From Paenibacillus aceti (GTDB lineage Bacteria > Bacillota > Bacilli > Paenibacillales > Paenibacillaceae): a stretch of 64,000 bases of DNA. How positions within the stretch are numbered: the first letter of the stretch is position 1; each line of letters opens with the position of its first letter. Below the pieces are notes generated by a model. The model saw only the letters and a program-made list of their open reading frames with translations, made no database searches and was not told the DNA's origin. Location of the stretch: NCBI RefSeq assembly GCF_003614185.1, contig NZ_KZ987724.1:5314668-5378667 (forward strand), written 5' to 3'. Shown here piece by piece: positions 1 through 64,000 of the stretch. The position numbers were made by a program, and so were the translations under genes.

Positions 1-363
1 GGCATGACACAGGAAAATTATCATCTGATTACAGAAGAACTGCTTAATATGATGCCTGAAGGTGCTCTTCTTATTAACACGGCACGCGGAGCTGTCATCG
101 ATGAAGAAGCTTTGTGCAGAGTGCTTGTGAAGGAGAAGATTCATGCGGTACTTGACGTATACGAAGTTGAGCCGCTGCCGGCTGATCATAAGCTGTTAGA
201 AATGAGGAATGCTATTTTAATGCCGCATATGGGTGGGCCAACGATTGACCGACGTTTGATCGTAACTCGCTCAGTAATTGGAGATATTAAGCTCTTTTTG
301 CTAAACAAGCCTATGAAGTGCGAAATCGATCGCGCCTATGCGGCCAAGATGTCGACCCATTAG
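1..363 (+). CDS. D-isomer-specific 2-hydroxyacid dehydrogenase, C-terminal part
   Basis: The gene runs in from the left edge, so only about the last 120 residues are present. They carry hallmarks of the NAD-binding half of the D-2-hydroxyacid dehydrogenase family: the NTARGAVIDEEAL motif, the LDVYEVEPLP segment, and the MPHMGG motif whose His is the family's acid/base residue. The family interconverts 2-oxoacids and D-2-hydroxyacids with NAD(P)H (phosphoglycerate, glyoxylate and related substrates). The substrate cannot be named because the N-terminal substrate domain lies outside the window. The tail after the last motif is short, without an ACT domain, which argues against a classical long SerA. 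Confidence 0.8.
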   Translation, partial: GMTQENYHLITEELLNMMPEGALLINTARGAVIDEEALCRVLVKEKIHAVLDVYEVEPLPADHKLLEMRNAILMPHMGGPTIDRRLIVTRSVIGDIKLFLLNKPMKCEIDRAYAAKMSTH

Positions 364-391
364 AGATTAGAGATAAATAGGAGGGATAAGG

Positions 392-1564
392 ATGGAGGTA
401 TTCGTCAAGGGTGCGCCGGAGGATGCTCAGGATATTATAGACTTTGCGGATATGGTTTTTAGTAAAAATTCGGGACCACATGATTTTGCTCAATTGGTTC
501 CAAAACTCTATAGTGATGGAGCCGATACGCAGAAGTATCACTATCTGGTCAAAGAGAATGGGAAGATCAAGGCGATGGTCTGCGTACTGCCGGTTACCTG
601 CAATGTAGCAGGCATACCATTGAAGGTTGGATGCATCGGTTCCGTATCCGTGCATCCGCGTTCGCGTGGCAAAGGCTATATGCAGAAGCTGATGAACATG
701 GCAGTGGAAGACATGAAGGCGCAGGGTTATTCCATGAGTGTTCTTGGTGGTCAACGCCAGCGGTATGAGTTTTTTGGCTATGAGCCGGCAGGGATCAAGC
801 TTGAATTTACGTTAACCTCAGATAATATTCGCCATAAATACAAAGGGCTGGATTCAAGCGGAATTCGCTTTGAACCTTTGTTTGATGATAGTTCGCAGCT
901 TGATGATGCTTATCAGTTGTATCAGCAAGGGGTCGTCAACGGGGCTCGAACCAAGGGGCAGTTTGTCACTATTTTGAGAACATGGAAAGCAGAGCCGCTG
1001 CTTATTTTAGAGAATAGCAAGTTTATTGGATATGTGGTCTTGTCTAAAGAGGGTAACGGCGTACATGAGCTTGAAATGATTGACCCTACTCTGCTGCCGG
1101 TAGTTAGCAAAGCGCTGAGTGCAGAGAGAGGGCTTGACGAGCTTCATTTTACGGTTCCTCCCTATGATCTTGGGAAGATCGCCTTATTAGGCGATGTATG
1201 CGACTGGTATAGAACTAGCTTTGAATATAATTATCATATTATGGATTATCCCTCGGTGATCGAGGCGTTCTTGAGATGCAAAGCGCAGAGCAGGATGCTG
1301 CAGGACGGCCGTATTGTACTTGGAATTGAAGGCTCTGACATTGTAGAAATCGTTGTGCAAAATAATCAGGTCGTCGTGAACAAATATGATCCTGACCCTA
1401 CAGACATCCAGGCGCAAATGACCCTGACGAAACGGGAGGCCACTGCTCTGTTTTTCTCTCCGTTAAGCGAATATACGAACGGGAAGCAGACAACACGGCC
1501 ATTGAACCTTCCTTCGGGCTGGTTGCCACTGCCTTTGTATATCCCGTCATTGGATATCTGCTGA
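392..1564 (+). CDS. Eis-like GNAT family N-acetyltransferase
   Basis: The 390-residue product has the size and layout of the Eis family: an N-terminal GNAT domain with the acetyl-CoA loop RSRGKGYMQKLM (about residues 90-101), a second GNAT-like central region, and a C-terminal SCP2-like region ending in LPLPLYIPSLDIC. Eis proteins transfer acetyl groups from acetyl-CoA to amines such as aminoglycosides or peptides in the cytosol; the substrate here is unknown. AGGAGGGATAAGG directly before the ATG gives a good ribosome binding site. It lies 28 bases after the dehydrogenase and may share its transcript. A GC-rich hairpin follows. Confidence 0.82.
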   Translation: MEVFVKGAPEDAQDIIDFADMVFSKNSGPHDFAQLVPKLYSDGADTQKYHYLVKENGKIKAMVCVLPVTCNVAGIPLKVGCIGSVSVHPRSRGKGYMQKLMNMAVEDMKAQGYSMSVLGGQRQRYEFFGYEPAGIKLEFTLTSDNIRHKYKGLDSSGIRFEPLFDDSSQLDDAYQLYQQGVVNGARTKGQFVTILRTWKAEPLLILENSKFIGYVVLSKEGNGVHELEMIDPTLLPVVSKALSAERGLDELHFTVPPYDLGKIALLGDVCDWYRTSFEYNYHIMDYPSVIEAFLRCKAQSRMLQDGRIVLGIEGSDIVEIVVQNNQVVVNKYDPDPTDIQAQMTLTKREATALFFSPLSEYTNGKQTTRPLNLPSGWLPLPLYIPSLDIC

Positions 1565-1629
1565 CTTGGAAGCCATAAAATGATCTGGAAAGCATAAAAA
1601 CAACTTTGAGGTTGAGCTTTCAACTTTTC

Positions 1630-1659
1630 GCACCGCGCGCAGCTCCCAGCGCGCGGTGC
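1630..1659. other. GC-rich hairpin after the acetyltransferase
   Basis: GCACCGCGCGC and its exact reverse complement are separated by an 8-base loop. The stem is strong but no T-run follows on either strand, so it may be a weak terminator or a transcript-stabilising structure. Confidence 0.45.
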
Positions 1660-1761
1660 ATTGCTGTATGACGGCGGTCGGCCAAACCACATTAAGAAGT
1701 TGTTTTTTGCCCCAATTGTTGGATAGAGATCGCTTAAACAGTTCGCCGTCGTTTCGTACAT

Positions 1762-1946
1762 CTAACGGAACTCCAAGCCCTTATTTGCGGGAAAAAAGGG
1801 TGATTAATTTTCTAACGGAAATGTGAGGCGTTATTTGCTTCAATCGAGCTGAAAAAGGGCGAGAAACACAAAATAAGGTACTCTATTTCCGTTAGATATT
1901 GCCAGGCCGTGATTTTGGCGAAATAGCGGCATGTATTTCCGTTAGG
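1762..1946. repeat. TAACGGAA inverted-repeat element, copy 1
   Basis: This 185-base intergenic element has two forward motifs (CTAACGGAA followed by TTATTTGC-like sequence) and two inverted motifs ending in ATTTCCGTTAG, so it can fold into a long imperfect hairpin. A near-identical copy of the same length lies at 2331-2515. Related elements based on CTAACGAAAC lie near 14.4, 24.8, 29.2 and 57.4 kb. Confidence 0.8.
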
Positions 1947-1979
1947 GAGAGGAGGAATCAGGAGGAAGCCGTAACTTTT

Positions 1980-2292
1980 GATGATACGCCGAGCCCCAGG
2001 ATCTCCGCAGGACTAAGGTACGATGATACGCCGCACCCGGGATTCCCGCAGAACTAAGTTTCAATGATACGCCGCACCTAGGGCTGCCGCAGAACTAAGG
2101 TTCGATGATAGCCGCACCTAGGGCTACCGCAGAACTAAGATTTGCTGAAATCTCGCCCCCCAGGGCTGCCGAAGAACTAAGTTTCGATGATACCTCCGCC
2201 CCCAGGACCTCCGCGGAACTAAGATTTGCTGAAATCTCGCTCCCCAGGGCTGCCGCAAAACTAAGATCGATGGTGTGCCCGCGGTATCTTCG
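1980..2292. repeat. Degenerate 41-base tandem repeats, block 1
   Basis: About seven or eight diverged units of 40-42 bases, each with ATGATACGCCG or a variant, a CCCAGG-like core and CCGCAGAACTAAG. The motif ATGATAC or ATGATAG begins at 1981, 2023, 2064 and 2105. Open frames through it are repeat-driven and have no coding signature. Confidence 0.75.
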
Positions 2293-2330
2293 CAGAGGAT
2301 AGGTCGCTTAAGCAGCTCGCACACTTATTT

Positions 2331-2515
2331 CTAACGGAACTCCAAGCCCTTATTTGCGAGAAAAGAGGGTAATTAATTTTCTAACGGAAATGTGAGGCGT
2401 TATTTGCTTCAATGGAGCTGAAAAAGGGCGATAAAACGCAAAATAAGGTACTCTATTTCCGTTAGATTCTGCTAGGCTGTAATTTTGGCGAAATAGCGGC
2501 ATGTATTTCCGTTAG
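2331..2515. repeat. TAACGGAA inverted-repeat element, copy 2
   Basis: Near-identical to 1762-1946. The similarity extends outward on both sides: GGATAG..TCGCTTAA is found before both copies (about 1722 and 2297), and GCCGTAACTTTTGATGATACGCCG after both. A whole module of roughly 575 bases was therefore duplicated in tandem. Confidence 0.8.
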
Positions 2516-2547
2516 GGAGAGGATAGCCAGAAGGGAGCCGTAACTTT

Positions 2548-2700
2548 TGATGATACGCCGCCCCCAGGACCTCAGCATAACTAAGGTTCCATGATACCTC
2601 GCCCCAGGACCTCAGCAGAACTAAGATACGATGATCCCCCGCGCCCCAGGATATCCTAAGTTCTGATGATGCCCCGCTGCCAGACCTCCGCAGAAAGGAG
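2548..2700. repeat. Degenerate 41-base tandem repeats, block 2
   Basis: Three to four diverged units of the same family as 1980-2292, following the second copy of the inverted-repeat element. The second module is shorter than the first. I see no gene from here to metN. Confidence 0.65.
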
Positions 2701-2959
2701 ATAGAGAGCCTGCTTCTGCGGGGGGAGTACCATGTCGATGTCCCGCCTGCCGACGAAGCTGTTTGTCTACCATCCGTCGAATTGGAACGACGCTGGGTGA
2801 GTGGGGCGGTTGGAGAAAAGAAAAGCGCCGCTCACAGCCCAATTTCCCAGGGAGTAAAAAATTTTAGTAGTAATTCCGAGTAATCTGATGTAAAATGACA
2901 GAAATAAATTTTTCGGAAAATGCTGAGAGTGCAAAGAAGTCTAGAAAGGGTTGGGCATC

Positions 2960-4027
2960 ATGATTACTTTATCCAATATTCAAGTTACCTTCGAAACGGG
3001 ATCGCAGTCAGTAACCGCCGTTCGGGATGTCAGCTTACACGTTGATGCGGGAGATGTGTATGGCATTGTCGGCTATAGCGGGGCTGGGAAGAGTACGCTG
3101 GTCCGTGTGATTAATCTGCTGCAGCGGCCTACGGCAGGAACCGTTGAGGTGAATGGCCGCGATCTGCTGGCCCTGCAGCCCAAGGAATTGCGCTCGGCAA
3201 GGAAGAAAATCGGGATGATCTTTCAGCATTTTAATCTGATGAACTCCAGAACGATCTATGACAATGTGGACTATCCATTGAAAAGCTCCAAGCTATCCAA
3301 GACCGAGAGAGATCGGAAGGTTAAGCAATTGCTGGAATTGGTAGGCTTATCGGATAAGCTGAATGCCTATCCCTCCCAATTGTCAGGGGGGCAGAAGCAA
3401 CGGGTAGCTATAGCAAGGGCGTTGGCTAATGATCCGGAGATCTTGCTATGCGATGAAGCGACCAGCGCTCTGGATCCAAAGACGACGCTATCTATTCTCG
3501 AGCTGCTGAAGAAATTGAATCAGACGCTGGGTCTGACGATCGTCATTATTACGCACGAAATGCAGGTCGTGAAGGAGATCTGCAACAAGGTGGCCGTGAT
3601 GGAGGCCGGAAGAATTGTGGAACAAGGCGATATCGTCTCGATCTTCAGCCGCCCGCAAAATACGCTGACTCGCGATTTCATCAATACAGCTACCCATATC
3701 GATCAGACGCTGGAGAAGCTTACGCTCCATCCGTCTCTCGTTCATCTGAAGGATAACGATATGCTGTGCAAGATTTCCTACATCGGCGATAGCACAAGCG
3801 AACCGGTTATTTCCGAGCTTACCGCCCGGTATCGAGTGAAGACGAATATTCTGTTCGCAAATGTAGAGATTTTACAGCAGACGCCGATCGGCAATCTGAT
3901 TGTGGTTCTGTCAGGCTCCCCTGGCGATCTGGAGGAAGCTCTACTCTATTTGCAGGCAGCCCAGGTCGATGTTGAAACTATCGATTCCCGACTTCTTGAG
4001 GACAGAAAGGTAGGTGAGCCTGTATGA
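2960..4027 (+). CDS. metN: Methionine ABC importer, ATP-binding protein MetN
   Basis: This is the cytoplasmic ATPase of the MetNIQ methionine importer. Walker [10 protein letters not shown] (about residues 37-45), signature LSGGQKQR, Walker [13 protein letters not shown] and the switch His in ITHEM are all present. The C-terminal 90 or so residues fit the NIL domain, which binds methionine and causes trans-inhibition. The ATG at 2960 is preferred over an in-frame TTG at 2951, because AAAGGG at 2945-2950 is correctly spaced only for the ATG. It overlaps metI by four bases. No SAM riboswitch was seen upstream. Confidence 0.95.
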
Positions 4028-4704
4028 GTGAGTTTTTTACAAAGTATTTCCCTAACATCTGGAATTTAAGAGAGGATATCCTGATAAGTACTTATGAGAC
4101 GATTTACATGGTGGTCGTTACCTCGTCATTTTCCGTGTTATTCGGGATACTGCTCGGCGTTGTCCTCGTCGCTACAGACCGGGGAGGGATTCTGGAGAAC
4201 AAGCTGGTGTACAGTGTTCTGGAGAAAATTATTAACCTGTTCAGATCCATTCCGTTCATCATTCTTATCGCGGTTGTCGTGCCGCTGACCCGTCTTATTA
4301 CGGGGACATCGATCGGCATGAATGCCGCAATCGTACCCTTGGTCATCGGTATCGTGCCTTTCTATGCAAGGCAAATCCAGAATGCGCTGGTCGAGGTCGA
4401 TCCCGGAATCGTGGAAGCAGCACAATCCATGGGATCGGGGCCGATTGAGATTATTTTTCGCGTATATTTGAAGGAAGGTCTGACCGGAATTATCCGCGCT
4501 TCCTCGGTGACGATTATCAACCTGATCGGACTTACGACGATGGCTGGAGCGATTGGCTCGGGCGGCTTGGGCAGCCTGGCGATCAATAAGGGGTACAATC
4601 GGTTCCAGTCCGATATTACGCTCGTAGCTACAATTTTGATCTTGATTCTAGTATTCGTCTGCCAATTCATCGGCGATTATTTTACCAAAAAGTCAACGCA
4701 TTAA
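4024..4704 (+). CDS. metI: Methionine ABC importer, permease MetI
   Basis: A 226-residue integral membrane protein with about five hydrophobic segments and the coupling-helix motif [10 protein letters not shown] typical of MetI. It forms the transmembrane channel of MetNIQ. The start codon overlaps the metN stop (ATGA), so the two are translationally coupled. The binding protein metQ lies downstream, separated from metI by luxS and an SDR gene, which is an unusual split of the importer genes. Confidence 0.94.
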
Positions 4705-4796
4705 CACGAGAGCTTAACAGCGGTTTATACAGTATGCCGCTTCTAGCGGAGTACTGAATGAAATATATAACACTACAAAAAAAGGACTGAAGAACA

Positions 4797-5258
4797 ATGG
4801 CAAAAGTAGAAAGTTTTCAATTGGACCACACTATCGTAAAGGCGCCTTATGTCAGGGCAGCAGGGCTTGAGCATGATGAGAAGGGCAGCACGGTACAAAA
4901 ATACGATTTGCGCTTCCTGCAGCCGAATAAAGACGCGATTCCTACTGCGGCGCTTCATACGCTTGAGCATCTGCTCGCTACGTATATGAGAGACGAGGTT
5001 CAAGGGATTATCGATATTTCTCCAATGGGATGCAGAACGGGTTATTATCTGATTCTCTGGAATGAGCATGATCCGGAAGAGATCGCCTCCGCACTGGAAA
5101 GAACGCTGAAGCGTGTACTGGAAACGACAGAGGTTCCGGCTGTATCCGCACTGGAATGCGGCAATTACAAGGATCACTCCCTCTTCTCCGCACAGGAGTA
5201 TGCAAAGATTGTATTGGATGCCGGAATTAGTAGAGACCCGTTTGAGAGAGTACTGTAA
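4797..5258 (+). CDS. luxS: S-ribosylhomocysteine lyase LuxS
   Basis: LuxS cleaves S-ribosylhomocysteine to homocysteine and DPD, the precursor of autoinducer-2. The 153-residue protein has the full active site: H54-T-L-E57-H58, Cys79 in MGCRTGYY and Cys121 in ECGNYKDHS. His54, His58 and Cys121 would bind the metal, and Glu57 and Cys79 do acid/base chemistry. AGGA lies 10 bases before the ATG. It works directly after MtnN (7007-7729): MtnN makes ribosylhomocysteine from S-adenosylhomocysteine, LuxS recovers homocysteine, and MetNIQ imports methionine. Confidence 0.96.
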   Translation: MAKVESFQLDHTIVKAPYVRAAGLEHDEKGSTVQKYDLRFLQPNKDAIPTAALHTLEHLLATYMRDEVQGIIDISPMGCRTGYYLILWNEHDPEEIASALERTLKRVLETTEVPAVSALECGNYKDHSLFSAQEYAKIVLDAGISRDPFERVL

Positions 5259-5263
5259 AGCCT

Positions 5264-6034
5264 ATGATTACGCTGGATTTATCGTATCAGACGGCGGTTG
5301 TAACCGGCGGAAAATCGGGAATCGGGCGTGGCATCGTGCAAATTTTGCTGCAAAGCGGCGCCAGAGTCATATCCGCCGATCTTGCTTATGACGAGGAATA
5401 TAAGGGAGTAGATGGACAGTTGTTTGAGTCCCGCCTGGATCTGTCCAAATCAGAGGATATAGAACGCTGGTCCCGGCTTGTTCTGGAACAGGCCGGTGTT
5501 CCGGATATTGTCGTAAACTGTGCAGGCACTTCCACCATGGATTATGTAATTGACAGCAAACTGGAGGATTGGGAAAAGGTATTCTCGATTAACTCCACGG
5601 GGTTATACCTGGTATACAAAATATTTGCAAAGGCGATGGTCGATGCTGAAAAGCCGGGAAGGATCATCCAGATCGCCTCGCAGGCCGGTAAGAACGGTTA
5701 TCGGGCGATGGGCGGATATTGTGCATCCAAGCACGCGGTTCTGGGCTTGACGAAGGTCATGGCAATTGAACTGGCGCGAAATAACATCCTGGTAAATGCG
5801 GTATGTCCTGGGATTGTGGAGACCCCGATGAAACATCGGGAGCGGATCGAGGGCGGAATCATCCGCGGGATGACCGCCGAGGAGATCTATGCAGAGGACT
5901 GCTCTCAGGTTCCACTGGGGAGAACCGCCGAGGTTCAGGATGTTGCCAATGTTGTATTGTTCCTGGCAAGTCCCTTGTCTTCCTATATGACAGGACAAGC
6001 GATCAACGTAACCGGCGGCATGACTATGCACTAG
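5264..6034 (+). CDS. Short-chain dehydrogenase/reductase in the luxS-met cluster
   Basis: A 256-residue classical SDR. The cofactor motif TGGKSGIG spans residues 14-21, NCAG follows near 85-88, and the catalytic tetrad is complete: Asn110, Ser139, Tyr152, Lys156. It ends with the usual tetramer-interface region. It starts 5 bases after the luxS stop, so it is probably cotranscribed. The substrate is unknown. Its place between luxS and metQ suggests, as inference only, a role with a sugar-like or carbonyl product of the activated methyl cycle. Confidence 0.85.
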   Translation: MITLDLSYQTAVVTGGKSGIGRGIVQILLQSGARVISADLAYDEEYKGVDGQLFESRLDLSKSEDIERWSRLVLEQAGVPDIVVNCAGTSTMDYVIDSKLEDWEKVFSINSTGLYLVYKIFAKAMVDAEKPGRIIQIASQAGKNGYRAMGGYCASKHAVLGLTKVMAIELARNNILVNAVCPGIVETPMKHRERIEGGIIRGMTAEEIYAEDCSQVPLGRTAEVQDVANVVLFLASPLSSYMTGQAINVTGGMTMH

Positions 6035-6070
6035 AAATAAACTATGCACTAGAAATAGATAATGCACTAG
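6020..6070. repeat. Short tandem repeat TATGCACTAGAAATA
   Basis: Three imperfect copies of a roughly 17-base unit (TATGCACTAGAAATA, again, then AATGCACTAGGATA) cover the end and stop codon of the SDR gene. This looks like local slippage. The extra copies lie after the stop. Confidence 0.7.
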
Positions 6071-6147
6071 GATAGATCAACTCGGGATGACTTCATCCAC
6101 GCCAATGAAGGGTTCAACTTATGAAGATATAAAGGGGGAGAGATCAA

Positions 6148-6996
6148 ATGAGTAAAAGAAAGCTGTGGGGTGGCCTCGCGCTCGGATTGGTATTGATGCT
6201 GGTGGTTGCAGGCTGCGGAAGCAAGTCGTCCGGCGACGGGGAGAAGATCGTGGTAGGCTCGATGGGCTCTGACGCTCAGATTTGGAAGCATATTGCTGAA
6301 TCCCAGGCGGCCAAGGACGCCAAGCTGAATATTGTTGTTAAGGAAATCAATGGCGGCGTTGAGATGAATAACGCGACCAAAGAGGGCGAAGTCGATGTGA
6401 ATGCTTTTCAATCGTGGGCTTACCTCGTCAGCTACAATAAAGACAGCAATGCCAACCTGGTAGCGGTAGCGACTACTTATCTTGAACCAATGGGCATCTA
6501 CTCACAGAAGATTAAGGATATTCAGGAAGTTCCGGACGGTGCTCTTGTAGCCCTGGCGGACAACCCGGCCAATACGGCCAGAGGTTTAAGCCTGCTGCAG
6601 GCTGCCGGATTGATCAAGCTGAAGGATGGTTTTGATCTGGGGACGGGAACGGCAAGCGATATTGTCGACAACCCTAAAAACCTGAATTTCAAGCTGATCG
6701 ATGATACAACAGGCCCGCGTGTCATTCAAGACGTGGATCTGGTGTTGATCAGCAATACGGTCGCTCTGGAAGGCGGCTTGAATGTGCTGAAGGACTCTTT
6801 GTTCCATGAGGAAATCTCCGTAGACACGAAGAACAGTATCAATATACTGGCGACTACCGCGGAGAAACAGAATGATCCTGGTATTTTGAAGTTAGGCGAA
6901 TTGTATCACAACGAGGATACGCAGAAATATATTGAGCAGGAGTTCGGCGGCACGAAGGTGCCTGTAGATAAGCCGATCTCATATCTGCAAGAATAG
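6148..6996 (+). CDS. metQ: Methionine-binding lipoprotein MetQ
   Basis: The 282-residue extracytoplasmic receptor of MetNIQ. It has a lipoprotein signal peptide with the lipobox VVAGC and acylated Cys23, followed by the NlpA/MetQ fold: EKIVVGSMGSDAQIWKHI at the mature N-terminus and the conserved region ending VPVDKPISYLQE. AAAGGGGGAGAG gives a strong ribosome binding site. It lies 10 bases before mtnN, so methionine capture and methyl-cycle salvage are probably coexpressed. Confidence 0.93.
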   Translation: MSKRKLWGGLALGLVLMLVVAGCGSKSSGDGEKIVVGSMGSDAQIWKHIAESQAAKDAKLNIVVKEINGGVEMNNATKEGEVDVNAFQSWAYLVSYNKDSNANLVAVATTYLEPMGIYSQKIKDIQEVPDGALVALADNPANTARGLSLLQAAGLIKLKDGFDLGTGTASDIVDNPKNLNFKLIDDTTGPRVIQDVDLVLISNTVALEGGLNVLKDSLFHEEISVDTKNSINILATTAEKQNDPGILKLGELYHNEDTQKYIEQEFGGTKVPVDKPISYLQE

Positions 6997-7006
6997 AGAG
7001 GGCCCT

Positions 7007-7729
7007 ATGCGGATTGCTATCATAACAGCGATGGAGGAGGAAATGGCTCCTTTTCGCAATCAGGCACAAATTACGGCCAGGACCCAAGTAGGCAAGGTGA
7101 TTATTGAGGAAGCGGTGTACCGTGGTCAGTCTCTGATCCTCGTGGAGAGCGGCATCGGCAAGGTGAACGCTGCCGTCGCAACCACGCTGCTGATCGAACG
7201 CTATCAGCCGGATCTGATTCTCAATTCCGGCTCGGCGGGCGCGTTTGGCGCAAAGCTGAACGTCGGCGATGTCGTCGTCGCTACACAATACATGTATGGC
7301 GATGTCGATGCTACCTGCTTCGGCTACGAGCCGGGGCAGGTTCCACAAATGCCAGCGAAATACGACCTTGACGCAGCCTGGCTGGATCACGCGAAGGAAG
7401 TGGCGGCAGCGGCTGAGCTTCCGTATTCCCTGGACTTCGGATTAGTATTGACGCTGGATTCATTCATGAGCGAGCCTGAGCGGGTGGAAGGCATCAAATC
7501 AACCTTTCCAGCCGTCAAGGTATCGGATATGGAAGGCTTAGGCATTGTACAGGCTGCCGCGCAGTATGGAATCCCGGTATTAGCCGTGAAGGCCGTATCG
7601 GATATCGCCGGGCATGGTGATGTAACGGCCAACAGCTTCGATGATCATCTCGATGATGTGGCCACACATGCCGCGCACTTTACCGATCTGCTGGTTCAGC
7701 AGCTTCAGTCGGTCTATGTCGGGAGCTGA
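7007..7729 (+). CDS. mtnN: 5'-methylthioadenosine/S-adenosylhomocysteine nucleosidase
   Basis: MtnN (Pfs) hydrolyses S-adenosylhomocysteine and methylthioadenosine to adenine plus the ribosyl-thioether. The 240-residue protein starts MRIAIITAMEEEM, has SGIGKVNAA, the substrate-binding DMEG motif (residues 174-177, Glu176) and the catalytic Asp199 in VSDIAG. It is the last gene of the cluster and feeds LuxS with ribosylhomocysteine. A perfect palindrome at 7801-7830 separates it from the convergent alarmone synthetase gene. Confidence 0.94.
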   Translation: MRIAIITAMEEEMAPFRNQAQITARTQVGKVIIEEAVYRGQSLILVESGIGKVNAAVATTLLIERYQPDLILNSGSAGAFGAKLNVGDVVVATQYMYGDVDATCFGYEPGQVPQMPAKYDLDAAWLDHAKEVAAAAELPYSLDFGLVLTLDSFMSEPERVEGIKSTFPAVKVSDMEGLGIVQAAAQYGIPVLAVKAVSDIAGHGDVTANSFDDHLDDVATHAAHFTDLLVQQLQSVYVGS

Positions 7730-7800
7730 GCGAGCTTCTGCAACGGTAAGCCCTAGGTGAGGGCATTAGAGTAGCCCCTGTGTCACAACTGATGTTAAGC

Positions 7801-7830
7801 GATAAAGCCTGCAGATCTGCAGGCTTTATC
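7801..7830. terminator. Bidirectional terminator-like palindrome
   Basis: A perfect 30-base palindrome whose half is GATAAAGCCTGCAGA, lying between the convergent mtnN and alarmone synthetase genes. The 3' arm ends in TTTATC on both strands, so it probably ends transcription from both sides, although the T-tracts are short. Confidence 0.7.
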
Positions 7831-7840
7831 TTGAATCCTC

Positions 7841-8581
7841 TTATTTGCCTTCCTCTAAGGCTAGCTTCAGCAGATGGTCGGGTATCTTGAACTTCTCGTT
7901 ATTAATTAACAGCTCATTAATAAAGTTCGTCTCAGAATGGTGAGCCAGCTTGATCTGATTCACTTCGCGATGAAGCTGCTCCATCTTCTGATCGAGCTCA
8001 TAGGCAGTATCGGCCGCCAACTTCAAATCCTTCAGCAGCTCATCGGGCACGGACTCGTTGCATTTATAGAAGATTTTATGCTCCAGACTGGCCCAGAAAT
8101 CCATGGCAATCGTACGGATCTGAATTTCCACACAGACCGGCTCTACCCGGTCGGACATGAATACGGGAACCTCGACGAGCAGATGCAGACTTTTATACCC
8201 ATTGGGCTTCGGATTCTTAATATAATCTTTGACCGCGACCGTCGTCAGATCCTTCTGGCTTTGCAGCATATCGCTGATCCGGTAAATGTCCGAGATGAAA
8301 GAGCAAGTGATCCGAATCCCAGCTATATCTTTAATCGTGTCCTTAATATTCTCCAGCGAGTTGATGCCGCCTTTGCGGTACAGCTTCTTCATAATACTCT
8401 CTGGGGTCTTCAATCTGGACTTGGTATGTTCAATGGGATTGTAATCATGCAGCAATTGGAATTCTTCCTGAAGAATATCGATCTTCGTCTCTACTTCCTG
8501 CAGCGCAAATTTATACATCATTAGGAATCTTGTTAGCTTTTTTTGCATAGCCTTCATCTGATCAATTGGATTATCTATCAT
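7841..8581 (-). CDS. ywaC: Small alarmone synthetase (SAS2/RelP type)
   Basis: A 246-residue single-domain (p)ppGpp synthetase. It lacks the HD hydrolase and TGS/ACT domains of Rel. Family motifs are YNPIEHTKSRLK, DIAGIRITCSFISDIY, the KDYIKNPKPNGYKSLH loop and the EIQIRTIAMDFWASLEHK motif with catalytic Glu. The wording of these motifs is closer to B. subtilis YwaC (SAS2/RelP) than to YjbM (SAS1/RelQ). Such enzymes make pppGpp/ppGpp in response to cell-wall stress through transcriptional control. The protein is about 35 residues longer than YwaC, mostly at the C-terminus. Confidence 0.9.
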   Translation of the reverse strand: MIDNPIDQMKAMQKKLTRFLMMYKFALQEVETKIDILQEEFQLLHDYNPIEHTKSRLKTPESIMKKLYRKGGINSLENIKDTIKDIAGIRITCSFISDIYRISDMLQSQKDLTTVAVKDYIKNPKPNGYKSLHLLVEVPVFMSDRVEPVCVEIQIRTIAMDFWASLEHKIFYKCNESVPDELLKDLKLAADTAYELDQKMEQLHREVNQIKLAHHSETNFINELLINNEKFKIPDHLLKLALEEGK

Positions 8582-8770
8582 GACTGGTCTTCCTTTTCAT
8601 TGTAATGTTAATAAATGCATAGCTCTATTATAGCCTAGTCTAAAACCTGATTTCCAGAAAGCCGGAAGTATGCCGGAACTTTAGCGCAGGAATCATAGCA
8701 GATGTGGTGGAATATAACTAGGGTGTATGATAGATAGACTAGCCTTTATTCTAAAAATGAGAGAGGGAAG

Positions 8771-10474
8771 ATGCAGAAGATGAAATTCAGTGAATATACC
8801 TATGAACGTCCGGATGTTAAGGAATTCGAAATGAAATTCAAGGAGCATTTGAATTCCTTCATTTCTGCGCACAGTTATGAAGAGCAGGATCAAGCGATGT
8901 CCGAGATCAATAAGCTGCGCAGCGAGTATGATTCAATGCAGCAGATCTCAATTATTCGCCATTCGATCGACACGAATGATGAGTTCTATAAGGCAGAAAA
9001 TGATTATTATGACGAGGTTGACCCGATCGTTCAGGAATTTATTAATGATTATTACCGTGCGCTGGTAGGCTCGAGGTTCAGAGCGCAGCTGGAGCAGAAA
9101 TGGGGACGGCAATTATTTCAGTTAGCTGAATTGTCGCTCAAGTCGTTCAGCCCTGAGATTATCGAGGATTTGCAGCTGGAGAACAAGCTGCAGACAGAAT
9201 ATACTCAACTGATCGCTTCGGCGAAGATTCCGTTCGAGGGAGAGGAGCGTACGCTCGCACAGTTGGTACCTTTCATGCAGTCTACCCATCGTGATCTCCG
9301 CAAAAGAGCTGAAGAAGCGCGGAGCAGCTTCTTGGCGGAGCATGAGCAGGAGCTAGACCGTATATACGATGATATGGTGAAGGTTCGGACGAAAATGGCG
9401 AAGAAGCTGGGCTATGACAATTTTGTCGAGCTTGCTTATGCACGGATGAGCCGGACTGACTATAATGCCGAAATGGTAGCTAAATTCCGCGACCAAGTGC
9501 ATAAATATATCGTGCCTGTAACCACGAAGCTGAAGGAGCGCCAGCGTGAGCGCATCGGAGTCGAGTCATTGCTCTACTATGATGAGAATATCAGCTTCAA
9601 ATCCGGGAATGCGACGCCGAAGGGAGATCCGGACTGGATTGTAAATAACGGCAAGACGATGTACGCTGAGCTATCGCCGGAGACCGATGAGTTCTTTAAG
9701 TTTATGCAGGACAGTGAACTGATGGATCTCGTCAGCAAAAAGGGGAAACAGAGCGGAGGCTACTGTACTTATATCAGCGAATATGGTGCGCCGTTTATTT
9801 TCTCGAATTTCAATGGGACTTCGGGCGATATCGACGTGCTGACTCATGAAGCTGGCCATGCCTTCCAGGTATATGAGAGCAGACGCTTCCAGGTGCCAGA
9901 GTATAGCTTCCCAACGTATGAAGCCTGTGAAATCCACTCGATGAGTATGGAATTCTTCACCTGGCCATGGATGAATCTCTTCTTCAAGGAGGATGCGGAC
10001 AAATACCGCTTCGATCATCTGGCAAGCGCCTTGATCTTCATTCCTTATGGCGTATCGGTCGATGAATTCCAGCATTTCGTGTATGAGAATCCGGATGCAA
10101 CGCCAGCGGAGCGCAAACAGGCCTGGCGCGACATTGAGCGCAAATATTTGCCGCATCGGAATTATGCCGATAATGATTACCTGGAGCGCGGCGGTTTCTG
10201 GCAGAAGCAAGGCCATATTTACACCACGCCATTCTATTATATTGATTATACGCTGGCGCAAATCTGTGCTTTTCAGTTCTGGAAGAAGATGCATGAGAAC
10301 CGCGAGGCGGCCTGGGCGGATTACCTGCACCTTTGCCGTCAAGGCGGCAGCTTGTCCTTCACTGAATTGGTGAAGGTGGCGGGGCTGATCTCGCCGTTCG
10401 AGGAGGGCTGTGTCACCTCGGTCATCGGCAGTATTGAGGCCTGGCTGGATGAAATGGATGATAAGGCATTGTAG
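8771..10474 (+). CDS. M3 family oligoendopeptidase
   Basis: A 567-residue cytoplasmic zinc metallopeptidase of the M3 (thimet/PepF-like) family. The zinc motif HEAGH begins at residue 359, and EIHSMSMEF about 25 residues later supplies the third ligand. The long helical N-terminal region forms the family's substrate channel. These enzymes degrade short peptides of roughly 5-20 residues. Two ATGs are possible (8771 and 8780). AGAGGG sits very close to the first and 12 bases from the second, so the start is uncertain by three codons. A clear terminator follows. Confidence 0.92.
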   Translation: MQKMKFSEYTYERPDVKEFEMKFKEHLNSFISAHSYEEQDQAMSEINKLRSEYDSMQQISIIRHSIDTNDEFYKAENDYYDEVDPIVQEFINDYYRALVGSRFRAQLEQKWGRQLFQLAELSLKSFSPEIIEDLQLENKLQTEYTQLIASAKIPFEGEERTLAQLVPFMQSTHRDLRKRAEEARSSFLAEHEQELDRIYDDMVKVRTKMAKKLGYDNFVELAYARMSRTDYNAEMVAKFRDQVHKYIVPVTTKLKERQRERIGVESLLYYDENISFKSGNATPKGDPDWIVNNGKTMYAELSPETDEFFKFMQDSELMDLVSKKGKQSGGYCTYISEYGAPFIFSNFNGTSGDIDVLTHEAGHAFQVYESRRFQVPEYSFPTYEACEIHSMSMEFFTWPWMNLFFKEDADKYRFDHLASALIFIPYGVSVDEFQHFVYENPDATPAERKQAWRDIERKYLPHRNYADNDYLERGGFWQKQGHIYTTPFYYIDYTLAQICAFQFWKKMHENREAAWADYLHLCRQGGSLSFTELVKVAGLISPFEEGCVTSVIGSIEAWLDEMDDKAL

Positions 10475-10510
10475 AGACATCTGGTAATGGTAATAGGGTA
10501 TATACGCATT

Positions 10511-10538
10511 AAAAGTCGCCAATTTGGCGACTTTTTTT
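10511..10538 (+). terminator. Rho-independent terminator
   Basis: AAAGTCGCC and GGCGACTTT form a stem around an AATTT-like loop, followed by a T-run. It lies 37 bases after the oligoendopeptidase stop. Confidence 0.88.
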
Positions 10539-10681
10539 AAATAATGTACTGTATTGCAGGTGCATAAGGTGAGCAAGACAGTATCTGAATATGGAATAAT
10601 ATACAAGGAGCTCATAAGGTTATTTTGCTAATATAACTGTAACAGTCCAACTAAACATCATAATATTGGGGAGAGATAAGA

Positions 10682-11593
10682 ATGAAGAGAGTCATCCTAT
10701 TAGGACTTATTTTACTGCTTTTTACTGGAGGGACGGTTGCCAGTGCGGCACCAAGTACATATCGTGTCTTAGTCAACGGATATATTGTCACAGATAATAC
10801 ACTGACGCAGTCAGGAACTACTTTAGTTCCATTCAAAATCATATTTAAAGAATTAGGATATGAGGTAACTTATAAAGCAGCGGCCAAGACCGTTCAAGCT
10901 GATAAAGAGGGAACTTCAATTACATTAACAGTTGGTAGTACTAAGGCACTTGTCAATGGAAAAGAAACTAAGCTGCCGGTCGCTCCAAAATCTGTCAATG
11001 GGGTTACTTATGTACCGCTTCGTTTTGTCGCGAATGTATCCGGTGCGAAGGTGGCATATGATAATGGGCGTAATGCGATTCAAATCGGTGATCAAATTGC
11101 CTGGACACAACTAGATAAGCCATCCTTCCAAAATGCTAAATGGGGAATGACTATAGATCAGGTGAAAAAATCGGAAACCACCCCCCTATTGGAAGAGGGT
11201 ACCAAAAGACCATACCTTCACTATCAGAAGACGAAGTTTGCCGGTTTTGACGCCAACGCTATTTATTTATTTTCGAGTCAACGGACGCTAGACCAAGGGG
11301 GATTTTTCATACAAAGCTCCAGTGGGAATAACTACGTACAGGATTATAGGACCTTAACCGCATACTTGACTAAGCAATACGGAGAGCCAACCTTTGAAAC
11401 TTTGGAAATTTATAAGGAAATGAACGTTGACTATACGGATGAAGAATGGAATCAGTTAGCCTATAGTGATGATGAGTTTGCTTTTGTTGCTAAATGGAGA
11501 ACAGTCGATTCCGAGGTTATGCTCATAGTTAAGCCGAATTTGCAAGAAATCAGCGATATCCAAATTTCCTACGAGAGCTGGTGGGAATTATAG
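10682..11593 (+). CDS. Secreted protein with copper amine oxidase-like N-terminal (stalk) domain
   Basis: A 303-residue exported protein. The signal peptide (MKRVILLGLILLLFTGG, cleavage probably after ASA) is followed by the 'stalk' domain common in Paenibacillus surface proteins: VLVNGYIVTDNTLTQSGTTL, a VNGKE-type repeat, and VNGVTYVPLRFVA at about residues 100-112. Despite the family name it carries no amine oxidase active site. The C-terminal half (residues 150-303) resembles nothing I can name. AATATTGGGGAGAG upstream of the ATG supplies the ribosome binding site. A terminator follows at 11666. Confidence 0.82.
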   Translation: MKRVILLGLILLLFTGGTVASAAPSTYRVLVNGYIVTDNTLTQSGTTLVPFKIIFKELGYEVTYKAAAKTVQADKEGTSITLTVGSTKALVNGKETKLPVAPKSVNGVTYVPLRFVANVSGAKVAYDNGRNAIQIGDQIAWTQLDKPSFQNAKWGMTIDQVKKSETTPLLEEGTKRPYLHYQKTKFAGFDANAIYLFSSQRTLDQGGFFIQSSSGNNYVQDYRTLTAYLTKQYGEPTFETLEIYKEMNVDYTDEEWNQLAYSDDEFAFVAKWRTVDSEVMLIVKPNLQEISDIQISYESWWEL

Positions 11594-11665
11594 GACAGTA
11601 AATAGATACCTACATTCATCACCTCACCGGACTTATGTGGACTTCAGAGGCGGCCTGGGGGATTA

Positions 11666-11702
11666 CAGCGCGTACCGATGCAGGTACGCGCTGGTTGTAT
11701 TT
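11666..11702 (+). terminator. Rho-independent terminator
   Basis: CAGCGCGTACC and GGTACGCGCTG pair perfectly around the loop GATGCA and are followed by GTTGTATTTTATTTTC. It ends the stalk-domain gene and lies close to the end of the convergent NRAMP-like gene. Confidence 0.82.
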
Positions 11703-11710
11703 TATTTTCT

Positions 11711-13009
11711 TTAGAAAAAAGTCTCCCAGAACGTGGCCACCGTCAAGCCGATCAGAAGCGCAACCATCAACCACCCCCAAATTCTGCCGAACAGCTTGGT
11801 TCGATACTGTCCCATCAATTGCTTATCGCTAGTCATCAGCACCATAAATATGAGCAGGGGAAGCATCAATATTCCGCCTATGACTTGTGTGACAATGGAG
11901 ATGAGGTTCAGCGGCAAATTCGGAATCAGGATCGCTGCTGCCGCAAAGACCAGGCTACCGATATATACGGCATAGAACTTGGGCGCTTCGGTTATTTTGT
12001 CGTTCAAGCTTTTGGACCAGCCGAACAGCTCTGCGATACTCCAGGAGGAAGAGAGGGAGACGGTGATGGAAGCGAGAAATCCCGCATTGAACAGGCCGAG
12101 TCCGAACAGAATCGCAGGCCATCTTCCGACCACATTATCAATCGCGCTGATCATCTCCGCCGGACCGGCTTCGCTAATATTCTGTACATGGCCGAATAAG
12201 GCTGCCCCGCAAATGATAATGCCAGCCGCGATAATGACCTGGATCATCGAGCCGATCGCTGTATCCAACCGGCTGAATCGCAGATCCTTGGCAGTGACGC
12301 CTTTATCGATCGTTCCGCTGCCTTGGAAGAAGATCATCCAGGGAGCGATCGCGTTGCCGATCGTAGCGATAATGAACCACACGAGTCCATCCTTTAAGTA
12401 TTCAGGTACGTTCCAGGTGGCGAAAGCGCGTCCGATATCGGCCATACTGGGATGGGTCATGGCGGCGACGATGAGGAAGACCACATTGAGAGCGCCGATG
12501 AACAGGGCCATCCGTTCCTTGGTCCAATAGCCGGTGAACAGGACGAAGGCGATAATGAGCAGCAGACAGACCAGAGAGCTTAGCCATAACGGGAAACCTA
12601 ACAGCACTAATCCGGCCGTCATGCCGATAAATTCGGTGATCAGCGTCAGCAGATTTTCAAATGCCAAGGTAGAAATATGATAGTAACCCCAGAAGCGCCC
12701 ATACCGTTTCAGCGCCAGCCTTGAGAAGCCTTCCTGGGTAACCGCCCCCAGCCGCATGCTCATCTCTTGAATCGTGTAGGCCAGCGGCGCCAAGCAAATC
12801 ACGAGCGGTACGAATAGGCCTATACCGAATTGCGCTCCCGTCACCGCATAGGCGATTACACCTCCCGCGTCATTATTGGCAATCGCCGCCAGCAATCCAG
12901 GACCTAGCAACGCCCATAGAATCCACAGAAAGCGACGCGGCCCCTTTTTAGGGCGATCCACCATCTCTTTGAACTTGGAACGACTCTCTTCCGCTTGAAC
13001 TTGACTCAT
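11711..13009 (-). CDS. NRAMP family transporter with atypical metal-site motifs
   Basis: A 432-residue membrane protein with 11 or so hydrophobic segments and the overall NRAMP (SLC11) pattern. The metal-site motifs differ from those of MntH. The TM1 DPGN motif reads DAGG (in IANNDAGG), and the TM6 MPH motif reads APW (in GNAIAPWMIFF), so the Asn and the metal-binding Met are absent. Loss of the Met is known from NRAMP-related Mg2+ transporters, so the ion here may not be Mn2+; this is inference. The ATG at 13009 is chosen over 13042 because GAGGGAG lies about 9 bases before it. Confidence 0.82.
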   Translation of the reverse strand: MSQVQAEESRSKFKEMVDRPKKGPRRFLWILWALLGPGLLAAIANNDAGGVIAYAVTGAQFGIGLFVPLVICLAPLAYTIQEMSMRLGAVTQEGFSRLALKRYGRFWGYYHISTLAFENLLTLITEFIGMTAGLVLLGFPLWLSSLVCLLLIIAFVLFTGYWTKERMALFIGALNVVFLIVAAMTHPSMADIGRAFATWNVPEYLKDGLVWFIIATIGNAIAPWMIFFQGSGTIDKGVTAKDLRFSRLDTAIGSMIQVIIAAGIIICGAALFGHVQNISEAGPAEMISAIDNVVGRWPAILFGLGLFNAGFLASITVSLSSSWSIAELFGWSKSLNDKITEAPKFYAVYIGSLVFAAAAILIPNLPLNLISIVTQVIGGILMLPLLIFMVLMTSDKQLMGQYRTKLFGRIWGWLMVALLIGLTVATFWETFF

Positions 13010-13222
13010 GTACGTTCTCACTCCCTCTTGGATGTTAATCATGTTGCAGTCTATTCAGGAGTGTTGAGAAAAGTGCAACGAATTTTGAGCTTATTGCAAT
13101 AAAGGTTTGCTTCTTAGGCAATGATGTCAATTGTTCCAGACGGACTTAAGCCCATAAGATCCACAATGAGCAACCATTGCTTAGCCTATGGGCTTTCTAA
13201 TGAACTATCTTAAGTTATGGAT

Positions 13223-13867
13223 TTATGAAGCGGAATCGTCGGTCCGGGACAGACGCTCCATCACAAGCTGGACGGCAATCGCATCATCGACGTAACCGAT
13301 CGGGAATAAATAATCGGGGATGATATCGACCGCAGAGATGAAATACAGTAATCCGCTGCCGAGTACAGCCTGCTCTTCAGGAGATACGTCCTCGTGGCAA
13401 TATTGCTCGAACATCCGATTCAACTTCTCAATGAAGGGGCCGGCGCCATTCACCTGCTCTACCTTGGAATGAAAGTCATTGTGTATCATCTGCTTGCCTT
13501 CGGTAGTCCGGGCATATTGCTCGTACTTCTCTAATTCCTGCTGCACACGTTCCGTGGTGTACTGCGAGTCGAAGTTGGATGAGGAGGCCAGGATGTCTTG
13601 AATCGTATTAATGGAGTAGTGCAGATCGGTGAGCCGTTCTTTTTCCAGCTCATTGCCCTCCAGCAGGGCCGCTTCAACGAGCATGCCCATCGGGACATGC
13701 AGATGCTCCGCGAATAGCTTCAGGTGGCTTGGCTTGGCAGATTGCTTGCCATTTACGATCCGAGATATCGTCGCTGTATCGATTCCCGTCAGCACACTCA
13801 GCTTCCGCATGGACAGCGAGTTCTTCTGTAGCAACGATTTAAGTACGACACCAAAATTGGATTCCAT
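13223..13867 (-). CDS. XRE-type HTH protein with C-terminal DUF1232 domain
   Basis: A 214-residue protein. An XRE/Cro-type HTH covers roughly residues 5-58 (LSMRKLSVLTGIDTATISRI). A helical linker follows. The C-terminus has a DUF1232 (YkvA-like) segment with the motif FISAVDIIPDYLFPIGYVDD. DUF1232 is usually membrane-associated or stand-alone, so fusion to an HTH is notable. The ATG at 13867 has GAGGAGG about 10 bases upstream; an in-frame upstream ATG at 13978 lacks such a site. It lies upstream of the NRAMP-like gene in the same direction, 213 bases apart. Confidence 0.78.
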   Translation of the reverse strand: MESNFGVVLKSLLQKNSLSMRKLSVLTGIDTATISRIVNGKQSAKPSHLKLFAEHLHVPMGMLVEAALLEGNELEKERLTDLHYSINTIQDILASSSNFDSQYTTERVQQELEKYEQYARTTEGKQMIHNDFHSKVEQVNGAGPFIEKLNRMFEQYCHEDVSPEEQAVLGSGLLYFISAVDIIPDYLFPIGYVDDAIAVQLVMERLSRTDDSAS

Positions 13868-14066
13868 TGGCGAACCTTCCTCCTCTCTGACCATCATCCC
13901 TCTGCTTAGATCAATATATGTTGAAGGAACGGCCTTGTTCATATTTTGTTTCCCTGAAGGGAGTGAATTGTTGATCATTTCTCAACATTTTGCCCTATTG
14001 AGATGCACCGATCTCAACACGGCTCATATCCTGTTACTACGACGATAATAACGAGGTGTATGCGAG

Positions 14067-14333
14067 ATGTATCATTGTATTATTTGCTTGCGATCGAGGC
14101 TGGAGCTGGCTCCAGAGGATTGGATATTCGGAAAAGAACTCTGCATCAGGCAAAGGTCAGGAACTGAACTGCAGTTGGGAGTCTGTGGTCACTGTAAGCA
14201 TGAATGCGAGGAGTTAGAGCTGAGTGGCAGGATGAAGAGAAGGAATCCATCGGCGCCCCCCATCGCCCAGTTCCAACTAACGATCGATCATTGGCTGTCT
14301 GTATATAATTATATGGCTAAGTTTCAGCAATAG
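14067..14333 (+). CDS. Small protein with paired CxxC motifs
   Basis: An 88-residue protein I do not recognise. It has CIIC at residues 4-7 and CGHCKHEC at about 40-47, which could form a zinc-ribbon-like site. ACGAGGTGTATGCG before the ATG fits a ribosome binding site. It starts about 200 bases from the divergent XRE-DUF1232 gene. Codon use looks ordinary. It may be a small regulator or adaptor, but no function can be assigned. Confidence 0.5.
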   Translation: MYHCIICLRSRLELAPEDWIFGKELCIRQRSGTELQLGVCGHCKHECEELELSGRMKRRNPSAPPIAQFQLTIDHWLSVYNYMAKFQQ

Positions 14334-14404
14334 AATGGCAACCAATTAAGTATCACGCCCTCCCCTATGCCACTCGGCACCTGGAAAGCCTGCCCTACTA
14401 AGCT

Positions 14405-14449
14405 GTAACGAAACGATTTCGTAGCAATAACGATATGGAGTTTCGTTAG
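14405..14449. repeat. TAACGAAAC inverted-repeat element, short form
   Basis: TAACGAAAC opens and GTTTCGTTAG closes the element, with CAATAACGATAT between. It is the shortest member of the intergenic family also found at 24711, 29113 and 57306. The rest of 14334-14612 shows no gene. Confidence 0.65.
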
Positions 14450-14612
14450 AGCTCCGGGCCAGATTGTCCATACGATATAGTTAACAGACTCGCGGCAAAA
14501 GCCCTGATATCCTTGTGGGATAAGGGATGCAACCACTGGTTGACACTTTGTCAGCTTAACTTGGTAGTCATCCGTAGGGTGATTTTATATGCTGGTCTTG
14601 AGGTGATGGATC

Positions 14613-15440
14613 ATGAATTTAGCAGAGAAGCTGCAAAGTTACAGGAAACAAAAGGGGATGTCTCAGGAAAAATTGGCGGAGGTCATCGGGGTATCCAGGC
14701 AAGCGGTGTCCAAGTGGGAATCGGGGCAATCCTATCCTGAAATGGATAAAATGATTGCGCTAAGCGATCTGTTCCAGGTCAGCATAGACCATCTAGTGAA
14801 GGATCTGTCCGCGGATAGAGGCGCTCTGGCACTCGATCCTGCCCCTGGCAATCAAGCAACTCCTGAAGAATCGTCCCCTTCAAGTACGATCTATGTAAGA
14901 AGCTATTTGTACCACTATGAATACAAGAGCAAGGCGACACTGTTCGGGTTACCGTTAGTTCATATTAATTATGGCCGGGGAAAAGTATACGTCGCCAAAG
15001 GGATCATCGCGGTGGGCAATATTTCGATCGGCCTCTTGTCGCTGGGAATTTTCGCGCTCGGCGGTATTAGTATCGGGGTGTTGTCGGCGGGTCTCATTTC
15101 GTTGGCGGCATTTTCTCTTGGCTTACTGTTGGCTGTCGGTGGTGTGGCGGCAGGAACCTTTGCAATGGGCGGCGTGGCGCTCGGCATCTTTGCCTTTGGC
15201 GGCCTGGCCATGGGCATGTTCTCCGTCGGCGGCGCGGCGATCGCTTCCCGGATTGCTATCGGCGGATATGCGAATGCACATATTGCTATAGGGAACGTTG
15301 CAAGGGGAGCCTACACCATACTTGTGGAAGATAGTCAATTCAGCGTTATCTATGCCGATCAGGTCAGAGCGCTGATTCATCAGGAATATCCGGGATTATG
15401 GAGGCCGATCGTGGAGTGGCTGGTTTGTCTGTTTGCTTAG
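14613..15440 (+). CDS. XRE-type HTH protein with hydrophobic glycine pentad-repeat domain
   Basis: A 275-residue protein. Residues 1-65 are a canonical XRE HTH (MSQEKLAEVIGVSRQAVSKW) with a DNA-binding helix very close to consensus. After a linker, residues 130-206 form a hydrophobic domain with glycine every five residues: 130, 135, 140, 145, 150, 155, 160, 170, then after a one-residue shift 176, 181, 186, 191, 196, 201 and 206. This suggests a solenoid or membrane-inserted structure. TTGAGGTGATGGATC precedes the ATG. It may be a membrane-tethered transcription regulator. The signal is unknown. Confidence 0.78.
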   Translation: MNLAEKLQSYRKQKGMSQEKLAEVIGVSRQAVSKWESGQSYPEMDKMIALSDLFQVSIDHLVKDLSADRGALALDPAPGNQATPEESSPSSTIYVRSYLYHYEYKSKATLFGLPLVHINYGRGKVYVAKGIIAVGNISIGLLSLGIFALGGISIGVLSAGLISLAAFSLGLLLAVGGVAAGTFAMGGVALGIFAFGGLAMGMFSVGGAAIASRIAIGGYANAHIAIGNVARGAYTILVEDSQFSVIYADQVRALIHQEYPGLWRPIVEWLVCLFA

Positions 15441-15588
15441 AGCCTGAATGGAAGCCGGGGATGGCGGAAGAGGCCGCCAATTTCATGCAGGAATTACAAG
15501 CTCATCTTAAAATAAAGGATATATGAATTTTGGGATGAAGTAATTATACTTAAGCTTATAGTAATGTAAGGGAAGGATTGAATAACAG

Positions 15589-16596
15589 ATGGCTACGATT
15601 AAGGATGTGGCAAAATTAGCGGGGGTTGCATTGTCGACCGCTTCTTATGCATTAAGCGGCAATAATAAAGTCAGCGCCAAGACCCGGGAGAAGGTGCTGG
15701 AGGCGGCTCGGCAGCTGAATTATCACAAGAATGGTTTTGCCATGGATTTAAAACGTAGCCGCACGAATACAATCGCCCTGATTCTTGCGGACCTGTCGGG
15801 GCCCTTCTACTCGGAGCTGATTCGCGGTGTTCAGGAGGTAGCCTTGTCCAATGGCTATGATCTGATCGCTTGCAGTTCGATCGGTGGGGGGGACTCGACC
15901 GCGGTCCGGTTTTTACGTGAGAAGAGGGTAGATGGAGCTGTCGTGCTGGCTTATAACATGTCCGATGAAGTAATGCAGGCCTCGGCGGGGGCTGGCTTCC
16001 CGATCATCGCCATGGATCGGATCATTTCGGGTGAAGGCCTGATCAGCATTATTGTGGATGGGGAGTCCGGGGGATACGAAGCAACCCGCTACTTAATGGA
16101 TAAGGGGCACCGCAAAATCGCTTATATAAGCGGGCCATCTAATTCCTTCGCCAACTCGCTCCGCTATCAAGGATTCCAGCGGGCGATGCAGGAGGGCGGG
16201 CTGGAAGAGCAAGCGAAATGGCGGATTAGCGGAGGATTCGTCCGCGATGGCGGATATAAGGCAACGAAGATGATGATGATGCAGGGGGAACTCCCTACGG
16301 CTGTATTCTATGGAAATGATGAAATGGCGATCGGTGGACTCAAGGCTTTGGAAGAGGGCGGAATCAGGGTACCGGAGGATATATCCATTATCGGGTTTGA
16401 CGATATCCAATTGACAGAATTCATTCAGCCGCCGCTGACTACAATACGTCAGCCGATGTATGAATCCGGTTCACTCGCGGGCCATCTGCTGTTTCAGATG
16501 CTGAACGGCGAGGAAGTTGACATGTTCTATAAACTGAATGTCAAATTGATCGAGTGCCAATCGGTGAAGGATAGAAGCAAGGTTCAGTCTGAATAG
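15589..16596 (+). CDS. LacI family transcriptional regulator
   Basis: A 335-residue repressor-type protein. The N-terminal LacI HTH begins ATIKDVAKLAGV with the recognition segment LSTASYALSG, a hinge helix follows at about 45-58, and the rest is a periplasmic-binding-protein-like sensor domain ending with the conserved GFDDIQLTEFIQPPLTTIRQP. It should bind a palindromic operator and respond to a sugar. The downstream GH3 gene (16764) and the intergenic palindrome at 16659-16672 make that gene its most likely target. Confidence 0.92.
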   Translation: MATIKDVAKLAGVALSTASYALSGNNKVSAKTREKVLEAARQLNYHKNGFAMDLKRSRTNTIALILADLSGPFYSELIRGVQEVALSNGYDLIACSSIGGGDSTAVRFLREKRVDGAVVLAYNMSDEVMQASAGAGFPIIAMDRIISGEGLISIIVDGESGGYEATRYLMDKGHRKIAYISGPSNSFANSLRYQGFQRAMQEGGLEEQAKWRISGGFVRDGGYKATKMMMMQGELPTAVFYGNDEMAIGGLKALEEGGIRVPEDISIIGFDDIQLTEFIQPPLTTIRQPMYESGSLAGHLLFQMLNGEEVDMFYKLNVKLIECQSVKDRSKVQSE

Positions 16597-16658
16597 CAGG
16601 GGGGCGGCGGTATTCTGGCCGTAGCGCTTAAACATTTTGGGTGAATTAAATATTTTAC

Positions 16659-16672
16659 TCGAAACGTTTCGA
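16659..16672. promoter_or_regulatory. LacI-type palindromic operator
   Basis: TCGAAACGTTTCGA is a perfect 14-base palindrome with the central CG typical of LacI/GalR operators. A second, imperfect site, CAAAACGATTCG, lies at 16727-16738. Both fall between the lacI-type gene and the GH3 gene. Binding by the neighbouring LacI protein or by CcpA is inferred. Confidence 0.68.
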
Positions 16673-16763
16673 TTTTCGTGGTAATTTATTAATACATAAT
16701 CTATTTATATGAATTGATAAATGATTCAAAACGATTCGTTATATCGAGTGGAGGAATTCATCC

Positions 16764-18923
16764 GTGACAAGTCAACGTATTATGAATTTATTGAAGGAAA
16801 TGACGCTGGAAGAGAAGGCAGCCCAACTAATGCAGCTAGTAGCTGCTTTCTACGATGACGGTGATGAAGGTCAGATTACGGGACCGATGGAAGCGATGGG
16901 GATTAGCGAGGCCGAGGTGAATCGAGCAGGCTCTGTGCTGGGTGTCTCTGAAGCGGAGAAGATCATTAAGATCCAGCAGGCTCATCTAGCCAAGGATAGA
17001 TTGGGGATACCGCTCTTGTTCATGGCGGATATTGTCCATGGCTTCAAGACGATCTTCCCTATTCCGCTGGCGATGGGCTGCTCCTGGGATACGGAGCTGG
17101 CGGAGAGCAGCGCCGCGGTAGCTGCCAAGGAGGCGGCGGTATCAGGGCTGCATGTCACCTTTGCCCCGATGGCAGATCTGGTCCGTGACCCAAGATGGGG
17201 CCGGGTGATGGAATCGACCGGCGAAGACCCTTATCTGAACGCTCTCTTCGCAAGAGCGATGGTTAGAGGCTTTCAGGGTAGCGACTTAACCCGTGATACA
17301 AGCCATGTGGCCGCCTGTGTGAAGCATTTCGCTGCTTACGGGCTTGCTGAGGGCGGAAGGGATTATAACACGGTCGATTTGTCAGAACGCAGCTTGCGCG
17401 AGTATTACTTGCCGGCCTATAAGGCGGCGCTAGATGAGGGCTGCGAGATGGTGATGACCTCGTTCAACACGGTCGATAGCATTCCGGCCAGCGGAAATCG
17501 CAAATTGATGCGCGATCTGCTGCGCGGGGAATGGGGCTTTGACGGCGTGCTCATCTCGGATTGGGCGGCGATCCGGGAGATGATCGCTCACGGTGCAGCT
17601 GAGGATGATCGCGAAGCGGCGCTCAAGGCGATTACGGCAGGAGTCGATATTGAAATGATGACGCCGACCTATGTCCATCATTTACCGCAATTAGTCGCTG
17701 AAGGCTTGGTGGATGAGGCGCTGGTCGATGAAGCGGTGATTCGCATCCTGGAGCTGAAGGAGAAGCTCGGCTTGTTCGACAATCCGCTGCGCGGTGCCGA
17801 TCCTGAGGCGGAGCGTGAAGTAATCTACTGCGATGCCCATCGCCAGGTCGCGCAGGAGCTGGCCACGAAGTCCTGTGTTCTGCTCAAGAACGAAGGGGTG
17901 CTTCCGCTGCATCGGGAACAGAAGGTAGCGGTGGTCGGGCCGTTCGCACAGAACGGTGACATCCTCGGCTCCTGGTCCTGGGCAGGGTCGCGGGAGACTG
18001 CGTTACAGCTCGGCGCTTCGATGGTGAAGCTGGCTGGCGACAACGTCGTGCTGGCTGAAGGCAATGGCATCATGTCGATGAGCAAGGAGCAATTGCAGCA
18101 GGCGGATGCCGCGGTGCAAGAAGCCGATGTGATCGTGCTCGCCCTGGGCGAAGCCTCTGAGATGAGCGGTGAAGCGAGCAGCCGCAGCAACATCCAGCTG
18201 CCTGGGGCCCAGCTTCAGTTAATTCAAGCGATGAAGCGACATGGGAAGCCGCTGGCTGTCGTTCTGTTCAACGGGCGCCCGCTCGATTTACATGGAGTGA
18301 TCGATCAAGTCGATGCTGTGCTCGAAGCCTGGTTCCCGGGCAGTGAAGGCGGAGCGGCGATCGCCGATTTATTATACGGAGTCGCTAATCCGTCCGGGAA
18401 GCTGACGATGTCATTCCCTTACGCGGTGGGACAAATTCCGGTCTATTATAATCACTATAATACGGGTCGTCCGAAACCAGCGGAGGATACAGAAGAGAAG
18501 TATGTGTCGCAGTATCTGGATATCCCTAATGCGCCGTTGCTGCCTTTTGGCTATGGATTAAGTTATACGACCTTTGATTATAGTGCGCTTGAATTATCGT
18601 CTGAGGTAATGACACCGGAGCAATCACTTAAAGTGACTGTAGAGGTGCGTAATACAGGTGAGTTAAGGGGTGTAGAGACCGTTCAGCTCTATGTTCGCGA
18701 TATCGCCGGCGAAGTCGTCCGGCCCATGAAGGAGCTCAAGGACTTCCACAAGGTAGACTTGGCCCCGGGAGAGACCGCGAAGGTAGTGTTTGAGCTTGGC
18801 GAAGATAAGCTTCGCTATTATCATAGTGACCTATCATTTGCCAGCGACGCTGGCAGCTTCGAGGTATTCGTCGGACCGAACAGTCGCGATACACTGCAAG
18901 CGAGGTTCCGTCTTATTAAATAA
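16764..18923 (+). CDS. Glycoside hydrolase family 3 beta-glucosidase
   Basis: A 719-residue BglX-like enzyme without a signal peptide, so probably cytoplasmic. The GH3 N-terminal barrel holds KHFAAYG at about 187-193 and the nucleophile Asp266 in LISDW. The C-terminal alpha/beta domain has EASEMSGEASS, a likely acid/base region, and a fibronectin III-like domain closes the protein (about 620-719). It would release glucose, or another sugar, from the non-reducing ends of beta-glucosides or oligosaccharides taken up by the cell. The start is GTG 16764, with GGAGG nine bases upstream. Confidence 0.93.
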   Translation: MTSQRIMNLLKEMTLEEKAAQLMQLVAAFYDDGDEGQITGPMEAMGISEAEVNRAGSVLGVSEAEKIIKIQQAHLAKDRLGIPLLFMADIVHGFKTIFPIPLAMGCSWDTELAESSAAVAAKEAAVSGLHVTFAPMADLVRDPRWGRVMESTGEDPYLNALFARAMVRGFQGSDLTRDTSHVAACVKHFAAYGLAEGGRDYNTVDLSERSLREYYLPAYKAALDEGCEMVMTSFNTVDSIPASGNRKLMRDLLRGEWGFDGVLISDWAAIREMIAHGAAEDDREAALKAITAGVDIEMMTPTYVHHLPQLVAEGLVDEALVDEAVIRILELKEKLGLFDNPLRGADPEAEREVIYCDAHRQVAQELATKSCVLLKNEGVLPLHREQKVAVVGPFAQNGDILGSWSWAGSRETALQLGASMVKLAGDNVVLAEGNGIMSMSKEQLQQADAAVQEADVIVLALGEASEMSGEASSRSNIQLPGAQLQLIQAMKRHGKPLAVVLFNGRPLDLHGVIDQVDAVLEAWFPGSEGGAAIADLLYGVANPSGKLTMSFPYAVGQIPVYYNHYNTGRPKPAEDTEEKYVSQYLDIPNAPLLPFGYGLSYTTFDYSALELSSEVMTPEQSLKVTVEVRNTGELRGVETVQLYVRDIAGEVVRPMKELKDFHKVDLAPGETAKVVFELGEDKLRYYHSDLSFASDAGSFEVFVGPNSRDTLQARFRLIK

Positions 18924-18933
18924 GTATGACCAT

Positions 18934-18972
18934 ACAGCCACTGATGCGCAGTCTCTTGCGCTAGGTGGCTGT
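18934..18972 (+). terminator. Possible terminator hairpin
   Basis: ACAGCCAC and GTGGCTGT can pair around a 23-base loop just after the GH3 stop. No clear T-run follows, so the call is weak. Confidence 0.4.
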
Positions 18973-19055
18973 AATTCATTTCATGGTTCGAAAGCCCTGA
19001 TTTTAATATAATCTATCCATGAGGAAGGAAGTGGCTCGGGAGGGAGAGACGAAAC

Positions 19056-20156
19056 TTGAATGAGCAACAGAAGTACCGGATTATATTGCAGGGAATGACC
19101 AGCAACAATGTCGCGAAGACCTGCCAGGAATTCGGCATTTCCCGTACCCTGTATTATCGCTGGTACAATGCTTATATTCAGCAGGGAATGGCCGGGTTAA
19201 GCGAGAAGGAGCGCAGACCAGTAATGCCGAATCAGGTGGACCGACGCACGGAACGGCTGATTCTACAGTATGTGGCGCGTTTTCCGGAGGATGGGCCGAG
19301 ACGAATTTACTATGAACTGCAGGAGGAGGGAATACGTGCAGGAGAATCCGGGATATACAATGTGCTGCGCAGGCATGGGCTGAACCGCCGGGAGGAACGG
19401 GAGAAGTATGCAGCGGAGATAAGAAGCCGGAAGGGTAGACGAGCAATGAAGACGGAGGCAGGCCGAGCTGTACCGATGAGTGGCAGCGATTATACGGGAG
19501 CTGGAGTCGGGGGTGCCGGGACAAGGGGGAAGGAAAGGAACAAGCCGCCTCAGCTCGACTATCGGATGGAGCATCCAGAACATGCGTATCCCGGCTATAT
19601 ATGTCTGCAGACCATTCAATATTTAGGCAAGTTCCCGGAGGTCGGCAGGGTATATCAATATATCATTCTCGATGCTTACTCCAGACTGGCTCTGGTCAAG
19701 CTGTACAATCAGAAGTCGTCGATTCACCTGATCGATTTCATGCGTTTCAAGATTATGCCTTTGCTCAGAACCTTCCATCTCAAGATCGATCATCTGGTCG
19801 CCAATCGAAGCCAGGAGTTCTCGACCGTCTGGGAGAGGGGAACCCATACATACACAGATTTTTTACATAAAAATAACATCCATTTCATTCCCTTTAGCGC
19901 CGGACATGAAATATTCCAACCCTTGCATGAATTCGCCGCAGTATTGATGAACCGTTTCTATCAGCCACTCTGGCAGGAGGGACAGACCGATTCTTTTGCC
20001 GTACTTGAGCAGCGTCTCGACCAGTTTATGAAGCATTATAATTACATCCGCCCCCTGGAGGAAGGAAGCAGTAAAGGGCAGATTCCTTCGGATATGGTGC
20101 TGAATTACAGAGGAATACAGGAACCATTGCCACTATGGCTGTACACGAGGAGATGA
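19056..20156 (+). CDS. DDE-integrase-fold protein, probably catalytically dead
   Basis: A 366-residue protein built like an IS3/IS481-type transposase. The N-terminal HTH (VAKTCQEFGISRTLYYRW) is followed by a second HTH-like part and an integrase-core-like region from about 180. By hand alignment the three acidic catalytic positions look replaced: Gln185 in CLQT, Ala249 in HLVANRSQEF (normally TDNGSEF), and His291 where Glu is expected, although Glu292 is adjacent. No terminal inverted repeats were found around it. It starts at TTG 19056 behind GGGAGGGAGAG and is followed 6 bases later by an oxidoreductase gene. Confidence 0.7.
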   Translation: MNEQQKYRIILQGMTSNNVAKTCQEFGISRTLYYRWYNAYIQQGMAGLSEKERRPVMPNQVDRRTERLILQYVARFPEDGPRRIYYELQEEGIRAGESGIYNVLRRHGLNRREEREKYAAEIRSRKGRRAMKTEAGRAVPMSGSDYTGAGVGGAGTRGKERNKPPQLDYRMEHPEHAYPGYICLQTIQYLGKFPEVGRVYQYIILDAYSRLALVKLYNQKSSIHLIDFMRFKIMPLLRTFHLKIDHLVANRSQEFSTVWERGTHTYTDFLHKNNIHFIPFSAGHEIFQPLHEFAAVLMNRFYQPLWQEGQTDSFAVLEQRLDQFMKHYNYIRPLEEGSSKGQIPSDMVLNYRGIQEPLPLWLYTRR

Positions 20157-20162
20157 TGGAGC

Positions 20163-21137
20163 ATGGGGATGGCTGGAAAAGAGGAGCATATCGGGATCGT
20201 AGGTGCGGGGATTTCTGGTCTGGCACTAGCCTATGAATTAGAGTCAAGGGGCTATCGCTATGTAACTGTAATGGAGCAGTCCGATCGGGTCGGGGGCAAA
20301 TGCTGCTCGATAGAGTATAAGGGGAGAACCTATGAAATGGGGGCGCTGATCGGCCTTCCCTCCTATCAGATGACGATGGAGTATATGGAGCAATTCGATC
20401 TGCTGGAGAAGGGACCGCTGCTGGACAGGGGCTTCTTCGATCCGGATGGCAGTAAAATATCGCAAATCCCGCTCGAGCAAATGCCTGATTTTGCCGATGA
20501 ATTCAAGCGTCTGCCCTCGCTTATGAGCAAATACGAGGCTATCAGACAGCCGGGGTTCAGACAGGTTCCGCCAGAGCTGTATAAGCCTTTCTCCGCTTGG
20601 TGTGATGAGAATGGATTGACCGTGTTAAGACAGGTGTTTATGCATTATTTTTGCGCGTTCGGGTTCGGCAATATGGATGATGTTCCTGCGGCTTATGTGA
20701 TGAAGCTGCTCAACTACGATAATCTGGTGTCATTCATTGAGATCACACATATGATTTCATGGCCCGGAGGCGTTGTTGAACTATCCAAAAGGATGGCAGA
20801 CTGTGCTTCCGATCTGAGATTGACCTGCGAGGTACAGCGTATTGGGAAGAAGGAGGGGACGGGCCAGCTTAAAGTTGTGACGAATCAGGGGACGCTATAT
20901 TTTGATAGATTGATCTATACAGCGCCGTTGCAGGAATTAGTACATAAGATGGAGCTGGATGCGGAGGAGTGCAGGCTGCTAGAGAACATAGTATATGAGC
21001 GCTTTCGTGTCTATGCTTACCGGGTCGATAACATGCCCAAGCTGTCGGGCTATATTCCTGGCAATATGGGGCAGGGGCATAGAAGGCATATAAGGCCGTT
21101 GCCGAGCAGAACTAGGCTAGGGATTGGAGAACAGTGA
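20163..21137 (+). CDS. FAD-dependent amine oxidase-like oxidoreductase, probably 3'-truncated
   Basis: A 324-residue flavoprotein of the amine oxidase/protoporphyrinogen oxidase superfamily. The FAD-binding motif IGIVGAGISGLALAYE lies at about 10-25, followed by EQSDRVGGKC. Family members usually exceed 400 residues and end with a second FAD-contacting motif. Here the sequence runs normally to YIPGN near residue 302 and then becomes a low-similarity, Arg-rich tail, as if the 3' end were lost or frameshifted. The start ATG follows GAGGAG. It lies six bases after the transposase-like gene. Substrate unknown. Confidence 0.7.
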   Translation: MGMAGKEEHIGIVGAGISGLALAYELESRGYRYVTVMEQSDRVGGKCCSIEYKGRTYEMGALIGLPSYQMTMEYMEQFDLLEKGPLLDRGFFDPDGSKISQIPLEQMPDFADEFKRLPSLMSKYEAIRQPGFRQVPPELYKPFSAWCDENGLTVLRQVFMHYFCAFGFGNMDDVPAAYVMKLLNYDNLVSFIEITHMISWPGGVVELSKRMADCASDLRLTCEVQRIGKKEGTGQLKVVTNQGTLYFDRLIYTAPLQELVHKMELDAEECRLLENIVYERFRVYAYRVDNMPKLSGYIPGNMGQGHRRHIRPLPSRTRLGIGEQ

Positions 21138-21157
21138 TATAGGCTGTAAAAATGTAA

Positions 21158-21175
21158 GGGGCTGTCTCAAAAGTC
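21158..21175. mobile_element. Possible IS end remnant
   Basis: GGGGCTGTCTCAAAAGTC resembles the terminal inverted repeats of several IS families. It lies 20 bases after the truncated oxidoreductase gene, with no transposase or matching partner end visible nearby. Confidence 0.3.
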
Positions 21176-21223
21176 GAGCTTCCGACTTGCAAGACGCCCC
21201 TTTTGCGCGCCCTAAAACGTGAA

Positions 21224-21264
21224 CATCCCCTTGTAACGGACAATGATGTCCATTACAAGGGGAT
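21224..21264 (-). terminator. Hairpin terminator after the chitinase gene
   Basis: ATCCCCTTGTAACGGACA pairs with TGTCCATTACAAGGGGAT around ATGA with a single mismatch. It lies 15 bases after the chitinase stop, read on the minus strand. A modest T-rich stretch follows. Confidence 0.62.
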
Positions 21265-21279
21265 TTGTCGCGAGTGGCT

Positions 21280-22542
21280 TCATCCCCCAAAAGGCTTCAT
21301 ATCCAGCGTATCGACTTTCTCGTTCTTGATGTCCACGCCCATCTGCTTCATAATATCGCGGTAGTGGCCGGCGCGGCGCTGTACTGGGCTGCCCTCGGTT
21401 TCCCCGAGATTAGCTTCCAAGCCGTTGAGCACCATGATCGTGATGCCGAAGCCCGGGCTATCCAGACCTAATTTCTTGTCCTCTGGACTAGGCTTCCATC
21501 TGCCGACCATGACGTCATGGGCGGAAGGCTTCGGCGCTTGAGGTGTCATCCAGAACAGGATGGCGGTCATGTAGCCAACTTTGCCGTCCTGCGCCACGAT
21601 CTCGGGATGGTCGAGCAGGACGCTCTTGTCTCCGTAGATAATGGAGCTGAACAGGCCATAGTTGAAGTTCCAGCTCAGCATAATTGGCCCACGGCCGTAA
21701 TAACGCTTGCCCTCTGTTCCCGGGAACAACTTGGCGCTGGCCGGATCGACGAAGGCGTCCATATTGGCGCCGGTCCTGCCAGCGATATTCTCATTCCAGA
21801 ACAGCCCCCATTTGAGAGGTCCGCCGGGAGCGGTCGCCCATCCGCCGCCAGTCTCATGTGACAGGTTGGCGAGGAATGCAGCCAGCTCACGCTTGCGGTC
21901 TTTCTTGAAGCCTTCCTTCAGGAAGGTTCCGCAATCCACAATCACTGTGTCTATAGGCTTAAGCTTATTCGCGGCCGAATTGAAGTCATCCGAGCGAAGC
22001 ACCAATGTCTCGACCTTGGCCTCTTTATCCAGTCGATGAATCTCTTGCGCAGATGTGCCTGCGCGGGTACTTATTTTGATCTTAACATTGGAGACTTCTG
22101 CCACAGCATTTAGAAGATTGTCATAGGAGAAATAATCGGTTTGATCCGCTTTATAGTATTCTTTGCCTTCCGCGACCTTGAACCATTCCTTGGAGCCCAG
22201 TCGGTAGGGAAATAATTGTTCAAAATCTTCTTTGGAGAGAAGTGCCTTGACCGCTACAATCGCTTGATCCGGTAAGTAGTCGGGATCGATGTCATCCCAT
22301 TCCCGGGCCATATCGATCCGGCTTAGCAGCCGGTTCTCGCCGACCGCCAGGGAGCTGCCTGAATATTGAACCGGCGTGACAATCGGTGAGTTCGCAGAGG
22401 CACTGGCCGCTGCTCCGGAGGTATGTAGAGCTGAATTCGAGCCGTATGCCGCAAGAGGGGCGATCAGGAGCGAAGTACCTAGAGCGAGGGTCAGGACGGG
22501 ACGTAACACCTTCTTCATCAGAGGATACTTACGATTGGACAT
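21280..22542 (-). CDS. Secreted glycoside hydrolase family 19 chitinase
   Basis: About 420 residues. A signal peptide (basic MSNRKYPLMKKVLRPV, hydrophobic LTLALGTSLLIAPLAA) is followed by a non-catalytic region of about 140 residues, then a GH19 domain. The catalytic Glu lies in LSHETGGG, and YYGRGPIMLSWNFNYG and FWMTPQAPKPS are GH19 signatures. It would hydrolyse beta-1,4-linked N-acetylglucosamine chains outside the cell. ATG 22542 is preferred because AAAGGAG lies 7 bases upstream; ATG 22548 is too close to it. A cre-like site overlaps its promoter region. Confidence 0.9.
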   Translation of the reverse strand: MSNRKYPLMKKVLRPVLTLALGTSLLIAPLAAYGSNSALHTSGAAASASANSPIVTPVQYSGSSLAVGENRLLSRIDMAREWDDIDPDYLPDQAIVAVKALLSKEDFEQLFPYRLGSKEWFKVAEGKEYYKADQTDYFSYDNLLNAVAEVSNVKIKISTRAGTSAQEIHRLDKEAKVETLVLRSDDFNSAANKLKPIDTVIVDCGTFLKEGFKKDRKRELAAFLANLSHETGGGWATAPGGPLKWGLFWNENIAGRTGANMDAFVDPASAKLFPGTEGKRYYGRGPIMLSWNFNYGLFSSIIYGDKSVLLDHPEIVAQDGKVGYMTAILFWMTPQAPKPSAHDVMVGRWKPSPEDKKLGLDSPGFGITIMVLNGLEANLGETEGSPVQRRAGHYRDIMKQMGVDIKNEKVDTLDMKPFGG

Positions 22543-22569
22543 GCACATTCTCCTTTATGGATTATTTTT

Positions 22570-22583
22570 GGATAACGCTTACA
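22570..22583 (-). promoter_or_regulatory. cre-like CcpA site upstream of the chitinase
   Basis: Read on the minus strand, TGTAAGCGTTATCC matches the cre consensus TGNAANCGNTNNCA except at the last base. It ends 27 bases before the chitinase start, where CcpA would block transcription when preferred sugars are present. Confidence 0.55.
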
Positions 22584-22953
22584 TGGTAGCAACGAGGGAG
22601 GTTGTTTGTATATAGGCGCTCTTGCCCACGAAGGTATACGGATACGGCATTCGGTATATATCAGACAGATGTACGGATAATCATGGAGATGACTATCAGC
22701 AGGGAGGCTGTTGTAGAAAGGGAGCGGTCCTCTTGTCGAAAAGCTGCTGTTTCGTTCCCTAGACTTATGTCTGTAAGATTAGCTGGACTCGGGCGTGATA
22801 GGAAATTAGAATCCGGGATAAAATCTTACAAAGAGGGGGTAATATCTTCTAATCGTAGGGCTGCTGGACGAGCGATATTGGCAGATATCCTATTTCACGA
22901 ATAATTGTTAGAATATATAGAGAGAAATTATCTAATAAAAGTAGGTTGTTCAA
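22584..22953. other. Intergenic region without a recognisable gene
   Basis: A divergent region between the chitinase and deoR genes. A 100-codon frame at 22602-22904 is open, but it is rich in Arg/Ser with no ribosome binding site or family resemblance, and I take it as chance. It presumably carries the deoR promoter in the AT-rich stretch after 22900. Confidence 0.5.
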
Positions 22954-23886
22954 ATGGATCAGGATAAGCAAAGATTAAGTATTGAAGCCGCCAGATTATA
23001 CTATCTTTCGGATTACAGCCAAATGGATATTGCCTCCAAGCTGGGCGTGTCCCGCCCGACCGTCTCCCGCTTGCTGCAATATGCGAAGGAACAGGGCTAT
23101 GTGCGTATCGATATCTCTGATCCTCTGGAGGATCTGAATGAGCTCGTCTCCCGGCTCAAGCGTAAATATGAGCTGGAGACGGCGCTGGTGTGCTATTCCC
23201 CAGTTAACGAATATAAGGAAATCCAGAAGAACATCAGCAAGGCGGCGGCGGATTATCTGCATGAGATTGTCCAGGATGCGGATATTATCGGGGTGACCTG
23301 GGGCAGGACGATGCATGCCGTTGCGCTTTCGCTCCAGCAGAAGCAGGTCCGGGGCGTCGAGGTGGTGCAGCTCAAGGGAGGCTTAAGCCACTCGCATGTG
23401 AATACTTATGCCGCCGAAACAGTGAACCTGTTCGCATCGGCTTACCATACGATTGCCCGCTATTTGCCGCTGCCCGTCATCTTCGATAGTGTCGCCTTGA
23501 AAGAGATGGTGGAGAAGGATCGGCATATTCACCGCATTATCGAGCTTGGCCGCCAGGCGAACATCGCGATATTCACGGTGGGTACGGTCAATGATGATGC
23601 GCTCTTATTCCAGCTGGGTTATTTCAATGATGCAGAGAAGCAGCTCTTGCAGGATAAGGGCATCGGCGATATATGCTCCCGCTTCTTCGATGCGGAGGGC
23701 AAGCTATGCAGTGAAGAGATTAATAATCGCACGGTAGGGATCGATCTGCCGGATTTGCGCCATAAAGAGAAGTCGATTCTCGTCGCGGGCGGGCAGCGTA
23801 AGATCGAAGCGATCCGCGGGGCACTCGTGGGCAAATACGCCAATATTCTTGTGACAGATCAATTTACCGCGCAGGCTCTATTGTAG
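22954..23886 (+). CDS. deoR: SorC/DeoR-type deoxyribonucleoside regulator
   Basis: A 310-residue protein of the SorC family, like B. subtilis DeoR rather than the E. coli DeoR family. The HTH is at about 20-45 (MDIASKLGVSRPTVSRLLQYA), followed by a sugar-phosphate-sensing domain with GVTWGRTM and VQLKGGL. In B. subtilis this protein represses the deo genes until deoxyribose-5-phosphate or deoxyribose-1-phosphate binds. It lies 110 bases upstream of deoC in the same direction, with cdd, deoB, deoD and pdp following. Confidence 0.92.
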   Translation: MDQDKQRLSIEAARLYYLSDYSQMDIASKLGVSRPTVSRLLQYAKEQGYVRIDISDPLEDLNELVSRLKRKYELETALVCYSPVNEYKEIQKNISKAAADYLHEIVQDADIIGVTWGRTMHAVALSLQQKQVRGVEVVQLKGGLSHSHVNTYAAETVNLFASAYHTIARYLPLPVIFDSVALKEMVEKDRHIHRIIELGRQANIAIFTVGTVNDDALLFQLGYFNDAEKQLLQDKGIGDICSRFFDAEGKLCSEEINNRTVGIDLPDLRHKEKSILVAGGQRKIEAIRGALVGKYANILVTDQFTAQALL

Positions 23887-23911
23887 GCTGAACATAATTT
23901 CATGACGTCAC

Positions 23912-23940
23912 TTACATTTGTTCAGATCGCATGTTATGAT
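23912..23940 (+). promoter_or_regulatory. Sigma-A promoter of deoC
   Basis: TTACAT at 23912-23917 and TATGAT at 23935-23940 are separated by exactly 17 bases. The promoter lies between deoR and deoC, about 55 bases before the deoC start. Confidence 0.6.
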
Positions 23941-23995
23941 ACTCTTGAAATCAATAAATGGAATCAAATTAATTAATTTGAAGGGGTGTACCAGC

Positions 23996-24661
23996 ATGAA
24001 CATAGCTCGTATGATCGACCATACCTTGTTGCGTGCAGATGCGACGCAAGCGGAAATTTCCAAGTTGATTGATGAAGCGAAGCAGTATCAATTTGCCTCA
24101 GTCTGTGTCAATCCGACATGGGTCGCTTATTCTGCCGAACAGCTCGCTGGCACGGAGGTTAAAGTGTGCACAGTCATCGGTTTCCCGCTTGGCGCCACTA
24201 TTTCCGAGGTCAAAGCGTTTGAAGCGAAGAAGGCGATCGAGCAGGGAGCACAGGAAGTAGATATGGTCATCAATATCGGCCAATTGAAAGCTGGCAACGA
24301 TTCATTCGTTCAACAAGATATTGAAGCGGTAGTGAAGGCGGCTGCAGGTCAGGCGCTGGTGAAGGTGATCATCGAGACTTGTCTGCTTACAGATGATGAG
24401 AAGGTTCGTGCCTGCGAATTGGCCGTCAAGGCAGGAGCAGATTTCGTGAAAACCTCGACTGGCTTCTCCACAGGCGGCGCGACGGCGGAAGATGTTGCGT
24501 TGATGCGTAGAACAGTTGGGCAGCAGGTCGGTGTGAAGGCCTCCGGCGGTGTTCGTAGTCTGGAAGACGTGAACCGAATGATCGAAGCGGGAGCGAGCAG
24601 AATCGGCGCCAGCTCTGGCGTAAGCATCATGAAGGGCCTTACGTCATCATCTTCTTATTAA
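23996..24661 (+). CDS. deoC: Deoxyribose-phosphate aldolase
   Basis: A 221-residue class I aldolase that splits 2-deoxyribose-5-phosphate into acetaldehyde and glyceraldehyde-3-phosphate. The Schiff-base Lys152 lies in [21 protein letters not shown] (about 89-95) and the phosphate-binding KASGGVR are conserved. The start at 23996 ([10 protein letters not shown]) is chosen because GAAGGGGTG lies just upstream. An upstream in-frame ATG at 23918 would place the promoter inside the gene. Confidence 0.95.
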
Positions 24662-24710
24662 ATCGCATATATGCAGGCTGTTGAAGAAGACGGTTCAGTC
24701 TGCTGTAGCT

Positions 24711-24896
24711 CTAACGAAACTCCATATCGTTATTTTCGCAAAATCAGCACTCCCTCAAATCTAACGAAACACCCTATCGTTATTCGGGCAGAAACACGTC
24801 ATTTAGCCCCTGATTTACTCTAATAGCGATACTACGTTTCGTTAGATTTTGAAATCGCTGCTTTTGGTGCAAATAGCGATGCCTTGTTTCGTTATA
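24711..24896. repeat. TAACGAAAC inverted-repeat element
   Basis: Two forward motifs (CTAACGAAAC with ATCGTTATT after about 10 bases) are followed by two inverted ones (AATAGCGATACTACGTTTCGTTAG-like; the last ends GTTTCGTTAT). It fills most of the deoC-cdd gap. Same architecture as at 29113 and 57306. Confidence 0.75.
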
Positions 24897-24949
24897 ATTT
24901 AGTCTGGGCAGTGTACATTGTACAATTGCTCGAAAGGAAGGATCGGCCT

Positions 24950-25351
24950 ATGAAGGATAAATTGATTCAAGAGGCCCTGGAAGCGCGGAAGCAGGCCTAT
25001 ACGCCATACTCTCATTTTAAAGTGGGAGCTGCGGTGTTGGCGGACGGGGTTATTTTCCGGGGATGTAATGTGGAGAATGCATCTTATGGCTTGACGAATT
25101 GTGCTGAACGAACGGCGGTGTTCAAGGCTGTTTCCGAGGGAAAAAGAAAGATTGAAGCGATCGCGGTCGTCGGGGATACAGAAGGGCCCATCACCCCATG
25201 CGGTGCCTGTCGCCAAGTGCTCGCTGAATTCTGCGATAGTGATACCAAGGTCTATTTGACGAATCTAAGCGGGCAGACAGAGGAATGGACGATGTCCCGT
25301 CTGCTGCCTGGGGCGTTCTCTGCTGCGGATATGGATAAGGAGAAGGGGTAA
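24950..25351 (+). CDS. cdd: Cytidine deaminase
   Basis: A 133-residue tetramer-type cytidine deaminase that converts (deoxy)cytidine to (deoxy)uridine and ammonia. The zinc site is complete: Cys51 in NCAERTA with proton-shuttling Glu53, and Cys84/Cys87 in PCGACRQ. The start at 24950 follows AAAGGAAGGA. The longer upstream frame has no ribosome binding site and overlaps the repeat element. The product feeds the pyrimidine phosphorylase gene downstream. Confidence 0.95.
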   Translation: MKDKLIQEALEARKQAYTPYSHFKVGAAVLADGVIFRGCNVENASYGLTNCAERTAVFKAVSEGKRKIEAIAVVGDTEGPITPCGACRQVLAEFCDSDTKVYLTNLSGQTEEWTMSRLLPGAFSAADMDKEKG

Positions 25352-25651
25352 GCAGCTTCTCTGTTTGATTTGTAAGCGGTAACAAGAATTCGCGGCTTTC
25401 TCTTCCATCGGCCTCAATATGGCCGGAGCCGTGAGAGGCTAAATGAGCAACAAAGTGATGTCGTGGCACGCTTTGGCTTACGTTTGCTGTATGACACTAC
25501 TAGGGTAAGTGTTTTTTCTACAGATAGGATTTGTCTATTTGCAGAAATTGGTTTACCTTAATTTTATGAGGATGCTCCAGCGACTGCATAGAGTGTGTAG
25601 CGTTGTGGATTCCTATAGGTATGAATTAATCCAGGGAAGGGGAGCACAACA
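25352..25651. other. Intergenic region before deoB
   Basis: No gene is apparent. A weak sigma-A-like pair, TTGCAG (25539-25544) and TTTTAT (25562-25567) with a 17-base spacer, could drive deoB separately from cdd. A small hairpin (CGGCC/GGCCG) lies near 25410-25426. Confidence 0.35.
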
Positions 25652-26833
25652 ATGAAATCATTCAAGAGAATTCACCTGATCGTGATGGACTCCGTAGGGA
25701 TAGGAGAAGCGCCGGATGCGGCGCAGTTCGATGATGTAGGCTCGGATACGCTAGGTCATATCGCAGAGCAATGCGGGGGCCTGAATATGCCGAATATGTC
25801 GAAGCTGGGACTGTCCAATATCCGTCCGATCCCCGGGGTAGCTGTCGCCGACAAGCCCCAAGCGTATTATTGCAAAATGCAGGAGACCTCCCGCGGCAAA
25901 GATACGATGACAGGTCACTGGGAGATTATGGGCCTCTATATCGATACCCCGTTCCGTGTATTTCCAGACGGATTTCCGGATGAGCTGATCCAGCGGATCG
26001 AAGCGAAGACCGGGCGCAAAGTAATCGGCAATAAGCCAGCCAGTGGTACAGAAATTATTAAAGAGCTCGGTGAGGAGCATGTGAAGACCGGGGCGTTAAT
26101 TGTATATACATCCGCCGATTCTGTGCTGCAAATTGCCGCCCATGAAGAGGTCGTTCCGCTTGAGGAACTGTATGAAATTTGCGAGTTTTGCCGGGAGATT
26201 ACGAGAGATGATCCCTATATGCTGGGACGAATTATCGCCCGTCCGTTTGTAGGTGAACCTGGCAACTTCACGCGCACAGCGAACCGTCATGATTATGCCC
26301 TTAAGCCATTCGGGCGTACGACGATGAATGAATTGAAGGATCAAGGTTTCGAGGTCATCTCTCTCGGTAAGATCTCCGATATTTATGATGGCGAAGGCAT
26401 TACGAAGGCGATCAGAACCAAGTCCAATATGGACGGTATGGACAAATTTATCGCCACTCTAGATGAATCATTCACAGGCCTTAGCTTCATTAACCTGGTG
26501 GACTTCGATGCTCTGTTCGGGCATCGCCGCGATCCGAAGGGATATGGGCAAGCGCTGGAGGAATTCGATGCGCGACTGCCAGAGGTATTCGCCAAGCTGG
26601 GCGAGGATGATCTGCTGCTGATTACGGCGGATCATGGCAATGATCCGACTTATAAAGGAACGGACCATACCCGGGAATATGTGCCGCTGTTGGCCTACTC
26701 TCCACGGTTTACAGCGGGGGGAAGCGAGCTGCCGTTACGCGGTACATTTGCGGATATCGCCGCTACGGTAGCAGATAATTTCGGCGTGACTCCTCCTGAA
26801 TATGGGGAGAGCTTCCTGGCTGATTTGAAATAA
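25652..26833 (+). CDS. deoB: Phosphopentomutase
   Basis: A 393-residue phosphopentomutase of the alkaline phosphatase superfamily. It interconverts (deoxy)ribose-1-phosphate and 5-phosphate using two Mn ions. Metal and catalytic motifs are clear: [12 protein letters not shown] at the N-terminus, [10 protein letters not shown] with the phosphorylated Thr, and [23 protein letters not shown] precedes the ATG. It links the phosphorylases DeoD and Pdp to DeoC. It lies 22 bases before deoD, so they share a transcript. Confidence 0.96.
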
Positions 26834-26855
26834 TTAATCATTGGAGGAATAGGAA

Positions 26856-27563
26856 ATGAGCGTACACATTGGGGCGAAGCAAGGCGAAATTGCAGAGACG
26901 ATATTACTGCCGGGGGATCCGTTGAGAGCGAAGTTTATCGCTGAGACTTATTTTGAGGATATTACTTGCTATAACGAAGTGCGGGGAATGCTTGGGTTTA
27001 CCGGAACCTACAAGGGCAAGCGCATCTCGGTACAGGGTACAGGCATGGGGATTCCGACAACGAGTATTTATGTGAATGAACTGATTAATGAATATGGTGT
27101 CAAAAATTTATTCCGGGTAGGTACCTGCGGCGCGATGCAGGAGCATGTCCATGTGCGTGATGTCGTGCTCGCTCAGGCTTCCTGCACGGATTCCAGCATG
27201 AATCGTCATGTGTTCGGCGGGTATGATTTCTCGCCGATTGCCAGCTTCTCGCTGCTGAAGGCCGCTTATGAGAACGGCGCTGCCAAAGGGCTGACACAGC
27301 ATGTCGGCAACATCTTCAGCTCGGATATGTTCTATCGCGATGATAAGTCAATTGTGCAGAAGCTGATGGATTATGGTGTGCTTGCGGTAGAAATGGAGAC
27401 AACTGCTCTGTATTCTCTAGCCGCCAAATTCGGCGTGAATGCCTTGACGATTCTGACGGTCAGCGACCATCTGTTGACTGGAGAAGAGACGACGGCGCAA
27501 GAGCGCCAGACGACCTTCCACGATATGATGGAGGTTGCGCTGGAGACGGCTATTTCTCTGTAA
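26856..27563 (+). CDS. deoD: Purine nucleoside phosphorylase, DeoD type
   Basis: A 235-residue hexameric-type phosphorylase. It converts purine (deoxy)nucleosides and phosphate to free base and (deoxy)ribose-1-phosphate. Family motifs include [15 protein letters not shown] near the start, GTGMGIPT, the substrate-binding EMET (about 178-181), and VSDHL with the catalytic Asp. A ribosome binding site, TTGGAGGAATAGG, precedes the ATG. Confidence 0.96.
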
Positions 27564-27692
27564 AATACCGTCTTAACAACATCTCACCCGGATGCCTCAT
27601 CCTGGACAATCATTAGTTCAACTTAATTTAGAGTAGAACTTGGGATATACATCAGGAATGGCAACAATACTCTTTGGAGAGCGAGGAAATCG

Positions 27693-28997
27693 ATGATGAG
27701 AATGGTTGATTTGATTGCGAAGAAGCGCGACGGCAAAGAGCTGACGACAGAGGAGATCAACTTCATTATTGAAGGTTATACGAACGGGGATATCCCGGAC
27801 TATCAGATGAGTGCCTTCGCTATGGCGATCTATTTCCGTGACATGACGGAGCGGGAGCGGGCCGATCTGACGATGGCGATGGTGAATTCCGGGGATACGA
27901 TCGATCTGTCGGCGATTGAAGGCGTTAAGGTGGATAAGCACTCCACTGGCGGCGTGGGCGATACGACGACCCTCGTTCTGGCGCCTCTCGTTGCTGCGCT
28001 GGATATTCCGGTAGCGAAGATGTCCGGGCGCGGACTGGGACATACAGGCGGTACAATCGACAAACTTGAATCGATTGAAGGCTTCCATGTAGAGATCAGC
28101 AAGGACGAATTCGTGAGCTTGGTCAACAATCACAAGATCGCGGTGATCGGCCAGACCGGCAATCTTACGCCAGCGGACAAGAAGCTGTATGCGCTGCGTG
28201 ACGTTACGGCAACGGTGAACTCGATTCCGCTGATCGCCAGCTCGATCATGAGCAAGAAGATTGCCGCCGGATCGGATGCGATTGTGCTTGATGTGAAGAC
28301 CGGCGCGGGTGCATTCATGAAGACGCCGGAGGATGCGAAGGAACTGGCGCATGCGATGGTCAGCATCGGCAACAAGGTCGGGCGCAAGACGATGGCGGTC
28401 ATCTCCGATATGAGCCAGCCGCTGGGCCGTGCGATCGGCAACTCGCTGGAGGTACAGGAAGCGATCGATACACTGCGCGGGCATGGACCCGCGGATCTTG
28501 AGGAGCTTTGTCTTGCCCTGGGCAGACAAATGGTGTATCTCGCTGGCAAAGCATCCTCGTTAGAGGATGCCGAGGAGCAGTTGAAGGAAGTGATCCGCAA
28601 TGGTCAGGCGCTGGATAAATTCAAGGAATTTATCGCGAACCAAGGCGGAAATCCTGAGGTGGTGGATCATCCGGAGAAATTGCCGCAGGCCGCGTACCGG
28701 ATCGAGGTTCCGGCTCGTGAAGACGGTGTTGTGGCCGAGATTGTGGCCGACGAGATCGGAACGGCAGCTATGCTGCTCGGCGCAGGCCGTGCGACCAAGG
28801 AATCGGAGATCGACCTTGCGGTCGGCCTGATGCTGAACAAGAAGATCGGCGACGCCGTGAAGGCGGGCGAATCCCTCGTCACCATCCACGCGAACCGTGA
28901 GAACGTAGACGATGTGGTCGAGAAGATCTACGCCAACATCCGGGTCTGTGATCATGCTGAAGCCCCCGTGCTGGTGCATGAGATCGTGACGGAGTAA
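27693..28997 (+). CDS. pdp: Pyrimidine-nucleoside phosphorylase
   Basis: A 434-residue class II nucleoside phosphorylase acting on uridine and (deoxy)thymidine. The signature [18 protein letters not shown] (about 79-96) and the glycine-rich [16 protein letters not shown] are present, as is the C-terminal lipoyl-like beta domain. GAGCGAGGAAATCG lies before two adjacent ATG codons (27693, 27696). It completes the deo/pdp salvage set begun at deoR and is followed by a strong terminator. Confidence 0.95.
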
Positions 28998-29041
28998 GGA
29001 TAGAGCAGTATGTATAGATAGCGAGCCGAATTTAGGCGCGT

Positions 29042-29089
29042 GCAGAGCAGGATTACCAGGCCTTTGGCCCGGAATTCTGCTCTGTTTTT
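29042..29089 (+). terminator. Rho-independent terminator after pdp
   Basis: CAGAGCAGGATT and the partly mismatched AATTCTGCTCTG form a stem followed by TTTTTG. It closes the nucleoside salvage cluster. Confidence 0.82.
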
Positions 29090-29112
29090 GTTACGAAACC
29101 ATGCCAAACCCG

Positions 29113-29320
29113 CTAACGAAACTGTGACACGCTATTTGCCCGTAATCGAGGACTTTTTCAATCTAACGAAACACCATATCGTTATTCAGCCTCAAAACGC
29201 CCTTTCCACCTCTAAATCCGCCCAATAACGATCCCCAGTTTCGTTAGAATTCCCAGACACCCATTTTGGCTCAAATAGCGATTGTCAGTTTCGTTAGATT
29301 TTCGTTAGATTTTCGTTAGA
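29113..29320. repeat. TAACGAAAC inverted-repeat element
   Basis: Two forward CTAACGAAAC motifs and two inverted GTTTCGTTAG motifs with AATAACGAT-like internal sequence. The last inverted motif is extended by two extra TTTTCGTTAGA copies, a slippage-like triplication. It lies between pdp and cas3. Confidence 0.75.
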
Positions 29321-29419
29321 GTGCAGGGGTTCCGTGCAGAATGTCGAATCATCCATATATAAGGGAAATATTGTATTTATGAGTCGGAGATACTTTTGTC
29401 TATCGGGGAGGAATAATTA

Positions 29420-31873
29420 ATGCAGTCCATAGCCCATATACGGGAAAGTGATCGTAAGATTCAGACGGTTGAGGAGCATTTGCTAGAGGTTATGAAATTG
29501 GCGGAGAAGTATGGAGCGAAATTGCATGTCAGGCATATTGCGGGGTTAGCGGGATTGTTGCATGATTTAGGCAAGTACACCCATCGATTTGTGGAATACA
29601 TACTGGCTGCGACCGATTCAAACTCTGCGACCAAACCGAGAAGAGGCGAGGTCGATCATTCAACGGCTGGGGGGAAGCTGCTATTCGATTTATTTCACAA
29701 TAAGGATCACGGTCCTTATAAGATGATTCTTGCAGAGATCGTTGGCAATGCGATCATCTCGCATCACTCCTATCTGAAGGATTTCTGCGGTCCAGACTGG
29801 GAGTCGGAATATTTGAAGCGGGTCAAGGAGAAAGTGACAGGACTAGAGGAATACGAGTTGAGTAAAGAGACATTTTTCGAAAATGTAATGAGTGAGCGCG
29901 AGTTTAATGACTATGTAGACCGTGCGGCGACCGAGCTGGAACAATTCCTTCAACAAAATAATCCCCAGAACTTTGAATTAAACTGCATGTTTCTAACCAA
30001 GTTTATCTTCAGTATGCTGATTGATGCGGATCGTACGAATACGAGGGGATTTGAAGCAAATCAGCCCGATGAAGAAGAACTGGATACGAATGAGCTATTT
30101 TCACTTTATTACACCAGATTGATGAAGCACATCGTTGGATTGAAAGATCGGAAGGGTGAAAATCCGAATATAAATCTGTTAAGAAGCAGAATGTCTGACC
30201 TATGTGAGCAGTTTGCCTGGAACCCATCGGGGATATACACATTGTCCATTCCTACTGGGGGAGGAAAGACGCTGGCTAGTTTGCGTTATGCGCTAAGACA
30301 TGCCCAGGAATTCGATAAGCGAAGAATCATTTATGTGCTGCCATATACGACCATTATTGAACAAAATGCTGAAGAAGTTCGTAAGATTCTGGATGATCGG
30401 GATCATATTCTGGAGCATCATTCCAATGTGGTAGAAGAGGATAGCCAAGATGAAGACGATGAGTTGCAGGATGGTTACGTAACAGCTGGGCAAAGGCTGA
30501 AGCTGGCCAAAGACAACTGGGATGCGCCAATTATTTTTACGACGATGGTACAATTTCTGAATGTGTTCTATGCAAAGGGAAGCCGTAATATCCGCAGACT
30601 CCATAATCTATCCAATGCTGTCATTATTTTCGATGAGGTTCAGAAAGTGCCTACGAAATGCGTCTCCCTCTTTAATTTGGCGCTTAATTTCTTGAAAGAG
30701 TGTGCTGGGTCAAGTATTGTACTCTGTACGGCAACCCAGCCTGCACTTCATTATGTAGAGAAGGAACTACATCTTAATCAAGAACCTGAAATGATCACTT
30801 CTATTGATGATGTGATTGAGGCTTTCAAGCGTGTGGAAATTGTGGATCGTACGATGGAGCCGCTTAATACAGAACAATTAGCTGAATTTGTCCTTGAACG
30901 CTTTGATGATCCGAATGGCATCAACAATGTATTGGTCATTTTAAATACGAAGACGGTTGTTAAAAAGCTGTATAACCGACTGAAGGAATTTGAAACTTCG
31001 ATCCCGATCTATCATCTTAGTACATCCATGTGCTCGAAGCATCGAAGTGATAGATTAGACAAGGTTAAGGAGCATTTAGCAAAAGAAGAGAAGGTCATTT
31101 GTGTCAGCACGCAGTTAATTGAAGCCGGGGTGGATATCAGCTTCGACTGTGTCATCCGTTCTTTGGCTGGTTTGGATTCCATTGCGCAGGCGGCTGGAAG
31201 ATGCAACCGCCATGGAAAAGATCCATTGCGTCAGGTGTATGTCATCGATCATTTAGAGGAGAATCTAAGTAAGCTGCCCGAAATTGAGGACGGGAAGAGT
31301 ATTGCTCGGACCTTGCTTACGGATTTGAGACGAGATTCGAGCGTGTACGGAGGGCATTTACTGTCACGTGCCGCAATGGAAAGGTATTTTGAAAGTTTCT
31401 ATACGGAACAGGCAGCAGATCTTGATTATGACATAAAAGAATTAAATAGAAGGAAGATGACGGAGCTGCTATTTGGTCCCAAAGGTGACTCTGATTCTTA
31501 TTATGCGGATTATAGACATAATAAAGGGGTAAATCTTCCTCTGATGCTGGCCAATAGCTACGGAACTGCTGCTAAGTATTTCGAAGTCATCGATCAAGCG
31601 ACGACATCGGTAATTGTCCCTTATGGTGAGGGGGAGCGGATCATTACGGATTTGAATGGAAGTCCTTCCATTGATGATCTGACCACACTATTACGATCTG
31701 CACAACAATTTACGGTTAATCTATACCGTCATGAGCGTGACCATTTGATTGAGAACGATGGAATCGAGAGCTACTTCGAGGGGCAAGTGTTAGTTTTGCA
31801 TGAGCGAGCCTATAACGAAGAATTTGGCTGTGACATTGAAAATGATAGCTCCATGGCCTTCCTAGGCTATTAA
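29420..31873 (+). CDS. cas3: CRISPR type I-C helicase-nuclease Cas3
   Basis: An 817-residue Cas3 with an N-terminal HD nuclease (LLHDLGKYTHRF, His48-Asp49) fused to a superfamily 2 helicase. Walker A PTGGGKT lies at about 278, the DEVQ box near 405, and QAAGRCNRHG near 590. Cas3 is recruited by target-bound Cascade to unwind and degrade DNA. GGGGAGGAATAATTA gives a strong ribosome binding site. It lies 263 bases from cas5c, with an opposite-strand mini-crRNA unit between them, so cas3 and the cas5c operon are probably separate units. Confidence 0.95.
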   Translation: MQSIAHIRESDRKIQTVEEHLLEVMKLAEKYGAKLHVRHIAGLAGLLHDLGKYTHRFVEYILAATDSNSATKPRRGEVDHSTAGGKLLFDLFHNKDHGPYKMILAEIVGNAIISHHSYLKDFCGPDWESEYLKRVKEKVTGLEEYELSKETFFENVMSEREFNDYVDRAATELEQFLQQNNPQNFELNCMFLTKFIFSMLIDADRTNTRGFEANQPDEEELDTNELFSLYYTRLMKHIVGLKDRKGENPNINLLRSRMSDLCEQFAWNPSGIYTLSIPTGGGKTLASLRYALRHAQEFDKRRIIYVLPYTTIIEQNAEEVRKILDDRDHILEHHSNVVEEDSQDEDDELQDGYVTAGQRLKLAKDNWDAPIIFTTMVQFLNVFYAKGSRNIRRLHNLSNAVIIFDEVQKVPTKCVSLFNLALNFLKECAGSSIVLCTATQPALHYVEKELHLNQEPEMITSIDDVIEAFKRVEIVDRTMEPLNTEQLAEFVLERFDDPNGINNVLVILNTKTVVKKLYNRLKEFETSIPIYHLSTSMCSKHRSDRLDKVKEHLAKEEKVICVSTQLIEAGVDISFDCVIRSLAGLDSIAQAAGRCNRHGKDPLRQVYVIDHLEENLSKLPEIEDGKSIARTLLTDLRRDSSVYGGHLLSRAAMERYFESFYTEQAADLDYDIKELNRRKMTELLFGPKGDSDSYYADYRHNKGVNLPLMLANSYGTAAKYFEVIDQATTSVIVPYGEGERIITDLNGSPSIDDLTTLLRSAQQFTVNLYRHERDHLIENDGIESYFEGQVLVLHERAYNEEFGCDIENDSSMAFLGY

Positions 31874-31879
31874 TCAGAG

Positions 31880-31966
31880 GGAAAAAACCTATCTTCGCTG
31901 TTAAATGGCGAGATAGGTTCCCTAATAAAATGCTATATCTTTCAATCCGCGCTAATCACTAGCGAC
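31880..31966 (-). ncRNA. CreR/CreA-like guide RNA: degenerate repeat, spacer-like segment, terminator
   Basis: On the strand opposite the cas genes there is one degenerate CRISPR repeat at 31966-31939. It keeps GTCGC at its start, a 5-bp stem (CGCTA/TAGCG) with a 5-base loop, and the handle GGATTGAAAG identical to both arrays. It is 28 bases long against 32 in the arrays; the lost four bases shorten the stem by two pairs and leave the loop length intact. The spacer-like segment starts at 31938 and reads ATATAGCATTTTATTAGG. A terminator follows (arms at 31886-31898 and 31908-31919, then six T at 31887-31882). An extended -10 promoter lies directly upstream. It is inferred to be processed by Cas5c and loaded into Cascade. 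Confidence 0.8.
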
Positions 31967-31971
31967 GCTTT

Positions 31972-32000
31972 ATTATAGCATAAAACTGGTGGGCTTAAAA
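31972..32000 (-). promoter_or_regulatory. Promoter of the mini-crRNA unit
   Basis: Read on the minus strand, TGCTATAAT (31980-31972) is a perfect extended -10. The -35-like TTTTAA at 32000-31995 is weak, at 17-base spacing. Predicted initiation falls within a base or two of the first base of the degenerate repeat, leaving almost no untranslated leader. Confidence 0.7.
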
Positions 32001-32022
32001 TTGAACCTATTAGAATGAAAAT

Positions 32023-32048
32023 TTCATATATCATTTAATTGATAATTC
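32023..32048 (+). promoter_or_regulatory. Cascade target site 1 for the mini-crRNA
   Basis: TTC (32023-32025) is followed by ATATATCATTTAATT. Compared with the spacer-like segment, positions 1-5, 7-11 and 13-15 match. The only mismatches up to position 15 are 6 and 12. TTC is the usual type I-C PAM. Site 2 begins 23 bases further on. Confidence 0.72.
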
Positions 32049-32082
32049 ATATAACATTTAATTAGAAATTTGTTGACTCTGA
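32046..32082 (+). promoter_or_regulatory. Cascade target site 2, overlapping the cas5c -35 region
   Basis: TTC (32046-32048) is followed by ATATAACATTTAATTAG. Positions 1-5, 7-11 and 13-17 match the spacer-like segment, with mismatches at 6, 12 and then 18 onward. A full-length protospacer of about 34 bases would cover the -35 box at 32073-32078, so Cascade bound here would block RNA polymerase. Confidence 0.75.
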
Positions 32083-32101
32083 TATTTGGAAAGGATACAA
32101 T
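32073..32101 (+). promoter_or_regulatory. Sigma-A promoter of the cas5c-cas2 operon
   Basis: TTGACT (32073-32078) and TACAAT (32096-32101) are separated by 17 bases, five of six matches in each box. Transcription would start near 32108, leaving about 29 bases before the GTG start of cas5c. Confidence 0.85.
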
Positions 32102-32136
32102 ATAGGCGTAAGGAAAATATAGGAAGGAGGTAAAAC

Positions 32137-32862
32137 GTGATTAGAAATAGTGTGGAGTTCGAAGTGTATGGGGACTATGCTCTTTTTACTGACCCCTTAA
32201 CGAAAATGGGCGGGGAGAAGCTGAGCTATCAAATCCCCACATACCAGGCCATGAAAGGTATTCTTGAAAGCGTTTACTGGAAGCCGACCATCATGTATAT
32301 CATTGATGAAATTCGTGTGATGAACCCGATCCGTATGGAATCCAAGGGAATTAGACCGATTGACTATAGCGGAGGCAATACGCTTGCGAATTATACTTAC
32401 TTGCGGGATGTCCGCTACCAATGCCGTGCTCACTTTGTGTTTAATCTGAATCGACCTGATATGGAGTTCGATCGTAACGAGCATAAGCATCACAATATCC
32501 TGAAGCGATCGATCAAAGCAGGGGGAAGAAGAGATATTTTTCTCGGAGCCCGGGAATGTCAAGGTTATGTTGAACCATGCGTATTTGGTGAGGGAGAAGG
32601 ATTCTACGACAACTACGAGGGCGAGATTCATTTTGGAACGATGGTCCACGGGATCAATTATCCGGATGAGACGGGACGGAATGAAATGGAGACCAGGCTC
32701 TGGAATCCTGTAATGAGGAACGGATATATCGAGTTTATCCCGCCCGAAGATTGCCTACAGGTGCGCAAAATTTCGGATATGCAGCCGAAGATTTTCAATA
32801 CATCCAATGTAGAATCTGTCCATGATGTGCTGGCGCAGATGGAAGAGGGTGAGAGGCTGTGA
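32137..32862 (+). CDS. cas5c: Type I-C Cascade subunit and crRNA endonuclease Cas5c
   Basis: A 241-residue Cas5d/Cas5c. In type I-C, which lacks Cas6, this protein cuts the repeat RNA and stays on the 5' handle. Seen: the N-terminal ferredoxin-like start [20 protein letters not shown], the region [20 protein letters not shown], and the family motif [10 protein letters not shown]. It starts at GTG behind AAGGAGG with 6 bases between. Its stop overlaps the cas8c start by four bases. As the crRNA processor it would also mature the opposite-strand mini-crRNA. Confidence 0.94.
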
Positions 32863-34817
32863 GCTGGCTGCTGGATTTATATGAAACTTATAAAGCTAAT
32901 TCGGGGCGGGTTGGCGTTAAGGAGAAACGATTTATAGACAGGGAGCAGCAGAAGTTCATTGAATACACCTTGCTACCCATCTCACATACAACGCAGACTG
33001 CGCATATTGAGGTGAGAGTTACGGAGAGCGGAGACTTCCATTCCGCAGAGGTCATCGACAAGAATGATGCCAATACGCTGATTCCTTGTACGGAGGATTC
33101 TGCAAGTCGGGCAGGCTCCAAGGTAGCCCCTTATCCACTGCATGACAAGCTTAGCTATGTAGCAGGTGATTTTACCGCTTATGGTGGTGTAATCAAGAAG
33201 GAAGAGCCCTTCAGAGCTTATATTGAGCAGTTGGCAGATTGGGCGAACTCTCCGAATGCACACGAGAATGTGAGGAGCATCTATACTTATCTGAAAAAAG
33301 GACGGTTAATCGAGGACCTGGTCGCGGATCGCAAGCTGGCTGTGGATGAACAGGGGCATTTAATAGGCAAATGGGATAAGAAATACGCATCCCTCTATGA
33401 AGAAAAACCAGCGATTTTCTCTTCTCTGGCCGGAGAGCAGTCAGACGCTTTTATTCGCTTTACTGTACATTCCACGCGACGGGCTATGAAGAAGACTTGG
33501 GACGATCCGGAAATGTACGAGTCCTTTGTGCAGTATTATAACCACAAGTTAGGTGATAAGAAGCTCTGCTATGTGACTGGCGAGATTATGCCCGGTACAA
33601 GCAAGCATGCTAACAAAATCAGAAATCCGGCGGATAAGGCAAAATTAATCTCGGCGAATGACAAGACCGGATTTACCTTCCGGGGACGTTACAGTGATAG
33701 TGAAGAAGTGGCTAGTATCAGTTACGAAGTGTCACAGAAGGCGCATAACGCGCTCAAATGGCTGATTCATCGGCAAGGGAAGGTCATTGATCAGCGGGTG
33801 TTCCTGGTCTGGTCCAATGGTGATGATTCAGACATCGTTCCACCAGAAGACGATACGTATACCTTCCTTCCAGGAGTGGCAGCTACGTTAGCTCAAGGGA
33901 AATCCTTCACAAATGATCTGTTAGCCGAGGAGTTATGGAAGGCGCTGGGCGGCTATAAGAACAAATATGCTGATTCTAAGGCGAAGGTCAGTCTACTGGT
34001 GCTAGATTCAGCAACAACGGGCCGGATGGCTGTATTGTATTATCGCCATATGGCTCAGCAGGATTATTTTAAGCGATTGGTGGATTGGCATTCAACCTGT
34101 GTATGGCTGCACCGCTATCAGAAGAATCAACAGGGGGAGTTTGTGATCTTCTACGGAGCACCAGCGACGCGAGATATCGCCTTCGCGGCCTATGGCTCCA
34201 AAGCGGGAGATAAAGTCGTAAAGGGCTTAATGGAACGAATGCTTCCCACCATTATAGACGGACGTCATATACCGATAGATATTGTCAGAAGTGCATTCCA
34301 ACGGGCTTCCAATCCTGTATCGATGGAGAAATGGGAGTGGGAGAAGACGCTTAGCATAACATGTGCCTTGATAAACTATGGATTGATTCAGAAGAAGGAG
34401 GGATACGAGGTGGCGCTAGATAAAGAAAATCAGGATCGGGATTATCTGTTTGGACGGTTGTTGGCTGTTGCGGATGTGCTGGAGAGACGAGCTCTGGGTA
34501 ATGAGGAGAATCGGGCTAGCAATGCTATTCGATATATGAATTCTTTTGCCCAGCATCCGGCCCGAACGTGGACAACCATTCAAGCGAGTTTACAGCCGTA
34601 CCAGGCACGTCTAGGTGCGAAGGGGTATTATTTGTCCGGTCTGATCGATGAGATTGCTTCTAAGCTCAAGTTTGAGGATTTTAATAATAAGCCATTGTCA
34701 GGTAAGTATCTGTTGGGCTTCTATAGCCAAAGACATGATCTTTATCAAAAGAAAGAAAAAACAGGCGTAGCAAGTGTAGATACCGCTGAACAATCCAATG
34801 AAGAGGAGATGGAATAA
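32859..34817 (+). CDS. cas8c: Type I-C Cascade large subunit Cas8c (Csd1)
   Basis: A 652-residue Csd1-family protein, slightly longer than typical (about 570-620). In type I-C it recognises the PAM and opens the DNA. An internal start inside the same gene is known to give a small-subunit equivalent (Cas11c) in other type I-C systems; an in-frame start in the last third could serve, but I cannot decide which. It overlaps cas5c by four bases and abuts cas7. Confidence 0.93.
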
Positions 34818-35678
34818 ATGTCAATTCTGGATCATAAAATTGATTTTGCTGTAATTTTCTCGGTAACAAAGGCCAATCCCAACGGAGATCCGCTGAATGG
34901 AAACAGACCGCGGCAGAACTATGACGGATATGGGGAGGTTTCGGATGTAGCGCTGAAACGTAAAATCAGAAATCGCCTGCAGGATATGGGGGAATCTATT
35001 TTTGTACAATCCAATGATAGAACAACGGATTCTCTGAAAAGTCTGCGAGAGCGTGCGGATGCGAATGAAGCTTTAACTAAAATCATGAAGTCCAAATCCG
35101 TCTCCAGTGAAGAGTTTGCCAGCGTGGCCTGTGAGGAATGGATCGATGTGCGTAGTTTTGGACAAGTGTTTGCCTTTAAAGGCAGCGGGGAAAAAGGGGT
35201 CTCTGTCGGCGTAAGAGGCCCGGTATCCATCCATACAGCGACTAGCGTGAGCCCGATCGATATCACGAGTATGCAAATTACAAAAAGTGTGAATTCGGAG
35301 CCTGGAGATAAGAAGGGTTCGGATACAATGGGGATGAAGCATAGAGTCGACTTCGGTGTATATGTATTCAAAGGTAGCATCAATACTCAATTGGCTGAGA
35401 AGACCGGATTTACGAATGAGGATGCGGAGAAGATCAAGGAAGCGCTCGTCAGTCTGTTCGAGAATGATTCCTCGTCTGCCAGACCGGAAGGCAGCATGGA
35501 GGTTCATCAGGTTTATTGGTGGGAGCATTCCTCCAAGCTAGGTCAGTATTCCTCGGCTAAGGTACATCGCTCATTGTCTGTTAAGCCACGTAAGGACGAG
35601 CCTAAGTCTTTTGAAGACTATGCTGTTGAATTAACCGAATTGGACGGACTCCAGGCTGAGATCATAGATGGCCGTTAA
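34818..35678 (+). CDS. cas7c: Type I-C Cascade backbone subunit Cas7c (Csd2)
   Basis: A 286-residue Csd2 protein. It starts with the family's DHKIDFAVIFSVTKANPNGDPLNGNRPRQ-type region (DFAVIFSVTKANPNGDP), has the long insert with RGPVSIHTATSVSPIDI, and ends with a Trp-rich VYWWEHSSKLGQYSS segment. Several copies coat the crRNA spacer; their thumbs flip out every sixth crRNA base, which is why mismatches at positions 6 and 12 are tolerated. It starts on the base after the cas8c stop. Confidence 0.95.
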   Translation: MSILDHKIDFAVIFSVTKANPNGDPLNGNRPRQNYDGYGEVSDVALKRKIRNRLQDMGESIFVQSNDRTTDSLKSLRERADANEALTKIMKSKSVSSEEFASVACEEWIDVRSFGQVFAFKGSGEKGVSVGVRGPVSIHTATSVSPIDITSMQITKSVNSEPGDKKGSDTMGMKHRVDFGVYVFKGSINTQLAEKTGFTNEDAEKIKEALVSLFENDSSSARPEGSMEVHQVYWWEHSSKLGQYSSAKVHRSLSVKPRKDEPKSFEDYAVELTELDGLQAEIIDGR

Positions 35679-36327
35679 TTCTGAAGATGATTATCTCATG
35701 TTGTCGGGGATACAGCATTTTCAATTTTGTCGAAGGCAGTGGGCCTTGATCCATATTGAGCAGCAATGGGAGGAGAATGTCAGAACCGTTCAGGGGCAGT
35801 ATCTCCACCGCAAGGCGGATCAGCCCTTTGTCAGAGAGAAGCGGGGCGATAAGCTCGTCGTAAGAGCGATGCCGGTGAAATCCGATGGCTTGGGAATAAC
35901 GGGAATCTGTGATGTGGTCGAGTTCATCAGGGATGATCGGGGCGTTGAGATTAGCGGAGCAGAAGGCAAATATATCGCTTATCCAGTGGAATATAAACGG
36001 GGAAAGCCGAAGAAGGATGATGCGGACATTCTACAGTTAACTGCACAGGCGCTATGCCTGGAGGATATGCTGCTCTGTGAAATCGACACAGGTTATATGT
36101 TTTATAATGAAATTAAACGTCGTGTTGAAGTAGCTCTTACTTCAGAGATGAAGGAGAAGGTACGATCCGTCGTTCGTGAAATGCAGGATTATTATCGGCG
36201 GCGGTATACTCCAAAGGTCAAGGCAGGCCCCCATTGCAAAAGCTGCTCCCTTCAATCGATCTGTCTGCCCGAACTTATGACCAAGCGCAGCGTGAAGAGT
36301 TATATCGAAGGGAAGATCAGAGAATGA
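35668..36327 (+). CDS. cas4: CRISPR adaptation nuclease Cas4
   Basis: A 219-residue Cas4 (RecB-like PD-DxK fold with a 4Fe-4S cluster). Cys in HFQFCRRQWALIH near the N-terminus and HCKSCSLQSICLP at the C-terminus are the cluster ligands. VEYKRGKPKK holds the catalytic Glu-Lys. Cas4 trims prespacers and fixes PAM and orientation with Cas1-Cas2. It overlaps cas7c by 11 bases and cas1 by four. Confidence 0.95.
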   Translation: MAVNSEDDYLMLSGIQHFQFCRRQWALIHIEQQWEENVRTVQGQYLHRKADQPFVREKRGDKLVVRAMPVKSDGLGITGICDVVEFIRDDRGVEISGAEGKYIAYPVEYKRGKPKKDDADILQLTAQALCLEDMLLCEIDTGYMFYNEIKRRVEVALTSEMKEKVRSVVREMQDYYRRRYTPKVKAGPHCKSCSLQSICLPELMTKRSVKSYIEGKIRE

Positions 36328-37355
36328 GGAAGCTGCTGAATACGCTGTTTGTCACACAGCCGGAGGTGTATTTATCTCTGGATGGCGATAATATCGTACT
36401 GCTCAAGGATCAGGAGAAATTAGGCAGAGTGCCGCTTCACAATCTGGAGTCTATTGTAACCTTTGGTTATACCGGGGCTAGTCCGGCTTTAATGGGGTAC
36501 TGTGCGGAACGGAATATATCTATTGTTTTTCTGAAAATGAATGGTGAATTTCTGGCCAGGGTCATTGGAGCGAGCAAAGGGAATGTTGTGCTAAGGAAGA
36601 AGCAAAGTCTTCTCTCGGACAACGAAAGGGAATCTGCGGTGATCGCCCGTAATTTTATCATCGGTAAAATCTACAATCATAAATGGATGATCGAGAGAAT
36701 GACTCGGGATTATCCGCTGCGGATTGATGTTGCGGAATTCAAGGAGGCCTCGGAGCATATGTCCTCCATGATGACTGCGATCAGAGAGTGCGAGGATCTG
36801 GAGCAGTTACGGGGCCTGGAGGGGCAGGCGGCACTTAGTTATAACAAGCTGTTTGACCATATGATCTTGCAGCAGAAGGAGGATTTTTCTTTCCGTACTC
36901 GTTCACGCAGACCTCCGCTGGACCCTGTAAATGCGATGTTGTCGTTAGCATATACGTTGCTGGCTCATGATATGACCTCTGCTCTCGAGGCCGTCGGATT
37001 GGATGCGTATATCGGCTTCCTGCATCGCGATCGTCCTGGACGAGCTTCTCTGGCACTCGATGTGATGGAAGAATTGCGCGGGATTTATGCTGATCGGTTC
37101 GTACTGTCCTTAATCAATAAAAGAGTAGTCAGTGCGGGGGATTTTGTCCGTAAGGAGAACGGAGCCGTACTGATGACCGATGAAGCTAGGAAGGACTTCT
37201 TGGCGGCCTGGCAGACTAAGAAACAAGAGAGTATTGTGCATCCTTTTCTGGGCGAGAAAATATCCTGGGGGCTGGTTCCCCACGCTCAAGCTCTGCTGTT
37301 AGCCCGATATCTGCGCGGCGATCTGGACGAATATCCGCCGTTTCTATGGAAGTAG
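36324..37355 (+). CDS. cas1: CRISPR integrase Cas1
   Basis: A 343-residue Cas1. It starts MRKLLNTLFVTQPEVYLSLDG and includes GFLHRDRPGRASLALDVMEELR, the conserved catalytic His-Asp region. With Cas2 it inserts new spacers at the leader end. The ATG at 36324 overlaps the cas4 stop (ATGA); an upstream in-frame ATG at 36234 lies inside cas4 and is rejected. Confidence 0.96.
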   Translation: MRKLLNTLFVTQPEVYLSLDGDNIVLLKDQEKLGRVPLHNLESIVTFGYTGASPALMGYCAERNISIVFLKMNGEFLARVIGASKGNVVLRKKQSLLSDNERESAVIARNFIIGKIYNHKWMIERMTRDYPLRIDVAEFKEASEHMSSMMTAIRECEDLEQLRGLEGQAALSYNKLFDHMILQQKEDFSFRTRSRRPPLDPVNAMLSLAYTLLAHDMTSALEAVGLDAYIGFLHRDRPGRASLALDVMEELRGIYADRFVLSLINKRVVSAGDFVRKENGAVLMTDEARKDFLAAWQTKKQESIVHPFLGEKISWGLVPHAQALLLARYLRGDLDEYPPFLWK

Positions 37356-37364
37356 GTGTAGACG

Positions 37365-37655
37365 ATGCTAGTATTGGTCACTTATGATGTAGGTACGACG
37401 CATAGTGCTGGGCAGAGAAGACTGCGGCAAGTGTCCAAGGTATGCCAGAATTATGGACAGCGCGTGCAGAACTCCGTGTTTGAATGTGTAGTGGATGCCA
37501 CAGAATTTGAAGTTCTGAAAATGAAACTGATCGACATCATCGACGAAGAGCAGGACAGCCTACGATTCTACCAGCTTGGCAACAACTATAAGAGCAAGGT
37601 AGAGCACGTCGGAATTAAGGAATCCCTCGATCTCGAGGGCCCCTTAATCCTGTAG
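37365..37655 (+). CDS. cas2: CRISPR adaptation protein Cas2
   Basis: A 96-residue ferredoxin-fold protein starting MLVLVTYDVGTT, with the typical RLRQVSKVCQNYGQRVQNSVFEC core. It dimerises to bridge Cas1 dimers. It starts 9 bases after cas1 and is followed directly by the leader of array 1. Confidence 0.95.
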   Translation: MLVLVTYDVGTTHSAGQRRLRQVSKVCQNYGQRVQNSVFECVVDATEFEVLKMKLIDIIDEEQDSLRFYQLGNNYKSKVEHVGIKESLDLEGPLIL

Positions 37656-37672
37656 ATGACTCCTGTAAATCC

Positions 37673-37834
37673 GTGGTGCGAACCCCAAGCGAACATGATT
37701 TCCCTAGGGGATTCGCACCACGAAAATCATGGATTATATCCATGTATGTAATAAAATGTAATTATGAGAAACTCTTAAAAGTAGTTTTTTTATGTAAAAT
37801 GCGGTTTTCGGGCTCTTTTTACCCGAAAATCGGA
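37673..37834 (+). promoter_or_regulatory. Leader of CRISPR array 1
   Basis: An AT-rich leader between cas2 and the first repeat. It opens with a long inverted repeat: GTGGTGCGAACCCC at 37673-37686 and GGGG-ATTCGCACCAC ending at 37721. It ends AAATCGGA just before the first repeat. The leader of array 2 shares both features. It likely holds the array promoter and integration signals. Confidence 0.78.
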
Positions 37835-40134
37835 GTCGCATCCTTCGTGGATGCGTGGATTGAAAGAAGAAAACTTAACCGCTTGGAATCGGGTTGAATT
37901 GTCGCATCCTTCGTGGATGCGTGGATTGAAAGACCCGTTCTGTCATTGGTCAACTCAAAACGGTGGAGTCGCATCCTTCGTGGATGCGTGGATTGAAAGT
38001 CATTTTAAGGAGGAATCGTGATGAGCGAAGTTAAAGTCGCATCCTTCGTGGATGCGTGGATTGAAAGTTTATCTCCGACCCTATCCCGGACGTACACATC
38101 GGTCGCATCCTTCGTGGATGCGTGGATTGAAAGCTAAGCGCCGGGCCGCCATTTCCGCCGCTCCGCCCGCGTCGCATCCTTCGTGGATGCGTGGATTGAA
38201 AGCGTTACCTAAGACAGAGAGAGCAGCAGAGAAGTTTGTCGCATCCTTCGTGGATGCGTGGATTGAAAGCACAATTGCTGCGCTCCAGTTGCCTGTGTTG
38301 GTGGTCGCATCCTTCGTGGATGCGTGGATTGAAAGACGTATCGATCCGCAGCCTCAAGTTTGTAACTCTGTCGCATCCTTCGTGGATGCGTGGATTGAAA
38401 GTTGGATCCCCATAAGCAAATCCATAGGATTCCGGCCAGTCGCATCCTTCGTGGATGCGTGGATTGAAAGGTTTCTCTGCCTCTGCTACATGGAGGGCTA
38501 CAATGTCGCATCCTTCGTGGATGCGTGGATTGAAAGCGAATCGCAAAAAAGCAGTAACTCCTTCCCCAGCAGTCGCATCCTTCGTGGATGCGTGGATTGA
38601 AAGTGAATTGCCACAGAAGGTTGAAAAGATAATACCTCGTCGCATCCTTCGTGGATGCGTGGATTGAAAGATGTCTACTCCTCCCCTGTAAACCAATCAA
38701 ATCCTTGTCGCATCCTTCGTGGATGCGTGGATTGAAAGATGAATATGGTCTGCGATATGATGGATTAATGGGCGTCGCATCCTTCGTGGATGCGTGGATT
38801 GAAAGTTAAAATCTTGGAATCGATTTGAAGCACGCCCAAGGTCGCATCCTTCGTGGATGCGTGGATTGAAAGCACCTACTCTAGCTTTGTCCAGCAGCTT
38901 ATCTGCAGTCGCATCCTTCGTGGATGCGTGGATTGAAAGGGGCATGTGTACCTATAGCACAGATATTGACGGGTCGCATCCTTCGTGGATGCGTGGATTG
39001 AAAGTATTCCGTCCTGTGCTAACCCGTCCATGCAACGATCGTCGCATCCTTCGTGGATGCGTGGATTGAAAGGTTTGTGTCATCTCCTTGTTGTTAATTC
39101 TATTATGTCGCATCCTTCGTGGATGCGTGGATTGAAAGTCGCTTCGCCCCTTGACGGACCTGTGCCTGGAACAGGTCGCATCCTTCGTGGATGCGTGGAT
39201 TGAAAGCCGAATCTCGTCCTCATCAATGCGTTTAATCCGGTCGCATCCTTCGTGGATGCGTGGATTGAAAGTTGCTTCGCGATCTTGATTGCCATCCTCT
39301 GAATCCGTCGCATCCTTCGTGGATGCGTGGATTGAAAGCATCTGGCTTTTTACAGCCTTCATGGCCATTAGGAGTCGCATCCTTCGTGGATGCGTGGATT
39401 GAAAGTACACAAAATATGGACAGTAGTTGCGTGGAATATAGTCGCATCCTTCGTGGATGCGTGGATTGAAAGCCTAGTTGGCTGCTATTCAAAAAGATTA
39501 AAGATGGTCGCATCCTTCGTGGATGCGTGGATTGAAAGCGGAAGGGAAAACGTATACGAAAAGGCACGCTGCGTCGCATCCTTCGTGGATGCGTGGATTG
39601 AAAGAAAGAGTCCGGCGCTAAAGTAATTGATACCTTTGCGTCGCATCCTTCGTGGATGCGTGGATTGAAAGAGGCATTAGACCATCTGCAAGATTGACCC
39701 TGACCTCGTCGCATCCTTCGTGGATGCGTGGATTGAAAGATTGAAGAAGGATGGGCTCGTCAGGAGCCTGAAAAGTCGCATCCTTCGTGGATGCGTGGAT
39801 TGAAAGCGTGTGCTGGCGCATTTGGGCCGCCCTGATCTCTGGTCGCATCCTTCGTGGATGCGTGGATTGAAAGGCAGTGGGGTGATTTTCTTAAGCGATG
39901 AAACAAGTCGCATCCTTCGTGGATGCGTGGATTGAAAGTCTCCCCATGCACGAATAGTGTAATAGAATCGGTCTTGTCGCATCCCCCGTGGATGCGTGGA
40001 TTGAAAGGCAAAACGCCATGGCCTGTCTATCGCCAATTGTTGTCGCATCCTTTGTGGATGCGTAGTTTGAAAGCCACCATGCTTTCTAGATCCTCAACGC
40101 TTGGCTTGTCGTATCCTACGTGGATTCATGAAAG
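37835..40134 (+). CRISPR. CRISPR array 1, type I-C, 35 repeats
   Basis: The 32-base repeat begins GTCGCATCCTTCGTGG and ends ATGCGTGGATTGAAAG. It folds into a 7-bp stem (CGCATCC/GGATGCG). I count 35 repeat starts, from 37835 to 40108, giving 34 spacers of about 33-37 bases. The last three repeats (39976, 40042, 40108) carry changes, and the final one is truncated to about 27 bases, which marks the old, leader-distal end. Open frames through the array are artefacts of its regular period. Confidence 0.97.
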
Positions 40135-40350
40135 TAGTTTGAGTTTTGTTAGCGGATCGAGCATGTTTACCCGTAGGTATAGTTCCCAGAGTAGGTACTC
40201 AGCTTGAGTGTACGGCTTTGCATGAGAAACTAGTTGTGAAAGAAACAGAAATAAATAACCCGATTTTAGTAATGGAGGAGAAGTGTCTAGAAGAGTTGAA
40301 TATAATATTGATCAGTTTAAAATAAATGATCTAAGACCGATAAACATTAA
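40135..40350. other. Region between array 1 and the second leader
   Basis: No gene or repeat is recognised. A possible ribosome binding site, AATGGAGGAGAAGTG near 40272-40286, leads into no meaningful frame. This may be decayed array or inserted sequence. Confidence 0.4.
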
Positions 40351-40507
40351 GTGCGAACCCCAAGCAAACATAAAATCCCTGGGGGATTCGCACAAAAAAA
40401 TCTTGATTTTTATCCAAAAATGTGATTAATAAGCAATTATAAAATCTCCAGTATTTTAATTTTAGTAAGAAAGTACCGACTTTTGAATATTTTTGTTCAA
40501 AATCGGA
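40351..40507 (+). promoter_or_regulatory. Leader of CRISPR array 2
   Basis: It repeats the layout of leader 1: GTGCGAACCCCAAGC paired with GGGGATTCGCAC, then an AT-rich stretch ending AAAATCGGA before the first repeat. The inner sequence has diverged well beyond the ends. Confidence 0.75.
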
Positions 40508-41199
40508 GTCACATCCTACACGGATGTGTGGATTGAAAGGTGCGACTTGCTCCGATACTTGTCCAACAATTTCCGTCACATCCTACACGGATGTGTGGAT
40601 TGAAAGATAAGTTGCCCAGTAATTCAATGCGATTACGATTCGTCACATCCTACACGGATGTGTGGATTGAAAGGACATACACAATTGGCAAATCCGTTAC
40701 GACTGGTCACATCCTACACGGATGTGTGGATTGAAAGTTTATACGATACACGCCATTAATCTTCGTTTTGAGTCACATCCTACACGGATGTGTGGATTGA
40801 AAGCCCCCTATCCAAAAGCGGCCGCCAAGATTTATCAAGTCACATCCTACACGGATGTGTGGATTGAAAGTTTAGGAGGTGATGATTTGAATTTGTTGCC
40901 ATTAGTCACATCCTACACGGATGTGTGGATTGAAAGTTTTCTTCTACCACGGTCTTTCCCTCCTTTTTTCGTCACATCCTACACGGATGTGTGGATTGAA
41001 AGTCGCCTTTGCTCATGTCTTACTCACCCCCTTTCCCGTCACATCCTACACGGATGTGTGGATTGAAAGTCTCAGAGAGAAAATAGTAAAAGGAGACACG
41101 TGAGTCACATCCTACACGGATGTGTGGATTGAAAGCTCTAAGTCTGGATGTAAGTAAATAAACTTTTCGTCACATCCTACACGGATGTATGATTGAAAG
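40508..41199 (+). CRISPR. CRISPR array 2, type I-C, variant repeat, 11 repeats
   Basis: The 32-base repeat begins GTCACATCCTACACGG and ends ATGTGTGGATTGAAAG, with a compensated stem (CACATCC/GGATGTG). Eleven repeats start at 40508, 40575, 40642, 40706, 40772, 40839, 40905, 40971, 41038, 41104 and 41169, giving 10 spacers. The last repeat lacks one base. It shares the handle and stem length with array 1, so the single cas set can probably process both. Confidence 0.97.
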
Positions 41200-41250
41200 T
41201 AACTTGATATTATGGATAAAATTACCCTAATTGCATCTTTTATAAATAAA

Positions 41251-41293
41251 ACAAGACTTCCTCCACAGGTATAGAATGCGGAAGAAGTCTTGT
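41251..41293 (-). terminator. Terminator after the solute-binding protein gene
   Basis: ACAAGACTTC at one end and GAAGTCTTGT at the other pair, with further matches inside. On the minus strand the stem is followed by a T-rich tract (TTTTATTTAT). It separates this gene from array 2. Confidence 0.75.
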
Positions 41294-41345
41294 TCAATTT
41301 TGATATAGAAGTTTCATCCTTATTGGGTTAAGGGAGCACGGTTGT

Positions 41346-43049
41346 TCAACGGTTGCCGAGTTGTTCTTCGATTTCTGCTATGATTGTCCGTCCGCCTTGA
41401 TCATACCAATCCTTCACGAAATCATCGAAGGAATCGACGGGGATTTCACCAAGAACGATTTTGTAGAAGGTTTCGTTTTCGAATTTGAATAAGGTATCCC
41501 ATTTCTGCTCCATAGTTGGTGTCATGGATGTAAATTGATTGTAGACCTCTCTATCCATTTGCTGCGTGACAATTTCGCCACCATATAGATAGGCGTGGGG
41601 AGCGGCCCAATCGCTAACATTCATCTCTGATCGTTGCTCTCTTCTCAGCCATCTGTTGTAATGTCCCATCATTTCGGGGGATAACGAATATGGCGAGGCT
41701 TTCCCCTCAAGCACTTGAACTAGCTCCTTATACTTGCGGGAGACGGCATCGGCATAATCGATGGTTAAATAAAGGGGAGAGAGTGTAATAATCATCGCCG
41801 GATCCAATTTATTATACTCTTCATCCGGCAGACGGGAGTCTGATAAAAGCTGGTTCGCATAGACAATCACTGCTTCGGGGTGGGCGAACCCTTTGCGCAC
41901 GACCAGGTAATATGAACTGACTGGCATTCTCTCTGTGTTATAATGGCCATCGGCATCTGCAATTAAATAAGGCCGCCAATCGGCTGCCGGATCCTCTTTC
42001 ACTGCTTCGACAATGTTCCAGGGAGCGAACCACGGACCGAAGAACATGCCGCTTCGGCCTGCAACTAACAGATCAAGCGGTTCCGTCCGGTAGGGAAAAT
42101 CAGGGTCAATTAAGCCGGATGCATACATACTACGAATTGTACTAAGCGCATGCTTCGTCTCGGGTTGGGTGGAGCCATAGACGATCCGCCCGTTGTCATC
42201 CTGCATCCACAAACCCGGATAAGCATTATGTGCGGCAAAAATCCCCGTAAAATTAAATATGCCAGCTAAAGCGTAGAGATTTGTTTTGTTTCCGGATAAT
42301 CCGACCGTATCCTTTAGACCATTGCCGTCGGGATCATCTTCTACGAATGCTTTTGCAATCGCTATGACGTCCTCCATGGTTTGAGGTGGTGCCAGATTGA
42401 GTCGGTTCAGCCAATCTTGCCGCACCCACAGCATGCTAATGGAATCAGCATGAATCGAAATATTGGGAAGCGCCATTAACCTGCCATTGATCGTCGCATT
42501 TTCCAGCACGCCTTCCCCGGAAGAAGAGTAGATCTCTTTCAAAAGAGTTGAAGCATATTTGTTATAAACATTGCTTAAATCTTCGATTTGATCGTACTCA
42601 GCCAACTGCCTGAACATCGGTTCGTCAACGATCATGGCATCCGGCAGTACATTGCTTTCGACAGCTAAATGGAGCTTCTGCGTGTAATTATCGTCGGAAG
42701 CGTACCAATCCACCTTAAATTTAATATTTGTCTTCTTATAGTAGTATTCGGTAAATGAATTGTTCTCGATCGTTTCGCCTTCCCGCAGCATCAGACCGGG
42801 CGGAACATTTTTAACGATCGACATCTCTACAGGATACGGAAGTCGGAATGGATTCACGGGCGAATCCTGGGTGGTATCGGATGCACCTTCGTCTACTGGG
42901 TCCGCCGCAAGGTCGGCAATTTCCCCATGGTAGCATCCCGTCAGAATCATCCCGGAGAACAAAGGCAAGAGCAGTATAAAGAACATTACTCTTGCGGTTA
43001 CAAGCCTTCGCTTCGCGCTATCGCCGTTACCGCTCTTTTTCATCGCCAA
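41346..43049 (-). CDS. Extracellular solute-binding lipoprotein, LplA-like
   Basis: A 567-residue family 1 solute-binding lipoprotein. A basic N-terminus and hydrophobic stretch end in the lipobox LTGC (Cys39). The long size and DNYTQKLHLAVESNVLPDAM-type core fit the LplA/YtcQ group that binds complex oligosaccharides. No permease genes flank it. It lies just downstream of, and in line with, the two-component genes, so it may act as a ligand sensor or as an alternate receptor for the importer at 46139-49303. Confidence 0.85.
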   Translation of the reverse strand: MAMKKSGNGDSAKRRLVTARVMFFILLLPLFSGMILTGCYHGEIADLAADPVDEGASDTTQDSPVNPFRLPYPVEMSIVKNVPPGLMLREGETIENNSFTEYYYKKTNIKFKVDWYASDDNYTQKLHLAVESNVLPDAMIVDEPMFRQLAEYDQIEDLSNVYNKYASTLLKEIYSSSGEGVLENATINGRLMALPNISIHADSISMLWVRQDWLNRLNLAPPQTMEDVIAIAKAFVEDDPDGNGLKDTVGLSGNKTNLYALAGIFNFTGIFAAHNAYPGLWMQDDNGRIVYGSTQPETKHALSTIRSMYASGLIDPDFPYRTEPLDLLVAGRSGMFFGPWFAPWNIVEAVKEDPAADWRPYLIADADGHYNTERMPVSSYYLVVRKGFAHPEAVIVYANQLLSDSRLPDEEYNKLDPAMIITLSPLYLTIDYADAVSRKYKELVQVLEGKASPYSLSPEMMGHYNRWLRREQRSEMNVSDWAAPHAYLYGGEIVTQQMDREVYNQFTSMTPTMEQKWDTLFKFENETFYKIVLGEIPVDSFDDFVKDWYDQGGRTIIAEIEEQLGNR

Positions 43050-43082
43050 TCCTCCTCGACTAGTTCAATGCAGAGATTCTAC

Positions 43083-44132
43083 CTATAATTTGCGAAACTC
43101 ACTTGGCAGCATCCCGGCCCAGTTGCGAAACACTTTGGAGAAATACTTTTCATTTGGATAGCCGGATTCCATCGCCACCCAATGAATTGGCTTATTGGTC
43201 TGCCGCAACAATTTCTCCGAATGCTTCATCCGCACTTCTCTCGTATAATCATTAAAAGTTTGGCCTGTAATATCACGAAAACAGCGGCTGAAATAGCTTC
43301 GGCTCATTCCCACTCGTTTAGCTATGTCAGGCAAAGTGATATCGGATTGGAATTCGTCTTGAATGATCGCCTGTGCTTTAACAATGCAATGTATCATCTC
43401 GGGTGCATAGGGGATTTCGGCGATTCGACTTCCTACCGCAGTTCTGAACCGTTCAATCCAGGCTAACCAATCCTCCCAGGTTTTCATTCGGTCCACATCG
43501 GGTGAGGAGTATGAATTTGGCGTCAGCAATGTCCACTTCTCGCATCCTTTCGTCAATTCGTCTTGCAGCCGGGCGGGAGAAGGCTTAAGCAGCAATGTTT
43601 CATCAATTAACGTCGCCCATTCTTCAGCATCGATTGTCCAATTTCCCTCTGCCCATCGACTGAGCAGAGCTTCTGCTCGTTTCTGTTCATCGGAAGCCTG
43701 TAACGAGATTTCGAGGCTCGGTAACTGTCCATAGAATGATTGCTGAACGTCCTCTTTTCCCTTACGTTCGCGAATTCTCCGCAGCACTTCATCCATCTTC
43801 TCATCTTCTAATTCTATCTTCGTGATATAATCGATCGCTCCCAGCCGAAGCGCTTCTTGAATATAATCGAATTTATCGTGGAAGGTAAGCACGACCATAT
43901 GGATATGAGAGTAGAGTCGCCGGACTTCTCGCATTAATTCAAGCCCGGACATGACGGGCATATGCAGGTCGGTAATTAACAGATCGACGGGATGACCTGC
44001 CATAAATTCTAGCGCTTTCTTCGCACTCTCCGCTTCTCCCACCACTTCCATCCCATGAAGCTTCCACGGCATCATTGCAATAAAGCCTTTACGCACCAAA
44101 TAATCATCGTCCACAACAAGCACCTTGGTCAT
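43083..44132 (-). CDS. AraC-type response regulator, YesN-like
   Basis: A 349-residue response regulator. The receiver domain (1-120) has VVDDD and phospho-acceptor Asp55 in LLITDLHMP. The C-terminal AraC HTH pair begins at about 245 (DIAKRVGMSRSYFSRCF). ATG 44132 has GAGGAGG upstream, so the longer frame to 44180 is rejected. The gene overlaps the kinase gene by four bases. It probably activates the sugar importer operon, the solute-binding gene, or both. Confidence 0.92.
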   Translation of the reverse strand: MTKVLVVDDDYLVRKGFIAMMPWKLHGMEVVGEAESAKKALEFMAGHPVDLLITDLHMPVMSGLELMREVRRLYSHIHMVVLTFHDKFDYIQEALRLGAIDYITKIELEDEKMDEVLRRIRERKGKEDVQQSFYGQLPSLEISLQASDEQKRAEALLSRWAEGNWTIDAEEWATLIDETLLLKPSPARLQDELTKGCEKWTLLTPNSYSSPDVDRMKTWEDWLAWIERFRTAVGSRIAEIPYAPEMIHCIVKAQAIIQDEFQSDITLPDIAKRVGMSRSYFSRCFRDITGQTFNDYTREVRMKHSEKLLRQTNKPIHWVAMESGYPNEKYFSKVFRNWAGMLPSEFRKL

Positions 44133-45880
44133 TCGCTTCGTTCCTCCTCGCTGGCAATAGGCAGGGTTAATGCAATGCATGTTCCCTTGCCGACTTGGCT
44201 GCGAATGTCGAGATTTGCCCGTTCGCCGTATTTGAACTTCATAATCCGATGGACATACCGCAGACCGATGCCCATTCCCACCTGCTTACTATTCTCGCCT
44301 TCTAACAATTTCAGAATCTGTTCCTCTGTCATCCCGCTTCCGTTGTCACACACTTTCAATACGATATATGTATCTCCTTGTTTGGAAATATTCACTTCAA
44401 TTCTCCCGTCCTCCTCATTCAGACCGTGGTATAGTGAATTTTCGACCAACGGTTGTAGAATAAATCGCGGAATAGGCAGATCCAGTGCGTCGGGCTCAGC
44501 ATACATTTGCACATTAAATTGAAAATTGTAGCGAATCCCTTGCAGTGTCACATAGTTTCTCAGTGCATCCATTTCTTCCTTAATCGTTGAAACCTCTTTT
44601 TTACCAAGATTATAATAGAGCACCTTCGTTAACGTCGAGACGAGCCGATCGATATCTTGCTGCCCGTTGGCACGCGCCAGCCAGCGAACCGTGTCCAGGG
44701 AATTGTACAGAAAATGAGGGTTGATCTGATGCATGAGCTTCTCCACTTCAAGCTGCGATTTTCTCTGCTCATTAGCGGTCACTTCTGTAATCAATTCGCT
44801 GATTCGTTGACTCATACCTCGAAATTCTTCATGTAATCGCTCGAATTCGATCGTAGTAGCGCTTGATTTCAAGGGGCGGGCACGAGCATATTCGTGATTG
44901 TCTTTGAAATGCCGGATGTCTCTGCTGAGCAGCATCAGTGGTCGGTAGACGCTTCGCCAGATAAGCCAAGCCAGTAAAAGACCTAGCGCGATAGACAGAA
45001 TGGCAAACAGAATATACTGTTGCACCCATTGATGAATTTCATGATTGTAAGTCGACTTGGAAATGACAGCTACCACTTTCCAGCCTTGGTTACTCTGTTC
45101 CTCGAAGAAATAATTGTCCCTGCCCGTCGTATCCTTCATTTCTTGCTCAAAAAGCGAACCAACCGGGAATTCGGCGGTTTGCTGGCTATAAGCAATTCGA
45201 TTCTGGTTGTCGATTAGGAGAGTCGAGAAATTCCTTTCGTGTGTATTTAAAATTTCGTCTAGCAGCTTGGGGTCCGTTTCAATATATAAAAATAAATCAT
45301 CCCTTTCAGGTAGTCGTACCTGTCTTGAGATAGATAACACGTCGTTATTATCTAGCGTACTAACCGATGGATGCGGATTAAAGTAAGTGATTGTTTTGAA
45401 TTTCATCATCACTGAGAGGTGATCTATATTAAAATCGTCGCGCACACTAAAGGTTTCGAATAATTTCATATCCGTCGTATCCGTTGACTGGAAGAAATAG
45501 AACATCAGGCCGATCGAAGGATTCGTAAAGTGCACCAGATTGATCTGGTTCGATATCTCTTCGTGCAGCGCCCGTTTCTCGTAATGACTTGAAAAATTGA
45601 TATATCGTTCAATGTTTTTACCCACTCTGCCGTCAAAGGTCAACTGCTGTGAAACATGGTTTAACTGATTCAGTGTATTTTCTATGGATGTACGTATTTG
45701 CTGTAAGTTGTTAATCACACCTGTTTCCGCTTTATTTTTCAAGATGGAGTACATGGAATAGTAGGAGATCGGACCGATGAATGCGAGCGGAATGATCGTA
45801 GAGAGTAATAATAGAAGCGTTAGTCTATGTTTTAAAGAACGGAGTCCGGCTAATCCCATAAGCCTGTGTCCTGTTCGCAT
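44129..45880 (-). CDS. Sensor histidine kinase, YesM-like
   Basis: About 583 residues. Two membrane segments flank an extracellular dCache-like sensor (about 35-280), followed by HAMP (about 300-370), a His_kinase domain with MHQINPHFLYNSLDTVRW holding the phospho-His, and an HATPase with N and G boxes (VENSLYHG, DNGSGM, GIGLRYV). ATG 45880 is preferred because AGGCGG lies 8 bases upstream; a GTG at 45889 is too close. It pairs with the response regulator and reads an extracellular sugar signal. Confidence 0.9.
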   Translation of the reverse strand: MRTGHRLMGLAGLRSLKHRLTLLLLLSTIIPLAFIGPISYYSMYSILKNKAETGVINNLQQIRTSIENTLNQLNHVSQQLTFDGRVGKNIERYINFSSHYEKRALHEEISNQINLVHFTNPSIGLMFYFFQSTDTTDMKLFETFSVRDDFNIDHLSVMMKFKTITYFNPHPSVSTLDNNDVLSISRQVRLPERDDLFLYIETDPKLLDEILNTHERNFSTLLIDNQNRIAYSQQTAEFPVGSLFEQEMKDTTGRDNYFFEEQSNQGWKVVAVISKSTYNHEIHQWVQQYILFAILSIALGLLLAWLIWRSVYRPLMLLSRDIRHFKDNHEYARARPLKSSATTIEFERLHEEFRGMSQRISELITEVTANEQRKSQLEVEKLMHQINPHFLYNSLDTVRWLARANGQQDIDRLVSTLTKVLYYNLGKKEVSTIKEEMDALRNYVTLQGIRYNFQFNVQMYAEPDALDLPIPRFILQPLVENSLYHGLNEEDGRIEVNISKQGDTYIVLKVCDNGSGMTEEQILKLLEGENSKQVGMGIGLRYVHRIMKFKYGERANLDIRSQVGKGTCIALTLPIASEEERSE

Positions 45881-46078
45881 GCTGCACACCGCCTCATGTC
45901 CGTTTAAGTTCGTATTCTATTATATCACGCTATATAAGGATGAATTGACGGCATGAAGTGAACTAACGTCTCATTCAGGTGCATTTTTGTCTAAATTATT
46001 GTGACGCATTCGTCCATTGTAGATCATTGTCCCCTGCAGCAAAGACCGCTTATGCCCTTTGAGCGAAGCTTCTCTGTA

Positions 46079-46097
46079 TATAATGAAAGCGCTTGAA
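46079..46097 (+). promoter_or_regulatory. -10 box and cre-like site of the sugar ABC operon
   Basis: TATAAT at 46079-46084 is followed directly by TGAAAGCGCTTGAA (46084-46097), a near match to the CcpA cre consensus with a perfect AAGCGCTT core. The site covers the predicted start of transcription, a classic repression position. The -35 box is unclear. Confidence 0.6.
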
Positions 46098-46138
46098 AAT
46101 ATATGAGAAAGTTAGACAAGTTGAAGGAGGTAACAAAA

Positions 46139-47422
46139 ATGAAAAAACAGTGGTTCGCGGGGCTGTTGGTACTGATCATGCTTTTGTTGCAAGCGTGTTC
46201 AGACGGGAGCGGCTCGGGTGATTCTCCTGCAGCAGCAGATAAGGGGGGCGAGGGGGACAAAGTCACCATTACTTATGCAATGTGGGATAAAAACATGCAG
46301 CCCGCTTATGAGGAAATTATTCGGAAATTCCAAGATGCCAATCCGAATATTGAAGTCAAGTTGGAGCTTACGCCTTGGGAACAATATTGGGTGAAAATGG
46401 AGGCGGCAGCTACGGGCAGCGCTCTGCCCGATGTGTTCTGGATGAACGGTCCCAACTTTATGAAGTACGCGCTGAACGAGATGATTGCTCCAATTGGAAA
46501 TCGGGTAGCTGCGGATGGGATTGATTTGAATAATTACCCGAAAGCGTTAATTGACCTGTATACCTACAACGGACAGCCTTATGCATTGCCAGGATATTAC
46601 GATACTGTAGCGCTTTACTATAATAAGAAAATATTCGACGATGCTGGCTTGCCTTATCCCGACGATACTTGGGATTGGGCCAAGCATAAGGAGGTAGCCG
46701 CTTCATTGACGGATCCTTCTAAGGGGATTTACGGTTTCAGCGCGGAATTGTGGAACCAGGGCGCTTTCTATAATACGATCTTTCAAGCAGGCGGATATGT
46801 AATATCTCAAGACAAGAAATCGTCCGGATATGATAAACCTGAAGCGATCGCCGGACTTAAATTTTTGACCAATATGATCCAGGAGGGAATTTCCCCTACC
46901 TTTGCTCAGCTAAGTGAGACGCCGGGGCATACGCTGTTCGAATCGGGTAAAAGCGCTTTGTATTTCGGAGGCTCCTGGTATCAAGGGGCTCTGATGAAAG
47001 CGGAGGCGCTGAAAGGTAATATCGGCGTTACTCTGCTGCCGAAAGGGGAGAAGCGCGCTACGGTTATGCATGGCGTGGGCTATGCTTTATCCGCAAAAAC
47101 CAAGCATCCTGAAGAGGCCTGGAAATTCGTCAACTATTTGGGCTCCAGAGAAGCAGCAGAAATTCTAGGAGCTACGGGTACAACGATTCCAGCGTTTAAA
47201 GGCACGGAGGGCGCTTGGGTGGAGTCCAATCCCGAGTTGAACTTGCAAGTGTTCATAGATTCTACGGAGTACGGTGTGCCGTTCCCAGTATCCAAGCTGA
47301 CTTCCCAATGGCAGGAGAAAGAGACTGAAATATTGGGAAGAGCTTGGGAAGGATCGATGAGTATTGAAGATGCGGCTAAGCAGTTGGCCGAGGAGATGAA
47401 CAAAATTCTATCGATAGAATAA
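46139..47422 (+). CDS. Sugar ABC importer, solute-binding lipoprotein
   Basis: A 427-residue family 1 solute-binding lipoprotein with lipobox LQAC (Cys20). It fits the maltose/oligosaccharide-binding class by size and by the DKVTITYAMWDKN start and GGSWYQGALM hinge region. The ATG at 46139 follows AAGGAGG; the longer frame to 46103 lacks such a site. It is first in an operon with two permeases, behind a cre site, and likely under control of the divergent two-component system. Confidence 0.92.
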   Translation: MKKQWFAGLLVLIMLLLQACSDGSGSGDSPAAADKGGEGDKVTITYAMWDKNMQPAYEEIIRKFQDANPNIEVKLELTPWEQYWVKMEAAATGSALPDVFWMNGPNFMKYALNEMIAPIGNRVAADGIDLNNYPKALIDLYTYNGQPYALPGYYDTVALYYNKKIFDDAGLPYPDDTWDWAKHKEVAASLTDPSKGIYGFSAELWNQGAFYNTIFQAGGYVISQDKKSSGYDKPEAIAGLKFLTNMIQEGISPTFAQLSETPGHTLFESGKSALYFGGSWYQGALMKAEALKGNIGVTLLPKGEKRATVMHGVGYALSAKTKHPEEAWKFVNYLGSREAAEILGATGTTIPAFKGTEGAWVESNPELNLQVFIDSTEYGVPFPVSKLTSQWQEKETEILGRAWEGSMSIEDAAKQLAEEMNKILSIE

Positions 47423-47500
47423 TAATTGGCAAGGGCTCGCTGTCGGCTCTGTATCGATACGGGGCCGATTACTATCTTATTTCGAAGGAGAGGTTAAGGA

Positions 47501-48454
47501 ATGAACGCCGAGCATGCAAGCAGGAAGAGCACCGGTATAAGCGGCAATTCCCCCCGACCTCACAGGGGCTTAAGTACGTTCAAACGTCAAGATTATACGT
47601 GGGCTTACCTGATGATCGCACCGACAGTGATCGGTTTGCTGATTTTTTATGTGTGGCCTGTTTTTCAAACGATTTTTTTCAGTTTTACGGAGTGGGGCGA
47701 TTTTGGAAAATATCACTGGTCTGGTGTCGACAATTACAAGAATATGATTCAGGACAGGGAAGTTCTCATGGCATTCCGCAATACGTTTGTCTATACCCTG
47801 TTGGTCGTGCCTGTATCGATTGCGTTATCGACGATCATTGCGGTGATGCTTAATCAGAAAATCAAGGGGCAGTCGGTTTACCGCACGCTTTATTTTTTGC
47901 CTGTTGTAACGATGCCAGCGGCCATCGGTATGGTCTGGAAATGGTTATACAATACCGAGTATGGTCTAATTAATTATTTGCTCAGTTTGTTGTCTATCAA
48001 TAAAATAGCGTTCGTTACTGACGCGAATATAGCGCTCTATTCGATTATTGTTGTCGCAATCTGGAGCTCTCTTGGTACTAATATTGTCATTTTACTTTCT
48101 GGTCTTCAGGGGATATCCAGCTCATATTACGAGGCAGCGGAGATGGACGGAGCCGGCCCATTGGTGCGCTTTTTCTATATTACACTGCCGTTGTTGACGC
48201 CTACGTTGTTTTTTGTGACGATCATGGGATTGATCGCCGCATTTCAAGTGTTCGATTTACTATTCATAATAGTGCAAAATGCAAGCCCTTCCGTGCTGGA
48301 GAGCACCCAGAGCGTCGTGTATCTATTCTATAAGTATGCATTTGTGACGAATAATAAGGGTTATGCTGCCGCCATCGCTGTGACGATGTTCGTTGTCATT
48401 TTAATAATTACCTCGGTGCAAATGAAATTACAGAAAAAATGGGTTCACTATTAA
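47501..48454 (+). CDS. Sugar ABC importer permease, MalF-like
   Basis: A 317-residue membrane protein with six hydrophobic segments and the coupling-loop motif YEAAEMDGAGPLVRFFY. It forms half of the importer channel. A hydrophilic N-terminal extension of about 45 residues precedes the first membrane segment. No ATPase gene is present in the operon, which is normal for this class; a shared MsmX-type ATPase elsewhere is expected. Confidence 0.93.
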   Translation: MNAEHASRKSTGISGNSPRPHRGLSTFKRQDYTWAYLMIAPTVIGLLIFYVWPVFQTIFFSFTEWGDFGKYHWSGVDNYKNMIQDREVLMAFRNTFVYTLLVVPVSIALSTIIAVMLNQKIKGQSVYRTLYFLPVVTMPAAIGMVWKWLYNTEYGLINYLLSLLSINKIAFVTDANIALYSIIVVAIWSSLGTNIVILLSGLQGISSSYYEAAEMDGAGPLVRFFYITLPLLTPTLFFVTIMGLIAAFQVFDLLFIIVQNASPSVLESTQSVVYLFYKYAFVTNNKGYAAAIAVTMFVVILIITSVQMKLQKKWVHY

Positions 48455-48472
48455 CAAGGAGGGGGAAAGGGA

Positions 48473-49303
48473 ATGTTCGGACGAAACCGTATGCTTGGTC
48501 GGCTTGCCATTCACACCGTTCTATGTTTCGGAGCGCTACTAATGGTAGGACCTTTCATCTGGATGCTGCTTACATCGGTCAAGACGTTTAGCGAAGCGGC
48601 TCAAGTGCCCCCTGTCATCTTTCCGTCCCGGGTCATATGGGAAAATTACACGGAAGTTTTACGGGTGCTGCCCTTTGATAAATACTACTTCAATACCGCG
48701 ATCACTACGATCTCGCGAACCTTGGGGCAGGTAGTTTTATGTTCCATGGCTGCTTACGCCTTTGCGAGAATTGAATTTCCGGGAAGAAACTTGATCTTTA
48801 TGCTTTGTTTATCGGTGTTGATGGTTCCCGGTCAAATTTTCATTATTCCGCAATTTCTTATTATGAAGGATTTGGGCTGGCTGAACTCGCTTCAAGCTTT
48901 GATCGTTCCGGGTATCTTTAGCGCATTCGGTACGTTTCTGCTCAGGCAATTCTTCATGACTCTGCCCAAGGATGTGGAGGAAGCTGCGAAATTGGACGGC
49001 TGCAATCACTTCCACACTTATTGGCGCATCATGCTGCCGATGGTGAAGCCAGCACTTATTGCTTTAATAATTTTCACTGCGTTGGCTTCCTGGAACGAAT
49101 TGCTGTGGCCGCTGATCGTGAACACTTCGCCGGACAAGATGACATTGGCTGCCGGGATTGCGTCGTTGAAAGGACAATACACCACCGATTATCCAACGAT
49201 GATGGCAGGTACTTTAATGGCGACATTGCCGATGATTGTGATGTTCATTGTGCTGCAGAGGTACTTTATCGAAGGGATTGCCTTGACTGGGTCCAAAGGT
49301 TGA
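48473..49303 (+). CDS. Sugar ABC importer permease, MalG-like
   Basis: A 276-residue partner permease with six membrane segments and the EAA-loop EEAAKLDGCNHFHTYW. It starts 18 bases after the first permease, behind AAGGAGGGGGAAAGG. Together with the two preceding genes it makes a carbohydrate importer. A decayed enzyme-like sequence follows. Confidence 0.93.
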   Translation: MFGRNRMLGRLAIHTVLCFGALLMVGPFIWMLLTSVKTFSEAAQVPPVIFPSRVIWENYTEVLRVLPFDKYYFNTAITTISRTLGQVVLCSMAAYAFARIEFPGRNLIFMLCLSVLMVPGQIFIIPQFLIMKDLGWLNSLQALIVPGIFSAFGTFLLRQFFMTLPKDVEEAAKLDGCNHFHTYWRIMLPMVKPALIALIIFTALASWNELLWPLIVNTSPDKMTLAAGIASLKGQYTTDYPTMMAGTLMATLPMIVMFIVLQRYFIEGIALTGSKG

Positions 49304-49398
49304 TTCTAAATGAACCAGAGTGTGCCTTTAACCAAGGTTTCATCCATATTTCGGCCTGTTCTAGTAAATTCCTGCGATAATGCAAGCTGTTTCCATGG

Positions 49399-49530
49399 AT
49401 AGACCCGATTCCAGAGCTGCGTAGGTTTGTTGGGGCGAGTGTCTATGTGCATAGTGAGGCGACTTCGTATGTGTTCGTCCGTAATTTTACGGTGCGGTTG
49501 ACGGAGGCGCGTATTGCTGGGGAGAGGCCG
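49399..49530 (+). pseudogene. Possible remnant of a glycoside hydrolase C-terminus
   Basis: In frame from 49399 the sequence reads IDPIPELRRFVGASVYVHSE and then ATSYVFVRNFTVRLTEARI. This resembles the C-terminal beta-sandwich of GH42 beta-galactosidases. There is no start codon in frame, and a stop lies just upstream. It sits where such operons often carry their hydrolase. Judged by eye only. Confidence 0.3.
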
Positions 49531-49546
49531 TATCGGCCTTTTTTTT
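49525..49546 (+). terminator. Rho-independent terminator
   Basis: AGGCCG and CGGCCT around TAT, followed by seven T. It ends the ABC importer operon or the remnant gene after it. Confidence 0.85.
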
Positions 49547-49605
49547 ACGCGAGTATGTTCATTTTTTACTACATATCACAGATCACTTCCCTCTTTCAAC
49601 AAGAG

Positions 49606-49614
49606 TGGTATAAT
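49606..49614 (+). promoter_or_regulatory. Extended -10 promoter of the MATE gene
   Basis: TGGTATAAT is a perfect extended -10, about 70 bases before the MATE start. A small CTCTT/AAGAG hairpin lies just upstream. No good -35 was identified. Confidence 0.5.
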
Positions 49615-49684
49615 AGGACGGCATAGCTTTTTTTTCGAGGAATAGGGTAATTGGACAGAATAATGCCAAAGAAGTGATGATGCG

Positions 49685-51082
49685 ATGAGCAGTAATACAA
49701 TGGCTAATTTGAAGCGAAAATCGATATTTTTACTAAATAAATATTTCACCGGGGATTCCCTGGATTATAAACAAATTATAGCTATCATTATTCCGATCCT
49801 GGTTGACCAGGCTTTTATTATTTTGATGAGCTTATTGAATACTGCTATGGTCAGTTCGTCTGGGGTTGCAGCGGTCAGCGCCGTCAGCATGGTTGATTCG
49901 CTGAATATCTTCCTCATTAACGTGTTCGTGGCTGTAGCTACCGGCGGTACGGTGATCGTGGCGCAATATAAGGGGAGCGGGAATGACCAGATGGTCTCCA
50001 AATCCGCGGCTCAGGCGATTTCTGCGGTAGCGATTATATCTCTGTTTTTGAGCGCGCTTGTCATTATATTTCATATGCCGACCTTGAATCTGTTGTTCGG
50101 ACGAGCGGAAGCTGATGTGCTTCAGAATGCGAAGATCTACCTCATCGGCAGCTGTCTTTCTTATCCGTTCATTGCGATATTTCAAGCGGTGAACGGCGCG
50201 CTTCGCGGTGTGGCTGAGACCAAGGCTTGTCTGGGACTGTCGCTGATTATGAACGTCACCTTCCTGATCCTGAACGTACTGTTTATAACAGTATTGGATA
50301 TGGGAGTTATGGGACTGATTGTATCGATGCTGACGGCCCGGATCTTAGGTATGGTCGCTTCGCTGATCTATCTGTTGAAGTATAACCAGACCCTACGTTT
50401 TAAAATTAAAAATGCCCTGCGGCTCAACTTTTCCATCCTGAAGAAGATTATGTTCATCGGGATTCCGTTCGCTGCTGAGCAGATGTTCTTCAATGGTGGC
50501 AAGCTGTTGACGCAAACCTTCATCGTGCAATTGGGGACGCTGGCGATAACTGTGAACGCGATTGGCGGTTCCATCTCCTTGCTGTTCCAAATCGGCGCTA
50601 ATGCGCTAAGCATCGCTATTGTAACGGTAGTGGGCCAATGTATTGGGCGGAGAGATATTGCGGATGCCAGAAAATATGTCAAATCATTTCTCGGACTATC
50701 TACGGTATTTTTCATCATTAGCGATCTCATTCTACTGCCGCTGTTCCCGTTGATCGTCAGACTGTTCTCGCCACCTGCGGAGATCATACCGACGATCTTC
50801 CAGTTAACGCTGCTGATTGCGATCGCACAGCCTTTGTTCTGGTCGTTCAGCTTTATTACGCCATCGGCGCTGCGGGCTGCCGGAGATTCCAATTTCACCT
50901 CGATCTCCTCGCTGCTCTCCATGTGGCTGCTTCGTGTTGTATTGGGGTATTTTCTCGGAATCACCCTCGGATTTGGCATTATGGGCGTATGGATCGCTAT
51001 GGTTACTGAATGGGTGGTTCGGGGCTCAGTATTTATGTGGAGGTTCAAGGGCGAGAAGTGGTACAGTCGCAAGTTGATTTGA
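49685..51082 (+). CDS. MATE family multidrug/sodium exporter
   Basis: A 465-residue protein with twelve hydrophobic segments in two similar halves. The MATE pattern is recognisable in AVNGALRGVAETKACLGLS and the paired TPSALRAAGDSNFTS near the end of the second half. These exporters use Na+ or H+ gradients to expel cationic drugs or metabolites. The substrate is not predictable. A strong terminator follows at 51142. Confidence 0.92.
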   Translation: MSSNTMANLKRKSIFLLNKYFTGDSLDYKQIIAIIIPILVDQAFIILMSLLNTAMVSSSGVAAVSAVSMVDSLNIFLINVFVAVATGGTVIVAQYKGSGNDQMVSKSAAQAISAVAIISLFLSALVIIFHMPTLNLLFGRAEADVLQNAKIYLIGSCLSYPFIAIFQAVNGALRGVAETKACLGLSLIMNVTFLILNVLFITVLDMGVMGLIVSMLTARILGMVASLIYLLKYNQTLRFKIKNALRLNFSILKKIMFIGIPFAAEQMFFNGGKLLTQTFIVQLGTLAITVNAIGGSISLLFQIGANALSIAIVTVVGQCIGRRDIADARKYVKSFLGLSTVFFIISDLILLPLFPLIVRLFSPPAEIIPTIFQLTLLIAIAQPLFWSFSFITPSALRAAGDSNFTSISSLLSMWLLRVVLGYFLGITLGFGIMGVWIAMVTEWVVRGSVFMWRFKGEKWYSRKLI

Positions 51083-51141
51083 TTGGAACACTCGGCAAGG
51101 GTTCAGGTCATTCGGAATATTAAATTTGATCATTGTTAGCG

Positions 51142-51182
51142 AAATCGCTGATGCTCGGATTAAGAGCATCGGCGATTTTTTT
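51142..51182 (+). terminator. Rho-independent terminator
   Basis: AAATCGCTGATGCTC and GAGCATCGGCGATTT pair with one G-T wobble and are followed by a run of T. It ends the MATE gene. Confidence 0.88.
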
Positions 51183-51272
51183 GCTTTCTGAGGGTTGAAG
51201 CTCCAGCCACTGGAGGTTGTATGCTTGGTTCGAGTAAGCAGCACGAACAGTATACAAGGAGGTTTTAGGTTT

Positions 51273-52706
51273 ATGAGATCTATTGAAATGTTATCAACGA
51301 TCTTCAATGTTTTATTGCTCGGTTGGATCCTATTTGCGAGAAACAAGACACAGCGAGGACTGCTCATTGGATTTGGTGTTTCTGCTATTCTCGTACTGGC
51401 GCATGTGATCGTCGAAGGGATGCGTTGGCAGATGATTCCGGTCTATGCTTTGACTTTGCTCCCCATTCTGGTGTTGGCCTGCAGACGGTTATTCAAGCCA
51501 CTGAAAGAGAAGGATGGCACTAAGAAAAGATCCTGTATTCGCTGGATATCCACGATAGTTCTGGGCACTCTGTATTCAGCTATCGCCATCGCGCTACCAT
51601 TCCTGTTGCCGGTCTTTACTTTCGAGCAGCCAACAGGTCCGTACAAGGTTGGTACGGTTACTTATGATTGGAAGGATGAACAACGGGAAGAGACCTTTAC
51701 ATCAGATCCTGATGATAAACGTGAGTTGATGGTACAGATCTGGTACCCTGCCGATGCGCAAACGAAGGGCCGTACAGCCCCTTACATTTCAGACGCGGAT
51801 GTTTTTGCCGAGGGATACAGTACAATTTTGAATTTGCCGAAGGTTTTGTTCACAACGTTCGGCTATGTGAAGACATATGCCATCCAGTCTGCTGAGTTGT
51901 CTCAGGTGGAATCGACCTATCCTGTACTTCTGTTCTCCCATGGATTTAGTGGGCACAAGAATCAGAACACCTTCCAGGTCGAGCAGCTAGCCAGTCATGG
52001 TTATATCGTGGTCGGGATCGACCACACCTATAGCAGCACGGCATCTGTCTTTGCGGATGGGCGAGTGGCTCCTTATGTGCAGCAGGATTCGAACTCAGCC
52101 TCGTATCTGGATCAAGCTAATGCCGGATGGGTGGAAGATGCGAAGTTTGTGCTCGATCAAGTAGAGAGATTGGCGACCAATGATCCTGATAACCGTTTTA
52201 CAGGACGGATGGATCTGCAGAATGTGGGGATGTTCGGTCATTCCTTTGGTGGAGCGACGAGCATGCAGATGCTCATGGAGGATGAGAGGATCAAAGCGGC
52301 TATGAATCTAGATGGTGTCTTGTATGGCAAGCAGCGGATTCCGGCCGGAGGGTTGGAGAAGCCGTTCCTCATGATGAGTGCGGATGGATCATTGAATAGT
52401 GTGCAGCTGATACAAGAACTCGAACTCAGACAGATGATGGAAGGACTGCTTGCGCGGTATGAACATGTAGCCGAAGGCGGCAACTACTGGATGAAGCTCA
52501 ATCATATGACGCATATGGGTTTCACGGATTTATATCTGCTCTCACCGCTATATGAGCAGATGGATGGTGTGGATGTACGACACGCTCACCGCTTTATTAA
52601 CGCGTACTCCCTGGATTTTTTCAATCATTATTTGAAGCACCAGCCACTTCAGCTATTAGAGCAGAACATCGGCGAACATCCGGATTTCACGCTGCAAAAA
52701 GACTAA
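51273..52706 (+). CDS. Membrane-anchored alpha/beta hydrolase, PAF-acetylhydrolase-like
   Basis: A 477-residue protein. Three or four hydrophobic segments (residues 1-125) precede an alpha/beta hydrolase domain. The oxyanion-region motif LLFSHGFSGHK, VGIDHTYSS and the nucleophile elbow GHSFGGAT fit the platelet-activating-factor acetylhydrolase isoform II group. It would hydrolyse short acyl esters or lipids at the cell surface. The ATG at 51273 follows AGGAGG; the longer frame to 51195 starts inside the preceding terminator region. Confidence 0.83.
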   Translation: MRSIEMLSTIFNVLLLGWILFARNKTQRGLLIGFGVSAILVLAHVIVEGMRWQMIPVYALTLLPILVLACRRLFKPLKEKDGTKKRSCIRWISTIVLGTLYSAIAIALPFLLPVFTFEQPTGPYKVGTVTYDWKDEQREETFTSDPDDKRELMVQIWYPADAQTKGRTAPYISDADVFAEGYSTILNLPKVLFTTFGYVKTYAIQSAELSQVESTYPVLLFSHGFSGHKNQNTFQVEQLASHGYIVVGIDHTYSSTASVFADGRVAPYVQQDSNSASYLDQANAGWVEDAKFVLDQVERLATNDPDNRFTGRMDLQNVGMFGHSFGGATSMQMLMEDERIKAAMNLDGVLYGKQRIPAGGLEKPFLMMSADGSLNSVQLIQELELRQMMEGLLARYEHVAEGGNYWMKLNHMTHMGFTDLYLLSPLYEQMDGVDVRHAHRFINAYSLDFFNHYLKHQPLQLLEQNIGEHPDFTLQKD

Positions 52707-52777
52707 AGTCACATTAAACATTGGAATCGTTGAGGGCGCTTGGCCCTCGATGATCCGCGATGATTCGCATGGAGCGA

Positions 52778-53722
52778 TTATTTTTGCCGAAGCCGCCATT
52801 GGATGCCTTGATATAAAAGAAGGTTCCCTTTATACAGCTGGTGGTACTGTGGGCTGATGATGGCACATAATGTGTTGCACCGTTCCAGATGCTTGGTTTG
52901 GGTGCTCTCAAAATATTCGACAAAGTACCGAAAGAAGTCTTCATCAGGATCTAACGGATCGGAATTTGCATACAGTACGGCCATATCTTCCACAATGGAC
53001 TGAACCTCCTTGCTCCCCGCAGCGCATTTATTCTTCCATGCATGATTCAATCGCTCCTGAATATGCTTCAGCTTATTTCCCCAGGTGGCAGCATTATAGC
53101 GGGGCTGTTGTACAATTCGTGCGAAGAGCAGCTCGACCCGCTTGAGATCTGCTATAAATTGAGGATCGTTGAGGAGCTCCTGCAGTTCCTGCCAGGCGGC
53201 TGCCTGCTTGGCCGAAGTCTTGGGGTGATCGACGACGAACTTGTTAAAATAATATAAAAGAGGGTCCCTCCACTCGCTGAGGACGCCCTCGAATAAATGG
53301 GCCTCTTCCACTTTGGCCGTGATGAACTGTCTGCGCTTCTCAGCATTAACCTTACGCGCGTTCACCAAATCATGGATGTATCGCAGTGAATCGTCCCCAT
53401 GTGCCTCTGCTTGACGCAAGATGGCTATCATATTGGCAATCGTGTTCGCCTGTGTCTCTAAGGACTCGATCTGCCAGGCCAGTGCTTTCTCGACAGTTAA
53501 CTCGCCTGCCATCAACTGATAAATTTCATCAATGCCAAAATCCAAATAACGTAAGGTGGTAACGAGTTCTAACCGCCATATATCATCTGCCGAATACAGT
53601 CGATGCCCGCCTTCCGTATAGTCGGTAGGTTTGAGCAGCCCAATCTCGTCGTAGTAGCGAATCGTTTTGACGGTGGACCTGGTCATTTTAGCGACTTCAC
53701 CGATAGGATACTTCTTGTCCAA
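52778..53722 (-). CDS. MerR family transcriptional regulator
   Basis: About 314 residues. An N-terminal MerR winged HTH (YPIGEVAKMTRSTVKTIRYY, residues 4-23) and dimerisation helix are followed by a long effector region of unknown ligand, larger than in metal-sensing MerR proteins. I place the start at TTG 53722 behind GGGGGTGTC. An upstream ATG at 53764 would put a TATAAT (53745-53740) inside the gene. It is divergent from the membrane protein gene at 53849. Confidence 0.8.
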   Translation of the reverse strand: MDKKYPIGEVAKMTRSTVKTIRYYDEIGLLKPTDYTEGGHRLYSADDIWRLELVTTLRYLDFGIDEIYQLMAGELTVEKALAWQIESLETQANTIANMIAILRQAEAHGDDSLRYIHDLVNARKVNAEKRRQFITAKVEEAHLFEGVLSEWRDPLLYYFNKFVVDHPKTSAKQAAAWQELQELLNDPQFIADLKRVELLFARIVQQPRYNAATWGNKLKHIQERLNHAWKNKCAAGSKEVQSIVEDMAVLYANSDPLDPDEDFFRYFVEYFESTQTKHLERCNTLCAIISPQYHQLYKGNLLLYQGIQWRLRQK

Positions 53723-53848
53723 ATGATGACACCCCCTGTTTGCATTATACGACCTGCGCCCCATAACGGAGATGAGGCTATTCTGCTATGATATAATAAA
53801 TATACCTATATAAGGAAGCCTTCTATAGAGAGATAGGGAGAGGATCGG

Positions 53849-55447
53849 ATGAGGAGAAAAATTTCGCTGCTGTTTAATCTGGTGTTTTTTATTCCAGCCG
53901 TCATTTTAAGTATCATGGTGTGGAAGGATTATTCGGGCCAGCTTGAGGATCAGATTACTCGGGAGCTTTCAGCCGAACGGGAACTGTTCTTTCTGGACCA
54001 CGGCAATAAAGCGTTGGGGATTACACAAGCTGATGACAGCGGACTGAAGGGTGAACTTTACGACGTTAAAACAGAGAGGCTTATTAAAGAGATCCCTCTC
54101 TATTCCAATATACATAGCCAGGTTGTGGCAGCATATCAAAATGGCCGCTTGCTTCTGGTCACGAATAACGCCGAAGATCGGCTGATGATGAATATGATCG
54201 ATTCCGCAGGCACCGTACAGGAACTGGCACAAGGGCAACTGAATTTATCCGGATTCGTGGATAGCAATGTGTATTCATGGCGGGGCCGGGTCATCGTCTT
54301 CGGAACGGATAATAAAATGCCCTATATCGCCGAGGTGCAGCAGGGGAAACTGCACAAGGTTGATCTGAACGATAAGGAGTTGCTACCTTCCAGGCCCATA
54401 TCTATTTATCCGGTTCGTGAGAGCTTGGAGAGTGGTGCGGCTCTGCCCATGTTCCAGCTGTCACTGCATGATGGACGGACAGCCTATATCAGTGGAGTGC
54501 TGAACGATCAGGGTCTACCGTTGACCTATGTCCAAAAGAGTGAAGATGGCCCTTTCGATGTGGAAAAACGCGCAGCGCATCAATTTGCGGAACAGTATGG
54601 ACGGGATCAGAAGGAACTGCTTAAGGTGGACATTGAATACCCCCAACAAGCCCGGTATTATGATGCGGCAGCAGAGAAATGGGGCGCTGTACTGCCCACG
54701 CCAATGCCAGTATATCAGGCGAAGCTGTATCTGCTGAACGAGGAGGAGACCCTGATTGTCGGCTCCAATACGAAGGACGAGGCTGAGGGGCATGTGCTCG
54801 GATATCTGTACAACGAGAAGACGAAACAGTTCACGGATGTAGCGGCGATCGTGTCTCTACTTTCTTATGATCAGTTGGACGATCCCGATTTGTATTTCTA
54901 TAAGGATGCCGGGGAGGATGTGCTGTATTACTCCAATTCGGCCGCTCCTGCTGCATGGATGAATGTGCGCGAAGGGGGATTTGGACTTCTCTATCCCGAG
55001 AAGGTTACACAATGGCAGCTTAACCGGGCAGAATATCAGAAATCCTTCCAGACCTTCATGGCTTATTTCAAGCAAGGAAATGAGACGGTGGTTAATTGGG
55101 TAATCTGGATCATTATTCCCCTCCTCATGTTTGGGGTAGCTGTTACGTTGCCGCTGATCTTGAACAGGATTTATCAGCAGAAGCTCAAACGGGGGGTTAC
55201 GACCACAGGCACAATTATCCAAATGTCCGAGACAGGGACCTATATTAATAATCAGCCGTTAGTACGGTTTAGGGTACGTTTTCAGGATGAGGGACTGACG
55301 AAAGAGGTAGAGATCAAGAAAGTCCTCTCTCATTTGGATCAGGTACAGGTTGGGGATTTGGTGACGATCAGCTATGATCGCAGCAAGAACAAAGCTCTAT
55401 TCCTTAGCTGGTCAGATGATATACCGTCTGATACAGGGCGGAACTGA
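53849..55447 (+). CDS. Membrane protein with extracytoplasmic domain and C-terminal DUF3592-like domain
   Basis: A 532-residue protein I cannot name. One membrane segment lies near the N-terminus (8-25), followed by about 390 mostly beta-rich residues, a second membrane segment (about 420-442), and a C-terminal domain (450-530) resembling DUF3592: TTTGTIIQMSETGTYINNQP and VGDLVTISYDRSKNKALFLS. The large middle domain probably faces outward. It lies divergent to the MerR gene and may be its target. Confidence 0.65.
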   Translation: MRRKISLLFNLVFFIPAVILSIMVWKDYSGQLEDQITRELSAERELFFLDHGNKALGITQADDSGLKGELYDVKTERLIKEIPLYSNIHSQVVAAYQNGRLLLVTNNAEDRLMMNMIDSAGTVQELAQGQLNLSGFVDSNVYSWRGRVIVFGTDNKMPYIAEVQQGKLHKVDLNDKELLPSRPISIYPVRESLESGAALPMFQLSLHDGRTAYISGVLNDQGLPLTYVQKSEDGPFDVEKRAAHQFAEQYGRDQKELLKVDIEYPQQARYYDAAAEKWGAVLPTPMPVYQAKLYLLNEEETLIVGSNTKDEAEGHVLGYLYNEKTKQFTDVAAIVSLLSYDQLDDPDLYFYKDAGEDVLYYSNSAAPAAWMNVREGGFGLLYPEKVTQWQLNRAEYQKSFQTFMAYFKQGNETVVNWVIWIIIPLLMFGVAVTLPLILNRIYQQKLKRGVTTTGTIIQMSETGTYINNQPLVRFRVRFQDEGLTKEVEIKKVLSHLDQVQVGDLVTISYDRSKNKALFLSWSDDIPSDTGRN

Positions 55448-55489
55448 ACCGGGAGCCAGGTACGAGTCGATCATGAAGGAGAGATGAAG

Positions 55490-56491
55490 ATGGAGACTTC
55501 AAAGGCCATTCATTTGTTAAAATGCCACGCATATGCGCAGGATGATACGGATTTACCGAAAGTATCTGGGGGCTTCCTCGGCAGTCTTCGACCATTTCGG
55601 GGTGAGCTGAAGGAAGAGAATTTCCATGAAATGATGATTGTTATACGAGCGCTTGCTGCAAAGCTGGGGGAGCCAGCGCTGGATCGTGAGATGATAGCCT
55701 GCTTGTGGAGCATTTGTAAGCTTGGGCGCGCGTGGGCGGTGGAGCCGGAAGGGATGCTGCGTTCGAATGATTTGATGACTGATGAGCAGGTTGAACGTAT
55801 GGAGAATTGGCTCGATCTGATCTCCTATGCCGTTATGATTTTGCTGGACGATGGGGGCGAGGAAGAAGCATTCTGGGGCTATCGCGAATATGTCTCGGAG
55901 CAGCTTGCACCGCTGATGGCGGAGCTTGATGATTTGCTTCCAGAAAAGGCGCTGGAGGCTGAAATCCAGGAGCTGCATGGCGAGTATAAAGAGCGGACAG
56001 GGGCGGACGAAGAGAGATTGGCTGCCTTTGAAGCAAAATTCGAGGTGCTGCTGCCCGAGGATTTCCGTAGCTTCTATCGTCTTAAAGACGGTAGTGGGTA
56101 TGCGTTTCATATCATTTATACGGGGGATGCCGCAATGGACGAATGTATTCCCTTTTACCTAATGTCTCTGGATGAAATGGAGAAGACCAAGAGCTATTTT
56201 TGCGAACGGGACGAGCTTTTGGCACAGTATTATTCCGCAGAAGAGATTCAGCGGCTGGCTCCAGAGATTAAGCCTTATTTATTTCATAAACAATGGGTTC
56301 CGTTTGCGACCATGGCCGGTGGCTCTCTATATTTAATGCTCGACCTCGATCCATCCGATCAAGGGACATATGGGCAGGTTATCAGCTATGTGCATGACCC
56401 GGATTTTGTCTATTATGTAGCGGGTTCCTTCACAGGTTTGCTGCGTGAATCGAACCGGAATTTGAGCTTGATGGATGAAATCGAGTATTGA
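55490..56491 (+). CDS. Protein with C-terminal SMI1/KNR4 (SUKH) domain
   Basis: A 333-residue protein. The C-terminal half has the SUKH pattern: LLPEDFRSFYRLKDGSG near 185-200, MSLDEMEKT, and the WVPFATMAGGSLYLMLDLDP block. SUKH domains often act as toxin immunity proteins, but many are housekeeping or unknown. The first 150 residues are helical and unassigned. ATG 55490 is preferred over 55484 from the position of AAGGAG. It is followed 33 bases later by a nucleotidyltransferase gene. Confidence 0.72.
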   Translation: METSKAIHLLKCHAYAQDDTDLPKVSGGFLGSLRPFRGELKEENFHEMMIVIRALAAKLGEPALDREMIACLWSICKLGRAWAVEPEGMLRSNDLMTDEQVERMENWLDLISYAVMILLDDGGEEEAFWGYREYVSEQLAPLMAELDDLLPEKALEAEIQELHGEYKERTGADEERLAAFEAKFEVLLPEDFRSFYRLKDGSGYAFHIIYTGDAAMDECIPFYLMSLDEMEKTKSYFCERDELLAQYYSAEEIQRLAPEIKPYLFHKQWVPFATMAGGSLYLMLDLDPSDQGTYGQVISYVHDPDFVYYVAGSFTGLLRESNRNLSLMDEIEY

Positions 56492-56524
56492 GCGGGGAGG
56501 AGTGACCCCGAAGGAGGCAGTATA

Positions 56525-57295
56525 TTGAAGCAGGTTATTGTCGATAAAATAATGGAACTGGAGCGGGAGCACCAGGTTAAGGTTTTGTTTGCGGTGGAGT
56601 CGGGCAGCCGGGCTTGGGGGTTTCCGTCTCAGGATAGTGACTATGATGTACGGTTTGTCTATATCCACCGACCAGAGTGGTATTTGTCCATCGATGAGAA
56701 ACGGGATGTGATCGAGCTTCCGATTAACGAGCAGTTGGATATCAGCGGCTGGGACATTCGCAAGGCTTTGCGATTATTCCGGAAGTCGAACCCGGCGCTG
56801 ATGGAGTGGCTTGTCTCGGAGATCCGATACTATGAAGCCTATGGTTTCAGGGAAGAATTGCTTGCATTAAGAGAGCAGGTCTTCTCTCCCCAAGCTTCGG
56901 TCTATCACTATTTGCATATGGCAAAGGGGAATTTCCGGGAATATCTACAGGGCGAGCAGGTGAAGATCAAAAAATACTTCTACGTGCTTAGACCGATCCT
57001 CGCCTGCCGATGGATTGAAAAGTACAATACGAGTCCGCCGATTCTGTTCCAGGAGCTGGTTCAGGATCTGGTGACGGAGCCAGAGCTGCGAGCCGCGATT
57101 GAGGAGCTTTTGCGCAGGAAAATAGCTGGCGAGGAGCTGAATCTCGAGCAGCGTGTCGATGTGATCCATGAATTTGTTGAACGGGAGCTCGAGCATCTAT
57201 CCGAGTTCGCCAAAGCGGTGCAAGCCAAGCTTGCAGATCCGACAGAGCTTCTGGACGAGTTGTATCGGAAGTACTTGCAGATTGCTTGGGAGTAA
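56525..57295 (+). CDS. Nucleotidyltransferase, YcgL/RlaP-like
   Basis: A 256-residue protein of the polymerase-beta nucleotidyltransferase superfamily. The motif GSRAWGFPSQDSDYDVRF (26-43) gives the GS and the two metal-binding Asp of the family. B. subtilis YcgL and phage RlaP are similar and have been linked to RNA repair; the substrate is not established. It starts at TTG 56525 with AAGGAGG seven bases upstream. It may be cotranscribed with the SUKH gene. Confidence 0.82.
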   Translation: MKQVIVDKIMELEREHQVKVLFAVESGSRAWGFPSQDSDYDVRFVYIHRPEWYLSIDEKRDVIELPINEQLDISGWDIRKALRLFRKSNPALMEWLVSEIRYYEAYGFREELLALREQVFSPQASVYHYLHMAKGNFREYLQGEQVKIKKYFYVLRPILACRWIEKYNTSPPILFQELVQDLVTEPELRAAIEELLRRKIAGEELNLEQRVDVIHEFVERELEHLSEFAKAVQAKLADPTELLDELYRKYLQIAWE

Positions 57296-57305
57296 ATGAA
57301 TATTC

Positions 57306-57440
57306 CTAACGAAACGCCATAACGCTATTTGAGCGAAATTGAGGCTTTAAGCGGCTATTCCGGCTAAATAACGATACCCAGGTTCGTTAGAATTTTGAAA
57401 GGCCCTTTTTGCTGCGAATAGCGTTACTACGTTTCGTTAG
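57306..57440. repeat. TAACGAAAC inverted-repeat element
   Basis: CTAACGAAAC with CATAACGCTATT opens it, AATAACGATA and GTTCGTTAG lie in the middle, and AATAGCGTTACTACG then GTTTCGTTAG close it. It sits between convergent genes. Same family as 24711 and 29113. Confidence 0.75.
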
Positions 57441-57464
57441 AGCTCGTTAAGCCAGGGCGCTCGC

Positions 57465-58421
57465 TTATTCCCAACGATAATGCCCCAACAGTTCCTCCGC
57501 ATGGCTACGGATCTGCTCCACGATTTCCTGGGGTTCGATGACCCGGGCCTCCTTCCCCAATTGAGCAAAAAACTGAGCGGTAAACGGAATTTCATTGTGG
57601 TCAATCACCGTGTCGATCAGGCCGACGATTCCATCCTCACGCTCCTGCTCAAGCAAGATCGGCTGATACCAGGGCTTGCTCTGACTTTTCCTGATGCCCT
57701 CGCGGGTTAATTCCACCACCAGACGGACGGGCGAGGAGATCGTATAGCTCTGAAGCCACTCCATCAGATTTGTTCCTGCCTTGTAAGTATCCTCAGTAAC
57801 CTTTATTGATAGAATACGATCCACTCGAAACAGTTGAATCCTACTCTTGTCCATATCATAAGCAGGTGTATACCATAATCCGTCATTTGTATAAACCCCG
57901 ATCGGTGCCACGTTTCTCGATTTGTCGCCGCTTCTGGATTGATACTCTATAGTGATAACTCGGTGCTCTGTCGCGGCTTCGACCAGCTCTTTTAAATAGG
58001 GGGCGCGTAGGCCGCGCTGCGGATTCCAGAAGGATAGCACGGTTTCCAATTGACGGATCTTCTCCCGGGTATCCTCCGGTAGCGCGACAAGCAGCTTTCT
58101 TGAAGCAGATTCAATATCGGCATCAAAAGGCAGGGATTCGTAGAACGTCAGAGACCGAAAGGCGAAGAAAATAGACAACGCTTCATTCTCATCGAATAAA
58201 ACCGGCGGCAGCACCCTGTTCTTCAATGTGCGGTATCCACCGTTGCGGCCTTGCTCCGTGTAGATCGGCACGCCCATTTCGCTGATCTCCAGTAAGTAGC
58301 GATGTGCGGTACGGACGGAAACGCCGAACTCATCGGCGACCTCCTGGGCCGTGAAGCTCCGCCGGGAATTCACATACATAATCAGGTCGAACAGCAGCTT
58401 GGTCTTGGACAGGATAATCAC
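57465..58421 (-). CDS. YafY-type HTH/WYL-domain transcriptional regulator
   Basis: A 318-residue regulator. An N-terminal HTH_11 (FTAQEVADEFGVSVRTAHRYL, about 22-42) is followed by a WYL domain (about 140-225: ITIEYQSRSGDKS, GLWYTPAYDMDKSRIQLFRVDR) and a C-terminal WCX-like part. WYL domains bind small ligands or nucleic acids. The start is GTG 58421. It is divergent from a UvrA-like gene, and a perfect palindrome, TTGTCTA-AAC-TAGACAA, lies between them. Confidence 0.88.
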   Translation of the reverse strand: MIILSKTKLLFDLIMYVNSRRSFTAQEVADEFGVSVRTAHRYLLEISEMGVPIYTEQGRNGGYRTLKNRVLPPVLFDENEALSIFFAFRSLTFYESLPFDADIESASRKLLVALPEDTREKIRQLETVLSFWNPQRGLRAPYLKELVEAATEHRVITIEYQSRSGDKSRNVAPIGVYTNDGLWYTPAYDMDKSRIQLFRVDRILSIKVTEDTYKAGTNLMEWLQSYTISSPVRLVVELTREGIRKSQSKPWYQPILLEQEREDGIVGLIDTVIDHNEIPFTAQFFAQLGKEARVIEPQEIVEQIRSHAEELLGHYRWE

Positions 58422-58432
58422 CTCATAATCCC

Positions 58433-58449
58433 TTGTCTAAACTAGACAA
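58433..58449. promoter_or_regulatory. Palindromic operator between WYL regulator and UvrA-like gene
   Basis: TTGTCTA, AAC, TAGACAA is a perfect 7+3+7 inverted repeat 12 bases before the WYL start codon. TTGACA at 58453-58458 is a possible -35 for the UvrA-like gene. Autoregulation and control of the UvrA paralogue are inferred. Confidence 0.7.
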
Positions 58450-58517
58450 TTATTGACATGTTAAGAGTATATACTGTTCCTTGCAGGTGGTCAAAGGACC
58501 TGAAAGGAGTGCAGGAC

Positions 58518-60794
58518 ATGAATTCAGAGAATACAGAATCGGGCAGCAAGATCAAGGTGATCGGCGCGCGGGAGAAAAACCTCAAAAATATTAACGTCAG
58601 CATCCCCAAAAAACAGATCACCGTATTTGCGGGTGTCTCCGGCTCCGGGAAGTCGGCGCTCGTATTCGATACGTTGGCTGCGGAATCGCAGCGTCAATTA
58701 AATGAGACCTATTCGAGCTTTATCCGGCATCGTCTTCCTCATTATGGACAGCCGAATGCGGATGCGATTGAGAATCTACCGGTCGCCATCATTATCAATC
58801 AGAAGCGGATCGGCGGAAATTCAAGATCCACGGTGGGCACCATCACAGATATTTACTCTTTGCTCCGCCTACTCTTCTCCCGGATTGGCCAGCCTTATAT
58901 CGGTGAAGCGGAGGCCTTCTCCTTCAACAATCCGCAGGGGATGTGTGAGAAATGCGAGGGACTTGGCATCGCGAAGGAGATTGATACCCAGCGCCTGTTG
59001 GACCGGGAGAAGTCATTGAATGAGGGCGCGATTCTTTTTCCGACTTTCACGCCGGGTGATTTCCGCTGGAAGCGGTACGTCTGCACCGGATTATTCGACA
59101 ATGATAAGAAGCTGAAGGATTATACGGAAGAGGAATGGGATACGCTGCTGTACAAATCTGGCTTCAAGCCTCCCCATCCGACAGAAGGATGGCCGATGAC
59201 CTCGCTGTATGAAGGGGTGATTCCTCGCATCATCCGCAGCTTCCTGAGCAAAGATTCCAGGGACTCCAAGCTCTATAAGCAGGAGATTGAGCGTGTGGTG
59301 AAGGAAGGGGTATGTCCGGAATGTCAGGGCGCGAGGCTGAACCCCCAGGTATTGGCCTGCCGGATCCGCGGGAAGAACATTGCCGAGTGCACAGCAATGC
59401 AGGTCAGTGAGTTGATTGACTTCATGCATACGATCGAGGAGCCGGTGGCGGAGACGATTGTGGCCGCTATTACGCTCCGTCTGCGGCAGATGGTGTCCAT
59501 CGGCCTGGGGTATTTAACCCTGAACCGCGAGACAGCGACCCTATCGGGCGGCGAATCCCAGCGAATCAAAATGGTGCGGCAGTTGGGGAGCAGCTTAAGC
59601 GATCTGGTGTATATTTTCGATGAACCGAGCATCGGCCTGCATCCGCATGACATCGAACGGATTAATACGCTGTTTAAGCGATTAAGAGACAAGGGAAATA
59701 CCATCGTCATCGTCGAGCATGACCCGGATGTGATTGCGATCGCCGATCATGTGATCGAGATGGGACCGAAGGCGGGAGTGGAAGGCGGACATGTGGTCTA
59801 TGAAGGGGACTTACCAGGCTTGAGCGCAGCAGAGACATTAACAGGCCAATTTCTAAGGCAGAAGCCCACTTTGAAACGAGAAGTCAGACAGCCTGCCCGC
59901 TGGCTATCGATCCGGCATGCTTCCGCACACAATCTAAAAAACGTAGATGTCGATATTCCGGTCGGGGTGATGACAGTCGTAACCGGAGTGGCCGGGTCAG
60001 GCAAGAGCACGCTGGTGAACCGGGTGCTCCCCCAATATATTCAAGATTCGGCTTATATCGATCAAGAGCCTATCCACGCCTCCAGCCGTTCGAATATCGC
60101 GACTTTTACAGGTATATTCGATCCGATTCGCAAGCTGTTTGCCGCCGCCAATCGGGCGGAGATGTCTCTGTTCAGCTTCAATTCGCAAGGGGCTTGTCCC
60201 GAGTGCAAAGGAGCGGGTACGGTATCGACGGATCTGGCCTTCATGGATTCCATTGAGACGGTATGTGAAGCGTGCGAGGGGCGAAGATTTAAGCCGGAAG
60301 TTCTGCGCTATCAGCTGCGCGGCAAGAATATCAGCGAAGTGCTGGAGATGACTGTGGAGGAGGCAAACCTCTATTTTGTGGAAAAGGATATTCTGCAGAC
60401 TCTACAGCGATTACAGGATACGGGAGTTAGTTATGTGTCACTAGGGCAGCCGCTAAGCACCTTGTCGGGAGGTGAACGGCAGCGGGTCAAGCTAGCCAAG
60501 GAAATGGACCAGCGCAGGCAAGTGTATGTACTTGACGAGCTGACGACAGGGCTCCATATGTCGGATATCCGCAAGCTGCTAGTAACGGTGAACCGTCTGG
60601 TGGATCAAGGCAGTACTGTCATCGTGATCGAGCATAATCTCGATTGGATGACACAAGCGGACTGGATCATCGATCTGGGCCCGGGAGCGGGGCAGCAAGG
60701 CGGTGAAGTCATATATGCTGGTAAGCCGCAGGGGCTGCTGCATTGCGAAGCATCGCTGACAGGAAGGTGCTTGCGGAGATACTTGCAACAGTGA
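58518..60794 (+). CDS. Short UvrA paralogue (UvrA-like ABC ATPase)
   Basis: A 758-residue tandem ABC ATPase of the UvrA family. Two Walker A motifs (GVSGSGKSALVF, GVAGSGKSTLVN), two signatures (LSGGESQRIK, LSGGERQRVK), and zinc-knuckle CxxC pairs (MCEKCEG, VCPECQG, ACPECKG) are seen. It is nearly 200 residues shorter than true UvrA (about 950), so the UvrB-binding insert is probably missing. Such paralogues are linked to drug tolerance. ATG 58518 follows AAAGGAG; the earlier frame start at 58458 lies in the promoter. Confidence 0.88.
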   Translation: MNSENTESGSKIKVIGAREKNLKNINVSIPKKQITVFAGVSGSGKSALVFDTLAAESQRQLNETYSSFIRHRLPHYGQPNADAIENLPVAIIINQKRIGGNSRSTVGTITDIYSLLRLLFSRIGQPYIGEAEAFSFNNPQGMCEKCEGLGIAKEIDTQRLLDREKSLNEGAILFPTFTPGDFRWKRYVCTGLFDNDKKLKDYTEEEWDTLLYKSGFKPPHPTEGWPMTSLYEGVIPRIIRSFLSKDSRDSKLYKQEIERVVKEGVCPECQGARLNPQVLACRIRGKNIAECTAMQVSELIDFMHTIEEPVAETIVAAITLRLRQMVSIGLGYLTLNRETATLSGGESQRIKMVRQLGSSLSDLVYIFDEPSIGLHPHDIERINTLFKRLRDKGNTIVIVEHDPDVIAIADHVIEMGPKAGVEGGHVVYEGDLPGLSAAETLTGQFLRQKPTLKREVRQPARWLSIRHASAHNLKNVDVDIPVGVMTVVTGVAGSGKSTLVNRVLPQYIQDSAYIDQEPIHASSRSNIATFTGIFDPIRKLFAAANRAEMSLFSFNSQGACPECKGAGTVSTDLAFMDSIETVCEACEGRRFKPEVLRYQLRGKNISEVLEMTVEEANLYFVEKDILQTLQRLQDTGVSYVSLGQPLSTLSGGERQRVKLAKEMDQRRQVYVLDELTTGLHMSDIRKLLVTVNRLVDQGSTVIVIEHNLDWMTQADWIIDLGPGAGQQGGEVIYAGKPQGLLHCEASLTGRCLRRYLQQ

Positions 60795-60871
60795 TCAGGC
60801 AGTATGAGAGGTCATGTCTGTCCTAAATGCCGGATCCCCACATATAAATATGTGAAGGGAGAGTGAGGCGA

Positions 60872-61219
60872 ATGGATAAAACAGTGAAGCAATACTACCA
60901 GCTTAAACAGCAGCAGAAGGAGATCGAGCAGCAATTGACCGAATTACGCAGCGAGATTATCAACCAGTGTACCGAGCAGGGGCTGTCAGCCCTCGAAGCC
61001 GGACATTACAAGGTGAAGCTGGTGCAGCAGGAGCGTAAAGAATATGATGATCAGAAGCTGTACGAAGCGCTGCCGGACCCCGAAGTATGGCGCATGCTGT
61101 CTAAGGCAGACCCGTCCAAGGTAGCTAGCTTGATCAAGCTGCGGGTTATCTCCGAAGAAAGTATTAAAGGAACCTATTCATTGAAGAATGTGACATTGCT
61201 TCAAGTAGACAAGAAATAA
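60872..61219 (+). CDS. Small coiled-coil protein of unknown function
   Basis: A 115-residue protein. Residues 5-30 form a clear coiled coil (YYQLKQQQKEIEQQLTELR). The rest, with LSALEAGHYKVKLVQQERKE, resembles phage- or mobile-element-type host-nuclease-inhibitor-like proteins only loosely, and I do not name it. ATG 60872 follows AAGGGAGAG. It lies 77 bases after the UvrA-like gene and is closed by a strong terminator, so it may belong to that operon. Confidence 0.62.
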   Translation: MDKTVKQYYQLKQQQKEIEQQLTELRSEIINQCTEQGLSALEAGHYKVKLVQQERKEYDDQKLYEALPDPEVWRMLSKADPSKVASLIKLRVISEESIKGTYSLKNVTLLQVDKK

Positions 61220-61223
61220 AGCG

Positions 61224-61273
61224 AGTCCAAGCGATTACGGGGCAGGAGGCCCCGTAATCGCTTGGACTTTTTT
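61224..61273 (+). terminator. Strong rho-independent terminator
   Basis: AGTCCAAGCGATTACGGGGC pairs with its complement over about 20 bp around a short AGGA loop and is followed by TTTTTT. Confidence 0.92.
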
Positions 61274-61291
61274 GCTCGTTCACTCTGTATA

Positions 61292-61476
61292 AGTGCAAAT
61301 ATGCAACTATATGACTCCTAAAGGCTCTCTGTAGAAGAAATAACTGCTTTTATGCAACTAATTGGCGGGGTTTCTTTCTATTCGCGGTTAAGGCGAGGAA
61401 ATAGTAGCATAAGCGCAGTTATTTTCTAATTTAGGAGTGAATTCACTGGGGATAATTGCACTTCTGCAGCTATTTA
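61292..61476. repeat. Second inverted-repeat family element
   Basis: Nested inverted repeats. The inner pair is AATAACTGCTTTTATGCAAC (from 61339) against TAGTAGCATAAGCGCAGTTA (from 61402). The outer pair is GTGCAAATATGCAACTAT (from 61292) against ATAATTGCACTTCTGCAGCT (from 61452). The layout is the same as in the TAACGAAAC family, with different sequence. The rest of 61477-61696 shows no gene. Confidence 0.65.
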
Positions 61477-61696
61477 TTCCAGACCGTATCGCTACTACTA
61501 ACATATTTAGACATAAACCGCGCTATTATCACCCTCTCAGTAGGAAGAAAAGGAGAGCGTTGTCGGGTTTTAGTGTATTATCTCGATAAATTTAATTGTA
61601 TTAATAGGAGGAAATTTGTAGGAAATATAGAAGTTAATATGATACACAGCTTGGCGAACGAATCTAGGAAAAAATTTTTGAAGGAGATGAGAGTGC

Positions 61697-64000
61697 TTGA
61701 AGAGGAGAATGATAGGTAGTTTGCTAAGCTTCTTATTAGCCTTCACGCTAATACTGCCTGCAGTAGGAGCGCAAGAAGGCGTCTCGCCGGATGCGGGCGG
61801 AACGAAGAGGATCATTTCACAGTTAGATCCGGAGAAGGTCTCGCTGGAGTTAAGCGGCCTGGATCAAAGAACTCCACTGAAGAAGCCATCTCAGAGCGCC
61901 GAGGCGCTGGGATCGGCGAAGCAGCAAGGCAATGGATTGCAAATTGAGAAGAGTAACCCCCTTGAAGCGACAGCGAATCAAGCGATTCAACCCCAGAGCT
62001 ATGTTCCCCTCTCAGATAGTACAGAACGCATTTCCGTCATCGTAGAATTACAATCCGAGCCTGTGAAGGTACATGAGGCGAATCGAAGCCCAATGAGCTT
62101 CGGCATCGCGCCTTCTTCTCATCTGTTGAAGGTGAAGACAGAGCATCTGAGTTTCAAGAAAGCAGCAGTAAATAAGCTGGATGCTGATATTAACCACGAA
62201 TATAGCAATATATTCAATGGCTTCTCGTTGGAGATCGCTGCTGACCGGGTGGATGATCTACTGAACATTCCTAGCGTCAAAGCCATCTACCCGAACAACA
62301 CCGTGTACGCTACGGAGGAGACAGAGCTTGGCGATACAGTTGGAGTTCCCGTTGGCAGTGTACCGTTCATTGGCAGCGAAGCCTTCTGGCAGGACGGTTT
62401 TAAAGGGAAAGGTCTCAAGGTAGGGGTTATCGATACGGGTATTGCCCATGATCACCCGGATCTTGAAGGAGCTGTAAATCGGAATAATATAGGTTATGAT
62501 TTCGTGAATAACGATGGTGATCCTTATGAAACAACGAAGGAAGACTATGAAAAGGCTCATGCACAAGATCCTAGTATCCCGGAATTTGATCCTGAGACCG
62601 GTAAGCCCTACTGGACTTCACATGGAAGCCACGTCTCTGGTGTGATCGCTGGCCGAGGCGTAGGTGCGGATGGCCAACCAGGGATTACAGGAGTAGCTCC
62701 AGAGGCGGAAATTCACGCTTATAAGGTGCTTGGTCCCTATGGTAAAGGCTCAACGGCGAATGTGATCGCTGGGATTGAGAGAGCTGTAGCAGACAAGATG
62801 GATGTCATTAACCTGTCGCTCGGCTCAGAGACGAATAATGAGAAATCCGCAGATTCAGTCGCTGTTAACAATGCGATGGTCGCTGGCACGATTACGGTCA
62901 TCTCGAACGGCAATAGTGGTCCGGCAGAGGCGACAGTCACCGATCCAGGGACGGCTGAGCTGGTTATCTCCGTAGGCGCATCGAAGCCACCGCTGGTCAC
63001 GCCGATCCTGAAGATCGAAGGAACCAATGAAGAGTTCGAGGTAGATACTTTTGATAAATCTTCCGGGATTGAGAACTTAACAGAATCCTATCAGCTGGTC
63101 GATGTGGGAGTTGGTAAGGTAGAAGACTATGCTGGCAAAGAGTTAAGCGGGAAAATCGCTTATATTCAGCGTGGTGAAATTTCCTTTAGCGACAAAGCGC
63201 TCAATGCTATCAACTCCGGCGCTATAGCTGCTTTAGTCTATAACAATGCTCCAGAGGCGTTGGAAAGTGGTACCTTAGGCGATGTTGACGTAACGATTCC
63301 GATATATACTCTCTCTGGCACATACGGTAATCAGATTAAGGGTTTACTGGGGACTAATCCGAATTTAGAGGTAAATTTTGATACAAAAATTGAAAAGGAT
63401 ATTATTGCGGGCTTCAGTTCCCGCGGTCCATCCAAGCCATCCTTTGCCATCAAACCGGATATTTCAGCGCCCGGGCTCGGGGTACGCTCCAGTGTCCCGG
63501 ATTATGAGGGATGGTATGCAGCCCAGAACGGAACAAGCATGGCCGCGCCGCATATTGCTGGGGCCGCAGCTTTGCTTAAAGATAAGTATAGTGGTTTATC
63601 TCCGTTCGACATTAAGTCGCTCTTGATGAATAATACTGTGAAGATGACGGATCGTGACGGTAACCCTTATACCCATATGGACCAAGGGGCGGGCCGGGTC
63701 GATCTGAATCGAGTATTGCAAGCCAAGGCGGTTGCCGAGGTCGAAGCGAAGACGAACGCAGTCAAGGATGGCGTGAATTTTACCCATTATACAGGCAGCC
63801 TTTCCTATGGATATGTGAATCATGGGGAGAGCGCGGAACGCAAGGTGATTGTTAAGGATATTGCGAATACGAATTCATCTTATACGATTAGTACGGAGTG
63901 GCGTGATCCTTCTTCTACTCCAATTGAGATAACATTGTCTGAGGAAGAAGTTGAAGTGTCTGCGGGTGGGACAGCTACGTTCACAGTAACCGCTACAGTT
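61697..64000 (+). CDS. Secreted subtilisin-like (S8) protease, Vpr-like, 3' end outside window
   Basis: At least 768 residues, cut by the window edge. A signal peptide (MKRRMIGSLLSFLLAF, cleavage near AVGA) is followed by an I9 propeptide (about 110-200) and an S8 domain with Asp246 in VIDTGIAHDHPDL, His309 in SHGSHVSG, and Ser614 in NGTSMAAPHIAG. A PA domain (about 460-555) is inserted between His and Ser, as in Vpr. Further C-terminal domains begin after about 680. TTG 61697 is chosen because AAGGAG lies 10 bases upstream; ATG 61709 is too close to the next purine-rich site. Confidence 0.9.
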   Translation, partial: MKRRMIGSLLSFLLAFTLILPAVGAQEGVSPDAGGTKRIISQLDPEKVSLELSGLDQRTPLKKPSQSAEALGSAKQQGNGLQIEKSNPLEATANQAIQPQSYVPLSDSTERISVIVELQSEPVKVHEANRSPMSFGIAPSSHLLKVKTEHLSFKKAAVNKLDADINHEYSNIFNGFSLEIAADRVDDLLNIPSVKAIYPNNTVYATEETELGDTVGVPVGSVPFIGSEAFWQDGFKGKGLKVGVIDTGIAHDHPDLEGAVNRNNIGYDFVNNDGDPYETTKEDYEKAHAQDPSIPEFDPETGKPYWTSHGSHVSGVIAGRGVGADGQPGITGVAPEAEIHAYKVLGPYGKGSTANVIAGIERAVADKMDVINLSLGSETNNEKSADSVAVNNAMVAGTITVISNGNSGPAEATVTDPGTAELVISVGASKPPLVTPILKIEGTNEEFEVDTFDKSSGIENLTESYQLVDVGVGKVEDYAGKELSGKIAYIQRGEISFSDKALNAINSGAIAALVYNNAPEALESGTLGDVDVTIPIYTLSGTYGNQIKGLLGTNPNLEVNFDTKIEKDIIAGFSSRGPSKPSFAIKPDISAPGLGVRSSVPDYEGWYAAQNGTSMAAPHIAGAAALLKDKYSGLSPFDIKSLLMNNTVKMTDRDGNPYTHMDQGAGRVDLNRVLQAKAVAEVEAKTNAVKDGVNFTHYTGSLSYGYVNHGESAERKVIVKDIANTNSSYTISTEWRDPSSTPIEITLSEEEVEVSAGGTATFTVTATV

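Follow-up and report, generated by a model that had tools for sequence, protein, structure and literature searches.

A probable CreR-type RNA element with two matching target sites beside the cas5c promoter of a Paenibacillus aceti type I-C CRISPR-Cas locus

The type I-C CRISPR-Cas locus of Paenibacillus aceti carries, between cas3 and cas5c, a small element that is very probably a cas-regulating RNA (CreR), and Cascade loaded with this creR RNA would repress the operon led by cas5c. The assignment is made because of the anatomy of the element and of its target. The element is a crRNA-like gene with a repeat-derived handle, outside the arrays and inside the cas locus, and its guide has limited complementarity, next to a PAM, to two TTC sites in the cas promoter region. 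The anatomy, the uniqueness of the targets, the covariation of guide and target across related loci and the association with loci in which a wide gap precedes cas5c were observed directly. The window analysed here is the whole 64,000-nt stretch at positions 5,314,668-5,378,667 of NZ_KZ987724.1 (assembly GCF_003614185.1; genome 5.6 Mb). The sequence-only reading of the window had proposed that Cascade carrying this guide represses its own operon, an interpretation that the comparison of sequences supports.

The subtype assignment rests on the six cas genes scored, all of subtype I-C. The genes and the promoter in front of cas5c are placed as follows.

29420..31873, plus strand: cas3 (TIGR01587 and TIGR01596), upstream of and outside the proposed regulated unit
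32073..32101, plus strand: cas5c promoter, TTGACT - 17 - TACAAT, from the consensus scan
32137..32862, plus strand: cas5c (TIGR01876; Cascade subunit that also processes crRNA), first in the proposed regulated unit
32859..34817, plus strand: cas8c (TIGR01863)
34818..35678, plus strand: cas7c (TIGR02589)
35668..36327, plus strand: cas4 (TIGR00372)
36324..37355, plus strand: cas1 of type I-C (TIGR03640)

A gap of 263 bases separates cas3 from cas5c, and the CRISPR arrays lie downstream of cas1. The cas5c promoter has 10 of 12 consensus bases, and shuffled sequences hold 1.3 such sites on average. Two adjoining arrays, at about 37835-40070 and from about 40508 to beyond 41069, differ in their repeats (GTCGCATCC..GGATGCG and GTCACATCC..GGATGTG, respectively) and have in common a 50-base leader-like sequence (37676-37725 and 40351-40400; 84% alike). 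Genome-wide there are 222 copies of the repeat-end pattern (137 forward, 85 reverse), not all of which need be array repeats, and Cas5c has one match in its own genome. With one Cas5c to 222 repeat ends, many crRNAs would compete with CreR for one Cascade.

The element itself is read from the minus strand and has the following parts.

31972..31980, minus strand: extended -10 element TGCTATAAT of the candidate creR promoter, recognised from its sequence
31939..31966, minus strand: degenerate CRISPR repeat (psi-repeat) GTCGCTAGTGATTAGCGCGGATTGAAAG, with hairpin CGCTA/TAGCG
31922..31938, minus strand: first 17 nt of the guide, ATATAGCATTTTATTAG, flush with the end of the psi-repeat and reading from 31938 down to 31922
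31882..31919, minus strand: terminator of the mini-crRNA, with its hairpin at 31886-31919 and a T-run at 31882-31887

The psi-repeat ends in GGATTGAAAG, has its 11-nt handle CGGATTGAAAG at 31939-31949 and retains the 5-bp hairpin; its last 11 bases agree with those of the array repeats at all but one position. Folded alone it forms the hairpin, yet no better than shuffled sequences do (z -0.74), and the hairpin is absent from the predicted best fold of the whole 86-nt transcript. The terminator has a fold z of -5.39, none of 200 shuffles being equally stable; it was missed by a simple scan whose loops were limited to 3-8. On the plus strand, the simple terminator scan listed the repeat hairpin as terminator-like. 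The candidate creR promoter was missed by the consensus scan. Among the 67 related loci with a guide-target pair that are described below, a -10-like motif upstream of the repeat is present in 51, against 44.4 expected in shuffles, which is not clearly above chance, and the motif is therefore not relied on as evidence. The terminator rule is satisfied in 28 of the 67 (no null run), and a search for the repeat hairpin in 56 loci, which had no null model, was set aside as evidence. Scanning the window against Rfam with gathering thresholds gave no match.

The guide finds its counterparts on the other strand of the same intergenic gap, just upstream of the cas5c promoter.

32023..32042, plus strand: target site 1, TTC-ATATATCATTTAATTGA, PAM TTC at 32023-32025 and protospacer at 32026-32042, 13/15
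32046..32065, plus strand: target site 2, TTC-ATATAACATTTAATTAG, PAM TTC at 32046-32048 and protospacer at 32049-32065, 15/15

Two TTC-flanked matches starting at 32026 and 32049, both mismatched at positions 6 and 12, had been described in the sequence-only reading, and recomputation reproduced them, with pairing at 1-5, 7-11 and 13-15 in site 1 and at 1-5, 7-11 and 13-17 in site 2. The further claim that site 2 reaches into the -35 box would hold for the longer footprint of a full Cascade only, as the pairing itself ends at 32065, 7 bases before the box at 32073-32078. When the 162-bp region was subjected to 20,000 dinucleotide shuffles, 4 contained any TTC site scoring at least 13, none had a 15/15 site and none had two sites. 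A genome-wide search for TTC-ATATA-N-CATTT-N-ATT gave exactly two perfect matches, which are the two window sites; the other nine places carry 2 mismatches, the reversed control pattern has 7 places, and no further exact target was found elsewhere in the genome. A DNA-binding protein that reads similar AT-rich sites at both promoters, with the likeness of the guide as a by-product, would suit the AT-rich composition of the targets and their position near promoters. A shared operator of this kind is at odds with a match that is flush with the repeat end, begins at TTC and skips positions 6 and 12.

Related cas5c loci came from two sources: GTDB contigs, which gave 73 loci, and searches of whole genomes in the family, the phylum and the class, where 124 of 395, 32 of 398 and 39 of 398 genomes, respectively, had a Cas5c match; the three genome sets overlap. 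Removal of duplicates and cut loci left 229 distinct loci. Those excluded were broken or cut matches (G035, G036, G198 and G228), loci with fewer than 400 bases upstream (L060, L062 and L139), the own copy (L082) and 26 loci identical to another over 250 bases upstream; the labels L001-L008 denote array repeats from the P. aceti genome and not cas5c loci. Up to 900 bases upstream of cas5c were scanned for ATTGAAA on either strand, the following bases were taken as the guide and a TTC-preceded target was sought, the match being scored over positions 1-17 minus 6 and 12 with a cut-off of 12/15. A guide with its own TTC-flanked target was found in 67 of the 229 loci, compared with a mean of 0.68 loci and a maximum of 3 in 100 runs with shuffled guides. 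Replacing ATTGAAA by each of seven decoy heptamers gave 0 of 229 loci every time, a control weaker than the shuffles because the decoys are rarer (ATTGAAA has 152 strand occurrences, each decoy 32-78). The 67 loci contain 55 different guide 17-mers in 25 clusters. The guide is on the minus strand in all 67, and the target is on the plus strand in 50 and on the minus strand in 17. The joint variation of guide and target through these 55 17-mers, with none from the decoys, weighs further against a shared operator, which is thus highly improbable.

A relaxed look, made without a null, at the 25 wide-gap loci lacking a strict hit found seven at 13-15/15 (L090, L111, L185, L209, L216, L237 and L242, with TTT for TTC in L185) and three that reach 11/15 with TTC (L076, L215 and L264); none of these is counted in the 67. 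A score of 13 in L226 was discounted, being TGT-flanked and a match on the locus's own guide. In L090, L111, L209 and L216 the handle is altered, GGATTTAAA standing for GGATTGAAA, and 67 is thus probably a lower bound. One further locus, L016, retains the repeat and guide in a gap of 105 bases where no TTC target of at least 11 was found; here the promoter may have been lost naturally, along with its operator.

Position by position, the guide matches its target in 67, 66, 67, 67 and 66 of the 67 loci at 1-5, in 67, 66, 63, 64 and 67 at 7-11, in 64, 66 and 64 at 13-15, in 55 at 16 and in 35 at 17, a high level that is partly by construction because these positions were used for the 12/15 selection. 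Positions 6, 12 and 18 onward played no part in the selection; they match in 5, 27 and 26 loci at 6, 12 and 18, and in 12 to 26 at 19-24. The 5 matches at position 6 compare with 11.7 expected by permutation (P 0.006, ignoring relatedness), and counting by guide cluster gives 3 of 25 against 6.3 expected (P 0.054), so that avoidance of a match at this position is only suggestive.

Covariation of guide and target had been set beforehand as the test that could refute the proposal, and it was found. On a tree built from Cas3 and Cas5c of 66 loci (L179 was omitted for low coverage), using one resolution of the parsimony states, 128 guide changes fall at positions 1-5, 7-11 and 13-15; for 117 of them the target changes on that branch too, and for 114 it changes to the same base. 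At positions 6, 12 and 18, by comparison, 16 of 64 guide changes share a branch with a target change and 4 are to the same base, and the corresponding figures at 19-22 are 16 and 6 of 66. Selection of the loci favours mirroring at the pairing positions, yet three mismatches were allowed, and the shuffled-guide null rarely yields such loci. These counts also bear on whether the element is a functionless relic of a spacer captured from its own promoter. A guide that nearly copies the promoter region is what such a capture would leave, but a relic would not keep 114 of 128 changes coordinated while drifting at 6, 12 and 18; nor do the two window sites, which differ at 6 and from 16 on, differ within 1-5 and 7-15. 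There is very little probability left for a relic.

The element is found at loci that leave the effector genes space for their own promoter. Where the gap before cas5c measures at least 130 bases, 66 of 91 loci have a guide-target pair; the pair is present in 1 of 35 loci with 60-129 bases and in 0 of 102 with fewer (1 of 137 for the smaller gaps together), as well as in 0 of 1 loci without an upstream ORF; the 25 remaining wide-gap loci have no strict hit. Of the first 198 loci, 142 have no pair near cas5c, and 6 of these have one elsewhere (L031, L051, L055, L080, L201 and L230; no null run), in stretches that cover the region before cas3 only partly. Five of these six pairs are 2.4-3.9 kb upstream, roughly at the site of a promoter upstream of cas3 as judged by distance and not by annotation, and in L051 and L055 TTGACA lies inside the 24-base target stretch. 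Taken together, the wide-gap link and the far-upstream pairs suggest that the RNA element follows the promoter.

The placement of the targets was followed in the 56 loci listed. The plus-strand targets number 42; the distance from their start to cas5c is 81-117 bases in 32, often just 5' of a -35-like sequence by eye, and 127-738 in the other 10. Their 14 minus-strand targets include four located 8-9 bases before TTGACA (L065, L066, L068 and L179), six that end beside the ribosome-binding site (L120, L211, L213, L214, L221 and L224) and four that are 369-602 bases upstream (L119, L208, L217 and L222). Repression by bound Cascade fits the near targets. Antisense pairing with the cas mRNA was considered and ruled out, as the guide has the same sense as the mRNA and the window sites lie upstream of its promoter; mRNA pairing does not fit the plus-strand class of targets, and the sense of that class, with the position of the window sites upstream of the promoter, favours DNA targeting.

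A guide of this form could instead act as a CreA-type antitoxin, with a toxin as its object of repression in place of the cas genes, be it a toxin RNA or a small toxin gene (CreTA or CrePA). CreTA shares both the RNA anatomy and the pairing rule, as given in the excerpted text of PMC8501985, and three relatives (L042, L191 and L044) have a small ORF, 31-34 aa long, between the target and cas5c, so the same device can serve other ends where its target is upstream of another small gene. The window targets, on the other hand, directly precede the cas5c promoter, the 35 bases from its -10 element to the cas5c start contain no start codon by reading, and 32 of 42 plus-strand targets are at the short distance from cas5c given above. 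An antitoxin role in the window is therefore very unlikely, although a small toxic RNA without an ORF may lie behind the window promoter. As for the three relatives themselves, the 34-aa ORFs of L042 and L191 are alike (common EKVEL.YAEILKQIVEVIKK) and the 31-aa ORF of L044 is hydrophobic, and their gaps possibly hold a type I-C CreTA or CrePA arrangement.

The tandem arrangement is unusual, the window alone among the 67 loci having a second TTC site that scores at least 12. Outside the 67, L031, whose pair lies about 0.9 kb upstream, has two sites 20 bases apart. In Paenibacillus sp. GM2, the nearest named relative (Cas5c 93% identical), site 2 is conserved and site 1 is absent, with a gap of about 22 bases in the alignment where site 1 would be. 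The two window sites form a 23-base direct repeat (family D14) with the same TTC, 1-5 and 7-15, and site 1, missing from the nearest relative, is a lineage-specific extra copy. Given the size of the Cascade footprint, two full footprints on the tandem sites would overlap, and the second site would therefore probably raise occupancy rather than host a second Cascade.

The preferred reading, self-repression through CreR, predicts the following course of events, in which Cascade occupancy, repression, the lack of Cas3 cleavage and the release are modelled on published work on CreR and CreTA. The minus-strand promoter between cas3 and cas5c would give a short RNA in which the degenerate repeat is followed by a guide with some 17 effective bases and then by the terminator. 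In type I-C systems Cas5c trims the repeat to an 11-nt handle; it would process this RNA in the same way, and Cascade would assemble on the handle-bearing product. The complex would then bind both TTC-flanked sites just 5' of the cas5c -35 box, through pairing at 1-5, 7-11 and 13-15/17, and would block transcription from cas5c on, through cas8c, cas7c, cas4 and cas1 if the operon extends that far; cas3 is outside the proposed repressed unit. Pairing this short would presumably be insufficient to license cleavage by Cas3. The promoter would be freed when ordinary crRNAs compete for Cascade or when inhibitors such as anti-CRISPRs remove it.

A wider reading, which is tentative and somewhat doubtful, is that RNA-guided self-repression is the default of Bacillota type I-C systems wherever the effector genes have their own promoter, with the RNA gene moving along with it. 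Guide and target would form a locked code whose free positions are the bases that Cascade flips out, the mismatch at position 6 would be actively kept, and the two-operator version of the window would probably tune the strength of repression. If the CreR assignment is true, RNA-guided CRISPR self-repression would extend to subtype I-C, which has Cas5c and no Cas6, and would be the ordinary control for a large group of Bacillota loci, with the control of Cascade and adaptation genes separated from that of cas3. The 67 natural pairs would then be an evolutionary read-out of the guide bases that type I-C Cascade uses when it binds without cutting, namely 1-5, 7-11 and 13-15, fading by 17, which would be useful for the design of type I-C gene silencing.

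Several known systems resemble the element of the window to different degrees. Workman et al. 2021 reportedly found that Cas9 represses its own expression by means of a naturally occurring single guide RNA, and there too a short guide leads the effector to its own promoter; that case, unlike the window, is of type II, with a tracrRNA-derived guide and an unrelated effector. Shmakov et al. 2023 reportedly predicted crRNA-like elements widely in type I loci, as solitary repeats whose spacers are in part complementary to cas promoters, and the window has the same combination of a stand-alone repeat and a guide partly complementary to a cas promoter. No report of a type I-C CreR was found among the titles and abstract starts of the matches listed, a comparison to which neither the text of Liu et al. 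2023 nor that of Shmakov et al. 2023 belonged.

CreR is known in types I-B, I-E and V-A, and its autorepression responds to the crRNA level and to anti-CRISPRs (Liu et al. 2023 as summarised in passages of PMC13131331, PMC12737573 and PMC12948488). The element of the window is like the CreR of these passages in being a crRNA-like RNA partly complementary to a cas promoter, and unlike it in belonging to type I-C, in having a single degenerate repeat with a terminator and two tandem targets, and in its place between cas3 and cas5c. A separate solitary type I-C repeat of the P. aceti genome (C1:2202309-2202342, or L233:410-443, with context in L269) has a 7-bp stem, promoter-like sequence and a terminator-like hairpin by reading, and resembles the RNA anti-CRISPRs (Racr) as presented in excerpts of PMC10651486. 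Its surroundings are prophage-like, with holin, GH25 lysozyme, prophage tail and LexA-like matches among four proteins scanned, and its guide-like stretch has no TTC-flanked genome match with fewer than 2 mismatches.

A close parallel in pairing is CreA of the CreTA systems in type I-B haloarchaea, which, in the excerpted text of PMC8501985, likewise has a degenerate repeat, pairing at 1-5 and 7-11 and TTC beside the target. In H. hubeiense, experiments showed that CreA needs every one of positions 1-5 and 7-11 but neither 6 nor 12; its target is TTC-flanked, and a single-repeat CreA with a terminator is known in H. hispanica (excerpts of PMC8501985). The element described here differs from CreA as described in those excerpts in that its target precedes the cas5c promoter and not a toxin, and its pairing usually extends to positions 13-16.
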